Positions 1 to 64,000 of a DNA stretch of 64,000 nt are shown here, piece after piece. Origin of the DNA: Bacillus sp. FJAT-22090 (GTDB taxonomy: Bacteria > Bacillota > Bacilli > Bacillales_A > Planococcaceae); assembly GCF_001278755.1 (NCBI RefSeq), contig NZ_CP012601.1:2914001-2978000 (forward strand), read 5' to 3'. The translations under genes were made by a program, and so were the position numbers. The first letter of the stretch is position 1, and each line of letters begins with the position of its first letter. Below the pieces are notes generated by a model. The model saw nothing but the letters and a program-made list of their open reading frames with translations, had not been told where the DNA came from and ran no database searches.

Positions 1-2518
1 GTTTAAGTTCTGCCAAATAAGTGGCATATAATTTTTTTTGCTCCAATTGCAACTCTGTGTATAGAATCGTTTCTACTTTTTGGGGTAGTTCTCTCAAAAC
101 ATCCTTTTTCATTCGACGTAGAATAAATGGACGTACCCGTTTCGCTATATCTTCTCTACTTAATTCACTATAGACTCTTCTGTTTGGCAAAAGGCCTGGA
201 AACACAACGTTGAATATAGACCAAAGCTCGTCCAATGAGTTCTCTATTGGAGTTCCAGTCAGTGCAAATCGGTAATCCGCTTGTATCATTTTCACCGCTT
301 TAGCTGTCTTGGTCACTGGATTTTTAAAAGCTTGGGCTTCGTCCAAAAAGAGAGTATGAAAAGTTCGGTTTTTGTAGAGTTCTGTATCCATTCGTAATAA
401 AGGATAAGAAGTGATTATTACATCTCCTTCTAAAGATGCTTCCCATAATTTACTTCTTTCTTCTTTGTTTCCATCTATAACTTGGACATTTATATGTGGT
501 GTAAATTTTTCTAATTCATTCTTCCAATTATAAACGAGCGATGCTGGAGAAATTACCAATACTGGTAATTTTCGCAGTCGCACTTTTGGGAGAACTGATT
601 CAATATAAGCTATACTTTGTAATGTTTTACCAAGCCCCATATCATCTGCTAGAATCCCACCAAATTTATATTTAGCTAGCAGCTTGAGCCAATTGAAACC
701 TACTTTTTGGTAATCTCGAAGTGTGGAAGTTAATGCTAAAGGTATTGTTGCATCCATTTCTTCGGGATTGTTTAAATTTTTCATTAGACTCGCAAAGTTT
801 TCACCAGGGTCTACTAGATCACCTTGTTCCAAAGTATCAACCAATTGCAGCCCTTGAATTAATGGAATACGAATTTCATCATGGATATTATCAATAGATA
901 TCTCCATATCCTGGATGAAACTAGATAGTGCCAGAAATTCAGGTGTTTCTAACGATACCAAGTTACCGTTTGGAATTCTGTAATATTTACTTTTTTCTTC
1001 AATCGAAGCCATCAACTGTTGAATTTCTTTTTCTGGAATTCCTTTAAGATCGAATTTGAACTCCAACCAGTCCGTTCGTTCCTTCACTTCTACCTTTATT
1101 TTTGGACCTGTATATGCTTTTTGCACTCGCAATTTTACAGCTGTTGAAGCATAAATTTGAACCCATTTTTCCATACGACCAAGAACATGATACAAAAAGT
1201 GATACTCTGCTTCCTCATCGTACAAGTAAAATCCACCTGGCGTTTGTGTAAATGAATTTTCAAGGAGTAGTTGGATAATTTGCTGCTCCTTATTACGTTG
1301 ACGTCTGATTCCAGGGAAATGGGTAAATGCTTCTTCCTTTTCTTCACATGGATTAATGAAGAAATCACCATAATGAAATTCCAATCCAGCGAGTAGTCTG
1401 TGCTTTACTCGATCCAGAAACAACTTGACCTTAAGTGGTGTCTCCCCCATTCTTTTCGAAACAGATTGACTAATATGCACATGTCCAAGCTTCATCAACC
1501 CTGGTATGACTGTTTCCATAAAGGTATCAATTTGGTTCTTTGCGATAAGGAGCTGGTTTTTCCCGGATTGATCCAACATTTCTTTTAACTCTGCAAGACG
1601 AGTACACTCTTCTGGTGCCAGCTTGTATAATATACCCTCTGAAAAAGCATAACCATAAGCCTTTAATACAGTTACTCGGTCAAGTCCTATCACATTCAGT
1701 TGATAGTCAGTCGTATTTCCTTCATCAAATTTAAAACTTAAAGGTAGCTCTTGCCCAAACTGAACCCCGTCATAAACGACTCCATCTTGCAAAAACCTTA
1801 CATAAGGTGCATTTATGAATAAAGGTAGAAGCTGCTCCCAGTCTGTTGGAGAAATAACTAACAGGTCTTCTTGTAAGCTAGCAGTACTATTCAAGCGCTG
1901 GCTTTTCATTAAAAATTGAAGGACTTCATCGGTTTCTTTTGGAAAACTGAAGAATTGGTAATCATATATCAAGCCTGAGGCATATTCAAATGGTTCTCTT
2001 CTTCCCATTTCTTCGAGAAATTTCGTTATATTCGCGATATTATATAACGATTCTGAACCTATTCTCATTTGTATCCCAAACACATACTCCCCGACTCTCA
2101 GAAAGATCGGTCGGCATATAAACTCAACATGAAGTGTCTCTCTTTTATCAAAATGAAGTTGCTTACCAGTCGGGGGCAAAGATTTATTTCCAAATAAATT
2201 CAACATCTTATTCCCCAAATAATCATCTGATTGTTGCTTATCTTCGATTGCGATTAATGTCGCTGCTATATGTTGACAGTATGTTTTTAAAAAGCCTATT
2301 GGCGGGCATGTACAATTCGCTACTATAACCCCATCTGCATCTGCTTTCACCGTGATATTGAAATCTTCACCCGCTTTTACAGTGGCTTTGATTTCTGAAC
2401 TATCCGCTTGAAAGGGTTGAAGCTTAACTTTTCCTGCATGAAAATATGCTTTACCCTTTTTAAAAGCAGTTTCTCCACATAATCTTTTGATTTTCTTTTC
2501 ATTCATCGAAAAATTCAT
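1..2518 (-). CDS. SNF2-family helicase with SWIM zinc finger, 3' end cut by window edge
   Basis: Open frame from ATG at 2518 to the window edge; the C-terminal helicase lobe lies outside. Near the N terminus is a SWIM-type zinc motif (NCTCPP...YCQH; CxC...CxH), encoded at about 2275-2325. After a long linker region comes the SNF2 ATPase lobe: Walker A region GGILADDMGLGKT (about 630-665), motif II LDEAQA (about 325-345) and motif III LTGTPIEN (about 240-265). Family knowledge: SWIM-SNF2 proteins are DNA-dependent ATPases that remodel protein-DNA or RNA polymerase complexes (RapA/HepA relatives); the exact role of this type in Bacillales is not settled. It is transcribed alone, leftwards. Confidence 0.93.
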   Translation of the reverse strand, partial: MNFSMNEKKIKRLCGETAFKKGKAYFHAGKVKLQPFQADSSEIKATVKAGEDFNITVKADADGVIVANCTCPPIGFLKTYCQHIAATLIAIEDKQQSDDYLGNKMLNLFGNKSLPPTGKQLHFDKRETLHVEFICRPIFLRVGEYVFGIQMRIGSESLYNIANITKFLEEMGRREPFEYASGLIYDYQFFSFPKETDEVLQFLMKSQRLNSTASLQEDLLVISPTDWEQLLPLFINAPYVRFLQDGVVYDGVQFGQELPLSFKFDEGNTTDYQLNVIGLDRVTVLKAYGYAFSEGILYKLAPEECTRLAELKEMLDQSGKNQLLIAKNQIDTFMETVIPGLMKLGHVHISQSVSKRMGETPLKVKLFLDRVKHRLLAGLEFHYGDFFINPCEEKEEAFTHFPGIRRQRNKEQQIIQLLLENSFTQTPGGFYLYDEEAEYHFLYHVLGRMEKWVQIYASTAVKLRVQKAYTGPKIKVEVKERTDWLEFKFDLKGIPEKEIQQLMASIEEKSKYYRIPNGNLVSLETPEFLALSSFIQDMEISIDNIHDEIRIPLIQGLQLVDTLEQGDLVDPGENFASLMKNLNNPEEMDATIPLALTSTLRDYQKVGFNWLKLLAKYKFGGILADDMGLGKTLQSIAYIESVLPKVRLRKLPVLVISPASLVYNWKNELEKFTPHINVQVIDGNKEERSKLWEASLEGDVIITSYPLLRMDTELYKNRTFHTLFLDEAQAFKNPVTKTAKAVKMIQADYRFALTGTPIENSLDELWSIFNVVFPGLLPNRRVYSELSREDIAKRVRPFILRRMKKDVLRELPQKVETILYTELQLEQKKLYATYLAELK

Positions 2519-2784
2519 TTTTCTAATCCTTTCTCGATCGTCTATAATTTTTGCTAAACTCAATATCGGTCTACATTATAATATCTAATTCCATTTTATC
2601 ATAATGGATAACATATGTTCTTTTTTGGGTTTTGATTTGAATATACAATACTAGTATTTATTATATTATGTCTAGGGAGTTGGAGTAGGGGTATTTAATT
2701 GAAACATACCTTTGAAACTCTTGTGTAAGGAGAAACTCAAATTATAAATGTTGCGATGGTTTTTTAATTGAAAAGCGGATAATA

Positions 2785-2911
2785 GTTGATTGGAGTGGAA
2801 GGCGGCGACTCCAGCCGGAATCGCATGAGCTGAAGACCCTGGACTGAGCGTCGCGAGGGAAGCGGCTGAAGCCATGCCGGCGGAACGCGTCCGCCTGGAA
2901 CGGAAATTAAC
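2785..2911. repeat. GC-rich inverted-repeat element, Bacillaceae intergenic repeat type
   Basis: A GC-rich island in the AT-rich gap 2519-3081. Its ends are related as imperfect inverted repeats: it starts GTTGATTGGAGTGGAAGGCG and ends CCGCCTGGAACGGAAATTAA followed by C, whose complement begins GTTAATTTCC. The interior has short matched GC-rich arms. The pattern (tggagtggaaggcg...gcgtccgcctggaacggaaattaac) resembles a dispersed noncoding repeat I recall from Bacillaceae and Planococcaceae genomes; this is memory, not a search. Two overlapping minus-strand frames through it (about 2672-2997) look like artefacts of its composition. I saw nothing else definite in the rest of the gap. Confidence 0.6.
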
Positions 2912-3081
2912 GGATCCAAAATAAGAATCGAATAAGTGAATAACATCGTGTTTGCCCAAGCGGCTCGTAGCCCGGCGGAAAGCTGCGGAAAACCCAACCT
3001 ATCTTATATAAAAATAATTTCGAGGTAGTCTTCAGTTTGATTAATATCTAGTTTTTTCTCTAATGTCTTATATTTTATTAA

Positions 3082-5130
3082 TCATATTTTAAATTTAACA
3101 ATGAAAGTAGTGCCATTAGATCCCGTTTGAATCTCAATATTTGCATTATGACGTGCAGCAATGGCATAACATATACCTAGCCCTAAGCCAGTACCATTAT
3201 CTTTTGTAGTATAGAATGGCGTGCCTAGTTTCTCTAATACTTCAGGCTGGATTCCTACACCTTGATCCTGCACTGCAAGTACCACCGTGTTTTCATCTTC
3301 CTTGTACGTACTAATAGACAGGGTTTTCCCTGCACACATTGCTTCTAAGCCGTTGCGGTATAAGTTTATTAGTAACTGCCGTATCTCATTTCGATTTAAA
3401 AATAATTTTGGGATGTCTTGTGTATGGAATTCAACAAATTTATTTTGATTTGATGCATCAACCTCTATTAAAGGGATAATATCATGGATAACTTCATTTA
3501 AATCTAACATCTTTAAATCGGATGTTCTTGTATTGCCCATTGAAAGAAACTCAGTAATGATTGAATTTGCACGGTCCAACTCTTCAATCATAATGTTTAA
3601 ATAATCTTTATGCTTCTCAAAATCTTCTTCTTTTTTTATTAATTGCAAGAACCCTCTTACCGTCGTCATAGGGTTTCTAATCTCATGGCTAATACCTGCT
3701 GCCATTTGCCCGATTAAGTCTAGATTGGACAATCTTTTTAATTCCTTCTCATATTCCTTTTTTTCCGTTATGTCTTTTAATAGACAACAAATACCTTCGT
3801 CAAATGGATAAGCAACTACTTCATACCAATTATTGTTATATGGTGAAAGCATCTCGAAATTTACTGTTATACGTTGTGACATTGAACGATGAAGCTCTCT
3901 GTGAATATCCATTCCAACATTTTCCGAGAAAATTTCCCACATATTCATACCCAATACGTCATTTGCCTTTTTCCCTTGTGGTAAATATTGATGTTCATTT
4001 ATGTACGTAAATTCCCAACCTTTATTTAAAGTAAAGAAGCCATCCGTAATACTTTCAATGACACTCGTAACCATTTCATTTGCCGAAGCTAGTTCTCTTG
4101 TCCGCTCTTTTACCATGTTTTCAAGTTGGTCCATATATAATAGGTTTGAAAATGTAGGGGCTGTAGCATCAACTATAGATTGTACAAGTTGAATTTGAGA
4201 ATCCTCGTAATTTGGAGCTTCCTCTCTCACATGCACAACTGCTATTACACCTAATACTTCACCCATTGAAACTAAAGGAATCATCAGAAGCCCTTTTAAA
4301 CCGAAACTAGGTAAGTGAATGATTTTTTTTGTTTTAGTAACCTCTTGGATCATATCCGTATAGTTTTTGTCATTACTTATATTATTAAGGGTTTTCATCC
4401 ATTCTGTTTCTGTCCAATCACAGTTCATACTTAACTTTGTTAATCTAATCGTTGTTTTTTCAAACGGATCTAGGAAGTGGGCAGCAATATTCTTGCTAAG
4501 TAAAATCTTTTCTATGTAGAAAAAACATTTTTCAAGACTTTCCTCTATGGAGGAACACATTGATAAATCACTTGTAACATTCAGTAACAACTGTTTTTCG
4601 TCAATCAGGTTTTCTTTTTGCGTTAGATTATTTGCGTTTAGCATTGCAACCGCTGCCATATTAACATACGCTTCCACACTTTGAATTTCTGATACCGTTA
4701 AGTACATTGGAGTCCCATAATTAAACAAAAAAACAAGACCAAATAAATCCTGCTCAAATAAGATAGGAAGAGCTAATATGGATTTAATTTTAAATGCTTC
4801 GACTGCTCTAGGATACGGCCTTTCATCCTTAGAGGTATCAGGGATGTAAATAGTTTTTTGGGTATCAATAACTTCTTTGGCAAGTAGGTCGAATTCAGGA
4901 TCAATTATTTGCGTATCCAGCGTTTCTCCATTTATATTATCTGGTTTTCCAGCGTATCCTTTGAATGTTCCATCTTCTTGGGGTAAAAAAACACCAACAG
5001 AACTACATTGAACAATCTCCTCAGATATCGCTGCTGTTACACGCTGTAATACTTCACGCAGTTCTAGCTTTGTATTAATTATTTTAGTTATATTTGCAAG
5101 TCTAGAATATCTCTTCTGTTCCCTATCCAT
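3082..5130 (-). CDS. Cytosolic sensor histidine kinase, GAF-GAF-PAS-HisKA-HATPase
   Basis: 682 aa with no membrane segment. Two GAF-like domains (about residues 18-165 and 185-335), a short coiled coil ending KERTRELA, a PAS domain (about 360-455), then HisKA with the H-box SHEIRNPMTTVRG (phospho-acceptor His482) and a HATPase_c domain with N-box (Asn593), DQGVGI and GTGLGLG. The H-box style resembles the sporulation kinase (KinA-E) and AtoS group. No response regulator is adjacent, so it is an orphan kinase. Feeding a Spo0F/Spo0A-type phosphorelay is a reasonable inference but unproven; the GAF/PAS ligands cannot be read from sequence. Confidence 0.88.
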   Translation of the reverse strand: MDREQKRYSRLANITKIINTKLELREVLQRVTAAISEEIVQCSSVGVFLPQEDGTFKGYAGKPDNINGETLDTQIIDPEFDLLAKEVIDTQKTIYIPDTSKDERPYPRAVEAFKIKSILALPILFEQDLFGLVFLFNYGTPMYLTVSEIQSVEAYVNMAAVAMLNANNLTQKENLIDEKQLLLNVTSDLSMCSSIEESLEKCFFYIEKILLSKNIAAHFLDPFEKTTIRLTKLSMNCDWTETEWMKTLNNISNDKNYTDMIQEVTKTKKIIHLPSFGLKGLLMIPLVSMGEVLGVIAVVHVREEAPNYEDSQIQLVQSIVDATAPTFSNLLYMDQLENMVKERTRELASANEMVTSVIESITDGFFTLNKGWEFTYINEHQYLPQGKKANDVLGMNMWEIFSENVGMDIHRELHRSMSQRITVNFEMLSPYNNNWYEVVAYPFDEGICCLLKDITEKKEYEKELKRLSNLDLIGQMAAGISHEIRNPMTTVRGFLQLIKKEEDFEKHKDYLNIMIEELDRANSIITEFLSMGNTRTSDLKMLDLNEVIHDIIPLIEVDASNQNKFVEFHTQDIPKLFLNRNEIRQLLINLYRNGLEAMCAGKTLSISTYKEDENTVVLAVQDQGVGIQPEVLEKLGTPFYTTKDNGTGLGLGICYAIAARHNANIEIQTGSNGTTFIVKFKI

Positions 5131-5300
5131 TCACCCAGTCTCCAATCATAGGCACATAAACTTTTTACGATTAATTATATAAATTAAAATCTACATGCTA
5201 TGTTCCATTTTTTCGTCTTCTTTTTCTTTTATTTTACATAGTTAGGAGTAATATTAATAGTAAATATTGTAAATAAGACTATTATACACCTCAAATATAA

Positions 5301-5340
5301 CAAAGAACCCCAATCAATAAATAATGATTGAGGTTCTTTG
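5301..5340 (-). terminator. Intrinsic terminator after the 5364-5996 lipoprotein gene
   Basis: Nearly perfect hairpin: arms CAAAGAACCCCAATCA and TGATTGAGGTTCTTTG with an 8-nt AT loop, followed on the minus strand by a U-rich stretch. It sits 24 bp beyond the stop of the leftward lipoprotein gene. Confidence 0.8.
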
Positions 5341-5363
5341 TTATTCTCTTTATAATATTGTTT

Positions 5364-5996
5364 TTATTCTGCTTCTAACTCTTCCAACGCATCAGGATAA
5401 ACAATTGTATCGAATACTTCACCAGAAGCTTCATCTTTAATAGAGATTTGCACTTTATAATCTTCCGTACTCACTCCATTAAATATTTGATAGTATGCTC
5501 CTGACATTCCTAAACCAAAAGCAGCAAATCCGTCAAAACTATTTTCGTAAGCAGCTTTGTCCACAACTAAAGTGAATTCTGAGAAAGTATCATTGTGAGT
5601 AATATCTTTAATAGAAACATAGTCTTCACTGTTTTTTGTTTCTTCTACAGTTTCCAATATACCGGTTTTGATTTCGTCCATCATTTCTTTATGTTTAGCT
5701 TTAGACATTTTATACGTTACAGACCCATCTTCATTGGCTGTCGCTTCGTCAAAACCTTCTTCTTTAGCACTTGCAATAACTTCGTTGATGTCTTGATCTT
5801 CAAAAAAAGTAGCTGGTAATGTGACTTCCACATTGATTAATCCTTTATCAACATTAACGGATTGGCTTTCTGCTTTCTCCACTTTACCATTTTCAGTTTC
5901 TTTCTCTGTTTCTTTTTCTTTGCTTGTTTCATTTGTACCACAAGCAGATACGATAAATACTAGTACAATTAAAAATGCTATTAGTTTTTTCAACAT
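5364..5996 (-). CDS. Putative lipoprotein of unknown function
   Basis: 210 aa. The N terminus is a lipoprotein signal peptide (MLKKLIAFLIVLVFIVSACG) with lipobox VSAC, so the mature protein begins at Cys19 and is anchored on the outer face of the membrane. A Glu/Lys-rich linker (about residues 22-45) precedes a soluble domain of about 160 residues. No family recognised. ATG start with AGGAG 6-7 nt upstream. It lies just downstream of another lipoprotein gene on the same strand (17-bp gap), so both are probably co-transcribed and end at the terminator at 5301-5340. Confidence 0.8.
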   Translation of the reverse strand: MLKKLIAFLIVLVFIVSACGTNETSKEKETEKETENGKVEKAESQSVNVDKGLINVEVTLPATFFEDQDINEVIASAKEEGFDEATANEDGSVTYKMSKAKHKEMMDEIKTGILETVEETKNSEDYVSIKDITHNDTFSEFTLVVDKAAYENSFDGFAAFGLGMSGAYYQIFNGVSTEDYKVQISIKDEASGEVFDTIVYPDALEELEAE

Positions 5997-6013
5997 TCTA
6001 TCTCCTACCTATA

Positions 6014-6640
6014 TTATTTTGTTGAGAAAAATACATTATCCCAGTTTCCATCCTCGTAGACTACTTTAATAGGATCGTTTACTTTTACTTGATTGATAAC
6101 AAACCCTTCTACTGTTCCGCCTACATAAACTTCTCCGTGATATTCTGGTTCATATACTACTGAAGCCATTTCGTATGGAGAACCATCCTCTCCAATAAAG
6201 TTAAAATCCCATCCATCAGCTAACCATGCATAATCTTCGGTCTCTGCTTCTGTTAAAGTTGCTTTTACATTTAAGAGAATATATTCGTATCCTTCAGGAG
6301 GAGTTTCATTGTATTCGTTTTGAGCTAATACAAGGTCAAGTACTTCCTGGCCACGTTTCACTTCCGTAATCGTTATATCTGCTTTTCCTGCGAATGAATT
6401 GGATTCATTGTCGTAGATAGCGATATCGACCGATTGGGTTGTTCCTACTGGCACTGGATTTGAACGTTTGCCGAATTCTGGTGATTCAGTTTTATTCGCT
6501 TCTTCTGATGTTTCAACGTCTTTTGAAACTTCTTCTGATGCATTTGTAGGAGCTGAAGATTTTTCTGTTGCTTCCTCTTCCCCACATGCAACTAGTAGCA
6601 TAACTAGTAATAAGGAAACATAAAGTAATGCGTTTTTCAA
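6014..6640 (-). CDS. Putative lipoprotein, DUF4352-like beta domain
   Basis: 208 aa from a TTG start at 6640 with AGGAGGG upstream. Signal peptide with lipobox LVAC (lipidated Cys19), then an acidic Ser/Thr/Glu linker to about residue 55. The C-terminal half (from FGKRSNPVPVG) has the layout of DUF4352/Telomeric-repeat-like extracellular immunoglobulin-fold domains: a 'plus constant' first strand, a central YEYILLNVKAT strand and a late GxVEGFV turn. That family assignment is tentative. The function is unknown; position suggests an operon with the lipoprotein gene at 5364-5996. Confidence 0.78.
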   Translation of the reverse strand: MKNALLYVSLLLVMLLVACGEEEATEKSSAPTNASEEVSKDVETSEEANKTESPEFGKRSNPVPVGTTQSVDIAIYDNESNSFAGKADITITEVKRGQEVLDLVLAQNEYNETPPEGYEYILLNVKATLTEAETEDYAWLADGWDFNFIGEDGSPYEMASVVYEPEYHGEVYVGGTVEGFVINQVKVNDPIKVVYEDGNWDNVFFSTK

Positions 6641-6839
6641 TAAAATACCCTCCTTTTGTTGTACATTTTTGATAGTACACCTGTATTATTTTAGCAAAAT
6701 AATCAAATTAATTATCATCCAATTTGTGGAATAAAATTATTATGTTCAACGTATATCAAACTCGCATTCTAATGAGCAGGTAAGCATTTCTGTTCTTTTG
6801 TAATTTGTTTAAGAAAACAGCACAAAATACGATGCTATT

Positions 6840-6864
6840 GTTTAGCAAAGAAACGAGTGGGTAT
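6840..6864 (+). promoter_or_regulatory. Sigma-B-type promoter of the general stress gene
   Basis: GTTTAG at 6840-6845, 13-bp spacer, GGGTAT at 6859-6864. This matches the Bacillus general-stress consensus GTTTAA-N12-15-GGGTAT at 11 of 12 positions. The predicted start of transcription is near 6871, 30 nt before the ribosome site at 6901, which excludes the longer upstream reading frame starting at 6805. Confidence 0.8.
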
Positions 6865-6915
6865 CTATTAAACATGCACGATATTAATTTTTCACATTTT
6901 AGGAGGAGATTAATA

Positions 6916-7416
6916 ATGGCAGACAAAAAATATGTTGGATCTTTTAGAACAGAGCAGGCAGTACTGGATAAGATTAATGAATTGAAGCTAGAAGGTTATG
7001 TAGAAGATGATATTTATGTAGTAACAAACGATAAAGATTCTCTTTCAATCGTTCGCGGACAAACGGACGTCGATTTGACTTCAGCGGATGGGAACTGGCT
7101 AGACAAATTCATGGCCTTCATAAGCGGTGATGAGCCGGTACGTGCAGCGTTTCTCAATATGGGATTTACAGATGAAGAGGCAGAGCGGTACTACAGCGAA
7201 GTTAAAAGTGGCGGCATCCTTCTCTATGTAGATAAAGAGTATGGAACTATTTATGATGAGAAGGATATTAATTTAGGAACGACGTACACAGGTATTAGTA
7301 CATCTGACCCCACATTAGTGAGCTATACAGAGACAGAGAAAAGAGCATTGGATAATGATCCAATGGAAGAAAACAGATTAGACAACGATCCTTTAAATAA
7401 ACGTGATAGATTTTAA
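6916..7416 (+). CDS. General stress protein, YflT/GSP17M-type domain
   Basis: 166 aa from ATG 6916, chosen because AGGAGGAG lies 9 nt upstream and the sigma-B-type promoter lies inside the longer frame. The N-terminal ~100 residues (KKYVGSFRTEQAVLDKI...) show the heat-induced/general stress YflT domain, which begins with a short beta-alpha unit and a conserved 'D-I-Y-V-V-T' strand. A charged tail with repeated LDNDP motifs follows (about residues 145-160). Soluble, no signal peptide. The biochemical role of the family is unknown; expression under sigma-B stress is supported here by the promoter. Confidence 0.88.
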   Translation: MADKKYVGSFRTEQAVLDKINELKLEGYVEDDIYVVTNDKDSLSIVRGQTDVDLTSADGNWLDKFMAFISGDEPVRAAFLNMGFTDEEAERYYSEVKSGGILLYVDKEYGTIYDEKDINLGTTYTGISTSDPTLVSYTETEKRALDNDPMEENRLDNDPLNKRDRF

Positions 7417-7436
7417 TCACCAATAGAATTATATAT

Positions 7437-7478
7437 AAAAAGCAACCCCTATCATTAACTAATGATAGGGGTTGCTTT
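7437..7478 (+). terminator. Intrinsic terminator, probably bidirectional
   Basis: Arms AAAGCAACCCCTATCATT and AATGATAGGGGTTGCTTT around a short loop, with A- and T-rich flanks on both sides. It ends the + strand stress gene and could also stop leftward traffic from other genes. Confidence 0.85.
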
Positions 7479-7615
7479 AGTCTACTCTCGAATGTTATTT
7501 TATTATTTTGTGAAGATTAGATGTATTTAGATCCTATTAACAAAAAATTATTAATATGAACTTAAATTTTGCACTATTCTTACGCATTTTTTCTTTTTGG
7601 CACCTAAAGTATTCC

Positions 7616-8452
7616 TCACTTAAGTGCACCGGCTGTCAGCCCTTCCATAAATTGTTTCGATGCAACTAAGAATAGAATCATCATCGGTAGTGAAGCTAAT
7701 GTTAAGCCTGCGAATAGGGAACCCCAATCCGCTGAGTGCTCTCCAAACAGGGATAACATTCCAACTGGAATTGTCATCTTCGCCTTTTCAGTAATAAAAA
7801 TTAAGGGGAAGAAAAAATCATTCCATGCGGAAATAAAGTTTACAATTATCACTGTACCCAATGCTGGACGCATTAATGGAAGAAGCACATTCCAAAGCAC
7901 GCGTAAGTTTCCTGCCCCATCCATTCTTGCGGCTTCCTCTAGCTCCATAGGCATTGTTTTAAAGAAGCCAGTTAGAATAAGCATTGTTAGGGGTGTACCT
8001 GTAGCGATATTCATAAAAATAAGGGACCAAAGTGAATTAATCAGACCTAAATCACGCATTAAAATGAAGAGTGGCACAATGCCTAATTTTATTGGAATCA
8101 TCATTCCTAATAAAAATAAAAAGAAAATAGCATTATTCCAGCTAAACTTAAAGCGTGCAATATAAAATGCTGCTAGCGAGCAAAAGAGAACAACGAGTAC
8201 AACAGAGGTTACACTAACAATTACACTATTGATAAAGTATTGATCAAACGGTATTTTACTCAATAATGTTCTATATGTATCTAAGCTAAAACTCGTAGGC
8301 AATCCTAATGGATTCTTGAAAATTTCAGCACTCGTTTTAAACGAAGATAAAAACATTAAAAAAATCGGGTACAAACTAATTGTTGCGACAGCAAACACAA
8401 CAACATAATAAAATGGCTTCGACCATATCGAACTGTTCTTCATACTACTCAC
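7616..8452 (-). CDS. Carbohydrate ABC transporter permease, MalG/CUT1 type
   Basis: 278 aa with six predicted membrane segments. The EAA loop typical of binding-protein-dependent permeases is visible (EEAARMDGAG...PLMRPALG, about residues 180-205). Second permease of a CUT1 importer, third gene of a leftward set (binding protein 9682-10998, MalF-type permease 8455-9408, this gene 2 bp further on). Imports an oligo- or amino sugar; the substrate cannot be fixed from sequence. No ATPase gene is adjacent, so a shared MsmX-type ATPase elsewhere is likely, as is common in Bacillus. Confidence 0.9.
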   Translation of the reverse strand: MSSMKNSSIWSKPFYYVVVFAVATISLYPIFLMFLSSFKTSAEIFKNPLGLPTSFSLDTYRTLLSKIPFDQYFINSVIVSVTSVVLVVLFCSLAAFYIARFKFSWNNAIFFLFLLGMMIPIKLGIVPLFILMRDLGLINSLWSLIFMNIATGTPLTMLILTGFFKTMPMELEEAARMDGAGNLRVLWNVLLPLMRPALGTVIIVNFISAWNDFFFPLIFITEKAKMTIPVGMLSLFGEHSADWGSLFAGLTLASLPMMILFLVASKQFMEGLTAGALK

Positions 8453-8454
8453 CC

Positions 8455-9408
8455 TTACATTTGTACTTCTTTTTTATTCATAAATTTCAAGAATACCATT
8501 GTACATACTAATATGAAGAAAAATAACACAGTTGCTAAAGCAGAACCTAGCCCTATCGCATCCGAGCTTCCAGATGTGGAACTACCAAATGCTAAGCGAT
8601 AAAAGAATACAGCTAGCGTGTCCGTAGAAAAATACGGTTCTCCCATTGACCCTTGCATTGCATATACGAGCTCAAATGCCTCAAAAGATTGAATAAATGT
8701 TAATACTGTCATGATCAAAATGGAAGGTACCATTAAAGGTAAATAAATTTTCCGAAGCATCGTCATTCCTTTTGCTCCATCTAATTTAGCAGCCTCCACT
8801 AGTTCACCCGGAATACTTTGAAAACCTGCTAAAAAGATTAATACCCCGAACCCTAATCCAAACCAGCAATTTACTAGAATAATAGAGACTAGCGCTGTGT
8901 TTGGGTCTCCAAGCCACGCTCGTTGTAATTCCTCTAATCCTAGCTTACCTAGCAACATGTTCAATGTGCCGAAGTTTGGATTTAAAATAAGCTTCCATAA
9001 AAAACCTACAACAATTACGGATAATAAACGTGGTAAAAAAAAGGCAATCTTGAAAAACTCAGCACCTTTTACTTTTTTATAAATAATAAATGCAAGTAAA
9101 AACGCTAAGCCATTCATAACAATCATTTGTAGGACAAAATACAGTATATTATTCTTAAACGCATTCAAAAACATAGAACCATAGGGCTCTGTCGTAAATA
9201 ATGTAACGAAATTGTTAAAACCAACAAATGACTCTCGTGAAAAACCATTGAAAGAATAAAAGCTATAAGATAATGCAGCTAATATAGGATAGAGCACGAA
9301 TAAACCATAAATAATTAGTGCAGGTATTGGGAAAAGGTGGATAGTCCACCGTTTTCCCTTTTTTCTTTCCTTCTTTGTTGAAGCTGTTTGTACAGTCATA
9401 GTCATCAT
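8455..9408 (-). CDS. Carbohydrate ABC transporter permease, MalF/CUT1 type
   Basis: 317 aa: basic N terminus (KKERKKGKRW), six predicted membrane segments and the EAA loop ELVEAAKLDGAKG (about residues 207-220). First permease of the CUT1 importer and partner of the 7616-8452 permease. ATG start at 9408 with AGGAGG upstream; ATG codons just downstream are alternatives. The gap to the binding-protein gene (9409-9681) is filled by a structured repeat, which probably reduces or uncouples permease expression relative to the binding protein. Confidence 0.9.
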   Translation of the reverse strand: MMTMTVQTASTKKERKKGKRWTIHLFPIPALIIYGLFVLYPILAALSYSFYSFNGFSRESFVGFNNFVTLFTTEPYGSMFLNAFKNNILYFVLQMIVMNGLAFLLAFIIYKKVKGAEFFKIAFFLPRLLSVIVVGFLWKLILNPNFGTLNMLLGKLGLEELQRAWLGDPNTALVSIILVNCWFGLGFGVLIFLAGFQSIPGELVEAAKLDGAKGMTMLRKIYLPLMVPSILIMTVLTFIQSFEAFELVYAMQGSMGEPYFSTDTLAVFFYRLAFGSSTSGSSDAIGLGSALATVLFFFILVCTMVFLKFMNKKEVQM

Positions 9409-9459
9409 CCACAGCCTCCTTTTTTGAGAATAAGAAATGATAAACTTTTCTACTCATTT

Positions 9460-9684
9460 TTTGTCCAGACCCTAGGCACCAACCCCTCGAGGTCGAATGG
9501 GAATCTTCTGCGTCCAACTAGTTGGACTACGAACCTTCCCATTCGCTTGTCGGAGGCCCACACGAAGTGGGTCATGCAGTCGTTGCGAAATGTTCTTTTA
9601 TTTTGCGACGAGCTTTGCGCAGGAGCACCACGATGTCGCGAATTTAGACTGTATCCCACTGACAGGCGCCTTGCACTTTTCTTA
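9460..9684. repeat. Multi-stem structured intergenic repeat inside a transporter operon
   Basis: Fills most of the gap between binding-protein stop and permease start. Visible parts: perfect 16-bp palindrome GTCCAACTAGTTGGAC (9512-9527), enclosed by GAATGGGAA (9495-9503) and its complement TTCCCATTC (9536-9544); GCCCAC/GTGGGT hairpin near 9556-9572; paired TTGCGAAAT/ATTTTGCGA arms near 9581-9608. Edges carry the phrases ggcaccaacccctcgagg and ggcgccttgcacttttctta, which I recall from a dispersed Bacillaceae repeat (memory, not a search). Its right end supplies the TAA stop of the binding-protein gene. Overlapping short frames here on both strands are not credible genes. Confidence 0.65.
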
Positions 9685-10998
9685 TTTTTTAAAAGGCTCA
9701 AATGAAATCTCTGCATTTTCCTGCACTTTTTGAGCTACTTCCGCTGGCGTTACTTCTCCTAAATACATTCCTTGTAATTCCGTTTCTAATACTGTTTTCG
9801 TTGTCGGATCTCCACTTACAAAGTTAATTACCCAGTAATATGGCGTTGAATTTGTTTCCACTGCTTTACTTAACTCACTAAGAAGTTCATCATTTGAAGT
9901 TATACCAGGAAGCGCACTAATCATTTTGAACTCTTCTACAAATAATTCTCCAAACTCTTTTGTTGTTAAAAATTCTAAAAATGTTTTTGCAGCTTCCTTG
10001 TTTTTAGAGTTCGCATTTATAGCAAATGATCCATCAACCCAAGTTGTCACTGTTTGATTGCCAGTTTTTGAAGGCATTGGGAAAAAGCCGTAATCTAAAT
10101 CTGCATTCAGTTCATTAACAACTGGGATTTCCCAGCTTCCAAGTGGGAACATTGCTGCCTGCTCCATAGCAAATAATGTACGAATATCTTCCATACCTAA
10201 TCCTTCTGAGTTAGCAGGGAAATATTTTTTCAAATCATTCATTACTTCAATTGATTCAACAAATGCTGGATCTGTAAAGTCTCTTTCACCAGTAACTAGT
10301 TTATCTGCGAAAGCATTTCCATCCACTACACCTGGTCCTACAATGCCATGTGTTAAAGATAGTAACCAGCTCTCTTTAGTTCCCATCGCAATTGGAGTAA
10401 TACCCGCTGCTAATAATTTTTCATTCACTTCCATAAATTCATCCCAAGTTGTTGGCACTTCAAGACCTTGGTCAGCAAATATTTTTTTATTATAGAAAAA
10501 TTGTGTTGAACTAATGTTTAATGGAACACCATATTGCTTCCCATCTTCTCCTCGAGAAGCTGCTAAATAGTCATCTGAAAATTGATCTAATCCCTTTAGG
10601 TCTGTAATCGGCTCAACAAACCCAGCTGCAGCTAGCTTTAATCCTGCTGCATACGGACGTAGATGGAAAATATCAGGACCTTCTCCCGCTTGTAACGCTG
10701 TATTTAAAACTGTGTTGTATTCCGTATTTTTAGTTGGACTAAACTCAACTTGGATATCAGGATTTGTTTCGTTGAACAAAGCGATAACTTTTTCGTATTT
10801 CGCTACATCTTCTGTACGCCAGCTACCTATTGTTAACTTTACTTTTTCTGTAGCTTCACTTACTTCGCCATTATCTTTACTATCACTAGCATTACTATTT
10901 GATGAAGTATCTTCACTATCGTCAGAACAAGCAGCTAAAATCAACGTAAATAACATGACAAACATAAACAGAAACAGGTACTTATTTGATTTTTTCAT
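9682..10998 (-). CDS. Sugar ABC transporter substrate-binding lipoprotein
   Basis: 438 aa from ATG 10998 (MKKSNKYLF), chosen because AAAAGGGGCG lies about 10 nt upstream and a signal peptide follows directly; the longer in-frame start at 11037 would bury it. Lipobox ILAAC, Ser/Asp-rich linker, then the CUT1 binding-protein fold (KLTIGSWR..., FNETNPDIQVEF, AGEGPDIFHL, SWEIPVVNE). Captures sugar outside the membrane for the permeases at 8455-9408 and 7616-8452. Substrate unknown; an upstream remnant of an AmiE/beta-lactamase-like hydrolase hints at cell-wall amino sugars (weak inference). Confidence 0.9.
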   Translation of the reverse strand: MKKSNKYLFLFMFVMLFTLILAACSDDSEDTSSNSNASDSKDNGEVSEATEKVKLTIGSWRTEDVAKYEKVIALFNETNPDIQVEFSPTKNTEYNTVLNTALQAGEGPDIFHLRPYAAGLKLAAAGFVEPITDLKGLDQFSDDYLAASRGEDGKQYGVPLNISSTQFFYNKKIFADQGLEVPTTWDEFMEVNEKLLAAGITPIAMGTKESWLLSLTHGIVGPGVVDGNAFADKLVTGERDFTDPAFVESIEVMNDLKKYFPANSEGLGMEDIRTLFAMEQAAMFPLGSWEIPVVNELNADLDYGFFPMPSKTGNQTVTTWVDGSFAINANSKNKEAAKTFLEFLTTKEFGELFVEEFKMISALPGITSNDELLSELSKAVETNSTPYYWVINFVSGDPTTKTVLETELQGMYLGEVTPAEVAQKVQENAEISFEPFKK

Positions 10999-11014
10999 TT
11001 TTAATACGCCCCTT

Positions 11015-11203
11015 TTAATTTGAAATGTATATATCATAAACCAACTCGTGAACCCCTTGTCTAAACTCTTTCACGTGAAAGTGTCTTCCATAATGCACTG
11101 CATTTGTTAGTAGTACTACAAATAACTTCCTCTTTGGATCCAACCAAATACTTGTCCCTGTAAAACCTGTTTCAATAAACCCCTTAATATAGTGTTGAAG
11201 CAT
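11015..11203 (-). pseudogene. Remnant: C-terminal piece of a serine hydrolase (beta-lactamase family)
   Basis: 62 codons containing TGFTGTSIWLDPKRKLFVVL and LTNAVHYGR, the C-terminal signature of class C beta-lactamase/AmiE-like serine hydrolases, including the KTG-box equivalent (HTG replaced by ETG). The catalytic SxxK and YxN parts are missing, so it cannot be an active enzyme. The first 9 or so codons do not match the family, as if a deletion joined unrelated sequence. A GGGGGTG lies 5 nt before its ATG at 11203, so the fragment could still be translated just ahead of the binding-protein gene (17-bp gap). Confidence 0.65.
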
Positions 11204-11548
11204 TTTTCACCCCCATAAAAATGCTCAAAATTCCGATAACTCAATATAACGAAGTTTTGTACTATAAATTAACAAAAATATTGAAATATTTTTTCAAAAA
11301 ACTCCGAAAACTAGTATTACTACAATTTGAGACAATTTATAGTTTTGAGCCCAGCCTCTCAAAACAGTATATTCATCCGTTTCTAGAAAATGTACATTCT
11401 TCTTTCAAATTAAGTTTATCTATAATTCGCCCCCGCCCACTTCTGCACCATCTTTTTTCTCTTCGCTAAATATTTTTATAATAATTTTTAAAAGGGTATT
11501 GTAATTTCTGAATATTTTACATATTATAAAAACTGAGAGGTGATTCAT
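11204..11548. other. Divergent intergenic region
   Basis: AT-rich gap between the leftward sugar-transport set and the rightward TetR gene. A plausible sigma-A-type pair for the TetR operon is TTGTAA, 17 bp, TATTAT close to 11500-11530. I saw no clear operator palindrome and no credible gene; the 82-codon frame at 11221-11469 has no ribosome site or recognisable sequence. Confidence 0.4.
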
Positions 11549-12157
11549 ATGTCAGAAATAATAAATTTGTCTTCCAATTCCCTACCACTTACAAAGAAAG
11601 GAGAAAAAACACGTCAGCACTTACTTAATATTGCAGAAGAAGTTTTTGGTGAAAAAGGTTATTTTAATGCTTCGATCGTTGATATTACCCAAAAAGCAAA
11701 TGTAGCTCAGGGAACTTTTTATAATTATTTCCCTTCGAAGCAGTCCATTTTCGAAGAACTTGTGCGTAACATGAGCCACACGTTTCGAAGTGAAATTCGA
11801 AACGCTATTAAGACAGCAGATAGTTTCGAAGAGTCACAAAGAATCGGCTTTCGTACTTTCTTTTCTTGGGTAAAAAATCATCGGAATTTGTATAGCATTG
11901 TTCAGCAAACTGTACTAGTGGACGAAGAGCTTTATCGTTGGTATTACGAGCGTCTAGCATCTGGATACATTAAAGGTCTAGAGGAAGCTATTGGTAAAGA
12001 AGAAATAAAAAAGTATGATACGGAAACAATTGCTTATTGTTTAATGGGCATAAGCCAGTTTTTAGGGATGAGATGGATTTACTGGGAGGATCGAGATGTA
12101 CCAGAGGATTTATTAGAAGACGCAATAGCCCTTATTTTCCAAGGTTTACGAAAATAA
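11549..12157 (+). CDS. TetR/AcrR-family transcriptional regulator
   Basis: 202 aa. N-terminal TetR helix-turn-helix (KGEKTRQHLLNIAEEVFGEKG...IVDITQKANVAQGTFYNYFPSKQSIFEEL, about residues 15-65) and a helical ligand-binding C-terminal domain. ATG 11549 is preferred over the GTG 9 nt earlier because GAGAGGTGAT then has proper spacing. First gene of a rightward set with acyl-CoA ligase, MaoC hydratase and KASIII-like enzyme, so an acyl-CoA or free fatty acid ligand in the manner of FadR-type TetR proteins is likely by context. Confidence 0.9.
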   Translation: MSEIINLSSNSLPLTKKGEKTRQHLLNIAEEVFGEKGYFNASIVDITQKANVAQGTFYNYFPSKQSIFEELVRNMSHTFRSEIRNAIKTADSFEESQRIGFRTFFSWVKNHRNLYSIVQQTVLVDEELYRWYYERLASGYIKGLEEAIGKEEIKKYDTETIAYCLMGISQFLGMRWIYWEDRDVPEDLLEDAIALIFQGLRK

Positions 12158-12175
12158 AAGCAGGAGTGATGCAGA

Positions 12176-13672
12176 TTGAAGGGTATATCACATTGGATTG
12201 ATCAGCGTTCTATCATAACACCAAATAGACTAGCTTTAATCGATGATCAGAGAAAACTTACTTATTTAGAAATGAGCAAAATGGTCAACCAATTTTCCGG
12301 AATATTACAGTCCACTTATTCTATAAAAAAAGGAGATCGAGTTGGCGTTCTGTCTCTGAATAGTATTGATTTCATTATTGTTTTATTTTCATTGGCAAAA
12401 TTAAATGCTGTGGCTGTTCCACTCAATATTCGCTTAACTGTCGACGAGTTAGAGTATCAGCTAAAGGACAGCGGACTTCAAACACTCATTGTTGACAACG
12501 ACAACCATACGAAAGGAAAAGAGTTATTAAATCGAACACGGTTTCAGTTATTAACATTCGAAACGATTAATCTAGCAAAAACAGAACCACTAATACCTAC
12601 CGAAATTGACTCAGCAGCTCCATACATTATTTGCTATACATCTGGAACAACCGGAAGGCCTAAAGGAGCCGTCTTAACCCAAGAAAATATGTTTTGGAAT
12701 GCAATTAATAATACTGTAGGACTTGATATTACTTCTAAAGATAAAATTATTACGTTATTACCGCTTTTCCATATTGGAGGAATCGGTTTATTCACATTAC
12801 CTGTACTGTTATGTGGCGGTACAGTTGTAGTTCCAGAGCGATTTAACCCTGAGCAAGCGTTGGAATATATAGAGAAGCATGAAATTACCATCGTTATGGG
12901 AGTTCCAACTATTCATGATGCTTTACGAAAAAGCCCAAGCTTCGAAACGACTAATGTAACCTCTGTTCGATTCTTTTATAACGGAGGCGCGCCATGCCCT
13001 GAAGAGTTAATACGTTGGTACTTACAAAAAGGGATTAGCTTTGGGCAAGGCTATGGATTGACAAAGACTTCCCCTACTGTATTTTTACTATCGGAAGAAG
13101 ACTATCACCGTAAAGTTGGCTCCATTGGAAAACCCGTTATGTTTACCGAGATACGAGTTGTTGATGAAGAAGCAAATGAAGTTTCATCTGGAGAATATGG
13201 CGAATTACTTGTAAAAGGACCGAGTGTCATGAAGGAATACTATAACCTCCCCGAGGAAACAGCTAAAGCGATTCAAGAAGGTTGGTTTGCAACTGGCGAT
13301 ATTGTAAGACAAGACGAGGAAGGCTTTGTTTACATTGCCGGCAGAAAAAAAGAAATGATTATTTCTGGAGGTGAAAATATATATCCTCTTGAGGTTGAAA
13401 AAGTCATTTACGAGATTGCAGATGTTGATGAAGCAGCTGTAATCGGAGTTCCCCATGATAAATGGGGTGAAACGCCTATTGCCTTTATTGTACTTAAAAA
13501 AGAGACAAACTTTACAGACGAGAAGTTGAAAGAGTATTGCACTAAAAAGTTAGCACGTTATAAAGTTCCGAGTCTTTTTAGAATTGTAAGCGCTTTACCG
13601 AAAAATGCGACGGGAAAAATCGATAAAGCAACTCTCAAAAAATATTATGTAGAAGAAGTGATGAGCTTATGA
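12176..13672 (+). CDS. Acyl-CoA ligase (AMP-binding family)
   Basis: 498 aa from a TTG start with CAGGAG upstream. ANL-superfamily motifs in order: P-loop YTSGTTGRPKGA (about residues 153-164), GQGYGLTKTSP (about 287-297), core TGDIV (about 377), hinge AGRKKEMIISGGENIYPLEVE (split here as AGRKKEMI and SGGENIYPLEVE) and the C-terminal catalytic lysine in NATGKIDK. Activates a carboxylic acid to acyl-AMP then acyl-CoA, most like medium/long-chain fatty acid CoA ligases. 18 bp after tetR; its stop overlaps the MaoC start by 4 bp, so expression is coupled. Confidence 0.93.
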   Translation: MKGISHWIDQRSIITPNRLALIDDQRKLTYLEMSKMVNQFSGILQSTYSIKKGDRVGVLSLNSIDFIIVLFSLAKLNAVAVPLNIRLTVDELEYQLKDSGLQTLIVDNDNHTKGKELLNRTRFQLLTFETINLAKTEPLIPTEIDSAAPYIICYTSGTTGRPKGAVLTQENMFWNAINNTVGLDITSKDKIITLLPLFHIGGIGLFTLPVLLCGGTVVVPERFNPEQALEYIEKHEITIVMGVPTIHDALRKSPSFETTNVTSVRFFYNGGAPCPEELIRWYLQKGISFGQGYGLTKTSPTVFLLSEEDYHRKVGSIGKPVMFTEIRVVDEEANEVSSGEYGELLVKGPSVMKEYYNLPEETAKAIQEGWFATGDIVRQDEEGFVYIAGRKKEMIISGGENIYPLEVEKVIYEIADVDEAAVIGVPHDKWGETPIAFIVLKKETNFTDEKLKEYCTKKLARYKVPSLFRIVSALPKNATGKIDKATLKKYYVEEVMSL

Positions 13673-14085
13673 TGAATTTTTTTGTTGGACAGACAGCAGC
13701 CTTTAGCAGAACAGTTACCGAGACTGATATTGTCATGTTCGCTGGTTTAAGTGGTGACTATAATCCTGTTCATGTAGATCAGGAATATGCTGTCGAAACA
13801 AGATTTGGATTGCGAATTGCACATGGTTTATTAACTACCTCTTTTCTCTCTAGGCTACTTGGCATGGAGCTTCCTGGAAAGGGATCGGTTTATTTAGAGC
13901 AATCCTTAAAATTTTTAGCGCCAGTTTTCATAGGAGATACCATTACTGCTAGTGCTGAAATTTTAGAGATTGACCAGGATCGTGGAATTCTTCGGCTAGA
14001 GACGATTTGTAGAAAACAGGATAACACGATTGTGTTAAAAGGAGAGGCCAAAATGATGATGCCCAAGGAAGGAGCAAAGATATGA
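13669..14085 (+). CDS. MaoC-type (R)-specific enoyl-CoA hydratase
   Basis: 138 aa hot-dog-fold protein. Carries the MaoC/PhaJ signature with catalytic Asp and His: FAGLSGDYNPVHVDQEYA, followed by GLRIAHGLLTTSFLSRLLG. Hydrates trans-2-enoyl-CoA to (R)-3-hydroxyacyl-CoA or the reverse. ATGA overlaps join it to the ligase before it and the KASIII-like gene after it. Together these suggest acyl-CoA based chain building or modification rather than simple beta-oxidation, since no acyl-CoA dehydrogenase or thiolase is present. Confidence 0.9.
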   Translation: MMNFFVGQTAAFSRTVTETDIVMFAGLSGDYNPVHVDQEYAVETRFGLRIAHGLLTTSFLSRLLGMELPGKGSVYLEQSLKFLAPVFIGDTITASAEILEIDQDRGILRLETICRKQDNTIVLKGEAKMMMPKEGAKI

Positions 14086-15083
14086 TACAAATTGTAAAAA
14101 CAAGCACTTATTTTCCGCCCCAAGTTGAAACAGCTCGTTTACTAGAAGTAAAAACAGGCATTCCAGAAAATGTGATAAAAGAAAAATTCGGTCTCTACGA
14201 AAAACATGTTGCTGATTCATCAATGCATGCTTCTGATATGGCCATTAACGCTGCCTTGCCGCTATTAGAGGTGGTTGATCCACTAAACATAGACGTTGTC
14301 ATTTACTTCGGAAGTCCGTTTAAAGATTATGGCGTTTGGTCAAGTGCCCCAAAAATCCAATATGAGCTCGGTACAAAAAATGCCTATGCTTTTGAAATAA
14401 TGAATGTCAGCTCTTGTTTTCCTATCGCCCTTAAGGTAGCAAAAGATATGTTAACTTCCGATAAAACACTAAACCATATCTTACTTGTTGGAGGGTGTAA
14501 GGAATCACAAATTATTGACTATCAAAATCCTAGATCAAGATTTATGTTCAATTTTGCTGATGGGGGTGCAGCAGCGCTTCTATCAAGAGATAATGGTAAA
14601 TTTGAAATTTTAGAGTCTACCATTTATACAGATGGTTCCTTCCATGACGATATACGTGTTCCAGCTGGAGGGTCTGTTCTTCCCGCTTCACACGAAACAG
14701 TGGAAGATAATCTCCATTTTATCGATGTAAAGGATCCTGCAGATATGAAAGAACGGCTTGACCCAGTATCTGTAGCAAATTTTGTAAAGGTAGTAAAAGA
14801 TTCAGTAGAAAAAAGCGGATATACATTGCACGATATCGATATGCTCCTACCACTGCATACAAAAAAGTCGATGTTTAAACAAATATTAAACGGATTAGAG
14901 CTTTCTGAAGATAAAGCAATTTATCTCGACCATCATGGTCATATGTCTTCCCTTGACCCACTTGTAGGACTCGATTTTGCTGAAGCTGATCAAAAACTTA
15001 AAAAAGGGGACATTGTTGTCACAGTGAGCGCTGGAACAGGTTACACATGGACAGCGACAACTTTAATAAAAATAAGAGACTAA
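14082..15083 (+). CDS. 3-oxoacyl-ACP synthase III-like condensing enzyme
   Basis: 333 aa, the usual FabH length, thiolase fold. The nucleophile lies in VSSCFPIAL (Cys112, same number as E. coli FabH Cys112); the first His is in LLPLHTKK (His259). The third triad position, normally Asn in a GNTS motif, reads GHMSS (His287). The protein is therefore a Cys-His-His member of the family rather than the classical Cys-His-Asn type, which argues against housekeeping FabH and for an acyl-CoA-linked condensing, transfer or hydrolytic role. Translationally coupled to MaoC by a 4-bp overlap. Confidence 0.85.
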   Translation: MIQIVKTSTYFPPQVETARLLEVKTGIPENVIKEKFGLYEKHVADSSMHASDMAINAALPLLEVVDPLNIDVVIYFGSPFKDYGVWSSAPKIQYELGTKNAYAFEIMNVSSCFPIALKVAKDMLTSDKTLNHILLVGGCKESQIIDYQNPRSRFMFNFADGGAAALLSRDNGKFEILESTIYTDGSFHDDIRVPAGGSVLPASHETVEDNLHFIDVKDPADMKERLDPVSVANFVKVVKDSVEKSGYTLHDIDMLLPLHTKKSMFKQILNGLELSEDKAIYLDHHGHMSSLDPLVGLDFAEADQKLKKGDIVVTVSAGTGYTWTATTLIKIRD

Positions 15084-15094
15084 GAAGGAAGAAA

Positions 15095-16321
15095 ATGAAA
15101 ACTTTTAAAAACAAAACGGTTTGCTTAGGTCTATTTTTATCACTTCTGTTGTTTATCTTTGGGTGTAGCTCCGATAATGGGGATACTGTAGAGGTTGAAG
15201 CGAATGATGCTGCACCTATTAAAATTGGTGTACTTGCATCTTTAACTGGTGGTTTAGAATCCTATGGAAAACAATCTGTTCAAGGCTTTGAGCTAGGTCT
15301 TGACTATGCAACAGATGGAACGATGGAAGTCGAAGGTCGAAAAATAGAATTTATTGTAGAGGATACAGAAACAAAAGCAGAGGTCGCAGTACAAAAAGCT
15401 ACCAAACTATTAGAAGAAGATAAGGTTGATTTTCTTGTAGGTTCTTCTAGCTCTGGTGACACATTAGCAGTTTTACCTCTTGCAGAGGAATATGAAAAAA
15501 TTATGGTTGTAGAGCCAGCCGCTGCAGATAGTATTACCGGCGCGGAGTTCAATAAGTATATTTTCCGCACAGCTCGAAATTCATCTCAGGATGCGGTCGC
15601 AGGTGCAGCTGCTATTGTTAAAAAAGGCGTTAAAATTGCTACCCTTGCTCCTGATTACTCATTTGGTCAAGATGGTGTTGCTGCTTTAAAAGAAGCAGCT
15701 ATCAAGCTAGGTGGTGACATTATTCATGAAGAATATGTGGATCCTGCTGCTACAGATTTTACTTCCAATATTTAAAAGATTATCGATCAAAAACCTGACT
15801 ATTTATATGTTATCTGGGCAGGCTCCAACACACCATGGAACCAAATCATGGATATGAAAGTACAAGAAAAAGGAATCAAAATCTCTACTGGTGTTGCAGA
15901 TATAGCCACTTTACCTACAATGAAACCTCTTGTGGGAATGGAAGGTTTTACGGTCTATTATCATGAGTTACCAGATAACAAAGTAAACACATGGCTTGTA
16001 GAGGAACACAAAAAGAAATTTAATGGGGAGGTTCCAGATCTTTTCACACCTGGTGGAATGAGTGCAGCATTAGCGATAGTAGAAGCAGTGAAGAAAACAG
16101 AAGGTAATACCGATACGGATACACTTATAGAGACAATGGAAGGAATGAGCTTTGAATCACCAAAAGGTACCATGACCTTCCGTCCAGAAGACCATCAAGC
16201 GCTCCAATCACTTTATGCAGTGAAACTTGAAAACAGAGAAGGATTGGACTATCCTGTCCCTGTATTAGTAAGAGAGCTAACTCCTGAAGAAACTGCTCCT
16301 CCGATTCGAAATACTAAATAA
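15095..16321 (+). pseudogene. LivK-like amino acid ABC binding protein with in-frame stop
   Basis: From ATG 15095 (AAGGAAG upstream) the frame encodes a lipoprotein signal (lipobox FGC), then a periplasmic-binding type I fold (KIGVLASLTGGLESYGKQ). It is cut by TAA at 15773-15775 after ATDFTSNI, then continues in the same frame from KIIDQKPDYLYVIWAG to 16321 (408 codons in all). Relatives have a codon such as Gln here, so one C-to-T change (CAA to TAA) explains the break. No LivHMGF permease or ATPase genes follow. Either a recent pseudogene, a sequencing error, or rare readthrough. Confidence 0.85.
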
Positions 16322-16339
16322 CATGTTTTCCGAGACTTA

Positions 16340-16373
16340 CCGCTCGCTTTTTACAGGCGAGCGGACTCTTTTA
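16340..16373 (+). terminator. Intrinsic terminator closing the acyl-CoA operon
   Basis: CCGCTCGC (16340-16347) pairs perfectly with GCGAGCGG (16357-16364) across a 9-nt loop, followed by ACTCTTTT. It lies 19 bp after the last stop codon. Confidence 0.85.
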
Positions 16374-16421
16374 CCATACCAAAAGAGTAATTTAAACACT
16401 TTTTGCTTTTGTCTAAATGAT

Positions 16422-16494
16422 TTAGTTGGAAATTTAGAGTGCTTAGTTGGAATAATGAACGATTTAGTTGGAATCTAAACGCAATTAGTTGGAA
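16422..16494. repeat. Phased decamer array A: 4 x TTAGTTGGAA at exact 21-bp pitch
   Basis: TTAGTTGGAA occurs at 16422, 16443, 16464 and 16485, each identical and each exactly 21 bp from the next. The 11-bp spacers between copies are unrelated in sequence. The array lies after the terminator at 16340-16373 and about 150 bp before the small lipoprotein gene at 16644. The remaining sequence of the gap 16322-16643 holds only that gene's promoter. Confidence 0.9.
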
Positions 16495-16574
16495 AGTGCC
16501 TTTTTTATGGAAGAAAACAATTACTTCCCTTAAATTTCTATTAAGCTTTCCGTAAGCGAGTAGTTAGAAAATAT

Positions 16575-16603
16575 TTGACTTCATTCACACTCTCTTCTAG
16601 GAT
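16575..16603 (+). promoter_or_regulatory. Sigma-A-type promoter of the 16644 lipoprotein gene
   Basis: TTGACT (16575-16580), 17-bp spacer, TAGGAT (16598-16603). The 35 element is near consensus and the 10 element is weaker. The gene's ribosome site AAAGGAG follows at about 16627. Confidence 0.5.
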
Positions 16604-16643
16604 AATGTTTTAGGACTTTATTTATTAAAGGAGTGTTTATGAT

Positions 16644-17048
16644 TTGAAGAAATTATTAGTAGCTTTTCTTGGATTAGCTCTACTTGCAGGGTGTTCCGAA
16701 GAAACGGTAGATACTAACGAAGATAATGCCGTAGAAACTGAAAATGTGGACGTAGAAGAAAATGTAACAATTGAAGAAAACGCTGAGAAAAGCGCTAATT
16801 CTACTGAAGAAAATAAGGGCCAAAGTGATATAAAAAGTTTCCCTGAGTTCGTAATGTTAGCTAAACATATTGATATGACTAAGTATATTGCTAAAGTTGA
16901 AACAGATAACGAAGGAACTCGTGTCATATTCTTTGAAAATAGTGAAGGTAAAAAAGAATACAAAAGCACCTTTGTTAAAAATGAAAATCGACTTAAAATC
17001 ATCAAGTTAGACGATGATGGTTTAATTTTCAATGAAATAATTAAGTAA
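16644..17048 (+). CDS. Small putative lipoprotein of unknown function
   Basis: 134 aa from a TTG start with AAAGGAG 10 nt upstream. Signal peptide MKKLLVAFLGLALLAGC with lipobox LAGC, a Glu/Asn/Val-rich acidic linker to about residue 60, and a C-terminal domain of about 70 residues (SFPEFVMLAKHIDMTKY...). No family recognised. Monocistronic: it has its own promoter and a shared terminator at 17081-17122. Confidence 0.75.
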   Translation: MKKLLVAFLGLALLAGCSEETVDTNEDNAVETENVDVEENVTIEENAEKSANSTEENKGQSDIKSFPEFVMLAKHIDMTKYIAKVETDNEGTRVIFFENSEGKKEYKSTFVKNENRLKIIKLDDDGLIFNEIIK

Positions 17049-17080
17049 TGAAAATTGCGAATCCAGAGTTTTAATCATAA

Positions 17081-17122
17081 AAAACCCTCAGCTCAAGTGT
17101 CACTTGCTCTGAGGGTTTCGTT
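17081..17122. terminator. Bidirectional terminator between lipoprotein gene and opuAC
   Basis: AAACCCTCAG (17082-17091) pairs with CTGAGGGTTT (17109-17118), with an inner AAGTG/CACTT stem. A-runs on one side and T-rich sequence on the other serve the two converging genes. Confidence 0.85.
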
Positions 17123-17131
17123 TCTAGTTAT

Positions 17132-18900
<1,769 letters not shown>

Positions 18901-18901
18901 C

Positions 18902-20155
18902 TTAAATCACCTCCGTAATATGCTGCTCTGCGGAATCCATCGTTCCATCTTTGTTAATAAACTCATTATCACCAGATAATGCACCTATGAGGGCACCACG
19001 TATAATAATCCCTTGAAGCTTTTGTTCTTCATTAATAACTGCAACAGGAATGCTTGCTGTTGATACTACATCAAATAATTCTGTGAGAACCGTATCTGGT
19101 GAGATCATCGGAAGATCAGAAATAATTACATCATTCAGTGACTTCTCTGATTCAATTGCTTCTACAGTATCCTGTGCTGTTACTGCTCCTAATAAGCGAT
19201 TCGCATTATCTACTACATATATAGAAGAAATACCTAAATGTTTCATCAGTCGAAGTGCTACACGAGGACCTCGATCAACTTTTACCGTGTCTGCTTTTTT
19301 CATAATATGACCAGCAGTCAGTACTTTGGATAAGTCAACGTCTTCCACGAATCGTTCGACATATTCGTTGGAAGGGCTCATCAGAATTTCTTCAGGTGAT
19401 CCAATTTGAACAATTTCTCCGTCTTTCATCAGTGCTATACGGTCACCAATACGAAGCGCTTCATCCAAATCATGTGTGATAAAAATAATTGTTTTTTGCA
19501 TATCGTGATGAAGCTGAAGTAACTCATTTTGCATATCTTTTCGAATAAGCGGATCCAATGCACTAAACGCTTCATCCATAAGCAATATATCTGGATTATT
19601 AGCCAGTGCTCTAGCAAGTCCAACACGTTGCTGCATACCCCCACTTAGTTGTTTCGGGTACTGGTCTTCATATCCCGCAAGACCAACAAGTCTTAATGAT
19701 TCTATTGCTTTTTCATTTCGTTCTTTTTTAGAAACCCCTTGGATTTCTAAGCCATATTCTGTATTTTCAACGATTGTTTTATGTGGGAAGAGGGCAAAGT
19801 TTTGAAATACCATCCCAATTTTCTTTCGTCTTACTTCACGAAGCTGTTCTTTATTCATCTGAACAATATCCTTACCATCCAGTAATATTTGTCCCATCGT
19901 TGGATCTATTAATCTATTAAGCAACCTAACTAATGTAGATTTACCACTTCCGGATAGACCCATAATGACGAAAATTTCACCTTCATTGACCTCAAAGGAT
20001 ACTTGTTTCACACCAACCGTTGCACCAGTCGCTTTCAAAATTTCGCTTTTTGTTTTACCATCTTTCAGCAACTGTATAGCGCGGCCACTACTTTTACCAA
20101 AAATCTTCGTAGCGTCTTTTACTACTATTTTTTTATTTATGTTTTTCTCACTCAT
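18902..20155 (-). CDS. opuAA: Glycine betaine ABC transporter ATPase OpuAA with CBS pair
   Basis: 417 aa from ATG 20155 (AAGGAG upstream); the in-frame start at 20224 lies upstream of the promoter's transcription start and is rejected. Walker A GLSGSGKST, signature LSGGMQQR, Walker B ILLMDEAFSALDP, then H-loop ITHD. The C-terminal ~130 residues hold two CBS domains (TAGHIMKKADTV... and VIISDLPMISPDTV...), which in OpuA-type ATPases sense ionic strength and gate transport. First gene of the opuA operon. Confidence 0.93.
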   Translation of the reverse strand: MSEKNINKKIVVKDATKIFGKSSGRAIQLLKDGKTKSEILKATGATVGVKQVSFEVNEGEIFVIMGLSGSGKSTLVRLLNRLIDPTMGQILLDGKDIVQMNKEQLREVRRKKIGMVFQNFALFPHKTIVENTEYGLEIQGVSKKERNEKAIESLRLVGLAGYEDQYPKQLSGGMQQRVGLARALANNPDILLMDEAFSALDPLIRKDMQNELLQLHHDMQKTIIFITHDLDEALRIGDRIALMKDGEIVQIGSPEEILMSPSNEYVERFVEDVDLSKVLTAGHIMKKADTVKVDRGPRVALRLMKHLGISSIYVVDNANRLLGAVTAQDTVEAIESEKSLNDVIISDLPMISPDTVLTELFDVVSTASIPVAVINEEQKLQGIIIRGALIGALSGDNEFINKDGTMDSAEQHITEVI

Positions 20156-20195
20156 ATCTTTTCTCCTTACCGTCCGAAATACCCGAACCCAATCA

Positions 20196-20224
20196 ATTAT
20201 AGATGCAACTCCATAAAATTTCAA
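20196..20224 (-). promoter_or_regulatory. Sigma-A-type promoter of the opuA operon
   Basis: Read on the minus strand: TTGAAA (complement of 20219-20224), exactly 17 bp, TATAAT (complement of 20196-20201). Transcription would start near 20189, giving a leader of about 34 nt before ATG 20155. Confidence 0.75.
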
Positions 20225-20248
20225 CAGTTTAAACCTTATTAATTGTTT

Positions 20249-20266
20249 GTACGGTAAAAACTGTAC
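20249..20266. promoter_or_regulatory. Dyad between opuAA and its regulator, candidate operator
   Basis: GTACGGT-AAAA-ACTGTAC: 7-bp arms with one mismatch around a 4-bp A-tract. It lies 25 bp upstream of the opuA 35 element and in the shared region with the divergent GbsR/OpcR-type gene, a position suited to control of either promoter. Confidence 0.5.
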
Positions 20267-20369
20267 GAAAATTATTTAAAAAAATTGCTTTTTGGGTAAG
20301 GATATAATACATTTAAATTTAGTTAGCTGGATTATGTGAGCAAAGCTAATTTCAGTGGAGGGAACGTAA

Positions 20370-20927
20370 ATGGATGACCATGAAAAAATAGATAAAGCTC
20401 GGGAACGAATTATAGAAACAATTGCCCAAAACATACATTTATACGGCTTGGTACCTTCTGCAGGTAGACAATTCGGAACTATGTTTTTTCAAAATGAACC
20501 ATTAACATTAGATGATATGACAGAAAAATTAGGCATGAGTAAAACAAGCATGAGCACTTCTGTCCGAGCACTGTCTGAACTAAAATTGGTTGAGCGTGCA
20601 TGGAAAAAAGGAGTTCGAAAAGATTTATATAAAGTGACGGATGATTGGCACCAAAGCTTCATCGATTTGTTTTCTATTAAATGGCAGAGATCAGTCACAC
20701 TGCATTTAGTAGCTATTAAAAAATCACTGGCTGAACTGGGGGAACTGTTGCAAGACCCAGCCCTTAGTGAGGAATTACGTGAAGTGGTTCAAATAGATAT
20801 CGATAAGCTGAAGTATATGAAAGACTACTACAACTGGCTTGAACGCGTCATAGATGCATTTGAGGACCAACGAATTTTCGATTTGGTTCCTAAATTTGAG
20901 GATTCTAACGAAAATGCTAAAAACTAA
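20370..20927 (+). CDS. GbsR/OpcR-type betaine/choline-responsive repressor
   Basis: 185 aa. MarR-like winged helix (LTLDDMTEKLGMSKTSMSTS, about residues 48-67) within the arrangement of the GbsR/OpcR (YvaV) family, including the N-terminal FGTMFFQNEPL segment, and a helical C terminus. In B. subtilis these proteins repress choline/betaine uptake and synthesis genes, with choline or betaine as effector. Divergent from opuA, with only about 215 bp between starts, so it most likely controls opuA and itself. Effector not predictable from sequence. Confidence 0.88.
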   Translation: MDDHEKIDKARERIIETIAQNIHLYGLVPSAGRQFGTMFFQNEPLTLDDMTEKLGMSKTSMSTSVRALSELKLVERAWKKGVRKDLYKVTDDWHQSFIDLFSIKWQRSVTLHLVAIKKSLAELGELLQDPALSEELREVVQIDIDKLKYMKDYYNWLERVIDAFEDQRIFDLVPKFEDSNENAKN

Positions 20928-20938
20928 TATGATTCATA

Positions 20939-20992
20939 ACAAAACCCCAACTAGCAGCACTTTTAAAGTGCATACTATTTGGGGTTTTTGGT
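20939..20992 (+). terminator. Terminator after the GbsR/OpcR-type gene
   Basis: Outer arms AAAACCCCAA and TTGGGGTTTT enclose a second stem GCACTTT/AAAGTGC, forming a long hairpin followed by T-rich sequence. Downstream, up to the gvpU stop at 21185, I see a further hairpin TTGAACCT/AGGTTCAA near 21052-21071. Confidence 0.8.
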
Positions 20993-21184
20993 CTTATATT
21001 CTACGTAAGAAACAAACATGAATAACTAAACTTTCGGAAAAGCGTTCGATTTGAACCTGGTACTAGGTTCAAAAGTATCCTAATCAATCATCAATAATCT
21101 CTTTTATTACCTCTTCTGTCATAGTCGCCAGTGTGTCTTGACCCGAATTAATGACTTCCTCAATGAGGCTTTTCTTTTTATTAT

Positions 21185-21589
21185 TTATTCCTCCTGGTCG
21201 CTGCCATCCAAAATTCTCCCTAAAAAGAAACCATCAATCTCCCTTAATTTGCCGCGCCAAAGAATTTGCCCCTTTGACGGAGTTGGCTTGCTGTCTCCAC
21301 AATAAACCTTGGTTTCTTTCATATGGAGAAAATTAGCCCCGGTGTCATCGCTGTTCTGAGCAACCTCCCCAGCCTGATCTAGTTGTTCACTCAACATCTG
21401 GGCAATGTCATTCCCATCTTCGAAAGTCCCGCTTAAGGAGCGGAAGTATTCCTTTGCCGATATCATCGTTCCGGTAATGACGGCTCCTTTAACATTCAAT
21501 GTGATATCCAGGTTGAAGTCATGCTTATTCGCTGCTTGCACTAAAAACTCGAGAATATTATCTTTAGCCGGTCTAGAACCATTGCTCAT
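21185..21589 (-). CDS. gvpU: Gas vesicle protein GvpU
   Basis: 134 aa, last recognised gene of the gvp cluster. Matches GvpU of the Bacillus megaterium cluster in position (after gvpT) and length. Features: N-terminal KDNILEFLVQAANKHDFNLDITLNVKGAVITGTMIS, seen here as an amphipathic helix followed by a beta hairpin, and an acidic C terminus. In B. megaterium GvpU is associated with salt-dependent clustering of gas vesicles; that role is carried over by homology only. It starts 5 bp after the gvpT stop. Confidence 0.85.
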   Translation of the reverse strand: MSNGSRPAKDNILEFLVQAANKHDFNLDITLNVKGAVITGTMISAKEYFRSLSGTFEDGNDIAQMLSEQLDQAGEVAQNSDDTGANFLHMKETKVYCGDSKPTPSKGQILWRGKLREIDGFFLGRILDGSDQEE

Positions 21590-21594
21590 ATTTA

Positions 21595-22929
21595 CTACTC
21601 CCTTCTTAATCCATCCAAAAGGAGATAGGTTTCCTCATCTTTGGAGTTCACTTTGTACGTTTTTCCCTTATCCTTCTTATCTATTTTCTTGGATTCGTTT
21701 TTTTTTTCTGAATTCTGCTTGGCAGCTTTGCCGGATTTTGCATCCGAACGATTGCTGCTATTTGGTTTTTGATCTTTATTCGGCGCGCCTTCTTCTAACT
21801 CGTCATCTTCCACATTTTCTTCGCTTGAATCCTCGTCCTGATTCTGCTTGTCTTCTTCATTTTCTTCATCGTCTTCCTGTTCATCTTCTGTTTCTAGCCC
21901 AGAATGTTGAGTTTTTTGTTTTCCTTCAAGTTCTTTCTTTTCAGGAGCCTCCTGACTACCGTCATCTTCGGTCTCTTCATTTTCTTCAAGTTTCTCTGAT
22001 TCAACTTCATCTTCTTGGGCGTTTCCTGAAGCTTCCGTTTTATTTTTTCCTTCAGCCAAGTTAGCGGAAACTTCATCGGACTTATCTTGCTCCTCATCAC
22101 TATCATCTAGGCTTGCTGCTTCATCATTTCCTTTGCTGCTGTCTAGTTCTTGGCCATCATCAGAGCTATCTTCTTCCTTATCATCTTCTACATTTGCGGA
22201 ATCCTTACTTTGGTCATTTTTATCTTCTGCTAGTTTTACTAGAAGCTCTTCTATTTTGCCCAAGCGAGCTTGTAGTTGTTCATTTTCTACTTTTAGGTCC
22301 TCATATTCCTCGTTGGATGATCGATCATCTGTCTTGGATTTGTCCTCTTCACCGTTTTCCAGCTGTTCTGTATCTGTTGAATCGTCCTTTAAGGTAGTTT
22401 GTAAAACAGTGCTGGACTCTTTGCTGTCAGAATGGCCTTGTTGTTCTTCTTCATGATTGTCCAGGCCAGGATCTTGTGAATCACCTTTGTTGGACAAGGT
22501 TTCCAATTCATTTGAAGCATTATTTACCTCTGCAGTCCCATTATTTTTTCCATTCTTTCCTTCGACTATTTTTGCAAGCATCCCTTCCAGACGTTCCAGA
22601 CGATTTGCCATGCTTTCATCTTCTTGAGAGGATTCCTTTGCATTGTTTAATTTAGAAGCATTGCGAGAAGGTTCATGATCGTCGGAAGTATTGCCTCCTT
22701 CTTTTGAAAACAACTTGGATGCAGAATTCTTAATAGAATCGATTGCTTTCTTCGAGCTATCTTGCACTGCATGTCCTAAGTCCACTCCCTTACCGCTTAG
22801 CTTTTGGCCATTTTCAGGGGTAGCTAGGTATCCGATAGTCGCACCAATCAGACCTCCTGCTAGTGATCGTTTAAAATTACCTTGTTTTTTTACTTCAGGT
22901 TTATTTTCTTTCAAGATTGTCTCAGTCAT
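21595..22929 (-). CDS. gvpT: Gas vesicle protein GvpT, expanded acidic form
   Basis: 444 aa from ATG 22929 (AGGAGG 7 nt upstream). Residues 18-45 hold a YtxH-like glycine-rich segment (SLAGGLIGATIGYLATPENG), also present in GvpP. The middle is strongly acidic low-complexity sequence with two coiled-coil units (about 106-126 RLERLEGMLAKI and 211-236 ENEQLQARLGKIEELL) and three related pieces IVEGKNG, LAEDKND and LAEGKNK at about 121, 233 and 291. The tail (about 396-430) is Lys-rich. Probably an accessory scaffold or interaction protein; exact role in vesicle assembly is unknown. Confidence 0.85.
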   Translation of the reverse strand: MTETILKENKPEVKKQGNFKRSLAGGLIGATIGYLATPENGQKLSGKGVDLGHAVQDSSKKAIDSIKNSASKLFSKEGGNTSDDHEPSRNASKLNNAKESSQEDESMANRLERLEGMLAKIVEGKNGKNNGTAEVNNASNELETLSNKGDSQDPGLDNHEEEQQGHSDSKESSTVLQTTLKDDSTDTEQLENGEEDKSKTDDRSSNEEYEDLKVENEQLQARLGKIEELLVKLAEDKNDQSKDSANVEDDKEEDSSDDGQELDSSKGNDEAASLDDSDEEQDKSDEVSANLAEGKNKTEASGNAQEDEVESEKLEENEETEDDGSQEAPEKKELEGKQKTQHSGLETEDEQEDDEENEEDKQNQDEDSSEENVEDDELEEGAPNKDQKPNSSNRSDAKSGKAAKQNSEKKNESKKIDKKDKGKTYKVNSKDEETYLLLDGLRRE

Positions 22930-23017
22930 GTTGTTTCCTCCTATTATAGATATCAATTATTGCTTTTATTTATCGTTCATTGCGCTGGCATCTTCCTTTG
23001 AGCCAACAATATGAATA

Positions 23018-23145
23018 CCGCATACTTGCGGGTCTCATACTTCACGCTCCTGTGGATTGCTAGGTTCAAAGGGTATGGCTACGCCATAATCTTTGTGACG
23101 CAGCTAGCGAGCGATGCAGTAGCAAGTCACTTTCTTGTTTTAATA
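23018..23145. repeat. Hairpin-rich insertion-like segment between gvpJ and gvpT
   Basis: The gvpJ stop to gvpT start gap is 235 bp, unlike the tight spacing elsewhere in the cluster. It contains three hairpins: CCGCA/TGCGG (23018-23031), TATGGC-TAC-GCCATA (23074-23088) and a longer imperfect one with GTGACGCAGCTA/TAGCAAGTCAC arms (about 23092-23145). The phrase CTAGGTTCAAA(G)GGTAT at 23060-23076 recurs as CTAGGTTCAAAAGTAT at 21063-21078, just past the cluster end. Confidence 0.55.
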
Positions 23146-23164
23146 ATAAAAATCTAGCTATAGT

Positions 23165-23491
23165 TTAGTAGTTGAACCCACTGGATTTCATCCGGTTGGC
23201 TGACATACTCTTTTCGAGTGTTTCGAGCCTTTCGTGAAGCTTCCGGTTCTCTTCCTCCAGAGCTTTCGTATTGCTGTCTGCCGCTTTGGAAGATAGGTAG
23301 GGATCGGTTTCCCACCAGTCCATTCCAATCTCTTTAGCCTTGTCGACCGAAGCAACAATCAGCCGAATTTTGATGGTGAGCAGTTCTACATCCGCAATCC
23401 CGACTGTGATGTCTCCTGCAATCACCACTCCTTTATCCAGTATCTTCTCAAGTACGTCTACAATCGTGTTGGATTGCATGGAATGTTCCAT
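23165..23491 (-). CDS. gvpJ: Gas vesicle protein GvpJ (GvpA family)
   Basis: 108 aa from ATG 23491 with AAGGAGGA upstream. GvpA-family core (VDVLEKILDKGVVIAGDITVG, given here to the first 20: VDVLEKILDKGVVIAGDITV; then LLTIKIRLIVASVDKAKE) at about residues 9-60. The C terminus adds a coiled coil EEENRKLHERLETLEKSM (about 78-97) that resembles those in GvpP and GvpT. GvpJ-type proteins are minor, nucleation- or tip-associated shell components. Follows gvpK by 25 bp. Confidence 0.92.
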   Translation of the reverse strand: MEHSMQSNTIVDVLEKILDKGVVIAGDITVGIADVELLTIKIRLIVASVDKAKEIGMDWWETDPYLSSKAADSNTKALEEENRKLHERLETLEKSMSANRMKSSGFNY

Positions 23492-23516
23492 TTAAAGTCC
23501 TCCTTGGGTGTTTGTA

Positions 23517-23801
23517 TTAAAGCAAGCTTCCTAAAGGACCCAGGTCAATATTCAAGTCTTCGGCATCCAAGCCGAATATTTCTTTTAGCTCTTCCATTTT
23601 CTCTTCCAAATTCATCAATGCTTCGCCTAAGTCCTCAATTTGCTGATCTGTCAGTGTTCCGCCTTCAACCCGCCTAATGGCATGCCTTTCCACGATTTGC
23701 CTCAGCAACTCAATGACGGTAAGCACCAATTGCGCCAAACCATGCTCCGCATTATCAGGGTCTAGATTAATCTTTCCACTTGCTTGGTTGGCCGGTTGCA
23801 T
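23517..23801 (-). CDS. gvpK: Gas vesicle protein GvpK
   Basis: 94 aa. GvpK family hallmarks: INLDPDNAEHGLAQLVLTVI, LLRQIVERHAIRRVE and LTDQQIEDLGEALMNLEEKM, all helical. Accessory protein required for vesicle formation in other organisms; the exact function is unsettled. Its start overlaps the gvpS 3' end by 35 bp in another frame, with GAGGGAGG upstream, so translation is coupled. Confidence 0.93.
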   Translation of the reverse strand: MQPANQASGKINLDPDNAEHGLAQLVLTVIELLRQIVERHAIRRVEGGTLTDQQIEDLGEALMNLEEKMEELKEIFGLDAEDLNIDLGPLGSLL

Positions 23802-24042
23802 CAGTCAATGCCTCCCTCTGTCTATCAAATTGTTCTGAAGATACGGTTTTATTGTTTCCCGCTTGTGCCTGTACGAGAGATTCCACTGAAGCAATCAATA
23901 CTCTCAAATCTAAATACACCAGATCTACGCCAGCGATGGAAATCACTAAATCAGCCTTGATCGCAACACCTTTATCTAGGATGACATCCAAAATATCAAT
24001 GAGCGCTATATCCTTGTTTTCCATCGTTTCTCTGAATGCCAT
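23767..24042 (-). CDS. gvpS: Gas vesicle protein GvpS (GvpA family)
   Basis: 91 aa. GvpA-like core: LIDILDVILDKGVAIKADLV, then DLVYLDLRVLIASVESLVQA, with a 30-residue polar tail. Third GvpA-related gene type of the cluster besides gvpA/gvpB and gvpJ; assigned as gvpS from its place between gvpL and gvpK, as in B. megaterium. Minor shell or tip protein by family knowledge. Confidence 0.9.
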   Translation of the reverse strand: MAFRETMENKDIALIDILDVILDKGVAIKADLVISIAGVDLVYLDLRVLIASVESLVQAQAGNNKTVSSEQFDRQREALTDATGQPSKWKD

Positions 24043-24061
24043 AATTTCATCTCATCCTCAC

Positions 24062-24868
24062 TTATGAAAAGTTAGAAAAGTGGTAGGCCGGCCATGGCCC
24101 TGTTGCTTCAAACTGCCATCCCATTCCCTTCATGCCCTTCTCATATTGCTGGATCTGTTCTAAAAAGTTTTCTACATTTGCTGCGGGGATCAGATAGACG
24201 CTATTCCAGGTCATCTCATCCTTTCTTCCCGTCACATCATTACTCCACGTTCTTTTGACATTTCCTTTTAGCGCAATTTCGCTTAGATGCACATGTATAT
24301 TTTCACTAATTCTGTTTTTTTCTTCTTCTAGCTCAGATTCAATCAGCTTGTCCAGCTTTTTCTTCTCGAAAAATTGCTTTCCTTTAGAAAGGTGGCTTAT
24401 TTCCTCTCTTTTTGCTTCAATGGTCTGATTGCTCTGACTCACCTGTTTTTTTAGCAACTGATCATCGCAGTATATTTTCAAATTCCACTCTTCGTTACCG
24501 TGAATCGAGGAAAATGTATCGACCAAGTGTGCTTCTTTGGTTTGTACAGCGTTTGCCAAACTTCCCTGGTTTTTGAACAGCGTGCAAAACTTCAAGGGGA
24601 TGACCGTGTACATCTTTGAAAGCATCATGACGGTTTCGTGATGGTGAAAAGCCTTTTCCTGGAGCCATTCCATGTCACTGTTAATTTGTTCCTTAATGTT
24701 CTCTTCAGAGTACTGTTCAGCATCCAGGTCACAGACAATGGCTGTTGCCTTGCCTATAGACAGGGTGTAGATGCCGCCTTTGCCATCAAAGCCATTAATA
24801 GCAGGAATCTGCTGTTTGCCTGCTTCCTCTGTCGGTATCAATCCGTATAAGTAAATTAGACTGTCCAT
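24062..24868 (-). CDS. gvpL: Gas vesicle protein GvpL (GvpF/L family)
   Basis: 268 aa. GvpF/L-family pattern: an N-terminal LIYLYGLIP strand, a central HHETVMMLSKMYTVIPLKFC segment, a Glu/Lys-rich helical middle (about residues 145-195) and the terminal signature FEATGPWPAYHFSNFS. GvpF/L proteins bind GvpA monomers and act during early assembly. 19 bp after gvpG... the next gene, gvpS, starts 19 bp beyond its stop. Confidence 0.92.
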   Translation of the reverse strand: MDSLIYLYGLIPTEEAGKQQIPAINGFDGKGGIYTLSIGKATAIVCDLDAEQYSEENIKEQINSDMEWLQEKAFHHHETVMMLSKMYTVIPLKFCTLFKNQGSLANAVQTKEAHLVDTFSSIHGNEEWNLKIYCDDQLLKKQVSQSNQTIEAKREEISHLSKGKQFFEKKKLDKLIESELEEEKNRISENIHVHLSEIALKGNVKRTWSNDVTGRKDEMTWNSVYLIPAANVENFLEQIQQYEKGMKGMGWQFEATGPWPAYHFSNFS

Positions 24869-24880
24869 CTTTTCCTTTCC

Positions 24881-25135
24881 TCATTTCTTCTTTGTCATCT
24901 CTTCCCATTGCTGCATTTCCATCCGTTTTGCCATTTCATATCGAAGGATCAAGTCTTCTTCCTTTGCTTTATAAACCTCTTCAGGTATTTCCCCAAGCTC
25001 ATACATCATTTGAAGCTGGACCAGCTTTCGCTGGATTGTAGGAAGGTCGTACAGCTCTTTATCAGCTTCCTCTTTCACCTTTTCACCGATTTTTATTACT
25101 AGGTTAATTGGAGCGGAAACCAGTTTATGGATCAT
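24881..25135 (-). CDS. gvpG: Gas vesicle protein GvpG
   Basis: 84 aa, mostly helical and charged. GvpG signature: APINLVIKIGEKVKEEADKE followed by YDLPTIQRKLVQLQMMYELGEI and EEVYKAKEEDLILRYE (shown in pieces: QRKLVQLQMMYELGEIPEEV). Sits between the two GvpF/L-family genes, starts on the last base of gvpF, and ends 12 bp before gvpL. Accessory assembly protein. Confidence 0.92.
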   Translation of the reverse strand: MIHKLVSAPINLVIKIGEKVKEEADKELYDLPTIQRKLVQLQMMYELGEIPEEVYKAKEEDLILRYEMAKRMEMQQWEEMTKKK

Positions 25136-25902
25136 CAGGCATCCTCAACTTTTAAACGGATATTAATGAAGTTATACGCCGGCCAGGGTCCACTGTAACT
25201 GAACTCAACTTTGTCTTTCCATTTTTCGTACGTCTCATTAATTTTTTCATCAAAATCTGCTTCTTTACCTCGGTCAACTAAGAATGCTGCATTAAGAAGC
25301 ATTTTCTCCCCAATCGGATCGTTGGTCTTGGATGCTTCAGCCAGCTCCGTCAATGGGCTGAAGACTTCCTGCTTTACATCCTGCTGCAGTGAAGTGATCA
25401 GTTTTTGTGCAGCTCCGCCAATCTGAATTCTTTCATAATAGCTGGCCGCTTCTGATTTCCCTTGCACAGCTTTTGCCATTTTATCGATTTTCGAATTATC
25501 ACCAACAAGTGATTCCAGCCAGTCTTTTTTGCCGATTACTTTTAGACCGAGCTCCACCTTCCCTTTTATTGCTGGGAACAGTTTTTCAAACTGCGGATAG
25601 AGGTTTTCAAGCAACACACCAACGTCCTCCTTTGACTGGAACACATTGCCGAAGCTGACAGGGATCACAGTGTCGTTCTTTTTCATCACTTGGGAAACGA
25701 CATTTTGATGCATCAGTAGATTGTCTTTGTTCGGATGATAGATTTTCATCGGAACCTCTGCTGCTACAATAGCCGCATCCTTATAGCGGATAGTAAACAG
25801 CTCTTTGTTTTCGCCTTCTATTTCAAAAGTGCCGAAATCTTCGTCCGTTTCTGTCTGGATTCCGCAAAAAATATAGATACCATTTTGCTCTTCTTGGCTC
25901 AT
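25135..25902 (-). CDS. gvpF: Gas vesicle protein GvpF (GvpF/L family)
   Basis: 255 aa. N-terminal GIYIFCGIQTETDEDFGTFE, central MKKNDTVIPVSFGNVFQSKE, and the C-terminal family signature FSYSGPWPAYNFINIRLKVE. Paralogue of gvpL (24062-24868); named by its position directly after gvpN, as in B. megaterium. Binds the major shell protein and helps nucleate the vesicle (family knowledge). Confidence 0.92.
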   Translation of the reverse strand: MSQEEQNGIYIFCGIQTETDEDFGTFEIEGENKELFTIRYKDAAIVAAEVPMKIYHPNKDNLLMHQNVVSQVMKKNDTVIPVSFGNVFQSKEDVGVLLENLYPQFEKLFPAIKGKVELGLKVIGKKDWLESLVGDNSKIDKMAKAVQGKSEAASYYERIQIGGAAQKLITSLQQDVKQEVFSPLTELAEASKTNDPIGEKMLLNAAFLVDRGKEADFDEKINETYEKWKDKVEFSYSGPWPAYNFINIRLKVEDA

Positions 25903-25917
25903 TTTTAATTCTCTCCT

Positions 25918-26838
25918 TTATTCCTTGATTGCCTCTATGTTGCTGCAGACCTTTTTGATTAATTTCTCTGCTGTTTTGATGGGTTCATCGGATTCGATAC
26001 ACCTGCTCACTTGGTGACCTAGAATGTCCAAGCACAGTCGTACAAAGTCAGGATTGGACCCATCAATCTTGAGTTTTTGTTCCGCTGCCAACCTAGCGAT
26101 CATGATAGATGCCCGTAGACTCGGACCGGTTTCTTCTATACATTCATTGCGCAGCTTGGCAACCAGCTCTGTAATGGCTGCAGCGTCTTTCTTATCAATA
26201 TTGGCTTTGTCGGCTACGATGGCCGCCTCACGGTCATAATCCTTATGATCGATATAAATGGTGATAAGCCGGTCAAGAAGTGCATCCTGCGTTTGGTAGA
26301 CCCCAGCATATTCATCTGGATTGCTAGTGAAGATCACCGCAAAGTCAGGATGGACTCGGACAAACGGCTCAGTCAATTTGGTACCATACAACGGAAGGAT
26401 ACCTTCCTCTAAAATGGAAAGAAAGATGTTATTGGTAGTGGGTAATGAACGTGTAAATTCATCGTAAACCAGCGTGTATCCATTCTTCACCGCCTCTAAT
26501 AATCGTCCATCCCTCCACGTCTCCGTCACGTTTTCATCCCGCTTATAGACCGACCGTATATAATTGTCGACTACTTTTTTGCTCGTATAACCTGTAAAGT
26601 CGCCTATCAGGTCTTTGTTATTCAGCTCATGGTTGCCGTGTATGAGCATGACAGGTTTTTTTCTTTTTTTAGCAAGTGCCAGTGCAAGAGATGTCTTTCC
26701 GGCTCCGGATGGGCCTGTAAAATGGATGGGATATCCGGCTTTCATATACTGCAACGAACGAGAAAGCAATTCTTCCGTTTTTTCGTCGCGAATGATTGTC
26801 CGTGAATTCTTGTCGATTTTATCTTTTAAGACCGTCAC
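25918..26838 (-). CDS. gvpN: Gas vesicle AAA+ ATPase GvpN
   Basis: 306 aa from GTG 26838 (VTVLKDKIDKN). This start is chosen because AGGAGGT lies 6 nt upstream; the earlier GTG at 26859 would put the ribosome site inside the gene. MoxR-type AAA+ ATPase: Walker A HFTGPSGAGKTSLAL (about residues 39-53), Walker B LVYDEFTRS, sensor 1 IFTSNPDEYAG, arginine region LLDRLITIYID. Hydrolyses ATP to support growth of vesicles to full size (family knowledge). Confidence 0.93.
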   Translation of the reverse strand: MTVLKDKIDKNSRTIIRDEKTEELLSRSLQYMKAGYPIHFTGPSGAGKTSLALALAKKRKKPVMLIHGNHELNNKDLIGDFTGYTSKKVVDNYIRSVYKRDENVTETWRDGRLLEAVKNGYTLVYDEFTRSLPTTNNIFLSILEEGILPLYGTKLTEPFVRVHPDFAVIFTSNPDEYAGVYQTQDALLDRLITIYIDHKDYDREAAIVADKANIDKKDAAAITELVAKLRNECIEETGPSLRASIMIARLAAEQKLKIDGSNPDFVRLCLDILGHQVSRCIESDEPIKTAEKLIKKVCSNIEAIKE

Positions 26839-26862
26839 TCTGTTACCTCCTAATCCCACGAC

Positions 26863-27129
26863 CTACACTTCCATTTTGATGGAGCTTCTATAGCGGATAT
26901 CCTGTCTTTTATAGGATGTGACTTCCTGCTCCGAATTTAGATGGACGTCGTAAATTCCAAGCATTTCATCCTTTGCATACTTCTTCATATATTCCTTTTC
27001 CTCAATGACTTCCACTGTAAGCTTCCAGCCACTATCATCACTTGCTTCTACGGAAGTGATTTTATGGACCGGGGCTACAAATTCATTGAAAAACTCCGTC
27101 ACATTTCCGATAATCTGTTTGATTTCCAT
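26863..27129 (-). CDS. gvpR: Gas vesicle protein GvpR (GvpO-like)
   Basis: 88 aa. Two-part small protein: IKQIIGNVTEFFNEFVAPVH helix followed by a beta-rich half GWKLTVEVIEEKEYMKKYAK and IYDVHLNSEQEVTSYKRQDI. The helix-plus-sheet pattern with W-L-E-V-E-K/R-x-R is that of GvpO/GvpR. Named from its position between gvpB and gvpN in the B. megaterium order. Confidence 0.85.
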   Translation of the reverse strand: MEIKQIIGNVTEFFNEFVAPVHKITSVEASDDSGWKLTVEVIEEKEYMKKYAKDEMLGIYDVHLNSEQEVTSYKRQDIRYRSSIKMEV

Positions 27130-27192
27130 GGTAGCCTCCTGCTAAAACTGGCACACCAAGGTTGCCTGAACCCTAGCCGTACCAGCTGATTT

Positions 27193-27453
27193 CTAAATAC
27201 TAAATCGAGCATTTCCTTCATTCGACTGAAGGGCAAGACCGTCTTCTTCAGCACCGTCTCGTAGCAATCCGACCGCCTCTGCATATCGTAGCCATGTATC
27301 CACACTGGCAATGACTACTCTTGCTTCAACTGTCAAAATTTCAATCCCGACAACTGATACTCTGACAAATGCATCAATTACAATCCCTTTGTCCAGAATT
27401 CGGTCAATAACCTCCGCTAAACTTGAACTGTCTGTACTTTTTTGAAGTGCCAT
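27193..27453 (-). CDS. gvpB: Major gas vesicle shell protein GvpB (GvpA paralogue)
   Basis: 86 aa, nearly identical to GvpA through residue 66 ([56 protein letters not shown]) and different only in the short tail. These amphipathic helix-sheet-helix proteins polymerise into the gas-permeable, water-excluding shell rib. Two GvpA-type genes in one cluster is the B. megaterium arrangement (gvpA and gvpB). The 63-bp gap to gvpR shows nothing distinctive. Confidence 0.95.
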
Positions 27454-27480
27454 TATTGCATTCTCCTTTCGTTAATCCTT

Positions 27481-27930
27481 TTAAGAACCAATGGTCCGGA
27501 TGTCTTTAATAGTTTTAATCTTGGTTGCTCCCTTAATGTCCTTGGATGTCTTAATCGAACCGATTCCTTTAATGTCTGAGACACTCTTCACTTTTCGTTT
27601 ATCATCACTTTTATTTGTCGAGGAGACTTTCTTCTGAAGTTCTTCCCCTGCCTCGACTACCTTCCCAAGCTTATCCCGGGCGGAAAGCAGTACATCCTGT
27701 GTTTTTTCTTTCGCTTCTTCTGCATTGCCTTCAACTTTATCGGCAAACTTTTCCTTGGCACTCTCCAGGTTTTCGGTTAATTGTAGTGCCTTGTCTTGGA
27801 CATTCTCGACAATTTTCTCTTTGGCTTTGTCAGCTACGACTTCTTTAACTTTGTCTTTAATCGGTTCTGGTGTGTGTTCAATCACCGTCTTGGCGACTTT
27901 CCCTGCTGTTTTTGTCAGTTGCTTGTCCAT
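27481..27930 (-). CDS. gvpQ: Gas vesicle protein GvpQ, LEA-like with C-terminal repeats
   Basis: 149 aa, Lys/Glu-rich. Residues 8-100 form a long amphipathic helix of LEA/apolipoprotein style (KDKVKEVVADKAKEKIVENV, ESAKEKFADKVEGNAEEAKE). The C terminus holds three related units of about 11-12 residues: SDIKGIGSIKT, KDIKGATKIKT and KDIRTIGS. Assigned by position between gvpP and gvpB. Role in vesicle formation unknown; in B. megaterium the genes upstream of gvpB are reported as dispensable in a heterologous host (family knowledge). Confidence 0.85.
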   Translation of the reverse strand: MDKQLTKTAGKVAKTVIEHTPEPIKDKVKEVVADKAKEKIVENVQDKALQLTENLESAKEKFADKVEGNAEEAKEKTQDVLLSARDKLGKVVEAGEELQKKVSSTNKSDDKRKVKSVSDIKGIGSIKTSKDIKGATKIKTIKDIRTIGS

Positions 27931-27962
27931 ACACTAACCCCCTTTGGATTAAAGACTTGTCA

Positions 27963-28439
27963 TCACTTGGTAGCCACGAGGTTATTCAGCATCTCTTCAA
28001 TTTTTTCAAGGCGCTCGTTTAGCTGTTTGTTTTCTTCTTTTATTTCGTTATAGCTTTGCTTGTTTTCCGTATTTGGAACACTGTCATCACCTTTCTTCGG
28101 AGACAGTAGCCCTTGTTCGATTTTGCTCATGTATCCTGAAGCAAGATGCTTGATGCTGCTTTGCGCCTGCCCTGCCAGAAGCTCCTGGGCCGTTTTTCTG
28201 AATTCCTCGTTTGCCACTTTCATCAATTCAGATTCACCTATTTTTTTCATCGCCTTCTTGCTCGTATCCGGATTGGCAAGCAAGCCGATCCCTACTCCAA
28301 CCACACCGCCAATCAGGGCAAAGTTCATAGAATAATTTGTGCTTTTCTTCTTCTCTTGTGCTGGCTGATTATTTTCCGTTTGCTTTTGTTCTTCCTGTTC
28401 CACCGCTTCATAATTTTCATTGGATTTTTGGCTATTCAT
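27963..28439 (-). CDS. gvpP: Gas vesicle protein GvpP, YtxH-like with coiled coil
   Basis: 158 aa. Polar Gln/Glu/Asn-rich N terminus, then one glycine-rich hydrophobic segment FALIGGVVGVGIGLLANPDT (about residues 40-60) like the YtxH domain, a helical middle, and a C-terminal coiled coil EENKQLNERLEKIEEMLNNL (about 134-153). The same two modules occur in GvpT. Possibly tethers vesicles or assembly factors to membrane; inference only. Confidence 0.85.
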   Translation of the reverse strand: MNSQKSNENYEAVEQEEQKQTENNQPAQEKKKSTNYSMNFALIGGVVGVGIGLLANPDTSKKAMKKIGESELMKVANEEFRKTAQELLAGQAQSSIKHLASGYMSKIEQGLLSPKKGDDSVPNTENKQSYNEIKEENKQLNERLEKIEEMLNNLVATK

Positions 28440-28456
28440 TTTCTGTCCATCCTTTC

Positions 28457-28711
28457 TTAATAACTTAATTGCTCATTTTGATTTCTTCTGATAAGACCTT
28501 GATCCTGGACTTCATCCCGCAATAGGCCAACAGCCTCTGCATATCGAAGCCATGTATCCACACTAGCGATAACCACCCGAGCCTCCACTGTAATTATTTC
28601 AATCCCGACTAACGATACCCTTACAAAGGCATCAATCACAATTCCCTTGTCCAGGATTCTGTCAATCACCTCAGCAAGGCTTGAGCTATCTGTACTTTTT
28701 TGAACACTCAC
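28457..28711 (-). CDS. gvpA: Major gas vesicle shell protein GvpA
   Basis: 84 aa. Canonical GvpA sequence: [46 protein letters not shown]. First gene of the 7.5-kb gvp cluster, preceded by GGGAGGGAG-type ribosome site and, 75-100 bp upstream, a sigma-B-type promoter. Forms the vesicle wall with GvpB. Gas vesicles in Bacillales are rare in nature and largely seen as complete clusters like this one; whether this strain makes floating vesicles cannot be read from sequence. Confidence 0.96.
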
Positions 28712-28785
28712 GTGGCTCCCTCCCCTCTATTTTTTGACGTGGCTGGAGCTGCGTTTTCAATTCTGTAACCGGCTATGCTATGTAT

Positions 28786-28810
28786 ATACCTGCGCTAAAC
28801 CCAAATAAAC
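28786..28810 (-). promoter_or_regulatory. Sigma-B-type promoter of the gas vesicle cluster
   Basis: On the minus strand: GTTTAT (28810-28805), 13-bp spacer, AGGTAT (28791-28786), 10 of 12 positions of GTTTAA-N13-GGGTAT. Transcription would begin near 28779, giving a leader of about 68 nt before the gvpA ATG. Same spacing as the promoters at 6840-6864 and 50206-50230. Confidence 0.65.
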
Positions 28811-28890
28811 GAGGGAAATGTAACCAATAGACCCAATTTGCTCAATCCCTGTCCTATGAAATATTTAAAGTTGATGAGGACAGGGTTAAA

Positions 28891-28934
28891 ACAAAAATGA
28901 GAAAACATGGATATCCATGTTTTCTCATTTTTGT
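28891..28934. repeat. 44-bp perfect palindrome
   Basis: Perfectly self-complementary over 22 bp each side of the centre 28912/28913, with no loop (centre GATATC; outer ends ACAAAAATGAG and CTCATTTTTGT). A and T runs at the two edges would let it work as a terminator in both directions. It lies 257 bp beyond the regular phn terminator and just upstream of the gvpA promoter. Confidence 0.85.
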
Positions 28935-29174
28935 ATATAAAAAATCACTAAAAAAATTAGGAAATAATAAAAACGCATTTAATTTTAATTGAAGAGCTTT
29001 TTTAAATAACTCTATTGATATTTGCTAAAAGGAGTAAATGTTCTATATAAAAGAACATGTTTTTGGCTTTATCCAAAATTACTTATAGAGAACTAATAGC
29101 CATGGTAAAAATATGTTAGCCATTTATTGAGTTCCCATCTATACATTGAAATTCAGATGAACTCTGTTCGTAAT

Positions 29175-29210
29175 TAAGAAACCCCAGAAACACTATATTC
29201 TGGGGTTTGG
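29175..29210 (-). terminator. Terminator of the phn operon
   Basis: AAACCCCAGAA (29179-29189) pairs with TTCTGGGGTTT (29198-29208) across an 8-nt loop. It begins 3 bp beyond the stop of the last phnE gene and is followed by a moderately U-rich tract on the minus strand. Confidence 0.75.
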
Positions 29211-29211
29211 C

Positions 29212-30060
29212 TTATTTAGATGTGGCAGGGAAATATCGACTTTTTAATCTAGTAGAAGTTAGCTCTAAAATAATCGCCAACACTAAAATCATATAGGTAA
29301 TCATGCCAACTTCACGCATATCAAAGTAGAATCCAGATGCCATGAAGAGTTCAAAGCCAATACCACCAGCACCAGCCGCTGCTCCCATTGCCACAGCTAC
29401 TGAGAAGTTGATTTCAAAGCGTAAAAATGTCCAGGACAATAAATAAGTGAACGTGGTAGGTAAAATTGCATGGCTAACGATATGCCACCAGTTCGAACCT
29501 GTTGCGGTCAACGCCTCCAATATTCCTTTGTCTACTTCTTCAAAAGCCTCTGAGAATGCCTTCACTAAATAAGCAATAGAGTGAAAGAGCATTCCAAGAA
29601 CGGCTGCTTCACTTCCTAATCCTGCAGCAATGGCAAAGATTAATACCCATAATACAGTCGGGACTGCACGTACGATTGCTACCATCACTCGGATGGTATT
29701 GGATAACCATTTGTTTGAAAGATTGGTTGCTGCCATTAATGCTAAAAAGAATGCAATAACCGCTCCTAATATAGTGGAAAGGAATGCCAAGCCAAGTGTA
29801 ATTCCTACTTGGTAAAAAGCTTCCCCCCAGGTGAAATGAGTAAGAGCAGGTTCTAAAAACATCGCTTTTAGGTTATACAATGTTTCCGGAATAGCTTTCG
29901 TTAAATCCAACCCTGCATAGTTAAAAAACATAAACGCTAGGATTGTCAGAGCCAATAAAATAATGATGGTGCCTTTCATTACTCGCTCTACCTTGTTACC
30001 TGACTTAATCGATATTTTGCCATCTGCTTTTCTTTTTATAAGGGTTGTTGTTGCTTCCAT
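29212..30060 (-). CDS. phnE: Phosphonate ABC transporter permease PhnE (second copy)
   Basis: 282 aa, six or so hydrophobic segments with a Lys/Arg-rich N terminus. PhnE-type features: VPTVLWVLIFAIAAGLGSEA and LLSWTFLRFEINFSVAVAMG. The two permeases presumably form a heterodimer with PhnC and PhnD, a common arrangement in Bacillales, to import phosphonates or phosphate esters. It starts on the final base of the preceding phnE stop. Last gene of the operon. Confidence 0.93.
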   Translation of the reverse strand: MEATTTLIKRKADGKISIKSGNKVERVMKGTIIILLALTILAFMFFNYAGLDLTKAIPETLYNLKAMFLEPALTHFTWGEAFYQVGITLGLAFLSTILGAVIAFFLALMAATNLSNKWLSNTIRVMVAIVRAVPTVLWVLIFAIAAGLGSEAAVLGMLFHSIAYLVKAFSEAFEEVDKGILEALTATGSNWWHIVSHAILPTTFTYLLSWTFLRFEINFSVAVAMGAAAGAGGIGFELFMASGFYFDMREVGMITYMILVLAIILELTSTRLKSRYFPATSK

Positions 30061-30848
30061 TATAGAATCACCTTCCGTATATGATTTGAAATTAACTCAA
30101 TTGCTATAACGGATAAGACGATACTAAGCGTAACTAGTGCAACCGCATTATAGTTAAGGGTTTTATAATAGAGGTCAAATGTATATCCAATACCTGTACC
30201 CGTTAAGATACCAACAAGTGTGGCACTTCGGATGTTCGTCTCGATCATAAACAAAATCCAGCTGATCATCTGCGGCAAGCACTGGGGGATAACTGCTTTA
30301 TAGACGATTTGAAAGTAGGTAGCACCAGTTGCCTGTAAAGCTTCTACTGCGCTATGGCTTGCTTCATCAATCGACTCGATAAAGGCCCTCGTCAAAAACC
30401 CAACTGACCCAACAAATAGCGCTAAGTATCCTGTTACGGAGTTTTGGCCAAAAGAAAGTAATAAGATTAAAGCCCACGCTACAACTGGAATATTACGCGC
30501 GACTGATGCTACGAATCGAGCGAATACCCCGAGCACAGAATTTGTTCCAGTAGTTTTAGAACCCATTAATCCTAAAAATAAGGAAACAACTGTTGCTGTC
30601 GTTGTAGCAGCAATAGACATTAGGATTGTCTCCAATAATTTTTCCAATATTTTCGGTAATCTTTCCAGTGTTTCTTGCGTAATAAACAAGTTAGAGAAAA
30701 TCCAAGTAACAGCATCTGGTAAAGTTGCTATTCCATGAATGATGTTAAAGTTCGTTATGTCAGATGATAGATAAGTCAAGATGATAATTAGCGCTACATA
30801 AGTTATCGTCTGCCATTTTCTCTGGTTTTTCATACCTTTTACATTCAC
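30060..30848 (-). CDS. phnE: Phosphonate ABC transporter permease PhnE (first copy)
   Basis: 262 aa membrane protein with the PhnE pattern FVASVARNIPVVAWALILLL and SWILFMIETNIRSATLVGIL. Paralogue of the following gene but clearly diverged, as expected of heterodimeric permeases. Starts 12 bp after phnC. Confidence 0.93.
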   Translation of the reverse strand: MNVKGMKNQRKWQTITYVALIIILTYLSSDITNFNIIHGIATLPDAVTWIFSNLFITQETLERLPKILEKLLETILMSIAATTTATVVSLFLGLMGSKTTGTNSVLGVFARFVASVARNIPVVAWALILLLSFGQNSVTGYLALFVGSVGFLTRAFIESIDEASHSAVEALQATGATYFQIVYKAVIPQCLPQMISWILFMIETNIRSATLVGILTGTGIGYTFDLYYKTLNYNAVALVTLSIVLSVIAIELISNHIRKVIL

Positions 30849-30860
30849 TTTGATTTCCCC

Positions 30861-31640
30861 TTACACAGTAACTAACTGTCTTTTCTCTACAGTTGTTGTA
30901 GTTGTTCCATATATTAAGTCGGTACTGTCCGTTGAAAGTCTATAACTTGGTCCATCGAATACAATGCTTCCTTTACTTAATCCAATGATTCGATCTGAGT
31001 AATCACGGGCAACTTGCACCTGGTGCAAATTCACGATGCATGTAATATTAAGCTCCATCGTAATTGTTTTTAAGTAATCCATAATCACTTTAGAAGCGTT
31101 TGGATCAAGCGAAGCAATCGGTTCATCACAAAGAATGATTTTTGGTTCTTGGATAAGGGAGCGTGCAATTCCTACTCGTTGCTGCTGACCGCCGCTCAAC
31201 TGATCACATCGTTTATAGGCATGTTCTGCTATACCTAACTTTTCTAAAAGGAAAAAGGCATGCTCCTTCTCTGATTCTGAAAACTTTCCAAACACTCCTT
31301 GAAACGTTGATTTATATCCGAATCTACCGTGTAGAACGTTTTCAATAACAGATAATCGCGGTACCAAATTATAATGTTGGAAGATCATACCTATGTTTGT
31401 ACGCATCTTACGTAGTTCTTTTTTGTTCAAACTTCCTACATCATTGCCATCAAAAATAACTTTACCTTCGTCGATATTTACCAAACGGTTGATACAACGT
31501 AATAGAGTGGATTTTCCTGCTCCAGAAGGTCCGATGATGGAAACAAATTCTCCAGACCCTACTTCAAAGCTAACATCCTTTAACACTTTCGTTTGCGCAT
31601 TATACGATTTCCCTAAATTCTCTACTTTAAGTAAGGGCAT
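30861..31640 (-). CDS. phnC: Phosphonate ABC transporter ATPase PhnC
   Basis: 259 aa ABC ATPase. Walker A GPSGAGKST, Q-loop MIFQHYNLVPRLSVIENVLHGR (shown to 20: MIFQHYNLVPRLSVIENVLH), signature LSGGQQQRVGIARSL, Walker B IILCDEPIASLDP, switch His in VNLHQVQ. NLHQV in place of the usual THD is characteristic of PhnC. Energises phosphonate import with PhnD and two PhnE proteins. Confidence 0.95.
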   Translation of the reverse strand: MPLLKVENLGKSYNAQTKVLKDVSFEVGSGEFVSIIGPSGAGKSTLLRCINRLVNIDEGKVIFDGNDVGSLNKKELRKMRTNIGMIFQHYNLVPRLSVIENVLHGRFGYKSTFQGVFGKFSESEKEHAFFLLEKLGIAEHAYKRCDQLSGGQQQRVGIARSLIQEPKIILCDEPIASLDPNASKVIMDYLKTITMELNITCIVNLHQVQVARDYSDRIIGLSKGSIVFDGPSYRLSTDSTDLIYGTTTTTVEKRQLVTV

Positions 31641-31670
31641 TTATATGACTCCTCTTTAGGTTATTTAAAT

Positions 31671-31709
31671 AATAAGAGCATGCACGATTTTGTATGCATA
31701 CTCTTATTT
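31671..31709 (-). terminator. Intra-operon hairpin between phnD and phnC
   Basis: Imperfect long inverted repeat, AATAAGAG-x-ATGCA arms on both sides of a short loop, followed on the minus strand by T-rich sequence, in the 86-bp phnD-phnC gap. Likely a partial terminator or 3'-end stabiliser that raises binding-protein output relative to the permease genes. Confidence 0.6.
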
Positions 31710-31726
31710 TTATTTCATTCACACTA

Positions 31727-32770
31727 TTATTTTGAAAGTTCGCGGATCGGATTGAACCACTCATCTTCTACATCTGCAAATCTTTCATTTTCTGTTTTAA
31801 AGAATAATCCTGGTTCTCCTGAATCTTTTGGAACGAAGATTTTTTCATTGTTTGCAATATCATCTGAAGTAAATAATTCTTTCAATTTATCATAATCCTC
31901 TTGACCTAAAGCTTCTAAGTTAGCTGCAAATGGTGCATTTAATACTGGAGTAACTGACATCAAAGTAAATTCTTTACCAGGTACTGTGTTAAAAGGCTCT
32001 GCAGCGTCGTCTTTTACTTTATAAACTGAACCTACTTTGTTCGGTTCTCCTTCCACTACATCCACATAGTTTCCAACACAAGTATCACAGAATGCTGCAA
32101 CTTCTGAATTACCACTTAATAGATTTACAGCTGATCCTTGGTGTGAGTTCCCGAATAATACTTGAGAAAATAGTGGTCCGCCTTCCATTAAATCCTCTGG
32201 CACCAAATCTTCAAAGCCAGATTTTTCTGCATAGTGAGCAATAATAGATGATGATGGAACAACGAATCCTGATGTTGAACTATTTGAAACAAATGACATA
32301 CTTTTTTGTTCTAATGTATCTAATGAAAATTCACCGTCTACTTTGAATTTATCTTGGTCAGCTACATTTACAGCTAACCAGCTGTGATATAAAGCATCGT
32401 CTAATGTACCTGATTTACCAGTTGGTACTACTAATGGTTGAATAGCATCGTTTCCATTTTTAGCTTCGATATAGCCCTGTGCTCCCATGAAAGCAAGATC
32501 TGCGTTGTTATTTATTAATGTTTCAATAGCGATTGCATAGTCAGTAGTTAATTGGTGTTCTACTTTTTTACCAGTAGCCTCTTCAATTACTCGACCAATT
32601 TCATCACGTGAAGATTTCATATCTGTACCAGATTCATTTGGATACCAAGCGATTTTTATGACGTCATCTACTTTTGCATCCTTCGCGCCAGCAGTTCCTT
32701 CTGAGCAAGCTGATAAGAATAGAGCAACTACTAAAACCAGACTGATGATAAACCAATTTTTCTTCATCAA
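31727..32770 (-). CDS. phnD: Phosphonate ABC binding lipoprotein PhnD
   Basis: 347 aa. Lipoprotein signal with lipobox LSAC, then the PhnD/PstS-like fold: IKIAWYPNESGTD, LTTDYAIAIETLINNNADLA and SNSSTSGFVVPSS, where the Ser/Thr cluster would hold the phosphonate oxygens. ATG start with AAAAGGAGAATT upstream. Captures phosphonates outside the membrane. It has its own candidate promoter at 32827-32855, so transport genes may be expressed beyond the lyase genes. Confidence 0.94.
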   Translation of the reverse strand: MMKKNWFIISLVLVVALFLSACSEGTAGAKDAKVDDVIKIAWYPNESGTDMKSSRDEIGRVIEEATGKKVEHQLTTDYAIAIETLINNNADLAFMGAQGYIEAKNGNDAIQPLVVPTGKSGTLDDALYHSWLAVNVADQDKFKVDGEFSLDTLEQKSMSFVSNSSTSGFVVPSSSIIAHYAEKSGFEDLVPEDLMEGGPLFSQVLFGNSHQGSAVNLLSGNSEVAAFCDTCVGNYVDVVEGEPNKVGSVYKVKDDAAEPFNTVPGKEFTLMSVTPVLNAPFAANLEALGQEDYDKLKELFTSDDIANNEKIFVPKDSGEPGLFFKTENERFADVEDEWFNPIRELSK

Positions 32771-32826
32771 TAATTCTCCTTTTCGCTAAATAAAATGGCG
32801 TTACAATGTTTTAACCCAGTCGTACG

Positions 32827-32855
32827 TTTATATTGAAACATAAATTATTTACCAA
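32827..32855 (-). promoter_or_regulatory. Candidate internal promoter before phnD
   Basis: On the minus strand: TTGGTA (32855-32850), 17-bp spacer, TATAAA (32832-32827). Immediately upstream is a perfect 12-bp palindrome TGTAAATTTACA (32859-32870), a possible regulator site. The gap 32771-32896 holds nothing else clear. Confidence 0.5.
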
Positions 32856-32896
32856 TTGTGTAAATTTACAGTATCTTTAAACACTATTAACCTTAT

Positions 32897-33700
32897 TTAC
32901 ATCCTCTCAAAGGAAGGGCTGACAATATCTCCGATTTCAACTATTGCTCCATAAGCACCGTGATAGTCTGTACCACCTGTCATAACCAAGCCATATTTTT
33001 TTGCCAAGACTTCTATCTTTAGATGGTCCTCTGCCGTGTGGTCTAGGTGGTTTCTTTCAATTCCGCCTAATCCAACCTCTAGTAGTTCTGGTATCAACTC
33101 ATACGAATCCAACTGGCCAGGATGAGCGATGACCGCCATGCCCCCATCTGCCACAATAGCTTTTACTGCCTCAAACACATCAATGTATTGAATATCCCCT
33201 GAGGCAACTCCACTCCCTTTAAATAGACATTTATATAGCTGCTTGTACGCTGGAGATGTATAGGCAGCATCTGTTAAATTGTGCATAATATGTTGTTTAT
33301 AAATGGTCTCGGATGGTTTGGCAGATTCCTCAATAGCCTCTTTATCTAGTTCGTAGCCTGCTAATTTTATTTGTTCCATTTGCCAGAGGGAATGTTCCTG
33401 CCGCCTTTTTAACAATGGATCACAAATTGCTTGAATATGTGGTGCACTAGGATGATAGTTATATCCAAGAACATGGACTTTACGGTTCCTTTTATAGTCG
33501 AAGGCTGAGATTTCAATACCAGGTATAACTTTTATTCCGTATTTTCTCCCTAGTTCGAGAACTTCCGAAAGCCCTTTAACGGTATCATGATCGACAAAAC
33601 TAATATGTGTAACACCACGCTGACTAGCTTGCTTCATTAATGTTTCCGCATGCTCCGAACCGTCGGAGTAGCGACTATGGACATGTAAATCAGCTTTCAT
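32897..33700 (-). CDS. phnPP: PHP-domain phosphodiesterase, PhnPP-like
   Basis: 267 aa from ATG 33700 (MKADLHVHSRYSDG); the in-frame TTG 21 nt earlier is less likely. PHP metal site: DLHVHSRYSDG, VDHDTVKG, PGIEIS, AHPGQ, GTDYHG. Its place between phnL and phnD and the absence of a metallo-beta-lactamase PhnP argue that it performs the last step of the lyase pathway, opening 5-phosphoribosyl 1,2-cyclic phosphate, as shown for PhnPP of Eggerthella. That reaction is inferred from family and context. Start overlaps the phnL end by 11 bp. Confidence 0.8.
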   Translation of the reverse strand: MKADLHVHSRYSDGSEHAETLMKQASQRGVTHISFVDHDTVKGLSEVLELGRKYGIKVIPGIEISAFDYKRNRKVHVLGYNYHPSAPHIQAICDPLLKRRQEHSLWQMEQIKLAGYELDKEAIEESAKPSETIYKQHIMHNLTDAAYTSPAYKQLYKCLFKGSGVASGDIQYIDVFEAVKAIVADGGMAVIAHPGQLDSYELIPELLEVGLGGIERNHLDHTAEDHLKIEVLAKKYGLVMTGGTDYHGAYGAIVEIGDIVSPSFERM

Positions 33701-34412
33701 AGCCAACCGACTCTTTCGCAACTGTCATTTGTCTTGTTTGCATATCATAAACCTTGTCACAAAGCCCTTCCATAAATTCAATGTCATGAAAGATGCCCAC
33801 TAAAGTGGTCCCTCTGTTTTTCAATTTCTCAATCATTTCACGAACCTTTACTTTTGATTGTTGGTCTAAACTTGCAGTTGGCTCGTCTAGTAATAACAAT
33901 CTTGGTTTTTTCACGGTTGCCATCGCTATGTTTAATCGCAATTTTTCTCCACCGGAAAATGTATTAGGATAGCTATCCCATAATTTTGGATCCATTTCAA
34001 AATGTGTTAATGCTTTTTCTGCTTCTACAAGGGCTACTTCCTCTGTTTCGCCCATTTCAAGTAATGCATTAATAACGAGCTGGCGACAGGTCGTTCTCGG
34101 CATGACATTCAAAAATTGAGATACATAGCCAATCTCATACTTACGTAAATACAGCATTTCTCTTTCTGATATATTAGCCAAATCAACTAGTCCAAAGCGT
34201 TCTGAGTTATAAAAAATATTGCCTGCATCAGGTAAATAAGAACGGTAGATGCTCTTTAATATCGTCGATTTACCACTACCACTTTTCCCAATAATTCCAA
34301 TGAATTCTCCCGCGTCCAATGAGAAATTAATGTGCTCAATTGCAGGAATCGTTTTGCCTAAGTGATGAATAGTGAATCGTTTACCAAACTCTTTGACATC
34401 TAACATCGTCAT
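33690..34412 (-). CDS. phnL: C-P lyase ABC-type subunit PhnL
   Basis: 240 aa from ATG 34412 (MTMLDVKEFGKRF), chosen because GAGGAGGT lies 8 nt upstream. ABC ATPase motifs: IGKSGSGKST, signature FSGGEKLRLNIAMA, Walker B LLLLDEPTASLD, H-loop FHD. PhnL is not a transporter subunit; it associates with the C-P lyase core in the first steps that join phosphonate to the ribose of ATP. Located after phnM. Confidence 0.93.
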   Translation of the reverse strand: MTMLDVKEFGKRFTIHHLGKTIPAIEHINFSLDAGEFIGIIGKSGSGKSTILKSIYRSYLPDAGNIFYNSERFGLVDLANISEREMLYLRKYEIGYVSQFLNVMPRTTCRQLVINALLEMGETEEVALVEAEKALTHFEMDPKLWDSYPNTFSGGEKLRLNIAMATVKKPRLLLLDEPTASLDQQSKVKVREMIEKLKNRGTTLVGIFHDIEFMEGLCDKVYDMQTRQMTVAKESVGYES

Positions 34413-34432
34413 GTTACTACCTCCTCGTTTCA

Positions 34433-35620
34433 CTATTTGATCCGATAATGCGTAGTTGTTATTAAAGCACCGTTTACCATTGTTGCAGTCAGCATCGGAT
34501 AACCGTCTTCCATTCTTTCAATTACAAGAATGTCGGCTTTCTTCCCAACCTTAATAGATCCTAATTCATCATCCATTTTCACCGCTTTAGCAGGATTTAA
34601 AGAGACCATCATAAACATTTTGTGTAAGTCATTGCCGTGCTTTTCATGCAAATTAAAAATAGCGTGGAGTAATGCAGCTGGATAATAGTCACTACACAAG
34701 ATGTCTACACAGTCATTTGCAATGGCTTCTGTTGCCGACAAATTCCCAGAGTGGGAACCACCTAACAATACGTTGGGTGCCCCTGCTATCGTATGTAAGC
34801 CCATTTCCTTAGCTTTTTTTGCTACTTCGAGCGTAATAGGAAATTCACTAATTGTTGTTCCAAAGGATTTTACGAGCTCTAGCTTTTGAATTTCGTCATC
34901 ATCATGTGAAGCGACAGCAATCCCTCTTGATATAGCAAGCTCTGCCACTTCTTTTATTTTCTCAATCGTTAAAAACTCAGTGCTTTGTCGTTCCGCAATT
35001 AATACATTTACATCGTCATCAGAAATATTCCGATATCCCTTTAACGTTTCGCGATACACTTCTAGATTGCGGTATTGTCCTTGCCCTGGGGTGTGATCCA
35101 TAAATGACAGTAAATGCACTTTGCCATTTTCGATATTTTGAACAAGGCTGTCAATCTCATCGACATTATCTATTTCGAATCGAGCATGTAACCGGTGACG
35201 GATTAAATGTAGCTCGTGATGCGTAGCGTCTATTGCATCTACCATTCGTTGAATATTGTTCGGATTTCGCATTGGTTTATGGGTAAAAACATCCTCACGG
35301 TAAAAGGAAAGCGAATGAAACATCGTAGTAATTCCGTGGCTAATTAATATTTTCTCTGCTTCTCTTAGGCTAATATTAAAATCCATCATACTAGTAGGTC
35401 TTGGCGATGCTATTGTTTCAATATAATCGGAATGAATATCGATAAATCCAGGAGATATGTATCCTCCTCTAGCATCAATGAGCTCAGCATCAGAATAATT
35501 CACCACCGATTCTTGAGGGATAATCGCTTGAATGACTTCTCCCTGCACTACTACCGCATATCCGTCTACTATTGCTTCCTCTGTTATGATTTTCCCATTA
35601 TGAATAATGTACAAAGTCAC
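34433..35620 (-). CDS. phnM: RPnTP hydrolase PhnM
   Basis: 395 aa amidohydrolase from a GTG start (AGAGGAG 5 nt upstream). PhnM signature: GFIDIHSDYIETIASPRP, with metal ligands in the HSD motif, then HDDDE (about residue 235-240), SDYYPAAL. Removes pyrophosphate from alpha-D-ribose 1-methylphosphonate 5-triphosphate-type intermediates to give the 5-phosphate substrate of PhnJ. Lies 8 bp after phnK. Confidence 0.94.
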   Translation of the reverse strand: MTLYIIHNGKIITEEAIVDGYAVVVQGEVIQAIIPQESVVNYSDAELIDARGGYISPGFIDIHSDYIETIASPRPTSMMDFNISLREAEKILISHGITTMFHSLSFYREDVFTHKPMRNPNNIQRMVDAIDATHHELHLIRHRLHARFEIDNVDEIDSLVQNIENGKVHLLSFMDHTPGQGQYRNLEVYRETLKGYRNISDDDVNVLIAERQSTEFLTIEKIKEVAELAISRGIAVASHDDDEIQKLELVKSFGTTISEFPITLEVAKKAKEMGLHTIAGAPNVLLGGSHSGNLSATEAIANDCVDILCSDYYPAALLHAIFNLHEKHGNDLHKMFMMVSLNPAKAVKMDDELGSIKVGKKADILVIERMEDGYPMLTATMVNGALITTTHYRIK

Positions 35621-35628
35621 CGCTCCTC

Positions 35629-36468
35629 TTATAATAATGAGTAAACTAATTGCTGGGTGTACTCATGTTGTGGGTCTTCAAGAACTTGATCGGTCAAGCC
35701 TTCTTCAATAATTTTTCCGTTCAACAGTACAATCGTGCGGTCTGCAAGCATCCGTATAACTGCTAAATCATGTGACACGACAATCATACTAATTCCTAAA
35801 TCTCTTTGAATTTTTTTGATCAAATCAAGTACATTTGCCTGTACAGATAAATCTAGACCAGTCGTTACTTCATCTAAAAAAAGTATTGGTGGGTTGTTCG
35901 ACAATGCCTTTGCTATTTGAACTCTTTGTTGCATCCCACCCGAAAAGTTTCGAGGCTCTTCTTTCATTCGATGCAATGGGATATGCACGCTTTCCAGCAA
36001 TTGTTTACTCGTTGCTTCCATAACCGCTACATTGCGATTGCCTGCCGCGATTAGTTTCTCCGCTATATTACCGACAGAAGAAAAGTTCATTTTTAATCCA
36101 TGAACAGGATTTTGATAAACCATGCCGTATACATGATTTCGAATCGAGCGTTTTTGCTGGGAGGATAGTTCAAAAACGTTTTTCCCAGCTAAAAAAGAAT
36201 CATTAATATACGCTTCACCTGAAGTAACATCTGAATCGAAGTATAGGCATTGCATCATCGTCGATTTACCACTTCCACTCTCGCCGACTATCCCTAGTAT
36301 TTCTCCAGGGAACAAATCAAATGAAATATCTTGGCAAGCATACACAGTCCCACAATGCTTACAGAAATTTTTCTCTAACTCCCTTTTTTCAATTTCTCTA
36401 CACTTGTAGCACCCTGTACCAAATTGTTTTCGTAAGTTTTTTACTTCTAATATTGGTTCCTCATGCAT
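35629..36468 (-). CDS. phnK: C-P lyase ABC-type subunit PhnK with Cys-rich insertion
   Basis: 279 aa. ABC ATPase: Walker A GESGSGKST, signature FSGGMQQRVQIAKAL, Walker B ILFLDEVTTGLD, H-loop VSHD. Between the first strand and Walker A is an insertion of about 25 residues with Cys20, Cys23, Cys36, Cys39 and Cys45 (CYKC...CKHC), shaped like a zinc ribbon and absent in E. coli PhnK. I recall similar insertions in other Gram-positive PhnK proteins. PhnK binds the PhnGHIJ core. Overlaps phnJ by 8 bp. Confidence 0.93.
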   Translation of the reverse strand: MHEEPILEVKNLRKQFGTGCYKCREIEKRELEKNFCKHCGTVYACQDISFDLFPGEILGIVGESGSGKSTMMQCLYFDSDVTSGEAYINDSFLAGKNVFELSSQQKRSIRNHVYGMVYQNPVHGLKMNFSSVGNIAEKLIAAGNRNVAVMEATSKQLLESVHIPLHRMKEEPRNFSGGMQQRVQIAKALSNNPPILFLDEVTTGLDLSVQANVLDLIKKIQRDLGISMIVVSHDLAVIRMLADRTIVLLNGKIIEEGLTDQVLEDPQHEYTQQLVYSLL

Positions 36469-37327
36469 AGCTGGTTAGCACCTCAGCTTCCTCTTTCTTA
36501 TTTAATTGGTCCATACAGTAGTTTGTGTCGTTACATTGATAAACGGTTTTTCCTGTTTGTTGATCAATTAATTCATCTAAGAAGATATGTGTAGAACCAC
36601 ATAAGTGACATTGCTGACCTTCAAACGATTCGACTGCAAATGGGTAGTCCTCAAAAGCAAGGGATTTTACATCTGTATAAGGAGGAACTGCATATATTTT
36701 CTTTTCACGTCCAGCCCCAAGAAGGATTAAAGCTTCAGAATGATGCATTTTTGGGTTATCAAATCTAGGGATTGGACTTGGTGCCATCACATAGCGATCG
36801 TTTACGTATACCGGGTGGTCTGCCGCAGTAGCCGTTTTGCCGTATTTCATAATTTGTTCGAAAAGCAATAACCATGCACCACTATAGTCATCTTCCGCAT
36901 GCATTCTTTTCGTCAAAAGTTCTTTTGCCTCCACAGGCCGGAGGGGTTCTGGCGTCGGTACTTGCAAGACGAGAATTTGGTCATTTGTTAAAGGAACTTC
37001 TGGTATTCGGTGCCGTGATTGAATAAGAGTCGCGTCTGCAGTTTTCTCTGTTATTTCAACACCAGTCGTTTCATGAACGAGTTTTTTTATACTTACAGCA
37101 TTTACAGACTCGTCTGCTCCTTGGTCAATTACTTTAAGCACATCTAACTGGCCAATAATTGAGAGGGTTATTTGTAATCCACCTGTTCCCCAACCTCGTG
37201 CAATTGGCATTTCTCTTGAAGCGAAAGGCACTTGATACCCCGGAATTGCTACTGCCTTTATAATTGCACGTCGAATTTCTTTCTTAGATCCTTCATCGAA
37301 AAATGCAAAATGTGTATTAGCTTTCAA
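36461..37327 (-). CDS. phnJ: Carbon-phosphorus lyase radical SAM subunit PhnJ
   Basis: 288 aa. The Fe-S and catalytic cysteines fit the PhnJ pattern CX2CX21CX5C exactly: Cys240, Cys243 and Cys265 as cluster ligands and Cys271 as the thiyl residue, one number off E. coli (241, 244, 266, 272). Also GWGTGGLQITLS and the conserved IPEVPL. Cleaves the C-P bond by radical SAM chemistry to release an alkane and 5-phosphoribosyl 1,2-cyclic phosphate. Overlaps phnI by 11 bp. Confidence 0.96.
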   Translation of the reverse strand: MKANTHFAFFDEGSKKEIRRAIIKAVAIPGYQVPFASREMPIARGWGTGGLQITLSIIGQLDVLKVIDQGADESVNAVSIKKLVHETTGVEITEKTADATLIQSRHRIPEVPLTNDQILVLQVPTPEPLRPVEAKELLTKRMHAEDDYSGAWLLLFEQIMKYGKTATAADHPVYVNDRYVMAPSPIPRFDNPKMHHSEALILLGAGREKKIYAVPPYTDVKSLAFEDYPFAVESFEGQQCHLCGSTHIFLDELIDQQTGKTVYQCNDTNYCMDQLNKKEEAEVLTSYA

Positions 37328-38432
37328 CTTTCTGCACCCCTTTCTTCACTTGGCGGATACTATCCAGTTTGGATTGGAACGTAACATAATGAGGTAGTTT
37401 CAAGTGAGAAATAAATCCTGTAGACTCGACAGAATCTATATGCAATAACACAAATTCTTCATCATGCGTCGGAAAATTGGATTCGGGATGCTCCAAACAT
37501 TGATCTAAAATGCTCATAGCTATTGCCTTTGTTTCGTTTTGTCCATAACAAATGCCATAACCAATCTCTAACTCTAGTTCATATTCGTTGTTCTCATTTT
37601 TCACATTTGTTGGCACAAATGACTCTACCTCAGTCACTCTAATTTCTCCTATATAAAACTCATCTTCCGCACTGTGCTCCATTTCATTTGGATGTTGCAC
37701 ATAAATAGGAAGTAAGCCTACACGTACTTCACCGACTGTCGGATGTACCTGCCCATATCCTCTCAATGAAGCATAGCCAAGAGATGTGACAGCTCCAGTT
37801 TGTCCACGTGTGAGGACTTGAAGTCTTTCGCTACGCGTAGTTGGGAATTGTATACTTTGCTTTGTAACATCAATAGGAGGGGTATTATCTACCTCATGTG
37901 TTTCAAAAAGTCCTTCCTCCCTCAAGTAATCTACTACTTTTGGAAAGTACTTTACTTCATCAAAGGCTTCTATTTGTTTTAATTGATTGTGGTAATGTTG
38001 TAGCCACCTTAGGTTTTCTTCCTGACTTTCTTCTATTAAACTTAAATCGAGCAAACGATGTGTGTAGTCATAAGTTGCCCCTAATAATTGTCCACCTGGA
38101 ATATCTTTAAAACTTGCCGAAATTCGGCGCTCCACTAGCATCGTTTCCGGTTCAACGGTTTGACTATAATATGGACGAGGTAAAGTGGATCGGTGAGCAC
38201 GCATGAGAAAAACTGCTTCCTCCATACTTCCTTCCGCTTGCTTTATCGCAAGTGCAGCCAAGTATGGTGAATACAAACTACTTTCCGACATTACTTGGTC
38301 TACCATTCCACGCATCGTTGACATAATTGTGTTAATTTCTATAATTTCTCGGTCTTTAATCCGTTCATATTTTAATCGGTTAATAGATGCTTCTATCGCC
38401 TGTGTGCCACCTTTAACTGGAACGTAACCCAT
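37317..38432 (-). CDS. phnI: C-P lyase core subunit PhnI
   Basis: 371 aa. PhnI hallmarks: MGYVPVKGGTQAIEASINRL at the start, LPRPYYSQTV, GGQLLGATYDYTHRLLDLSL and GQTGAVTSLGYASLRGYGQV. Nucleosidase-like core subunit that, with PhnG, PhnH and PhnL, transfers phosphonate to C1' of the ATP ribose. Overlaps phnH by 1 bp and phnJ by 11 bp, consistent with strict stoichiometry. Confidence 0.96.
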   Translation of the reverse strand: MGYVPVKGGTQAIEASINRLKYERIKDREIIEINTIMSTMRGMVDQVMSESSLYSPYLAALAIKQAEGSMEEAVFLMRAHRSTLPRPYYSQTVEPETMLVERRISASFKDIPGGQLLGATYDYTHRLLDLSLIEESQEENLRWLQHYHNQLKQIEAFDEVKYFPKVVDYLREEGLFETHEVDNTPPIDVTKQSIQFPTTRSERLQVLTRGQTGAVTSLGYASLRGYGQVHPTVGEVRVGLLPIYVQHPNEMEHSAEDEFYIGEIRVTEVESFVPTNVKNENNEYELELEIGYGICYGQNETKAIAMSILDQCLEHPESNFPTHDEEFVLLHIDSVESTGFISHLKLPHYVTFQSKLDSIRQVKKGVQKVES

Positions 38433-39028
38433 TAGCTCACCTCCATGTTATTGATTGTAGTTGTTCGAGGGATACAGACTACTTGCTCATGTTCATCTGT
38501 GAAAATCAAATCAATTCCAAGCGGATATTCCTTTGTTTTTTCATTTCTTGCTTTCCACATAGATTGATCAAATCGTGTTTGTACCTGAGACTTATGTTGA
38601 ATCCCTGGACCTGTTAACATCCACTGCCCCTCGTCAGAAAGAGGAGTGCTTTCTATAATCCAAATCGAAGACAGCTGCGGATCAATAAGGGTACCGTTTT
38701 TACATTGTTGCATAGCTTTTTGAATTACCGTATCTGTATCGTCTCGTAGTACGATGACAAAATCTGCTTCGTTAATTGGTGCATATCTCGAGGATGTATA
38801 TTCTGAAATTTTTTCGATTAGATCCTTTTGCTCCTCGGAAAGGATATGAAAAGTGGACTCTGCGTCTAAAAATGTCATTGCACTTAAAATAGTTGCATTG
38901 TAACAAGGAAGATTAAAATCCACTCTTTCTGCGATTTCAGAAAGTGACGAAATGGTACCGGGCCTCGACATACTGTGCAATATTTTTCTGTAAACTTGCT
39001 GTAAATCGTGTACTTGATCAATTGCCAT
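38432..39028 (-). CDS. phnH: C-P lyase core subunit PhnH
   Basis: 198 aa. PhnH pattern: VYRKILHSMSRPGTISSL near the N terminus, LDAESTFHI, APINEADFVIVL and WMLTGPGIQ, with a C-terminal EYPLGIDLIFTDE. Forms a complex with PhnG, PhnI and PhnJ. Starts 21 bp after phnG. Confidence 0.95.
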   Translation of the reverse strand: MAIDQVHDLQQVYRKILHSMSRPGTISSLSEIAERVDFNLPCYNATILSAMTFLDAESTFHILSEEQKDLIEKISEYTSSRYAPINEADFVIVLRDDTDTVIQKAMQQCKNGTLIDPQLSSIWIIESTPLSDEGQWMLTGPGIQHKSQVQTRFDQSMWKARNEKTKEYPLGIDLIFTDEHEQVVCIPRTTTINNMEVS

Positions 39029-39049
39029 ATTATCTCTCCTATTGGTTTA

Positions 39050-39472
39050 TTAAACTTCCATCGTCTCAAAGCTAACTCTCGTTTCAAATAGTTCCGCTTG
39101 TCTTTTTGCACGCTCTATATTAATTTGTTTTTCTGCTTCTATGAGTACTGCTTCCCACGCTATCGTTTCATGTAATTGTGCTTTATATGCAGCATCAATA
39201 ATCGCTAGATGGCGTGCTAGTTCGTCTTTCATGCCTACAACGATTCCTATTCCAATGCGTTTATTAATCTCTACTTTTGCTTCCGTAATTAGGACCTCTC
39301 CTATATAAAACAGGGAGCTTTTCGCCGTTTCTCTCATCTTGATCATAGTCAACCCATATTGCGGTGCTAAAATCTCTCGGCATTCATATGTGTCTATAAT
39401 AGATTCTGCAAACTTTTGAGCCAATTGGGGATCGCCCTGAATGAGAATCTCAGTTCTTCGTCTTCTTTTCAT
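39050..39472 (-). CDS. phnG: C-P lyase core subunit PhnG
   Basis: 140 aa. PhnG pattern: RTEILIQGDPQLAQKFAE, ILAPQYGLTMIKMRETAKSS, FYIGEVLITEAKVEINKRIG and GMKDELARHLAIIDAAYKA. Small core subunit of the PhnGHIJ complex. First gene of the operon, with AAAGGAGG about 10 nt before ATG 39472 and a Pho-box-like array upstream (39526-39553). Confidence 0.95.
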   Translation of the reverse strand: MKRRRRTEILIQGDPQLAQKFAESIIDTYECREILAPQYGLTMIKMRETAKSSLFYIGEVLITEAKVEINKRIGIGIVVGMKDELARHLAIIDAAYKAQLHETIAWEAVLIEAEKQINIERAKRQAELFETRVSFETMEV

Positions 39473-39525
39473 ATGGATAAATCCTCCTTTGCAAATTCAT
39501 CTTAACTTGTCGCCAAGTGGTTGTG

Positions 39526-39553
39526 TTTTAAGGCTCCGTAAAGCTTTTGTAAA
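39526..39553 (-). promoter_or_regulatory. Pho-box-like direct repeats upstream of phnG
   Basis: On the minus strand TTTACA (39553-39548), TTTACG (39542-39537) and TTAAAA (39531-39526) follow at an exact 11-bp period, matching the TT(A/T/C)ACA repeats bound by phosphorylated PhoP in Bacillus. A possible 10 element, TAAGAT, begins 21 bp downstream. The third unit is weak, and four good units are usual, so this is a candidate. Confidence 0.5.
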
Positions 39554-39626
39554 TGTCCTTAACAATTGGTTGGGAAAAAGCGAAAATGCCTTTGTTTCCT
39601 TGAGGGTAAGTAGCTGAATTCTGGAT

Positions 39627-39655
39627 ATAAAAAAGGACAGGTGCTAGACCTGTCC
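39627..39655 (-). terminator. Minus-strand intrinsic terminator
   Basis: GGACAGGT (39635-39642) pairs perfectly with ACCTGTCC (39648-39655), followed on the minus strand by TTTTTTAT. The nearest leftward gene able to use it is the GntR regulator (stop at 40044), which would give that mRNA a long 3' region antisense to the 63-aa gene. Confidence 0.75.
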
Positions 39656-39681
39656 GGGTAAGAATTTATAAAATTTGAGCA

Positions 39682-39771
39682 TTGGTTGCTTTCGTTTAAG
39701 TATTGGTTGCTTTACTTTGAATTTAGTTGCTTTATGTTGCATTTGGTTGCTTTCATCAATGATTTGGTCTC
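39682..39771. repeat. Phased array B: TTGGTTGCTTT-type units at 20-21 bp pitch
   Basis: Units start at 39682 (TTGGTTGCTTT), 39703 (TTGGTTGCTTT), 39723 (TTAGTTGCTTT), 39743 (TTGGTTGCTTT) and a degenerate one at 39764 (TTGGTCTC). Steps are 21, 20, 20 and 21 bp; the sequence between units is unrelated. It lies just before the 63-aa gene at 39832. Confidence 0.88.
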
Positions 39772-39831
39772 AATTAGGATTATTTATCCATTTATGATAG
39801 GATTAGGTCATTAATGTACGGAGGATAATAG

Positions 39832-40023
39832 ATGAAATTTTTCAGAGAGTATAATTATCTACCTCTTTTTATAGGATTATATATGATTTATCTTCTATCG
39901 GATTATTCTAAGAACCAAACATTTAATTGGGTAGATAATGCCTTACAAGCATTGTTTATTACTGCCTTCTATATATTTTTTACTTGGGCATTCTCTAGTG
40001 ATAAAAGCAAAAAAAGCAAATAA
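39832..40023 (+). CDS. Small membrane protein of unknown function
   Basis: 63 aa. Two predicted membrane helices (about residues 9-24 LPLFIGLYMIYLLSDY and 37-54 ALQALFITAFYIFFTWAF) and a Lys/Ser-rich tail (SSDKSKKSK). ATG with ACGGAGGA 7 nt upstream gives good support for translation. No family recognised. Convergent with the GntR gene, whose stop is 20 bp away; phased array B lies 60 bp upstream. Confidence 0.65.
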   Translation: MKFFREYNYLPLFIGLYMIYLLSDYSKNQTFNWVDNALQALFITAFYIFFTWAFSSDKSKKSK

Positions 40024-40043
40024 CCGAATTGTCATTCACCTTT

Positions 40044-40769
40044 TCATCCCATCGTTATATCGTATTTAAATTTATCGCTTCGATAAAGTATTTTTGTATG
40101 TTCTAATACTTTATTGGAGTCAACATCTATACAATCACTCTCTACAACAATGAGCGGCACCATGCTTTTACAGGATAGTAAGTGTTGTTCACTTGAAGTC
40201 GGAAATGTAATACTTAACAGACTTTTTTTACTTGTAAATTCCTTATAACCTAGGTTTCGATAATATGCAAACATCGACTCAATCTTAGGTCCATCCTGCG
40301 CAATTCTTGGAAACGTTGTTTCACTCACAAAGGAAGAATGAATAGCAATTGGCTCCTCATTGATATAGCGTATTCTTGCCACTTTAAAGACACTATCTTC
40401 TTTGTTTAAATTCAGGCTTTGATATATTTGTTCATTATAAGAAATCTTTTCGCAAACAACATTTTCCGTCTTTAATTCATAACCTGATTGCCTCATTTTA
40501 TCTGTAAAACTTGTTTTCCCAGTCAGATGCAATTGAATTTGTATAGACTCTTCTTTTAAGTATCTTCCTTTTCCTTGTTTAGAATATATATATCCTCGTT
40601 CTTCTAGTTTCGTTAGAGCATTTCTCACTGTCATTCTTGGTACTTTATATTTTGTAGCAAGTTCATTTTCAGAAGGGAGTTTCTTCCCATGTTCCATTGA
40701 CTTTGAAACAATTTGATGCATAATGTCATCAATAATTTGAGTTTCTATATCTGTTGAAATAAAAATCAT
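40044..40769 (-). CDS. GntR/HutC-family regulator with UTRA domain, PhnF-like
   Basis: 241 aa. GntR winged helix (KKLPSENELATKYKVPRMTV then RNALTKLEERGYIYSKQGKG, about residues 30-70) and a C-terminal UTRA ligand domain (about 90-235: VFKVARIRYINEEPIAIHSS). PhnF regulators of phosphonate genes belong to this class, and it lies 570 bp from phnG on the same strand, so control of the phn operon is plausible; the family also senses sugars and other small molecules. Confidence 0.85.
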   Translation of the reverse strand: MIFISTDIETQIIDDIMHQIVSKSMEHGKKLPSENELATKYKVPRMTVRNALTKLEERGYIYSKQGKGRYLKEESIQIQLHLTGKTSFTDKMRQSGYELKTENVVCEKISYNEQIYQSLNLNKEDSVFKVARIRYINEEPIAIHSSFVSETTFPRIAQDGPKIESMFAYYRNLGYKEFTSKKSLLSITFPTSSEQHLLSCKSMVPLIVVESDCIDVDSNKVLEHTKILYRSDKFKYDITMG

Positions 40770-40831
40770 CTCCCTATGAATTTTACTGTTTTTATTAATT
40801 GTACTATATCAATTGGAAATGGCTAAACAGA

Positions 40832-40862
40832 AAAAAACCAAGAACTAGAATCCGTTCTGGTC
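40832..40862 (-). terminator. Terminator after the 40897-41463 gene
   Basis: Minus strand: ACCAGAAC and GTTCTTGGT arms around a loop containing GGATTCTA, followed by TTTTTTT. Lies 35 bp beyond the stop codon of the leftward membrane protein gene. Confidence 0.75.
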
Positions 40863-40896
40863 TTATTAAATAACTTATTTAAAAAAATTCAAATAA

Positions 40897-41463
40897 TTAT
40901 AGGGAGATGCCAAAATAAAATGAAAGTAAAAGAAATGCAGTCATCGCGCAACCGGCCATAATTCCTTTTCCCTTATGTGCAAATACTTCTTTTTTCAAGG
41001 CATAGCTAAAGTAAAAGAAACAACCGATTGCAAGTAATAATGCCTCAAGCAGAACACTTCCGGGAACCATTTCCCATAGACCTAATCCTAAGAGAGGGAG
41101 ATTACCGATATTACCTGGCAGAATTGGCATGTCAGGGCGGTGAACTATAAAATCAAGAATCCAGTGGCTAAATACGACGGCTCCTGTGATAATACCAGAT
41201 TTCCTACCCCATAATCTTTTAGCTAGCAATGCTGCTAAAACGGAAAGGATAAGTGAACCTACTAAAGAATGCGTGTAGAATGCATAAATCATATCATTGC
41301 CGTATCCACCTTCTCCTATGGATTCTATGTTCTCTAAACCTACCAAATTAAATGGAATAAACACAATTTCAAGCAATTGTGTGCTGACGATTAGTGACCA
41401 TAGTGGCGTTTCAGGGGTTTTACTTTTCACAGTAGCGGATATTCCGAAATGTCCTGCAAACAA
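40897..41463 (-). CDS. Multi-pass membrane protein, YdjM/DUF457-like
   Basis: 188 aa with four or five hydrophobic segments. Histidine motifs FAGHFG at the N terminus, FYTHSLVGS (about residue 65-73) and SHWILDFIVHRPDMP (about 101-115) resemble the metal-site layout of membrane hydrolase-like proteins of the YdjM/DUF457 group; the match is partial. Function unknown. Last gene of a leftward tetR-MBL-YrdB-this set with gaps of 2 bp or overlaps. Confidence 0.7.
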   Translation of the reverse strand: MFAGHFGISATVKSKTPETPLWSLIVSTQLLEIVFIPFNLVGLENIESIGEGGYGNDMIYAFYTHSLVGSLILSVLAALLAKRLWGRKSGIITGAVVFSHWILDFIVHRPDMPILPGNIGNLPLLGLGLWEMVPGSVLLEALLLAIGCFFYFSYALKKEVFAHKGKGIMAGCAMTAFLLLSFYFGISL

Positions 41464-41465
41464 AG

Positions 41466-41804
41466 CTAACGACCTCCTGTATACATCAAAGTCATTCCTA
41501 TCATAACTACTACTCCATATATAACCGCAAGCCTACTATTTCCAGAAAAATATAGGGAGGCAGTTGCTAAAGCAAATACAATTAGCTGTAAAATAATTCG
41601 AACTGGAATAATTACAGGAAAATTAGCTTTAGGGGCAATGAATGCCCCCCAAAAAATAGCAACAAGAAGAGGGGTACCAATTCCAAATAATAACTTTAAA
41701 AACCAGCCGTAGTTCAGATGAAAACCCCAATACGAAAATGCAGCAAGCGCACATAATTCCATTAGAAAAATCAGACCATACACTGTATATTGAGCGATTA
41801 TCAT
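41466..41804 (-). CDS. YrdB-family membrane protein
   Basis: 112 aa, four hydrophobic segments. Matches the YrdB/DUF2568 pattern: LMELCALAAFSYWGF, WFLKLLFGIGTPLLVAIFWG and FIAPKANFPV. Function unknown. It overlaps the MBL-fold gene by 4 bp and precedes the DUF457-like gene by 2 bp, so all are co-transcribed with tetR. Confidence 0.85.
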   Translation of the reverse strand: MIIAQYTVYGLIFLMELCALAAFSYWGFHLNYGWFLKLLFGIGTPLLVAIFWGAFIAPKANFPVIIPVRIILQLIVFALATASLYFSGNSRLAVIYGVVVMIGMTLMYTGGR

Positions 41805-42493
41805 GATAACCCACCGCCAAGTTTTATCTCCATACTTCTAATATAGTTCTCTAACTGATCTGCCGGACGTTCCACCGCATTGCCATGGCACACCTCTAAC
41901 AGCTTTGGTTTTAACTTACTTATGACGGATGCGCTTTTTACTGCTTGATCCATATCTGCTGTGAACATCGGCATTGGCGGTTGAAGCTTACCTTTCTTTG
42001 AAGTGAAAAGATCCCCTCCCAACAATATTTGATCCTTTTCGTGGTAATAAACGACATGACCTGGTGAATGCCCTGGCGTAAAAATAGGGGTAAGTCCACC
42101 AATCGGTTGCATGTTGCCAGTCTTATCCTCTAGGAGTGGCTGACTTAATTTTTTCGCTAAGTTTGACTCTAGTTTCTTTCTTTTAGGATAGACAATTTCC
42201 CCTTCCATATAAGGAATTTCTATTTGATGTGCGTATACAGGCACATCGTTGTTTTTTAAAATCGATTTCACAGCTCCAACATGATCAGAATGCCCATGCG
42301 TTAATAGAATTCTTCGCAAAGGACCAGCATTCAATTGGTTAATAAATTTCATAATTCCTTTTGCCATGATAGGCATTCCAGCATCCACCAATGTAACCCC
42401 GTCCTCTTCAACAACAACCCATACGTGAATCGGAATAATCATCCATGTTTTTAAACTCCAAATATGGTCCGATATCTTTTTTGCTTTCATCAT
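41801..42493 (-). CDS. Metallo-beta-lactamase fold hydrolase
   Basis: 230 aa. Zinc ligands: THGHSDHVG (motif HxHxDH), TPGHSPGH, GGDLFT and a late CHGNAV. Belongs to the glyoxalase II/lactonase-like MBL group with no signal peptide; the substrate is not predictable. It starts 10 bp after tetR, whose regulator probably controls it. Confidence 0.88.
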   Translation of the reverse strand: MMKAKKISDHIWSLKTWMIIPIHVWVVVEEDGVTLVDAGMPIMAKGIMKFINQLNAGPLRRILLTHGHSDHVGAVKSILKNNDVPVYAHQIEIPYMEGEIVYPKRKKLESNLAKKLSQPLLEDKTGNMQPIGGLTPIFTPGHSPGHVVYYHEKDQILLGGDLFTSKKGKLQPPMPMFTADMDQAVKSASVISKLKPKLLEVCHGNAVERPADQLENYIRSMEIKLGGGLS

Positions 42494-42502
42494 CTATTCC
42501 CC

Positions 42503-43120
42503 TTACTTTAATTTTTCTTTAAAACCTAAAATAAGAATATCCACTGCAAGGTCAAACGTAGGTGTGAGTCTTTCCATTAACACTCCAAGCGGTTCATGTT
42601 GATACGAGTACGTACTCAAGATCCCATTCAAGCTGTAATAATAAATACGAGAAAATGCTAGCAGTTGATCGTTGTTTGGTAGAGAAAGAATTATCTGAAT
42701 GAGCTCTTTCATTATGTCAAAAATTTCTATTCGAAGTTTATTGATCTCTAATTCAGGTTCTTCGTCTACTCTGGAAGATTTAGCATTGAAAAAAACATCA
42801 TACATACTTCGATTTCGTAGGCAAAATGTAATATACTCACGACTAATTTCTTTTAGTTTACCTTCTGAAGATAATGTATTTATTTTCAAAATTTCGTTGA
42901 ATTGTTCTTGTAATTCTTGTAAAGATGGCATAGAGAGCTGATGAAGCAATGCTTCCTTATCTTTAAAATAAAGATAAATCGTCGTATGTGAACAACCTGC
43001 ATTCTTTGCTATTTCTCTTATCGTTACTGCATCAAAACCCTTTTCGGCGAATAAATTCCCAGCAGACTTTAAAATTTCTTGTTTTGTTTCTTCTGAACGT
43101 TGCTCTTGTTTACTTTTCAA
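42503..43120 (-). CDS. TetR-family regulator with adjacent double operator
   Basis: 205 aa from a TTG start with AAGGAGTG upstream. HTH: TIREIAKNAGCSHTTIYLYF (about residues 38-57), helical C-terminal domain for dimerisation and ligand. It most likely represses itself and the following MBL, YrdB and DUF457-like genes through the palindromes at 43136-43176. Ligand unknown. Confidence 0.9.
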   Translation of the reverse strand: MKSKQEQRSEETKQEILKSAGNLFAEKGFDAVTIREIAKNAGCSHTTIYLYFKDKEALLHQLSMPSLQELQEQFNEILKINTLSSEGKLKEISREYITFCLRNRSMYDVFFNAKSSRVDEEPELEINKLRIEIFDIMKELIQIILSLPNNDQLLAFSRIYYYSLNGILSTYSYQHEPLGVLMERLTPTFDLAVDILILGFKEKLK

Positions 43121-43135
43121 CTAATTACACTCCTT

Positions 43136-43176
43136 ATAACTAACCATTGGTTACATTATAACCAATGGTTAGTTAT
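43136..43176. promoter_or_regulatory. Double palindromic TetR operator
   Basis: A perfect 18-bp inverted repeat with a 5-bp spacer: ATAACTAACCATTGGTTA, CATTA, TAACCAATGGTTAGTTAT. Each arm contains its own palindrome (TAACCATTGGTTA at 43141-43153, TAACCAATGGTTA at 43159-43171), so the region offers two sites 18 bp apart on centre. It begins 16 bp upstream of the tetR start, in promoter position. Confidence 0.85.
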
Positions 43177-43240
43177 GTTGTCAAATATACCCTAGAAACG
43201 AACTTCATCTCTAGGGATTTTAAATAAAAGAATTACTTTA

Positions 43241-44011
43241 TCAAGCGTATTTAGTAATGACTTGTTTTAATTTTTCCTGTAAAGTTGGTAAGTCTCTTGT
43301 AGTGATCGTTAGTCTAATGTGACTTTCATCCATTTCTAATGCCTCTGAAAGAAAACCTCCAAATCCTCGTGCTCTTCGGTCTACTTGAATAAGTACATCT
43401 GCTGATTGTTCCGTTTGGGAAAGGAACAAAATCTCTAATTCATCTAATCTTCCTCTATATACTGCGCTAGTAGGAATGAATTCAAATTCCTGAACGAACG
43501 GAAACTTATTGTGGTATCTTCTAGAAGCTTGCTCACATTCCGCTTTTCTCAATCTAAATCCTAGTCGTTCTATTTCGTCTAAAATCTGAGCAGCAAGACT
43601 TGTTGGTCTCACTCCTATGAAATCTTTGTCTTTAGGATCTGCACCATTTTTAATATCTAGTCCTGTGCCAACCCATACTCTCGTATTTCCTATAGTGATT
43701 GGTGTATCCACTGGAAGGGCAAATGAAAATGGAACTACTTTCGTTTCATTAACTCCTATTGTTAAAGGCTCGTTTACTTTATAGTTAATCACCGAAGCAA
43801 CATCTGTGTATTTTCTATCGTCCGATTCACGGATATACGTTGTATACACTGTTAAATAAATGGAGTCTATTTGTTGTTCTATATTTCCCCCATAAATTTC
43901 AACAACGCCTCTCATTGTTTCGCCAGCAACATACTCTGACTTTTCCAGTTTTGTATCTACTTTGGCTCCACCAATTCCAACACTTGCAAGGACTTTATTA
44001 AAAAACGACAT
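43241..44011 (-). CDS. spo0M: Sporulation-control protein Spo0M
   Basis: 256 aa. Arrestin-like beta-sandwich protein of the Spo0M family: MSFFNKVLASVGIGGAKVDT at the start, EYVAGETMRGVVEIYGG, KVVPFSFALPVDTPIT and GTGLDIKNGADPKDKD. In B. subtilis it modulates sporulation and has links to the cytoskeleton. Monocistronic, preceded by a sigma-W-type promoter, which agrees with known regulation of spo0M in B. subtilis. Confidence 0.95.
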   Translation of the reverse strand: MSFFNKVLASVGIGGAKVDTKLEKSEYVAGETMRGVVEIYGGNIEQQIDSIYLTVYTTYIRESDDRKYTDVASVINYKVNEPLTIGVNETKVVPFSFALPVDTPITIGNTRVWVGTGLDIKNGADPKDKDFIGVRPTSLAAQILDEIERLGFRLRKAECEQASRRYHNKFPFVQEFEFIPTSAVYRGRLDELEILFLSQTEQSADVLIQVDRRARGFGGFLSEALEMDESHIRLTITTRDLPTLQEKLKQVITKYA

Positions 44012-44356
44012 TAGAGACCCTCCTAGAATTTTTTTATCACTATCTATACGTAAGAAAATATTTTTAGTTTCATAATTTTATGGCAAACATAAAAATTAAT
44101 CCTCAAGTTACCTTACACCGATCTAATAACATTTTTTATGTGTATATACGTATTTCACAGGCTAATACTATATTAATTCAGTAAATGCTTCTCTTATTTT
44201 TATTCATATTTCAGCTGTATAATTATTAACTAATAAAAAGAGGCAATCAACTTGAAAAATAATCAATTAATAGAGATTATAAAAAGCAACTTGCATAGGT
44301 CTTAGGAAATTCAGGTAACCACTCCTCCAGGCAAAATAATAAAAAGAGTGCCAGGT
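44012..44356. other. Intergenic region between spo0M and the EAL gene
   Basis: Holds the spo0M promoter at its left edge and the EAL-gene terminator at its right edge. In between is AT-rich sequence with one 17-codon + strand frame (TTG near 44251 after AGAGGC) that I cannot support as a gene. Confidence 0.5.
44047..44072 (-). promoter_or_regulatory. Sigma-W-type (ECF) promoter of spo0M
   Basis: On the minus strand TGAAAC (44072-44067), exactly 16 bp, CGTATA (44050-44045). This is the textbook sigma-W pattern TGAAAC-N16-CGTA. Transcription would start near 44039, 28 nt before the spo0M ATG. Confidence 0.82.
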
Positions 44357-44374
44357 TTAATACCTGACACTCTT
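44345..44374 (-). terminator. Terminator overlapping the EAL gene stop codon
   Basis: AGAGTGCCAGGT and ACCTGACACTCT arms around TTTAAT, followed on the minus strand by TTTTTATT. The TAA stop of the EAL gene (44357-44359) is in the loop and its last codons form one arm. Confidence 0.8.
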
Positions 44375-45808
44375 ATTTAATGAAGGACAAAATTCTTTAT
44401 GCCATTGTACAAGCTCATCCGCTTTCATCGGCCTGGCGAAATAATAGCCTTGTATAATCGGTTTTTCACATGTAGTAGTTAAGAATTTTACTTGTTCCTC
44501 TGTTTCGACTCCTTCGAATATGATTGCCAGATTTAACGAATGCCCTAAATCGATTATTGCTTGCATTATGGACGAGTCTTTTTTCGATTCTGGTATACCA
44601 TCTATAAAGGATTTATCAATTTTCAATGTGGAGATAGGCATTTTTTTTAAATATGACAAGGAAGATACACCAGTACCGAAATCGTCTAATGCTACAGAGA
44701 ATCCTTCCTTGCGGAAAGTGCTTACTGCTTGTATAGCGTTCTCTATATTTTCCACAAAGCTAGTTTCAGTAATTTCTAATTCTATTTCATGTGGCTCTAC
44801 CCTATATTTACGTAAAGTGCTTTTTAGTACATCCAATAATAGTGGGGAAGTCACATATTGCCCAGGAATATTGATTGCTACTTGCTTAAATGTAATTCCA
44901 TCTCTTTTCCAATCTGCTATTTGCTGACAAACTCGTTCAATTATCCAATCTGTCACATGAACAATTCGATTATTTCTTTCTAAAATGGGAATAAAAATCG
45001 CTGGGGATAAGAAACCATGAGTCGGATGGTTCCAACGAAGTAAGGTTTCCACCCCAACAACAGCATTGGTAATTCCATTAACCTTTGGCTGGTATACAAT
45101 AAATAACTCTTCATTTTTTATCGCCTGTATTACATCTTCCTCAATTTCTAATTCAAACACATAGGTATGTATAGCTGAATCATAATGAATGATCTCATAG
45201 TTAAATTCAATAGATGGAAAATTTAAGACAGCAAGAGCATTTGTGTACATATTAATCGTTTCATCTAGGTCATATGCTTTAGAAATAGCACATACTGCTG
45301 GAAGATAAATTTCATATCCTTCTATTACAAATGGTTTTTGTAAACTTTCTGCTACCTTTTCCATTATTCTATGTAGGTGGTTTACCCCATCTAAATGATT
45401 GGAATGAAATGCAAAGCGATGACCATCAAGTCGATAAAGTACTATCTCAGGTGTTTCAAACGTTTTTAGTAGTATTGACAATTGATTAATTACCTTGTCA
45501 CCAAATTGGTAATCCCGTTCTCTATTTACATGTTCAAAATTATGCATATGCCAAATAGCTAAGCACTGCGGGACATCGGTTTTTTTAATCTTTTTCTCGA
45601 AAAAGCGTCTATTAGGCAACTTCGTTAATGCATCAAAATAGTTAGAACGATGTCTAACAGCACTGTTAAACAAGTTATAGATTAGAATAGGAACAATAAG
45701 CATTGTTATTATTAGACCTATAACTGTTATATTCCATTTTATTGTTATGAATGCTGGATATTGATTAGAGAAGTAAAATAGTTCTAAAAAATTATCATAA
45801 TAAAGCAC
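44357..45808 (-). CDS. Membrane-anchored degenerate-GGDEF/EAL phosphodiesterase
   Basis: 483 aa. One N-terminal membrane segment (about residues 22-46), then a GGDEF-like domain whose motif has decayed (LDGHRF in place of GGDEF), so it should not make c-di-GMP. The EAL domain (from about 215) keeps the key residues: ETLLRW for the EAL motif, NIPGQY, EITETSFVE, DDFGTG, KIDKSFI and EGVETEEQ, indicating c-di-GMP hydrolysis. Probably lowers c-di-GMP, with the decayed domain as a regulatory site. Monocistronic. Confidence 0.9.
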   Translation of the reverse strand: MLYYDNFLELFYFSNQYPAFITIKWNITVIGLIITMLIVPILIYNLFNSAVRHRSNYFDALTKLPNRRFFEKKIKKTDVPQCLAIWHMHNFEHVNRERDYQFGDKVINQLSILLKTFETPEIVLYRLDGHRFAFHSNHLDGVNHLHRIMEKVAESLQKPFVIEGYEIYLPAVCAISKAYDLDETINMYTNALAVLNFPSIEFNYEIIHYDSAIHTYVFELEIEEDVIQAIKNEELFIVYQPKVNGITNAVVGVETLLRWNHPTHGFLSPAIFIPILERNNRIVHVTDWIIERVCQQIADWKRDGITFKQVAINIPGQYVTSPLLLDVLKSTLRKYRVEPHEIELEITETSFVENIENAIQAVSTFRKEGFSVALDDFGTGVSSLSYLKKMPISTLKIDKSFIDGIPESKKDSSIMQAIIDLGHSLNLAIIFEGVETEEQVKFLTTTCEKPIIQGYYFARPMKADELVQWHKEFCPSLNKSVRY

Positions 45809-45884
45809 TTTAGTCCCTACCTTTAGAGGTGAAATGTACTAAAAGTATAACATATCGGCAAGGCAAAATAATCCAAAATTAAAA

Positions 45885-45914
45885 GGACTTTCATATCATT
45901 TACGAAAGCCCTCT
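45885..45914 (-). terminator. Terminator for the DUF2971 gene
   Basis: On the minus strand AGGGCTTTC and GAAAGTCCT arms around an 11-nt AT loop, followed by TTTTAATTTT. About 100 bp after the DUF2971 stop. Confidence 0.6.
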
Positions 45915-46014
45915 CAATCAATTTCCAGTACTTTTGATAAAAAAGCACTTTATTTTTACCATTTTATTAATATTTTTCATTAAATGACTATACTCGAATT
46001 TTTTAATCCAATCG

Positions 46015-46923
46015 TTATCTATAAGGAATTTTTGATACTTTAATCGGAACAGAAGAATAGCCACTGTTTTTCAAAAAATATTTAACGCTTCGTGCAGTAA
46101 ATTCATTTGTTCCAGATGGTCCGATTATTAGTTGGTTTATAGGTAGTTTATTATTGTTCTCTTTTGCTTTATTGTGCATCTTCATTTCTATATAAGGCAA
46201 TATAATATTGTCTCTTGCGCGGAAGTTTAAATCATGTTGATAATGCATACTTTTGGAGTTTGTCACAATAATACGCCATTCCTTTTCCTCAGAAAAAGTG
46301 GAATGCTTAAATAGCGGCAAAAAGTACCCGATTGTTCGCGCTACCTCTTTAGGTGCATAGTCCGGTTGCATACCACTCAACTCCACGCTTATTAAGGCTA
46401 CATCTATAATACGCCTAATAATTCGTTCTTGTACTTTTTGATCATAAATTACTTTGCGGGGAAAGAAACTTTGTTCACTTAATTGAAAGGAGTCATCGAA
46501 TAAAGAGGTGAAGTCAAAACCAATAGATATCCCGTATTGGCTTCTACTATAACCTCTCCATTGACTTAGTAAGTCGCCACTCTCGCTAAAAGAAACAACA
46601 AAAATATCAGTATCCTGTTCCTCTAAAATTGCAAAAACCTCTTCTAAATAACTTCTTCTAGGATTGTCCAACGGGAGTTCATTGATCAGTTTTTTTACTA
46701 TACTTTCACAAACCTCTAATCCATGACTATACTCTTTTGAATCATTCATAAACTTAATATGGGATGCCCAAAAAATTTTGTTACTAATAATTCCAAGTGC
46801 TCCATCAAGATTCGTATAATGATATAAAGCCTTAATATTTTTAGTGAAATATTTTTTAAACTCGTTACTTATAAAAGGGACAAGTGACTTGAAATCCATT
46901 TTTTCCATACTTAGCTTATTCAT
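46015..46923 (-). CDS. DUF2971-family protein
   Basis: 302 aa, soluble. DUF2971 features: LYHYTNLDGALGIISNKIFW, then FMNDSKEYSHGLE, IFVVSFSESGDLLSQWRGYS and GISIGFDF, ending in a basic C terminus. Function unknown; scattered members occur in accessory and defence-type regions. Here it stands alone between an EAL protein and a betaine importer, without a partner gene or mobile element, so no defence role can be claimed. ATG start with AGGAG upstream. Confidence 0.85.
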   Translation of the reverse strand: MNKLSMEKMDFKSLVPFISNEFKKYFTKNIKALYHYTNLDGALGIISNKIFWASHIKFMNDSKEYSHGLEVCESIVKKLINELPLDNPRRSYLEEVFAILEEQDTDIFVVSFSESGDLLSQWRGYSRSQYGISIGFDFTSLFDDSFQLSEQSFFPRKVIYDQKVQERIIRRIIDVALISVELSGMQPDYAPKEVARTIGYFLPLFKHSTFSEEKEWRIIVTNSKSMHYQHDLNFRARDNIILPYIEMKMHNKAKENNNKLPINQLIIGPSGTNEFTARSVKYFLKNSGYSSVPIKVSKIPYR

Positions 46924-46986
46924 GCGATTATCTAAGCTCCTGTCTAATGGGATAACCTTATTTTAAAGGTAATCATCCTTGATTAC

Positions 46987-47023
46987 TAAAAAAAGGCACA
47001 GAAACAAACTGTTCCTATGCCTT
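46987..47023 (-). terminator. Terminator of the second betaine importer operon
   Basis: On the minus strand AAGGCATAGGAACA and TGTTTCTGTGCCTT form the stem, followed by TTTTTTT. It lies 10 bp after the stop of the ATPase gene. Confidence 0.85.
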
Positions 47024-47032
47024 CATTATATT

Positions 47033-48226
47033 CTACTCTTCTTCTACATTATCACTGATCAAGCTTGCCAATACGTGTACTCGTAAAATGATTCCTTTAA
47101 TTGTTTTATCCTCATCTGTTACTACAAGCGGATATTTAGACTCGAGCACTAGCGGAATAATATCTTGTACATATTCATCAGGTCGTACCGTTTTGACATC
47201 TGTTGACATTACTTCTTGCAATGTCTTCTTCTGTTTTATCCCATCTATCGCTTGATCAATTGTAACAATACCCTGCAATTGACGTTTACGATCGGCAACA
47301 AACGCACTAGAAATACCATTTTCATTCATAACTTTCGCCGCTACTTGTAAACCATCTTTTAATGACACTAGTCCAAATGGTTTCATCATGATATTCTCGG
47401 CCTGTAATATTTTCGAGCGGTCAATGTCTCGAATAAACTCAGAAATATAGTTGCTAGCAGGCTTGTCTAATATTTCTTCTGGAGTACCTATTTGTTCTAC
47501 TTTTCCATCTTTCATTACAGCAACTCGATCACCAATTTTAAATGCTTCATTTACATCATGTGTGATGAAAATGATCGTTTTTTGAAGTCTATTTTGAATA
47601 TCTAGTAACTCAAGCTGCATTTCTCGTCGAATCAGTGGGTCAAGTGCACTGAAAGGCTCATCCATCAGCAGAATGTCTGGATCGTTAGCAAGTGCACGTG
47701 CTATACCTACCCGTTGTCTCATACCTCCAGATAGTTCGTCTGGATATTTATTTTCATATCCTTTTAACCCAACTGTTTCTAGATGTTTTTGAGCAATTTG
47801 TAGTCTTTCTGTTTTTGACATCCCTCTAATTTCAAGACCATATTCGATATTTTCCAACACTGTTCGATGGCTAAACAAGCCAAAGTGCTGAAATACCATC
47901 GCTATTTTTTTCTGACGATAATATCTTAATTGGTTTTTGTTGTATTCCACAACATTTTCTCCATCAACATATATCGCTCCTGAAGTTGGACGATTCAATA
48001 GGTTTAGACATCTGATTAAAGTAGATTTTCCACTTCCTGACAGCCCCATAATAACAAATGTTTCTCCTTCCATAATTTCCATGGAAGCATTGTAAACACC
48101 AACTGTATGTCCTGTCTTTGCAAGAATTTCTTCTTTAGAAACACCATTTTTAACCATTTGTATTGCCTTTTTAGGTCGAGGACCGAAGATTTTTGATACG
48201 TTCTCAATTTTTAATTTTATTGTCAT
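47033..48226 (-). CDS. Betaine/proline-type ABC transporter ATPase with CBS pair (second system)
   Basis: 397 aa. Walker A GLSGSGKST, signature LSGGMRQR, Walker B ILLMDEPFSALDP, H-loop ITHD; C-terminal CBS pair (LQAENIMMKPFGLV..., LQEVMSTDVKTVRPDEYVQD). Paralogue of OpuAA (18902-20155) with the same N-terminal family motif KIFGPRPKKA. Third gene of the binding protein-permease-ATPase operon, overlapping the permease gene by 4 bp. Substrate probably glycine betaine, carnitine or a related quaternary amine. Confidence 0.92.
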   Translation of the reverse strand: MTIKLKIENVSKIFGPRPKKAIQMVKNGVSKEEILAKTGHTVGVYNASMEIMEGETFVIMGLSGSGKSTLIRCLNLLNRPTSGAIYVDGENVVEYNKNQLRYYRQKKIAMVFQHFGLFSHRTVLENIEYGLEIRGMSKTERLQIAQKHLETVGLKGYENKYPDELSGGMRQRVGIARALANDPDILLMDEPFSALDPLIRREMQLELLDIQNRLQKTIIFITHDVNEAFKIGDRVAVMKDGKVEQIGTPEEILDKPASNYISEFIRDIDRSKILQAENIMMKPFGLVSLKDGLQVAAKVMNENGISSAFVADRKRQLQGIVTIDQAIDGIKQKKTLQEVMSTDVKTVRPDEYVQDIIPLVLESKYPLVVTDEDKTIKGIILRVHVLASLISDNVEEE

Positions 48227-49083
48227 GCTGCTTCCCTCCTATGTTTCTGAAGGCGCTTAGCAATTCCACCTGTGATACGGTCAATAATAATAGCTAAGAA
48301 AACTATACTGATCCCAGCTTCAAAACCTAACGCAATATCAATTCGGTTAATCGCATATAAAACTCTTTCTCCAAGTCCCTGTGCACCAACCATAGACCCT
48401 ACAACAGCCATAGCAAGCGCCATCATGGTAGTTTGGTTAACTCCAGCCATTATAGTTGGCAAAGCCTGTGGTAATTCTACTTTCATTAACATTTGCATTC
48501 TAGATGATCCAAAAGATTGTGCAGATTCCACTACTTCTTGGTCAACATTTCGAAGTCCTAGTTCCGTTAAACGGATGACAGGGGGTAATGCGTAGATAAT
48601 CGTTGCAATTACTGCAGGTACATTTCCTAGTGGAAAGAAGAAAATGACAGGAATCAAATAAACAAAACTCGGCATTGTTTGCATGGCATCTAATATCGGA
48701 CGCATGATGGTTGACATTGCCTTGCTAAATGCCATTCCAATTCCAAGTGGTATACCGATGACCAGTGAAAGTATTACGGAAATTAACACAATTGCAACCG
48801 TAGTCATAGTTTCTGGCCACAAATCAAAGGTTCCAATTAAAAAAATAAAAATCGAAAATAGGATTCCACCGTACAAAGAAGTAAAATACCAACCTAAGAA
48901 GAAAACAATTAATATAAAGATCCACCACGGTATGGCAAGAAGTCCTCCCTCAAGTCCCTTAATCATGGACGAGGAAATTACAAATATAAAATCAAAAAAC
49001 GCTTCGAAATTATTCGCTAAAAAATCGATAAATTTCTCCACACCATCTCCTATAGGTATACGTATATCGGGAAATTCAGTCAT
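48223..49083 (-). CDS. Betaine/proline-type ABC transporter permease (second system)
   Basis: 286 aa with about seven hydrophobic segments and the OpuAB/ProW signature: IPIGDGVEKFIDFLANNFEA at the N terminus, MQTMPSFVYLIPVIFFF and the coupling loop VVESAQSFGSSRMQMLMKVE. No ribosome site is visible before ATG 49083; the preceding bases are the 3' arm of a hairpin, so translation may depend on another mechanism. Second gene of its operon. Confidence 0.9.
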   Translation of the reverse strand: MTEFPDIRIPIGDGVEKFIDFLANNFEAFFDFIFVISSSMIKGLEGGLLAIPWWIFILIVFFLGWYFTSLYGGILFSIFIFLIGTFDLWPETMTTVAIVLISVILSLVIGIPLGIGMAFSKAMSTIMRPILDAMQTMPSFVYLIPVIFFFPLGNVPAVIATIIYALPPVIRLTELGLRNVDQEVVESAQSFGSSRMQMLMKVELPQALPTIMAGVNQTTMMALAMAVVGSMVGAQGLGERVLYAINRIDIALGFEAGISIVFLAIIIDRITGGIAKRLQKHRREAA

Positions 49084-49086
49084 ACT

Positions 49087-49112
49087 AAGGAGGCTGTTTT
49101 ATGAGACAGCCT
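49087..49112 (-). promoter_or_regulatory. Hairpin between binding-protein and permease genes
   Basis: AGGCTGT and ACAGCCT arms around CTCATAAA on the minus strand, without a U-run, in the 65-bp gap. Its 3' arm ends about 8 nt before the permease ATG. Likely an mRNA processing or stability element giving excess binding protein. Confidence 0.55.
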
Positions 49113-49148
49113 CTTTCACCTCACTCGTTAGATTTTTTACAACATGAA

Positions 49149-50147
49149 TCATTCTACTAAAGCTGCTTTCACTTTTTCTGCCACTTCTTGAGACACCCAA
49201 GCAGTCCAAACGTCTTCATGTTCTTTCATCCACCAATGTGCGGCTTCTTCAGGCTCTGCCTCATTTTCATTCATATATTTGAGAGCTTCTTCCGTTAATG
49301 CATTACTAGATGAGTATTTACTTAAGAAATCAACCACATCTTTTGCTTGTGTAGGTAAATCTTCATGAACTGCAATTACGACATCATTTGGTGGAAATTC
49401 AGTTCCTTTCGATTCATCCCATACTGCTTCGTCATACGCATTATCTTCAAGTAGCGTTAAATCGTAACTTGCTGTAACCCATGTTGGTGACCAATAATAA
49501 CCTACCCAAGGCTCGCCTTTTTTGTATGCACCAGCTAAGCTCGCAACAATAGCTGAATCAGATCCAGGTGCTAAGTAGTTATATTGCTCGTCAAGTCCAT
49601 ATGTTTCAAGTTTCGTCTCCAAGTGTTCACTTACAACCCAACTAGATGGTGCACCGACAATACGGCCTTTGCTACTATCTTCAGGATCTTGGAAAAGCTC
49701 TGGATACTTAGCTAAGTCTTCAACAGTTTTTAAATCCGGAGCCACTGGTTCTATACCTCTTTCAGGATCTCCTTCAATAACGTAAGTTGGAACATATAAT
49801 CCTTGTGAATTATCATTGAAGTTCGTTGCTACTTTTTTAATGTTTCCACTATCAATTGCTTTATCATAGATTTCTTTAATATTATCCGTCCATACTTCCA
49901 TATTGACATTTATATCACCTTTTTCAAGTGACTGCATAGTAGCTGCAGTTGTACCACTTGTAACCTCGGTTTCATAGCCGTAACCTTCTTCAATAATTAA
50001 CTGTGCAATGCTATTGTGAACGCGGATACTATCCCAACCTGCATCTGCAAATTTAATAACATCAATACTATCTTTACTTGTCTCACTACTACATGCACCA
50101 AGAATTAAAATTGTGCACAACGAAAAAAACACCAACATTTTTCTCAT
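49149..50147 (-). CDS. Betaine-type ABC binding lipoprotein (second system)
   Basis: 332 aa. Lipobox ILGAC, then a ProX/OpuAC-like fold: IKFADAGWDSIRVHNSIAQL, EMEVWTDN-type segment INVNMEVWTDNIKEI, YYWSPTWVTASYDL and EAAHWWMKEHEDVWTAWVSQ. It differs from OpuAC (17132-18049) and is closer to the longer ProX/GbuC-like group, so its ligand range may differ. First gene of the operon; ATG with AAAAGGGGAAA upstream and a sigma-B-type promoter about 60 bp upstream. Confidence 0.9.
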   Translation of the reverse strand: MRKMLVFFSLCTILILGACSSETSKDSIDVIKFADAGWDSIRVHNSIAQLIIEEGYGYETEVTSGTTAATMQSLEKGDINVNMEVWTDNIKEIYDKAIDSGNIKKVATNFNDNSQGLYVPTYVIEGDPERGIEPVAPDLKTVEDLAKYPELFQDPEDSSKGRIVGAPSSWVVSEHLETKLETYGLDEQYNYLAPGSDSAIVASLAGAYKKGEPWVGYYWSPTWVTASYDLTLLEDNAYDEAVWDESKGTEFPPNDVVIAVHEDLPTQAKDVVDFLSKYSSSNALTEEALKYMNENEAEPEEAAHWWMKEHEDVWTAWVSQEVAEKVKAALVE

Positions 50148-50624
50148 ATAAAATTTCCCCTTTTCTCTATATTTTAATTAGACGCACGGTCCTTGCCTCC
50201 TTCTAATACCCGTTTAGGTAATTTTTAATCATCTTTATACCAAAATAATTATGCAGCCATAATTTCCAAAAAATTGGTACGTCTAATTTATAAGTGTTAA
50301 TACTACTAAACTTATATACCCTTCGCAAATAAAACAAGAAAAAAAGCATTCCAAAATTATTCAATTTAGAATAATCAGTTACATATTTAAGTGAAAATAG
50401 ATATATATATAAGTAATTTATTAGTTTATCAATTAGTATTTAGTTAGGTAATTCGAATTAATCGAACCTTTTTTAAAGAATATAGTTTTGTTTGAGCATT
50501 TTTCATTAATACTGAAAAAATATGCTACAGAATTTCTTATAGATATTTATGTAGTTTTCATATAAATTTTATATAATTTTAAGATTTGTGTGATAGGCTT
50601 CAATTAAGTTAAGGGGTGAAAAAT
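50148..50624. other. 477-bp divergent intergenic region
   Basis: Very AT-rich. The left end holds the sigma-B-type promoter of the betaine importer (50206-50230) and an inverted repeat AATTATG-CAGC-CATAATT (50248-50265). The right end holds the leader of the two-component operon. The centre (about 50290-50560) shows AT-rich DNA, with bent-DNA style A/T runs, and no credible gene. Confidence 0.5.
50206..50230 (-). promoter_or_regulatory. Sigma-B-type promoter of the second betaine importer
   Basis: On the minus strand GATTAA (50230-50225), 13-bp spacer, GGGTAT (50211-50206): 11 of 12 positions of GTTTAA-N13-GGGTAT. Transcription would start near 50199, leaving a leader of about 52 nt. Confidence 0.78.
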
Positions 50625-52070
50625 ATGTCTATTAAAATGAGATTTTTGTTATCTTATGTTGGAGTGATACTTATTTCTATCACCTTACTGTTAGTGGCTG
50701 GATTTCTAATTATTTTTACGATTACTGGGGATATTAGATCTATCGAGCATTTTTATAAAAAAACATATGTTCAAAAACCTTTGACGACGGTCGAAGAAAG
50801 TGCGTTTCTAGATTTAAAGCTACTAGCTAAAAATAATCCTACCCTGCTACTTTACGAAGAACAGTTGAAGAAAATCGAACAAGAGGATATCGAACTTGTC
50901 GTTAGAAAAGGTAACAGTATTGAGTATGCTTCCCCCACACTTGATGATGAGAATATATTGATTAAATCTCTTCCTGGATTTGAGGAAACGAATATAAATA
51001 GTCGTGATTCGATAAAAATCGATCACTCATTTTACACTTATGTGAAGTTTGACTTTTATTTTCCTGACAATAGCAAAGGAAGCATTTTTGTCTTAAGACA
51101 GGCCAGTTCCTATGCTGAATTGGCTCGAGAGTTGTTTCCAATCCTATTTGGTCTACTACTTTTTCTATTTATTATGATTATTGGGATTTTAAACTATTTT
51201 GTTTCACGAAGCATCATTCACCCTCTTTCTAATCTTAAAAATGGAGCCAACCGAATAAAATCAGGAGATTTAAACTTTGAAATCCAAACGACTTCCAATG
51301 ATGAAATTGGTCAATTAAATAAATCGTTTGAAGAAATGAGAATAAAATTAAAAGAATCGGTTAATCTCCAGCTGCAATATGAAGAGAATCGCAAAGAGCT
51401 TCTTTCAAATATTTCACATGATTTAAAGACACCTATTACTTCTATAATTGGATATGTAGAAGGAATAAAAGATGGTGTAGCTAATTCTCCAGAGAAAATG
51501 GATAAATATTTATCCATTATCCACTTAAAAGCTAGAGACATGGATTCTTTGATAGATGAGCTATTCTTATTCTCCAAGTTAGATTTGAAAAAGGAACCAT
51601 TTTCTTATGAAACAATCGAACTAACGGAATATATGAGAGATTATGTTGATGAACTTCAACTGGAATTAATCCAAGAAGGAATTCAGATTTACGTTGAGCT
51701 AATGCACAAGCCAATGTATGTTACTGCAGATAGGGAGAAGTTAAAAAGAGTGTTGGTCAACTTAATCAACAATAGTGTGAAGTATATGGATAAAGATCAA
51801 AAGAGTATAACCATTTCCCTTTATGAAGGAGATAATGATATTACTGTAAAAATAGCTGATAATGGCCAAGGTATAGAACCGTCTGCTCTTCCCTATGTAT
51901 TTAATCGTTTTTACCGAGCAGAGCAATCTAGAAATTCACGTTTAGGCGGTAGTGGTTTAGGTCTAGCGATTTCAAAACAAATTATTGAAGAGCATGGAGG
52001 AAATATCTGGGCAACTAGTGAATTCGGAAAAGGTACGAATGTTTTCTTTTCCTTAAAGAAAGGGAGATAA
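50625..52070 (+). CDS. Membrane sensor histidine kinase (HAMP type)
   Basis: 481 aa from ATG 50625, with AAGGGG 8 nt upstream; an in-frame GTG 9 nt earlier overlaps that ribosome site. Two membrane segments (about residues 8-34 and 171-192) flank an extracellular domain of about 135 residues; then HAMP, HisKA with SNISHDLKTPITS (His265) and HATPase_c with NLINNSVKYM, DNGQGI and GGSGLGLAIS. Partner of the OmpR-type regulator that follows 1 bp later. Stimulus unknown. Confidence 0.92.
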   Translation: MSIKMRFLLSYVGVILISITLLLVAGFLIIFTITGDIRSIEHFYKKTYVQKPLTTVEESAFLDLKLLAKNNPTLLLYEEQLKKIEQEDIELVVRKGNSIEYASPTLDDENILIKSLPGFEETNINSRDSIKIDHSFYTYVKFDFYFPDNSKGSIFVLRQASSYAELARELFPILFGLLLFLFIMIIGILNYFVSRSIIHPLSNLKNGANRIKSGDLNFEIQTTSNDEIGQLNKSFEEMRIKLKESVNLQLQYEENRKELLSNISHDLKTPITSIIGYVEGIKDGVANSPEKMDKYLSIIHLKARDMDSLIDELFLFSKLDLKKEPFSYETIELTEYMRDYVDELQLELIQEGIQIYVELMHKPMYVTADREKLKRVLVNLINNSVKYMDKDQKSITISLYEGDNDITVKIADNGQGIEPSALPYVFNRFYRAEQSRNSRLGGSGLGLAISKQIIEEHGGNIWATSEFGKGTNVFFSLKKGR

Positions 52071-52071
52071 T

Positions 52072-52758
52072 ATGAAAAATATTTTACTTATTGAAGATGA
52101 AGTGAGTATTGCCGAATTACAAAGAGATTATTTAGAAATAAATGATTTCAATGTAGACATTGAACATACTGGAAATGTAGGTCTTCAACGTGCCCTTAAA
52201 GGTAACTATGATTTGATAATTCTAGATATCATGCTTCCAGGGATAAATGGTTTTGATATTTGCAAGCAAATACGTGCAGTCAAGAATATCCCGATATTGC
52301 TTGTTTCCGCTAAAAAGGAAGATATCGATAAAATTCGAGGACTCGGTTTAGGAGCTGACGATTATATAACAAAGCCCTTTAGCCCTAGTGAATTGGTCGC
52401 TAGAGTTAAAGCGCATTTAGCACGTTATGAACGCTTATCCGGGAGCCCAACCAAATCAAATACGATATTCATACATGGTATCTCTATCGATAAATCCTCA
52501 CGAAAAGTTAATATTAATGGAGAAGATTTACCGTTTACTACAAAAGAATTTGATCTTTTAGTGTTTCTTATGATGCACCCGAACCAAGTATTGAACAAAG
52601 AGCAACTATATGAGAATATATGGGGTTTTGATTCAGCAGCAGATGTTTCTACTGTGACTGTCCATATAGGTAAACTTCGTAGCAAAATTGAAAGAGATCC
52701 TGCACACCCAAAATTATTAGAAACCGTTTGGGGGGCAGGATATCGCTTTAATGTTTAA
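52072..52758 (+). CDS. OmpR-family response regulator
   Basis: 228 aa. Receiver domain with Asp52 as phosphorylation site (LIILDIMLPG), Lys101 in ITKPF, and a C-terminal winged helix (LLVFLMMHPNQVLNKEQLYE, VTVHIGKLRSKIE, VWGAGYRF). Forms an operon with the kinase before it and ends at a strong terminator. Targets unknown; the lipoprotein genes just downstream are candidates. Confidence 0.94.
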   Translation: MKNILLIEDEVSIAELQRDYLEINDFNVDIEHTGNVGLQRALKGNYDLIILDIMLPGINGFDICKQIRAVKNIPILLVSAKKEDIDKIRGLGLGADDYITKPFSPSELVARVKAHLARYERLSGSPTKSNTIFIHGISIDKSSRKVNINGEDLPFTTKEFDLLVFLMMHPNQVLNKEQLYENIWGFDSAADVSTVTVHIGKLRSKIERDPAHPKLLETVWGAGYRFNV

Positions 52759-52767
52759 GCTTTACTA

Positions 52768-52803
52768 CCGACCGTTACTTAGGTTTTAGTAACGGTTTTT
52801 TTA
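52768..52803 (+). terminator. Terminator of the two-component operon
   Basis: ACCGTTACT and AGTAACGGT arms around TAGGTTTT, followed by TTTTTTTAATT, 10 bp past the response-regulator stop. Confidence 0.9.
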
Positions 52804-52931
52804 ATTGTATTAAGAAATGTTATGAATAAGTTTATCTTTTTTTAAGAAATTATTTAGATGGATTTTAAAATCGTAGGTTAGGATGATTTTAGGCAGAAGT
52901 CTAAAAAATATTTTTAAGGAGGAAAAAATAA

Positions 52932-53666
52932 ATGAGAAGTCCAACCAAGTGGATAAGTAAGATATGGTTGGCGGTAATAACAGGATTGGTTCTCACACTT
53001 CAAGGATGTGTATCAAATATAGGGGAAAGATCCATCAAACAAGATAGGGGAAGTGAAATCGTGGGAGAAGAAATGGAGAAAGAATTATTTCAAGCAGCTG
53101 ACCGTGGAGAGATTGATAAAATTAGAAGTATTTTGAAGGATGGCGTTAATATTAATGTCCAGGATGCAAACGGACGAACTAGTATTATGATTGCAACTTA
53201 TAACAACGATGTGAAGACTGCGAAGTTTCTAATTGACGCGGGTGCAGATGTCAACATTCAAGATGACATGAAAAACAATCCTTTCCTATATGCTGGCGCA
53301 GAAGGATTTCTTGAAATTCTGAAGCTGACGATTGATTCTGGAGCTGATCCAAGCATTACTAATCGATATGGAGGCACTGCTTTGATTCCAGCTTCCGAAC
53401 ATGGATACGTAGATGTAATCGAAGAACTTTTAACACGCACTAATATTGATGTGAATCATATTAATAATCTAGGTTGGACCGCTTTATTAGAAGCAATCAT
53501 TTTGAATAACGGAAATGAAACCCAACAGAAAACAATTCAATTGCTCATAGATCATGGAGCTGACGTGAACATCCCAGATAATAATCAGGTAACACCATTA
53601 CAGCATGCTCGTGAAAAAGAGTTTAAAGAATTGGAACAAATTTTGTTAAAAGCAGGGGCATTATAA
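52932..53666 (+). CDS. Ankyrin-repeat lipoprotein
   Basis: 244 aa. Basic N terminus and lipobox LQGC (lipidated Cys about 26), then about five ankyrin repeats from residue 50: ELFQAADRGEIDKIRSILKD, then NGRTSIMIATYNNDVKTAKF, KNNPFLYAGAEGFLEILKLT, YGGTALIPASEHGYVDVIEE and QVTPLQHAREKEFKELEQIL. Surface-anchored ankyrin arrays suggest protein-protein contact outside the membrane. AAGGAGG lies 9 nt before ATG. Function unknown. Confidence 0.88.
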   Translation: MRSPTKWISKIWLAVITGLVLTLQGCVSNIGERSIKQDRGSEIVGEEMEKELFQAADRGEIDKIRSILKDGVNINVQDANGRTSIMIATYNNDVKTAKFLIDAGADVNIQDDMKNNPFLYAGAEGFLEILKLTIDSGADPSITNRYGGTALIPASEHGYVDVIEELLTRTNIDVNHINNLGWTALLEAIILNNGNETQQKTIQLLIDHGADVNIPDNNQVTPLQHAREKEFKELEQILLKAGAL

Positions 53667-53690
53667 ATTAGTTACTTAGGAGATGACAAG

Positions 53691-54773
53691 ATGAAATCAA
53701 CAAAAATATTAACACCTATACTTCTTGGATTAACGCTTGCAATAACTGGGTGTAATAATGAAGCACAAACTAAGCAAAGCGATCAAAAGCAAGAGCAACC
53801 TCAAAAGGAAACACAAAACGTCACACAAGCACAGATTACAGAATTACAACCATTAAATGCAATGACATTACAAATTACCTTCTCTCAGCCACTGTCAGAG
53901 GATGATGTTAATCCAGAAAACTTGGATACAATTAAACAAAATTTTGAATTTGATCATGATATGAGTATCGTGAATGTTCCTAGGCTAAAAATCGGGGCGG
54001 AAAGTACATATATCGTTCCTGTTACCATTCACAAACCAGGTACAACATATACATTAAGCTTTAAAGGCGGTGAAAAACAATCCTTTGAGGCAAGTGAAGA
54101 GAAAATTAATATAAGTAAAACCATGCAAGTGTCAAATGACACCATTGAAATAGAGTCTTTTAAAGAAGATGGTGTAACAGATTATGCTAATATTATTGAA
54201 GCATATCGAGCTGGTAGAGGGAATCTTTCTTTTCAAGTAGATGATGAAAACAAAGATGAAAATGGAAATCAGTATGAAGTGATTTCTTCCTTAAGAGATC
54301 GTACAGTGACAATAACATCAGATAATGGAGAAAAAATAACAGCGAAATATATTCCTTTCACGCAAGCAGCGGATGGTAGACAAGCACCCAAATTCCGTCT
54401 GCCAGAAGGGCAATCGTTAACGCCAGGTACAGAATATACGGTTACATCTGATTGGGGAGAAATCAAAAATCCAACCTTTATAGGAGAAGAATTTGCACCA
54501 CTCACGATCCAATCAGCAGAAGCAATCGATGAAAAATCATTCGAACTAACATTAGATAAAGACCCAAGTATCGAGCTATTTGCTGGTCGCAGCGTCCAAT
54601 TGCAAGGGGAGGATGGCAGCATTGTACAAGCACAATATCGCTTCTCTTCTCGTCAAGGGGCAGTCGGAATCTTCGATATTACTGATAACACATTAAAGTC
54701 AGGAGTAAAATACACAGTTGCACCGTTGAACAACTGGGCTACAGCCAATGATATAACTTTAATAGCCAAGTAA
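53691..54773 (+). CDS. Lipoprotein with SbsA-type Ig-like domains
   Basis: 360 aa. Lipobox ITGC (about Cys21), Gln/Lys-rich linker to about residue 45, then Ig-like segments of the SbsA/Big-like type: ITELQPLNAMTLQITFSQPL and, near 265-300, IQSAEAIDEKSFELTLDKDP. These modules are common in S-layer and surface proteins. It starts 25 bp after the ankyrin lipoprotein with GGAGATGA upstream, so the two are co-transcribed and may work together at the cell surface (inference). Confidence 0.85.
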   Translation: MKSTKILTPILLGLTLAITGCNNEAQTKQSDQKQEQPQKETQNVTQAQITELQPLNAMTLQITFSQPLSEDDVNPENLDTIKQNFEFDHDMSIVNVPRLKIGAESTYIVPVTIHKPGTTYTLSFKGGEKQSFEASEEKINISKTMQVSNDTIEIESFKEDGVTDYANIIEAYRAGRGNLSFQVDDENKDENGNQYEVISSLRDRTVTITSDNGEKITAKYIPFTQAADGRQAPKFRLPEGQSLTPGTEYTVTSDWGEIKNPTFIGEEFAPLTIQSAEAIDEKSFELTLDKDPSIELFAGRSVQLQGEDGSIVQAQYRFSSRQGAVGIFDITDNTLKSGVKYTVAPLNNWATANDITLIAK

Positions 54774-54779
54774 AACGAA

Positions 54780-54823
54780 ATACCAGATCAAAAGCAATTA
54801 ACATCGCTCTGATCTGGTATTTT
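54780..54823. terminator. Bidirectional terminator
   Basis: ATACCAGATCA (54780-54790) pairs with TGATCTGGTAT (54810-54820), followed by TTTTTA. It lies between two converging genes (stops at 54773 and 54824) and can serve both. Confidence 0.85.
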
Positions 54824-55783
54824 TTATATTACTTTATTCTTTGGCTCTTTATTCTCCAAAACAGCTGCAATATCATCTGCATTCATTTGCATCATCGCCA
54901 TTCTTGTTCGAATACTCGCACTTCCAATATGTGGTAATACTGTCACGTTCGGCAACGTTAGTAAAGGATGATCTAGTGGCACCGGCTCTACTTCAAATAC
55001 ATCAAGGCCAGCTGCCCAAATTTTATTAGTTGTTAAAGCTTCATACAATGCTTTTTCATCGATAATGCCTCCGCGCGCCACATTAATAATTGCTGCAGTT
55101 TCCTTCATAAGATTTAGTTCACGTTCACCAATCAACCCTTTTGTTTCAGCAGTTAATGGCGTTAATAAAACGATAAAATCCGATTCTTGTAATAATGCAT
55201 CGAGCTCTACATAAGTGAACCCGAATTGTTCTTCCGCTTCGATTTTACGAGAGCGATTGTGATAGAGAACTTTCATATCAAACCCTTTCGCTCGTCTCGC
55301 TACTGCCTCCCCAATACGTCCCATTCCAATAATTCCAAGTGTTGCACCAAATACATCCATTCCTGTTAACTGCATTGGTGACCATGATATCCACTTACCT
55401 GCTCGAAGATCCCGTTCTGCTTCTGTCACGCGTCGTGCAGTAGCTAGAAGTAAAGAAAACGCAAGATCTGCTGTAGTTTCAGTTAATACACCTGGTGTAT
55501 TGGTCACAATTATTCCACGCTCTTTCGCTGCCTCAACGTCAATATTGTTATATCCTACCGCTAAATTACTGATTACTTTTAGGTTTGGCAAACTTTCAAT
55601 TAATGCACGATCTACCTTATCGGAAAGTACTGTCCAAAGTGCATGTGTATCTTTCGCTTGTGATTTTATTTCATCATAGGTCATCGAAATCTCATCACTG
55701 TGCCACATCGTCACGTCAAATTTTTCTCTTAATGGGTTTACTACTTCGTCTGGTAGTTTTCGTGTTATAAATATTTTATCCAA
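54824..55783 (-). CDS. D-2-hydroxyacid dehydrogenase (GyaR/glyoxylate-hydroxypyruvate reductase type)
   Basis: 319 aa from TTG 55783 (LDKIFITRKLP), chosen because GGAGGG lies 7 nt upstream; the earlier in-frame TTG overlaps that ribosome site. NAD-binding GMGRIGEAVARRAKGF, catalytic Arg in NVARGGIIDE (NxxRG), Glu in LDVFEVEP and His in LPHIGSASIRTR. Reduces glyoxylate or hydroxypyruvate, or oxidises D-glycerate. Monocistronic. Confidence 0.92.
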   Translation of the reverse strand: MDKIFITRKLPDEVVNPLREKFDVTMWHSDEISMTYDEIKSQAKDTHALWTVLSDKVDRALIESLPNLKVISNLAVGYNNIDVEAAKERGIIVTNTPGVLTETTADLAFSLLLATARRVTEAERDLRAGKWISWSPMQLTGMDVFGATLGIIGMGRIGEAVARRAKGFDMKVLYHNRSRKIEAEEQFGFTYVELDALLQESDFIVLLTPLTAETKGLIGERELNLMKETAAIINVARGGIIDEKALYEALTTNKIWAAGLDVFEVEPVPLDHPLLTLPNVTVLPHIGSASIRTRMAMMQMNADDIAAVLENKEPKNKVI

Positions 55784-55849
55784 ATTAGCACCCTCCAACT
55801 ATTTCTGATGGTTCAAGCATGGACGAAAGAAGGAAATTTTGCAACTACA

Positions 55850-55878
55850 TTTACATTGATAGTTTCATAGGGTATACT
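55850..55878 (+). promoter_or_regulatory. Sigma-A-type promoter of the ykoFEDC operon
   Basis: TTTACA (55850-55855), 17-bp spacer, TATACT (55873-55878). Transcription would start near 55885, about 60 nt before the riboswitch. Confidence 0.7.
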
Positions 55879-55942
55879 GGGGGCACATAAAAAAAACAGA
55901 TTGTTTTGAACAAAAATCTGTATAACTACATACCGTTTTCTG

Positions 55943-56036
55943 CACTGGGGGTGCCCACTATGGCTGAGATGCGAGCTTTTTGCTCCGATCCCTTATAACT
56001 CGATCAGGATAATACCTGCGTGAGGAAGTGCGGTGA
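55943..56036 (+). promoter_or_regulatory. TPP riboswitch (THI element)
   Basis: Conserved THI-box blocks in order: GGGGGTGCCC, TGGCTGAGATG, then CTCGATCAGGATAATACCTG and CGTGAGGAAGTG. The CUGAGA and AUACCUG...GAGGAAG parts form the thiamine pyrophosphate pocket. With TPP bound, folding should favour the downstream terminator and shut off thiamine/HMP uptake genes. Confidence 0.95.
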
Positions 56037-56067
56037 CTTTCCGACTTTTTTCATATTGGATAAGTGG

Positions 56068-56097
56068 CTGCATCTTCACGGATGTAGTCTTTTTTTA
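56068..56097 (+). terminator. Riboswitch-controlled terminator
   Basis: CTGCATC (56068-56074) pairs with GATGTAG (56081-56087) around TTCACG, followed by TCTTTTTTTT. Its position between the TPP aptamer and ykoF indicates transcriptional attenuation. Confidence 0.85.
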
Positions 56098-56122
56098 TGA
56101 AAAATTTTAGGAGGTTTTTTAT

Positions 56123-56713
56123 ATGCAATGTGGTTTAAGCCCTATCGTCGGATTTCGTTTTTCTTTACATCCGATGACCAATGATTTTATTTCAGTAATT
56201 AAAGGTGCGCTTCGGGAAACGGATACATCGAATGTGTGGATGCATACAGACGATGTATCAACTGTCATTCGCGGAAAACAGGTACATGTGTTCAATGTCG
56301 CAAAGTCAATTACACTGCATGCAGCTAAGACAGGTGTTCACATTGCTTTATCGGGTACCTTTTCTGCTGGCTGCCCTGGAGATACTGCTGGGGATGTCTA
56401 TTTAGATAAAGGAGATGATGTTGCAAATAATGACACGACAAAGCAATATGTGTCATCTCAATTTGCACTTTATCCGATGAATAACCCAAATTATATGGAT
56501 GTGATTTATAGAGAGGTTGAGCGTGCAAAAGAACGAGGTGTTTTCAATGAATCCATGCATTATGCAAGTGGTATTCACGGGGATATTCATGATGTGTTTG
56601 CATTTTACGAAGAAACATTCACACATGCTCGCTCAGAAGAATATAAGCATTTGGTAATGACTGTTTCGATGAGTATAAATAGTCCTTCGCATGGAGGTAT
56701 TTTGAATGCTTAA
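56123..56713 (+). CDS. ykoF: Thiamine/HMP-binding protein YkoF
   Basis: 196 aa. YkoF-like fold: GLSPIVGFRFSLHPMTNDFI, TDDVSTVIRGKQVHVFNVAK and AQFALYPMN-type repeat (SQFALYPMNNPNYMDVIYRE), two related halves as in B. subtilis YkoF, which binds thiamine or hydroxymethylpyrimidine. No signal peptide, so it acts in the cytosol. First gene of the TPP-controlled operon; ends 8 bp inside ykoE. Confidence 0.93.
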   Translation: MQCGLSPIVGFRFSLHPMTNDFISVIKGALRETDTSNVWMHTDDVSTVIRGKQVHVFNVAKSITLHAAKTGVHIALSGTFSAGCPGDTAGDVYLDKGDDVANNDTTKQYVSSQFALYPMNNPNYMDVIYREVERAKERGVFNESMHYASGIHGDIHDVFAFYEETFTHARSEEYKHLVMTVSMSINSPSHGGILNA

Positions 56714-57287
56714 GTCTTGGAAGTTAAAAGAGATTGTCCTTATGTCTTTATTTGCTGTTGTGTTTGGGATTGTATATTTATTATTTGTTCATATCGGTAA
56801 TATTTGGTCAGGATTTATTGGTCCGATAGCATATGAGTGGATTTTTGGTATTTGGTTTATCGTATCAATCATTTGTATGTATATCATTCGTAAACCTGGT
56901 GCAGCTGTCATCTCAGAAACGATTGCAGCGGCGATTGAAGTGTTACTAGGAAATGCTGTAGGACCTCGATTAATACTTTCAGGGGTTATTCAAGGACTAG
57001 GTGCCGAAGCAGTGTTTGCCGCAACACGCTATAAACGTTTCGACCTTTGGGTACTGATGCTTGCAGGTATCGGATCATCCGTTTTCAGTTTTGTATATGG
57101 TTACTTTTTAGGAGGGTTTACTGTATTTAGCACTGGATATGTGGCTTTGATGTTCGGTATTCGAATATTAAGCGGTGCACTTATAGCTGGTGTTGGTGGT
57201 AAAGCTTTGTCGGACGGACTACTTGCTACTGGTTCGCTTAGAGGCTATGCAATTTCTCGCTCGAATAAAGGTGATGTTCGTGCATGA
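56706..57287 (+). CDS. ykoE: ECF transporter S-component YkoE (thiamine precursor)
   Basis: 193 aa, five or six hydrophobic segments. YkoE-type sequence: IVLMSLFAVVFGIVYLLFVH, KPGAAVISETIAAAIEVLLG and RILSGALIAGVGGKALSDGL. Substrate-recognising membrane subunit of the energy-coupling-factor importer with YkoD (ATPase) and YkoC (T-component). Substrate by homology and riboswitch: hydroxymethylpyrimidine or thiamine. Confidence 0.93.
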   Translation: MLKSWKLKEIVLMSLFAVVFGIVYLLFVHIGNIWSGFIGPIAYEWIFGIWFIVSIICMYIIRKPGAAVISETIAAAIEVLLGNAVGPRLILSGVIQGLGAEAVFAATRYKRFDLWVLMLAGIGSSVFSFVYGYFLGGFTVFSTGYVALMFGIRILSGALIAGVGGKALSDGLLATGSLRGYAISRSNKGDVRA

Positions 57288-58650
57288 CATAATTCAGTTT
57301 ACAGATGTGAGTTTTCGTTATCCCGATGAGGACAAATGGATATTGAACAAGCTTACATTTACTATTCAAGCTGGTGAACGTGTAGTAATTACAGGTCCAA
57401 GTGGTTGTGGAAAGACGACATTACTTTATTTATGTAATCGCTTGTTTCCTGATAATTGCGATGGAATTTTAACTGGCTCTGTTAAATTATTTGAAAAAGA
57501 AAGTACTTCATATATTCCCGGGGAAATAAATCATCGTATTGCGACTGTTTTTCAAGATCCCGATGCACAATTTTGCATGCAAACTGTAGAGGAAGAACTA
57601 GCATTCACCCTTGAAAACTTGCATGTTCCCAAGGAAGAAATGGACAAAAGAATTTGTGAAGTACTTACGCTAACTAACTTGAGTGAATTTCGACATGCTA
57701 CTATTCAAAAGCTTTCTGGCGGTCAAAAACAACGCATTGCAACTGCTTGTGCACTCATCATGGAGCCTGAAGTTTTGTTGCTAGACGAACCAATCTCTCA
57801 TTTAGATCCATATGCTGCGAAAAAATATGTTGAGTGGTTGGATCGTTTACAAATGAAAAGAAAAATGACAATAGTTGCTATAGAGCATCGTTTGGATTTA
57901 TGGGGAGAATTTTTTGATAGAAGTATTCCATTAATTCAAGGAAAGTCGAGTTCCCCCTTAGAAAGAAGAAAAAACAGCTTGAAAGAAGATGTATCAATAG
58001 TTGTCAGTAAAATAAAGGCTCAGCCCTTCTTAAAAGAAACCTCTTTTTCATTAAAGCAAGGGGAAATTGCTGTTTTAGCAGGTCCAAATGGTAGCGGTAA
58101 GTCCACTTTGTTGAAGGCACTGTGTCAGTTAATTCCCACTAGCGGAAAGGTGGAACCAAGTTTTTTAGGGTATGTTCCGCAATCTCCCGAGTTTTTATTT
58201 ATTACGAAAAGTGTACGTGATGAAGTAGCTTATGGCGGAGGCAGTAATGCAGAAGAAATACTTACTCGATTGCAGCTCCAGTCAGTATCAGAGGCACATC
58301 CCTTTGCAGTAAGTCACGGCCAAAAGCGTAGAGTGGCTATTGCCGCGATGCTATGTGACGGACGAGAGGTTATTTTAATGGATGAACCTACATCTGGTCA
58401 GGATGCTGCAGCATTATCTGAGTTATTTCAATTAATTGATGAGCGTGCTCGTTCAGGGGCAACTTTTGTCATCGTTACACATGATATGGAATTTGCTTAC
58501 TGTCTAGCCGATTCGATTTTACTGATGAACGATGGACGTTTAACTGGGAAGTTTCCAGCGAGTGATGTTTGGAAAAATGAACGTTTATTATTGGAGCACC
58601 ATTTGCTTCCTCCGAAAGGATTGTTAAGTTATGAGAAATGCTTTGCATAA
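57280..58650 (+). CDS. ykoD: ECF transporter ATPase YkoD (two fused ABC domains)
   Basis: 456 aa from GTG 57280 (AAAGGTGAT upstream); in-frame starts further left lie inside ykoE and lack a ribosome site. Two ABC domains: Walker A GPSGCGKTT and LSGGQKQRIATA, VLLLDEPISHLDP in the first half; GPNGSGKST, SHGQKRRVAIAA and VILMDEPTSGQD in the second. Energises YkoE/YkoC uptake of thiamine precursor. Overlaps ykoE by 8 bp. Confidence 0.94.
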   Translation: MHDIIQFTDVSFRYPDEDKWILNKLTFTIQAGERVVITGPSGCGKTTLLYLCNRLFPDNCDGILTGSVKLFEKESTSYIPGEINHRIATVFQDPDAQFCMQTVEEELAFTLENLHVPKEEMDKRICEVLTLTNLSEFRHATIQKLSGGQKQRIATACALIMEPEVLLLDEPISHLDPYAAKKYVEWLDRLQMKRKMTIVAIEHRLDLWGEFFDRSIPLIQGKSSSPLERRKNSLKEDVSIVVSKIKAQPFLKETSFSLKQGEIAVLAGPNGSGKSTLLKALCQLIPTSGKVEPSFLGYVPQSPEFLFITKSVRDEVAYGGGSNAEEILTRLQLQSVSEAHPFAVSHGQKRRVAIAAMLCDGREVILMDEPTSGQDAAALSELFQLIDERARSGATFVIVTHDMEFAYCLADSILLMNDGRLTGKFPASDVWKNERLLLEHHLLPPKGLLSYEKCFA

Positions 58651-59386
58651 AATGAATCCTTCCGTGAAGTTTTTATTAATAACCGTCTGTATGTTAACGA
58701 TGGCATTTTATTTTGACCCTTGGACTCCCCTTGTATTTTGGGGTGGAGTGCTTGTGCTGCAAATATTGTTTAGCCGGATTAATTGGAAGAAGTGGTCGTT
58801 ATTCATGCTTCCATTTTTTATAACTGCAATCGGTTATTTCTGGACTACACTTGTTTTTTCCGAAGATCAATCGGGAATAGTTATTTGGTCATTGTGGAGT
58901 ATTGAATTTACAGAAACACAATTGAATCAGGCAATGTCCTTAAGCTTTCGTGTATTAGCATTTTCTAGCTTGTCCTTAATGTTTGCGTTGACGACAAATC
59001 CTGTGACGTTTGTGTTGAGTTTGATGCAACAATTAAGACTCTCTCCTAAAATTGCTTATGGCATTATGGTAGGTTATCAGTTTTTACCGGTTTTGAAAGA
59101 CGAATTTACACAGATCGGGCAAGCACATAGGTTAAGAGGGGTCGGGCGCGAGAAAAATGCCATTCAACGTTTGTTTGGCATTCGGAGAGTTTTGATTCCA
59201 ATGCTTGCTGGTGCTGTTCGGAAAGCGGAACGAGCCGCATTTGCAATGGAAGCTAGAGGTTTTACTGGTGAACGCAGAAGTAGTTATTTTCACGTAATTA
59301 CCGTTGGGAAAGTAGACGCTATAATAGTTACTTTGTTTTTATTGGTATTAGTTTTAAGCTGCACAAACAAATTTTGGTTAGGTTAA
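58631..59386 (+). CDS. ykoC: ECF transporter T-component YkoC
   Basis: 251 aa. CbiQ/EcfT-type membrane protein with five hydrophobic segments and the coupling motifs RLRGVGREKNAIQR and FAMEARGFTGERR that contact the ATPase. Last gene of ykoFEDC, overlapping ykoD by 20 bp, and followed by a strong terminator. Confidence 0.93.
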   Translation: MRNALHKMNPSVKFLLITVCMLTMAFYFDPWTPLVFWGGVLVLQILFSRINWKKWSLFMLPFFITAIGYFWTTLVFSEDQSGIVIWSLWSIEFTETQLNQAMSLSFRVLAFSSLSLMFALTTNPVTFVLSLMQQLRLSPKIAYGIMVGYQFLPVLKDEFTQIGQAHRLRGVGREKNAIQRLFGIRRVLIPMLAGAVRKAERAAFAMEARGFTGERRSSYFHVITVGKVDAIIVTLFLLVLVLSCTNKFWLG

Positions 59387-59399
59387 TCATTTTTATTAT

Positions 59400-59443
59400 T
59401 TACTCCTACTTTTATTTAGATAAGATAAAAGTAGGAGTTTTTT
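59400..59443 (+). terminator. Terminator of the thiamine operon
   Basis: ACTCCTACTTTTAT and ATAAAAGTAGGAGT arms around a short loop, followed by TTTTTTAT. Lies 15 bp after ykoC. Confidence 0.92.
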
Positions 59444-59466
59444 ATTTGAGGATGGGAGTGCTGAGA

Positions 59467-59967
59467 ATGACATTTGTCGCTTTACTACGTGGTATTAATT
59501 TGGGTGCAAAAAATAAAGTGGATATGAAATCATTGAAGGTTCTTTTTGAAGAAATGGGTTATGAAAACGTGCGGACTTATATACAGACCGGAAATGTCAT
59601 TTTTGATAATACAGCTTATGATATTCTTGAAATGGAAAGAGAGTTGTTTGAAACTTACGGCTTTGACATACCTGTTGTAATAAGGAACAAAGCAGAGTTG
59701 GAAGAGATACAACAGCACCCCATTTTCTTAAAAGAACAAGTATATGTCATGTTTATAGCTAATGAAATATCAGATGAACAGCAAGCATTACTCGACAGCT
59801 TAATAGATGATGAATTTGTCGTATGGAATCGAAAAAATATTATCATTAATCTTTCGAAGAATTATCATCAAACGAAATTTACGAACACCTTTTTTGAGAA
59901 GAAGCTTGGTATGGTATCTACAGCACGTAATCAAAATACAGTAAATAAAATTTTGTTGAAAATGTAG
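59467..59967 (+). CDS. DUF1697-family protein
   Basis: 166 aa from ATG 59467 (MTFVALLRGINLG), with GGGAGTG upstream; a longer frame would run back through the terminator. DUF1697 marks: FVALLRGINLGAKNKVDMKS, VRTYIQTGNVIF and FTNTFFEKKLG-x-x-STARN. A compact alpha/beta protein of unknown activity, widespread in bacteria. The phased array C lies 16 bp after its stop. Confidence 0.9.
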   Translation: MTFVALLRGINLGAKNKVDMKSLKVLFEEMGYENVRTYIQTGNVIFDNTAYDILEMERELFETYGFDIPVVIRNKAELEEIQQHPIFLKEQVYVMFIANEISDEQQALLDSLIDDEFVVWNRKNIIINLSKNYHQTKFTNTFFEKKLGMVSTARNQNTVNKILLKM

Positions 59968-59983
59968 GAATTGTGGCGTTTGT

Positions 59984-60097
59984 GTCCGGATAAGATGGAT
60001 TTCTGACCGTATAAACAAATTTCCGTCCGCATAAAAATTTTTATAACCGTATAGGACAATTTCTGACCGGATACTACAAAAATTTATGTCCACATGA
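59984..60097. repeat. Phased array C: GACCGNATAA-type units at about 20-bp pitch
   Basis: Units start at 59984 (GTCCGGATAA), 60005 (GACCGTATAA), 60025 (GTCCGCATAA), 60045 (AACCGTATAG), 60065 (GACCGGATAC) and a weak one at 60088 (GTCCACATGA). Steps are 21, 20, 20, 20 and 23 bp. Several copies share an upstream ATTTCT extension. The array fills much of the gap 59968-60204, about 110 bp before the VOC gene. Confidence 0.85.
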
Positions 60098-60204
60098 CGC
60101 TTATGACATAAGTTTTTCTTATACCAAACAATAATTACTATAAAATTTTCAAATGCCTGTTTGGAGCATATGATGAAAGTAGAACGAAACAAGGAGGACT
60201 TGTC

Positions 60205-60573
60205 ATGTCATTCATCTTTAAATCTATCGATCATGTTCAATTAGCTGCTCCAAAAGGTTCAGAACCAATTGCTAGACAGTTTTTTGGTGAGGTTCTAGGA
60301 TTCAAAGAAATAGAAAAGCCAGAAGCTTTAAAGAAAAAGGGCGGTGTTTGGTTTGAATTTGGTAATTATCAAATTCATATAGGCATTGAGGAACCATTCG
60401 CACCAGCTAAAAAAGCACATCCTGCGTTCCAGATTGAAAATCTTGAATCATTAAAAGAGCATTTAACAAATAAAGAAATTAACTATATTGTTGATTATGA
60501 TCTGCCAGGTGCAAATAGAATTTATATACACGATCCATTTGGAAACAGAATGGAGATTCTAGAGTGGATTTAA
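60205..60573 (+). CDS. Glyoxalase/VOC-superfamily protein
   Basis: 122 aa, one VOC fold of two beta-alpha-beta-beta-beta modules. Metal-site candidates: IDHVQLAAP (His9), YQIHIGIEE, KAHPAFQIE and RMEILEW. Such small proteins include dioxygenase-like enzymes and antibiotic-binding or resistance proteins; the substrate is unknown. AAGGAGG 7-8 nt before ATG. Monocistronic, ending at the terminator 60591-60624. Confidence 0.88.
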   Translation: MSFIFKSIDHVQLAAPKGSEPIARQFFGEVLGFKEIEKPEALKKKGGVWFEFGNYQIHIGIEEPFAPAKKAHPAFQIENLESLKEHLTNKEINYIVDYDLPGANRIYIHDPFGNRMEILEWI

Positions 60574-60590
60574 CTTAAAGTATAAGAAAC

Positions 60591-60624
60591 AAAACACCCT
60601 GGTTTATTAAACCGGGGTGTTTTC
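60591..60624. terminator. Bidirectional terminator
   Basis: AAAACACCCTGGTTTA and TAAACCGGGGTGTTTT form a long stem with A-run and T-run on its two sides. It serves the VOC gene (+) and the DUF418 gene (-), whose stop lies inside it. Confidence 0.88.
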
Positions 60625-61803
60625 AAGTTCTACTCGCTTTTTCAATAATTTCCTACTTTTTCTAACTGACCCATTCCATGAAAAATTGGTCCAGATTCTC
60701 ATTATTATTTCTAGCGGTCCGCGACGGAATTTTTTCAAATACAATGTACTACTTAGACATTGCACAGCAAAGATTACGAGTCCTAGAATTATACTATTTA
60801 ACATTCCGAAGTCTCCGAAAACTCCTAAACCGTATCCATAAAATATGGTTGTACATATAAGACTCTGCGAAATATAATTTGTTAGAGAAAGCTTTCCGAC
60901 ACTTTCAAAACTGCGAAATACGATAGAATTAGAAAATGAAGTAAATAGTATTGCAAATAGAGAAATATATCCTACAGAAAGAAGCTGGGCACCAAGATTT
61001 AATAAGATAGCAGACCAAGCATTTTCTTGAAGAAGTATACTACCACTCTTTAACGCAAGACCAATTGGTAAAAGTATCGCTCCGACTTTATACCATTTTT
61101 GTTCCATTCGCGGTCTGGTAAACAGGTTCCCTTTTGCTGCAGCCATCCCAAACAAAAATAGTGGAGCTGTCATAAATGGGGCTAGAATTACTATGAAAAA
61201 AATAAAGTACTTATCTTCGAATACTAGCGGATTTTCGGTATTTCGATGATGCTTAATCTCTTCATAGGTTCCGTTTTTATAAATATCATTTGTTTTAACA
61301 ATATAGGAAGATAATTTTTCTACTTCTTCTTTTGTTTCTTCTAAAATTCCATAGCCCATAGCACTTGTTAAAAGGAACAAAATAACTCCCCATATAATAA
61401 GTGTTTTTTTCTTCCTGTTTATAAACATCAATAAAAAGAAACCCATAAATCCGTAAAATGCTAAAATATCTCCTTCCCACAAAAAAGTCCCGTGCAAAAT
61501 CCCAAGTGTTATTAGCAATATGAATCGTCTAATTAAATGCCATCTCACTTTTACTTCCTTATTTCTTAAAGATTCAACCATCTTAATAAGTGAATAACCA
61601 AAAAGGAAAGTAAAAATTGGCATGAAGCTACCCTCTACTGCTATTTTTATAAACTTATATGCCCATGTATCCATACCCGAGAGAGAAAAATAAGAAATTT
61701 CATCTTTTCCCCATATTCCATACTGAAATATAAGCATATTAGCTAGTAATATACCGAATAGACTAAGCCCTCTTAAACTATCAATCAATTTTACTCTTTC
61801 CAT
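60607..61803 (-). CDS. DUF418/YeiB-family membrane protein
   Basis: 398 aa, about ten hydrophobic segments. Typical start RVKLIDSLRGLSLFGILLAN and internal FTFLFGYSL and GKLSLTNYISQSLICT, the signature of YeiB/DUF418 proteins related to acyltransferase-3-like membrane proteins. Function unknown. Monocistronic, divergent from the response regulator at 61917. Confidence 0.9.
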   Translation of the reverse strand: MERVKLIDSLRGLSLFGILLANMLIFQYGIWGKDEISYFSLSGMDTWAYKFIKIAVEGSFMPIFTFLFGYSLIKMVESLRNKEVKVRWHLIRRFILLITLGILHGTFLWEGDILAFYGFMGFFLLMFINRKKKTLIIWGVILFLLTSAMGYGILEETKEEVEKLSSYIVKTNDIYKNGTYEEIKHHRNTENPLVFEDKYFIFFIVILAPFMTAPLFLFGMAAAKGNLFTRPRMEQKWYKVGAILLPIGLALKSGSILLQENAWSAILLNLGAQLLSVGYISLFAILFTSFSNSIVFRSFESVGKLSLTNYISQSLICTTIFYGYGLGVFGDFGMLNSIILGLVIFAVQCLSSTLYLKKFRRGPLEIIMRIWTNFSWNGSVRKSRKLLKKRVELENTPV

Positions 61804-61916
61804 TTAAAACAAATCCCCCTAGAATTTCGTATCACTCCTTTGTTAGTATAAAATAGAAAGCTTATGACAGAATGAAACGTACCTTAAAATATTCTTAAAT
61901 TTTGGAGTGGTTATTG

Positions 61917-62621
61917 GTGTTAGATGCGAAAATATTAGTAGTGGATGATGAACAGGCTATCGGAGATATGGTTGATATAATTCTAAAAAAAGAAGGATTT
62001 ACCCATGTTGATGTATGTACAAATTACAAAGATGCAGACTTACTCATTTCACATAATAATTATGATCTATTGATATTAGATATTATGCTCCCAGATGGAA
62101 CTGGACTAGATTTAGCGAAAAAGGTCCGCACAAAATCAGATGCACCAATCTTTTTTTTAACAGCAAAAGCAAATGATGCAGATAAGCTTCGTGGTTTCAT
62201 GTACGGAGCCGATGATTATATTACCAAACCATTTAATCCAATGGAACTCGCAGCTCGCGTAAAAGTGCAGATGAAACGGTATACCTCCTCCTTCTTAAAG
62301 CCTTTATCGAAGCAAGTGTTTGACTTTGGTAGGTTCCAATTGAACGTAGCAGCAGCTGAATTGACTGTAGCAGAAGATACTTCTGTTTTAAGCGGAAAAC
62401 TTTTTCATTTACTCCAATTCTTTTGCGAACATCCTGGGCAGGTCCTTTCAAAAGAACAAATTTATTCTCAAGTATGGGGAGAAGAGCATTTTATTGATGA
62501 TAACACGATAATGGTTCATGTCCGAAAGCTACGAGAAAAAATTGAAGTTAACCCAGGTAACCCTCAACTTATTTTAACTATCCGTGGAGTCGGATACAAA
62601 CTCATTAGTAAGGAGAATTAG
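61917..62621 (+). CDS. OmpR-family response regulator
   Basis: 234 aa from GTG 61917 (GGAGTGG about 7 nt upstream); TTG codons at 61902 and 61914 are alternatives. Receiver domain with Asp55 (LLILDIMLPDG) and Lys in ITKPF; C-terminal winged helix with VLSKEQIYSQVWGE and IRGVGYKL. Operon with the histidine kinase that starts 1 bp after its stop. Target genes unknown. Confidence 0.93.
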   Translation: MLDAKILVVDDEQAIGDMVDIILKKEGFTHVDVCTNYKDADLLISHNNYDLLILDIMLPDGTGLDLAKKVRTKSDAPIFFLTAKANDADKLRGFMYGADDYITKPFNPMELAARVKVQMKRYTSSFLKPLSKQVFDFGRFQLNVAAAELTVAEDTSVLSGKLFHLLQFFCEHPGQVLSKEQIYSQVWGEEHFIDDNTIMVHVRKLREKIEVNPGNPQLILTIRGVGYKLISKEN

Positions 62622-62622
62622 T

Positions 62623-64000
62623 ATGAGTTTATCAGGGAAAATGACTACACGATTTTTAGCATATTTTGTTATCTTTTATAGTGTATTACTTATTGTGTCT
62701 ATCGGACTGATAGTATATTTTGTTTATGATCTAATCGAGAGCAATAGTTACTCTGATATTCGTGAATTAGATGCATTTGAACTTGAGTCCGATTTTACCA
62801 AGGATTCAAATGGGGTCTATCATTTATCTCAAAAGTTAATAGATTCAGCGCATGAAAATACAGGACTTGTTCAATTAATCAACAAGAATGGCAAAGTCCT
62901 AGCTAGTTCAGAAAATAACAGTAATTGCTGTGAAAGCTACACTTTATCACAATTTGTAGCAATGACAAAAACAAAAGAGGCTTTTGTTTGGGAACAAGGC
63001 GATGGCTTATATATAGTATTTATCGAAAAACATCCTGCCACACAGTTATTATCTATGATAGTTCAAGAAAATATCGGAAGTTTATCGCATGAAACCAAAA
63101 AGAAACTAGATGATGCAGACGCAAGCCTAGAAATCTATACGACAGAAGGTAGACTAAAACAAGTTGTTTATGGTGACAAAAAACAAGCACTCAGTGGGAT
63201 TGAAATACTCGCTAGTTCCCATAACTATTCTGAAAGAAAAGAAGTTGTTGCTTCAGAAATACTTGAAGATGGTACCATCGCTGTCGTCCGAATGAATAAT
63301 TCAAATTATTATCCCTTTGAACCCGCATTTTTAGATGGGATGAAAAAGTTTGGAATAGGACTTCTTTTATTTCACCTCATTCTTTTTTTCTTTACTATTT
63401 TATTCTCTTTTTGGATTGGGAATCGCTTTGGCCGACCTGTTTTATTTTTTCTTAAACGTATCGAAAAGTTAGCCGAGCAAGACTATAAACCTTTAGATGA
63501 TCGTAGATTAAGAACTAAAAAGACCGGACGTTTTAAACGAAAATATCGTGTATACGAAGACATTGATCGATCACTTTCCAGATTAGCAAATACGTTAGAA
63601 GCTAATGAGCGAAAAATAATGCAGACTGAAAAGTTACGCGAAGATTGGATTACTGGTTTGTCACATGATTTAAAAACACCACTTAGTTCTATTTATGGAT
63701 ATTCCACTATGCTTGCTTCTGATGATTATGACTGGTCAAATCTAGAAGTTAAAAATTTTGCAAAGACTATGCAAGAGAAGTCGAACTATATGGATGCTTT
63801 AATAGAAGATTTAACATACACGTATCAATTAAAAAATAATGCAATTGCTATCAATAAAGTCGATGTGAATCTTTTAAGTTTTCTTAAGATGTATGTTAAA
63901 AATTCTGTTTGGGGAGATATACAAGACCCCCAAGGAGACAACCATGCACATGTTTTTATTGATCCAAAATTATTCGAAAGAGTTCTCGATAATTTAGTCG
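62623..64000 (+). CDS. Membrane sensor histidine kinase, 3' end cut by window edge
   Basis: Open from ATG 62623 (AAGGAG upstream) to the window end, 459 codons. First membrane segment at about residues 10-37 (FLAYFVIFYSVLLIVSIGLI), extracellular sensor part to about 245, second membrane segment around 246-270 (LLLFHLILFFFTILFSFWIG), a linker, then HisKA with GLSHDLKTPLSSIYGY (His348). The window ends inside the HATPase domain (N-box FERVLDNLV begins). Partner of the preceding response regulator. Confidence 0.92.
   Translation, partial: MSLSGKMTTRFLAYFVIFYSVLLIVSIGLIVYFVYDLIESNSYSDIRELDAFELESDFTKDSNGVYHLSQKLIDSAHENTGLVQLINKNGKVLASSENNSNCCESYTLSQFVAMTKTKEAFVWEQGDGLYIVFIEKHPATQLLSMIVQENIGSLSHETKKKLDDADASLEIYTTEGRLKQVVYGDKKQALSGIEILASSHNYSERKEVVASEILEDGTIAVVRMNNSNYYPFEPAFLDGMKKFGIGLLLFHLILFFFTILFSFWIGNRFGRPVLFFLKRIEKLAEQDYKPLDDRRLRTKKTGRFKRKYRVYEDIDRSLSRLANTLEANERKIMQTEKLREDWITGLSHDLKTPLSSIYGYSTMLASDDYDWSNLEVKNFAKTMQEKSNYMDALIEDLTYTYQLKNNAIAINKVDVNLLSFLKMYVKNSVWGDIQDPQGDNHAHVFIDPKLFERVLDNLV

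Follow-up and report, generated by a model that had tools for sequence, protein, structure and literature searches.

The window analyzed here is a stretch of 64,000 nucleotides from Bacillus sp. FJAT-22090 (own genome, G000), and three phased repeat arrays, A, B and C, were located in it (Table 1). Array A lies between two open frames. The upstream frame is what we take to be part of a substrate-binding-type lipoprotein gene, a name suggested by the appearance of the sequence, and this gene is split by one in-frame stop at 15773-15775 (15047-15775 and 15848-16321, same frame). A terminator-like hairpin follows it and a promoter-like site precedes the next gene; in the region 16200-17200 one such hairpin was found against a shuffle mean of 0.4, and eight promoter-like sites against a mean of 3.8. 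No Rfam family was matched at array A at gathering scores. Elsewhere in the window, Rfam matches were obtained for the Bacillaceae-1 RNA at 9557-9663 (-) and for a TPP riboswitch at 55937-56043 (+).

Table 1. Coordinates of the arrays and neighboring features in the window, and of phased words without GTTG at other loci of the own genome and genus.
Feature	Position	Strand	Description
Upstream open frame	15848..16321	+	3′ part of putative substrate-binding-type lipoprotein gene, named by look of sequence
Terminator-like hairpin	16340..16364	+	T-rich tail; between upstream gene and array A, 57 nt before first unit
Array A	16422..16494	+	four units TTAGTTGGAA at 16422, 16443, 16464, 16485; pitch exactly 21
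Array A spacers			in order: ATTTAGAGTGC, TAATGAACGAT, TCTAAACGCAA (11 bp each)
Promoter-like site	16575..16603	+	before next gene, ~80 bp past array A; weak consensus match
Downstream open frame	16644..17048	+	small, lipoprotein-like by eye
Array B	39682..39774	+	five units TTGGTTGCTTT / TTAGTTGCTTT / TTGGTCTCAAT; pitch 21/20/20/21
Array C	59979..60072	+	five degenerate units around TTTCTGACCGGAT; pitch 21/20/20/20; just past a stop codon
Non-GTTG word, L290	17286
Non-GTTG word, L300	4098, 4235
Non-GTTG word, L306	11626
Non-GTTG word, L307	181
Non-GTTG word, L146	9335
Non-GTTG word, L149	5637

The exact decamer named in the original prediction was recovered as four perfect copies of TTAGTTGGAA at a 21-bp pitch. 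Identical 10-mers at one constant pitch (12-60) occur in the window threefold at two start positions and fourfold at one. Equally good phased sets in shuffled sequence had been named as grounds for dismissing the array, and none of 100 dinucleotide shuffles of the window gave a set of three or four identical 10-mers at constant pitch. Repeated 9-mer pairs reach their maximum at lag 21 (11), followed by lag 42 (7). CRISPR arrays consist of identical repeats of about 21 bp or more, separated by unique spacers of similar length. Array A has a 10-bp unit and 11-bp spacers with a common A/T bias, and the spacers of homologous arrays change by substitution; the earlier view, which excluded both a CRISPR and a plain tandem duplication, was right. 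Concerning the two further arrays of the same pitch that had been announced, B is real, while C is looser in pitch, has degenerate units and was left unflagged by an unbiased triple scan of the window. The core TTRGTTG common to A and B was borne out. This core is not general, as most words in an unselected sample of the own genome are without GTTG.

Dispersal and anatomy of type A arrays

The type A pair pattern matched the own genome 43 times at up to three mismatches, 31 of them perfectly, with no match of the reversed control. These matches represent ten clear loci (eleven arrays), plus two pairs with 2 mismatches and another four with 3, probably due to chance. At up to two mismatches the pattern was present in 15 of 41 genomes (the own one and 40 relatives), specifically in 14 of the 19 own-genus genomes, some with one or two matches only against a control that matched once each in five genomes, and with one match in a distant genome. 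The exact triple, searched in one genome per species over 84,980 species, led to 46 stretches, all of them from Psychrobacillus. As to the refuting case, that array A is a copy of a known dispersed repeat, dispersed it proved to be, while no published description was found in the open-licence literature, outside which most subscription papers lie.

From the own genome and the 46 Psychrobacillus stretches we collected 64 type A arrays of at least three units, the loci being picked by pitch 21 and overlaps kept in. Nine of them have three units, 27 four, 27 five and one seven. TTAGTTGGAA opens each unit and is followed by three positions of A or T, one that is rich in T, six that are near random and a final T. 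The spacers, previously thought unrelated, are in fact biased: over 213 spacers of the 64 arrays, positions 11-13 are nearly all A or T, position 14 is mostly T, position 21 is T in 79% and positions 15-20 are near random. The commonest variant of the word, TTAGTTGTAA, is frequent in last units (14/64) compared with middle (12/149) and first ones (2/64). With the arrays masked, collinear flank homology was found in 0 of 54 pairs of own-genome type A arrays and in nine of 306 pairs over seven species, six of these being in NEAU-3TGS, where a neighboring second array explains them. Type A therefore does not look like an element with fixed ends, and a MITE, with its terminal inverted repeats and a body common to unrelated loci, is disfavored for it on the same ground; type B has an extended common body in some G010 and G005 copies. 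Whole arrays are also tandemly duplicated within one intergenic region, as two to five arrays about 140-225 bp apart (L014, L093, L097, L114, L115, L117, L023, L155).

Thirteen array pairs with homologous flanks could be aligned, and 12 were compared after leaving out L104/L106, which come from one species. The decamer differed at 7 of 490 positions, the spacers at 83 of 406 and the flanks at 544 of 3361 (p = 4e-23 for decamer against spacer and p = 0.03 for spacer against flank). L108 is a member of three of these pairs. Gaps in all 13 pairs amounted to 126 over 3580 aligned columns in the flanks and 8 over 969 in the arrays; two array gaps are exactly 21 bp and a group of 3+2+16 in one pair also sums to 21. 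An exact triple decamer at pitch 21 had served as the search key for nearly all of the 64 type A arrays and for both members of each pair compared. Constraint is consequently overstated by the small number of decamer differences, by the scarcity of gaps in the arrays and by the count of successive type A distances (within 19-22 bp) that equal 21, 211 of 216. Less biased signs of word conservation are the G013 arrays behind eno and the unselected ruler, both described below. In L087 vs. L090 the flanks differ at 10 of 287 positions and the spacers at 15 of 33, so units have been exchanged and the word retained.

Changing words and the 21-bp spacing

Type B (TTGGTYGCTYT) is far more frequent in certain species, with 394 pair matches in G009 and 346 in G013 compared with 36 in the own genome; out of 19 genomes of the own genus, eight had no match and four others had one or two. 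Among the 59 B arrays collected, 35 have five units, and their 220 pitches, counted within 20-22 bp only, are 21 in 194 cases, 20 in 23 and 22 in three. In G010 and G005, some B arrays are embedded in sequence that is homologous over several hundred bp between different loci. Nesting of B arrays in larger dispersed intergenic repeats was seen at L219, L226, L228 and L229 (G010) and at L157, L233, L238, L246, L249 and L251, and a GGACGCTTTCCGCGGGG-like motif recurs in those larger repeats and behind eno in several species.

The importance given to the pitch from the start was upheld by pitch-free scans, which pick out 21 and, to a lesser degree, 20. Three sets that had not been chosen for arrays were used: stretches of other genomes, a regular sample of the own genome and the neighborhood of eno. 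The first comprises 38 stretches (0.72 Mb), taken from other genera and from species of the own genus in which A matches are few or absent, and it yielded 11 phased triples at lag 21, of which five represent one G003 locus and one (L065) looks coding, with at most three at any other lag from 12 to 69. The second comprises 20 stretches of 20 kb at regular steps (400 kb). Strict triples (9/10 columns) were found there at lag 21 (4) and lag 42 (3) and at no other lag, and looser ones (8/10 columns) at lags 21 (5), 20 (2) and 42 (4), with five more spread over lags 12, 15, 30 and 54 (one or two each). This sample holds seven arrays of various words, five at pitch 21 and two at pitch 20, one being the type A array already known at 220.5 kb. 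Their words are ATCGCTCAAT, TTAGTTGGAA, a CCGGATA type, CCGATTAT, ATTGGTCTCG, ATCGGATAAT and a TATACGGACA type. Additionally, decamer matches with up to one mismatch lying less than 300 bp apart in the sample and the window were 21 apart in seven of eight cases. Phased words without GTTG, at pitch 20 or 21, were ATCGCTCAAT, CCGATTAT, CCGGATA, ATCGGATAAT, TATACGGACA, TTTATGTGGTG and TTTATGGGACA (Table 1).

Searching other genera of the family with the key GTTGS at pitch 21 revealed many further words, e.g., GTTGGTNGATAAA, GTTGCCCCAATA, CCAAGTTGGAAAAAT and GTTGGGCATAT. Fourfold runs occurred in 80 of 261 genomes (12/19 genera) and threefold runs in 107 of 200 genomes (16/19 genera), counts that include coding tandem repeats, have a non-zero reversed control (e.g., 67+86 in G013) and indicate breadth rather than numbers; the order-level sample contained one family only. 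Of 49 runs checked by script (50 locus ids), 24 were non-coding and not plain tandem repeats. GTTG is present in the words from other genera because the key was GTTGS, and a GTTG core common to all words was consequently rejected as an artefact of that key, the unselected words being mostly without it.

The third set was obtained by searching the 3′ part of eno in 19 own-genus genomes; the locus was found in all 19 and fetched regardless of arrays. Over about 600 nt behind eno, scanned at lags 12-60, phased triples were present in eight genomes, with lag 21 in all eight, and the other lags were 42 and 60 only, which are sums of unit steps. The word is TTAGTTGGAA in the own genome and G005, TTAGTTGTAA in G013 (two arrays, each with four identical words and unlike spacers) and AGTGTTGCG in G012, G001 and G018 (14, 20 and 18 listed units). 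In G003 and G007 it is GCAAGTAA, some 450-465 nt farther on. Successive AGTGTTGCG units are 21 or, at regular places, 18 apart, with a single step of 17 and longer ones wherever a unit escaped detection; these arrays (L178, L179, L180) have a higher-order period of four 21-bp steps and one 18-bp step, i.e., 102 bp. The AGTGTTGCG pair pattern occurs in exactly three of the 19 genomes, all without A or B matches. At 11 of the 19 loci no phased triple was found within about 600 nt, so the array is dispensable there; in one of these, G016, an array of TTAGTTGGAA/TTAGTTGTAA lies some 1 kb past eno, G009 has two stray copies and nine have none. In an alignment of G005, G016, G009, G004 and G002 the array precedes conserved sequence ahead of the next gene, and G004 and G002 are without it. 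The own-genome array lies between the stop codon of eno and its terminator. The same neighborhood can thus be free of arrays or carry any one of three words, the pitch being unchanged.

Tandem duplication (a minisatellite) or a coding heptad remnant might have left such arrays as a by-product with no present function, an explanation that we consider very unlikely. Twenty-one bp correspond to seven codons, and frame +1 is open in 52 of the 64 type A arrays and frame -3 in 45; however, frames +2 and -2 are stopped in all 64, which disfavors coding heptads, and the openness of +1 may, on our reading, follow from spacer composition. Recent unit duplications do exist (three identical units in L122), whole arrays have been locally duplicated, and the evidence for word conservation is weakened by the way the arrays were picked. 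On the other hand, the arrays are mostly intergenic and found in both orientations, B pitches of 20 (23) and 22 (3) among 220 would break the frame, and four identical words with unlike spacers, as in each G013 array behind eno, are unlike plain decay.

Genes, terminators and chromosomal position

Most type A arrays, whichever way they point, are found at the 3′ end of a gene, many of them immediately outside a terminator. A facing terminator was detected on one or both sides of 44 of the 64 arrays and on neither side of the other 20. Specifically, 29 have a sense terminator within 90 nt upstream, ending 14-21 nt before the first unit in 16 of them, and 22 have an antisense terminator within 100 nt downstream, 19-24 nt away in 17 of them; upstream antisense (10/64) and downstream sense terminators (9/64) were also recorded. 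At 320 random places in the same loci, a background unmatched for gene 3′ ends, terminators were found at 2-4%. An inverted-repeat frame around the array, with a T-run before and an A-run after it by eye, was considered, and terminators on either side explain it more simply. For B arrays, a facing terminator within 130-140 nt was found in 24 of 59.

By crude ORF calls, the genes flanking 57 type A arrays are in the same direction in 20 cases, opposite in 18, convergent in 16 and divergent in three, compared with 57, 72, 28 and 35, respectively, for the intergenic gaps above 100 bp in the same loci (divergent, p = 0.02). Gene pairs around B arrays were convergent in 25 cases, same in 19, opposite in 11 and divergent in four. 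Five arrays of the regular own-genome sample lie outside crude open frames, four of them between convergent genes (two in a single intergenic region) and none between divergent ones. Depletion of divergent pairs was not seen in arrays from other genera (5 of 22 scored). Overlap with an open frame of at least 70 codons on either strand was noted for 19 of the 64 type A arrays, and we take these frames as chance ORFs.

The same data bear on an RNA element, in which an RNA-binding protein or a small RNA would meet the word at 21-nt intervals in read-through or 3′-UTR RNA. Some arrays, like that of the own eno locus, precede a terminator and so would be transcribed. Even so, we give this possibility little credence. 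Both orientations are about equally common among type A arrays (binomial p = 0.87), which argues for DNA rather than RNA, and sense terminators lie upstream in 29 of 64 cases and downstream in only nine. RNA folding over the 64 arrays detected no fold (mean z +0.34 and -0.14 on the two strands), and it is hard to see what a spacing of whole helical turns would mean in a single-stranded RNA.

On the chromosome scale, all 26 listed A, B and C loci of the own genome, some at 3 mismatches, lie no farther from dnaA than 59% of the half-chromosome (KS p = 0.0002). The corresponding limit for the 36 listed loci of G010 is 78% (p = 0.006), and in G012 the 11 AGTGTTGCG loci are at 0.35-0.78 (p = 0.11). 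In the regular sample, a 20-22 bp array was absent from all eight stretches around the terminus (0.43-1.92 Mb) and present in six of the other 12. Of the three complete chromosomes considered (G000, G010, G012), none has a listed array in the fifth nearest the terminus. These comparisons, in which gene content is uncontrolled, suggest that the arrays avoid the terminus.

Proposed protein sites or a selfish repeat

Array A turns out to be one of a kind of repeat scattered over the chromosome, with a constant spacing and a word that varies by place and species. The arrays are dispersed, combine a repeated word with free spacers, keep a 21 (20) bp ruler, have a preferred location and are blind to orientation, and different species carry different words at one locus. 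Constant spacing with a changing word suggests landing strips for putative DNA-binding proteins, and the repeated word, free spacers, two-turn pitch and lack of strand preference would fit phased double-stranded protein sites. Our preferred reading, to which we give slightly less than even chances, is that array A comprises four double-stranded sites for a putative sequence-specific protein, with a possible role as a transcription-unit boundary. Of the original prediction of proteins on one face of the helix, the 21-bp pitch has been singled out by the scans, while binding itself, and its cooperativity, we infer. Sites two helical turns apart would bring neighboring protein copies onto one DNA face, where they could bind cooperatively or form a short filament, and different words would mean different or diverged binding proteins. 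Given that the arrays mostly lie past gene 3′ ends, irrespective of orientation and often after an intrinsic terminator, they would most probably serve as boundaries between transcription units, acting as roadblocks to read-through or as topological anchors. This boundary role, taken alone, is the weakest inferred step and perhaps rather doubtful; a tolerated selfish repeat would equally lie outside genes. A broader proposal, which we regard as improbable, would be a family-wide boundary system in the Bacillales, with related DNA-binding proteins of fast-changing specificity, arrays locked to two helical turns at transcription-unit ends, several word-protein pairs per genome and words switching between species at one place.

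The main rival, for which we see a real though smaller chance, is a selfish, REP-like mobile repeat. An enzyme recognizing the word, and needing both word and pitch, would copy the arrays, which gene 3′ ends would tolerate as insertions. This would agree with the patchiness of each word among species of one genus and at one locus, with the B-type copies of G010 and G005 that lie within several hundred bp of homologous sequence at different loci, with the exchange of units at one locus between L087 and L090 and with a location preference resembling that reported for REPs (PMC3733652). Against it stand the flanks of type A, hardly ever shared, and the failure to establish inverted ends or target duplications. 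Moreover, the Y1 (RAYT-type) transposase domain is absent from G078, a genome rich in GTTGS arrays. Three exact array patterns had no match in viral contigs, and array A had none in 72,556 plasmid or 50,697 phage records, searches of limited sensitivity with so short a query.

Small intergenic repeats with an open function abound in bacteria, and the present ones are distinguished by a strict 21-bp ruler, a repeated word with free letters between and different words in different species at one place. The contrast between word and spacer separates read from unread letters, and a binding protein could be found by pull-down, making functional boundary or selfish repeat a testable question.

Among known systems, plasmid replication iterons and partition centromere repeats are direct repeats in small sets, spaced by about two helical turns and each with a protein that binds it. 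They cluster beside a rep or par gene, whereas the present arrays are scattered over the chromosome, and a plasmid iteron or a phage or plasmid origin was rejected for array A on account of this dispersal and of the absence of matches to the short queries in the plasmid and phage records and viral contigs searched. The Sal-box or TTF-I sites of eukaryotic rDNA are repeated protein sites just downstream of a transcription unit. The present arrays may be analogous as terminator-distal repeated sites, but their protein is putative, they occur beyond rRNA genes and they are orientation-blind.

STAR elements of Staphylococcus carry the motif T(G/A/T)TGTTG(G/T)GGCCC(C/A) with at least 40 bp between copies (PMC3532100). 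They resemble the arrays in that they are direct repeats scattered between genes, with a conserved short motif and spacers that depend on the locus, and also in their variable copy number, their species-specific locations and a function not known (PMC3532100). Their motif is GC-rich and of 14 bp, and recurring sequence of 40 bp or more separates the copies (PMC3532100), in contrast to the 10-14 bp words, 21-bp pitch, spacers diverging within the array and many words observed here; a STAR element was rejected for array A because TTAGTTGGAA is without GGCCC and its pitch is 21. REPs with GTAG or CGTC tags are likewise of several types per genome, form species-specific families and lie downstream of genes, between co-directional and convergent ones (PMC3733652). 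They are palindromes with a tag (PMC3733652), whereas the array units are head-to-tail, non-palindromic and without a common tag. Specifically, a REP palindrome with a 20-40 bp unit was rejected, as TTAGTTGGAA is not its own reverse complement and the fold z is about 0 on both strands. GTAG and CGTC are absent from the A and B words, and by eye the words of the unselected sample have no common tetranucleotide. The domain PF01797 of the tyrosine transposase associated with REPs (RAYT) was found in 18 of 20 genomes, in one to three copies, and is absent from G002 and G078; no link with the arrays was shown. The own genome has a copy at 2.29 Mb, about 59 kb from the nearest listed B array.
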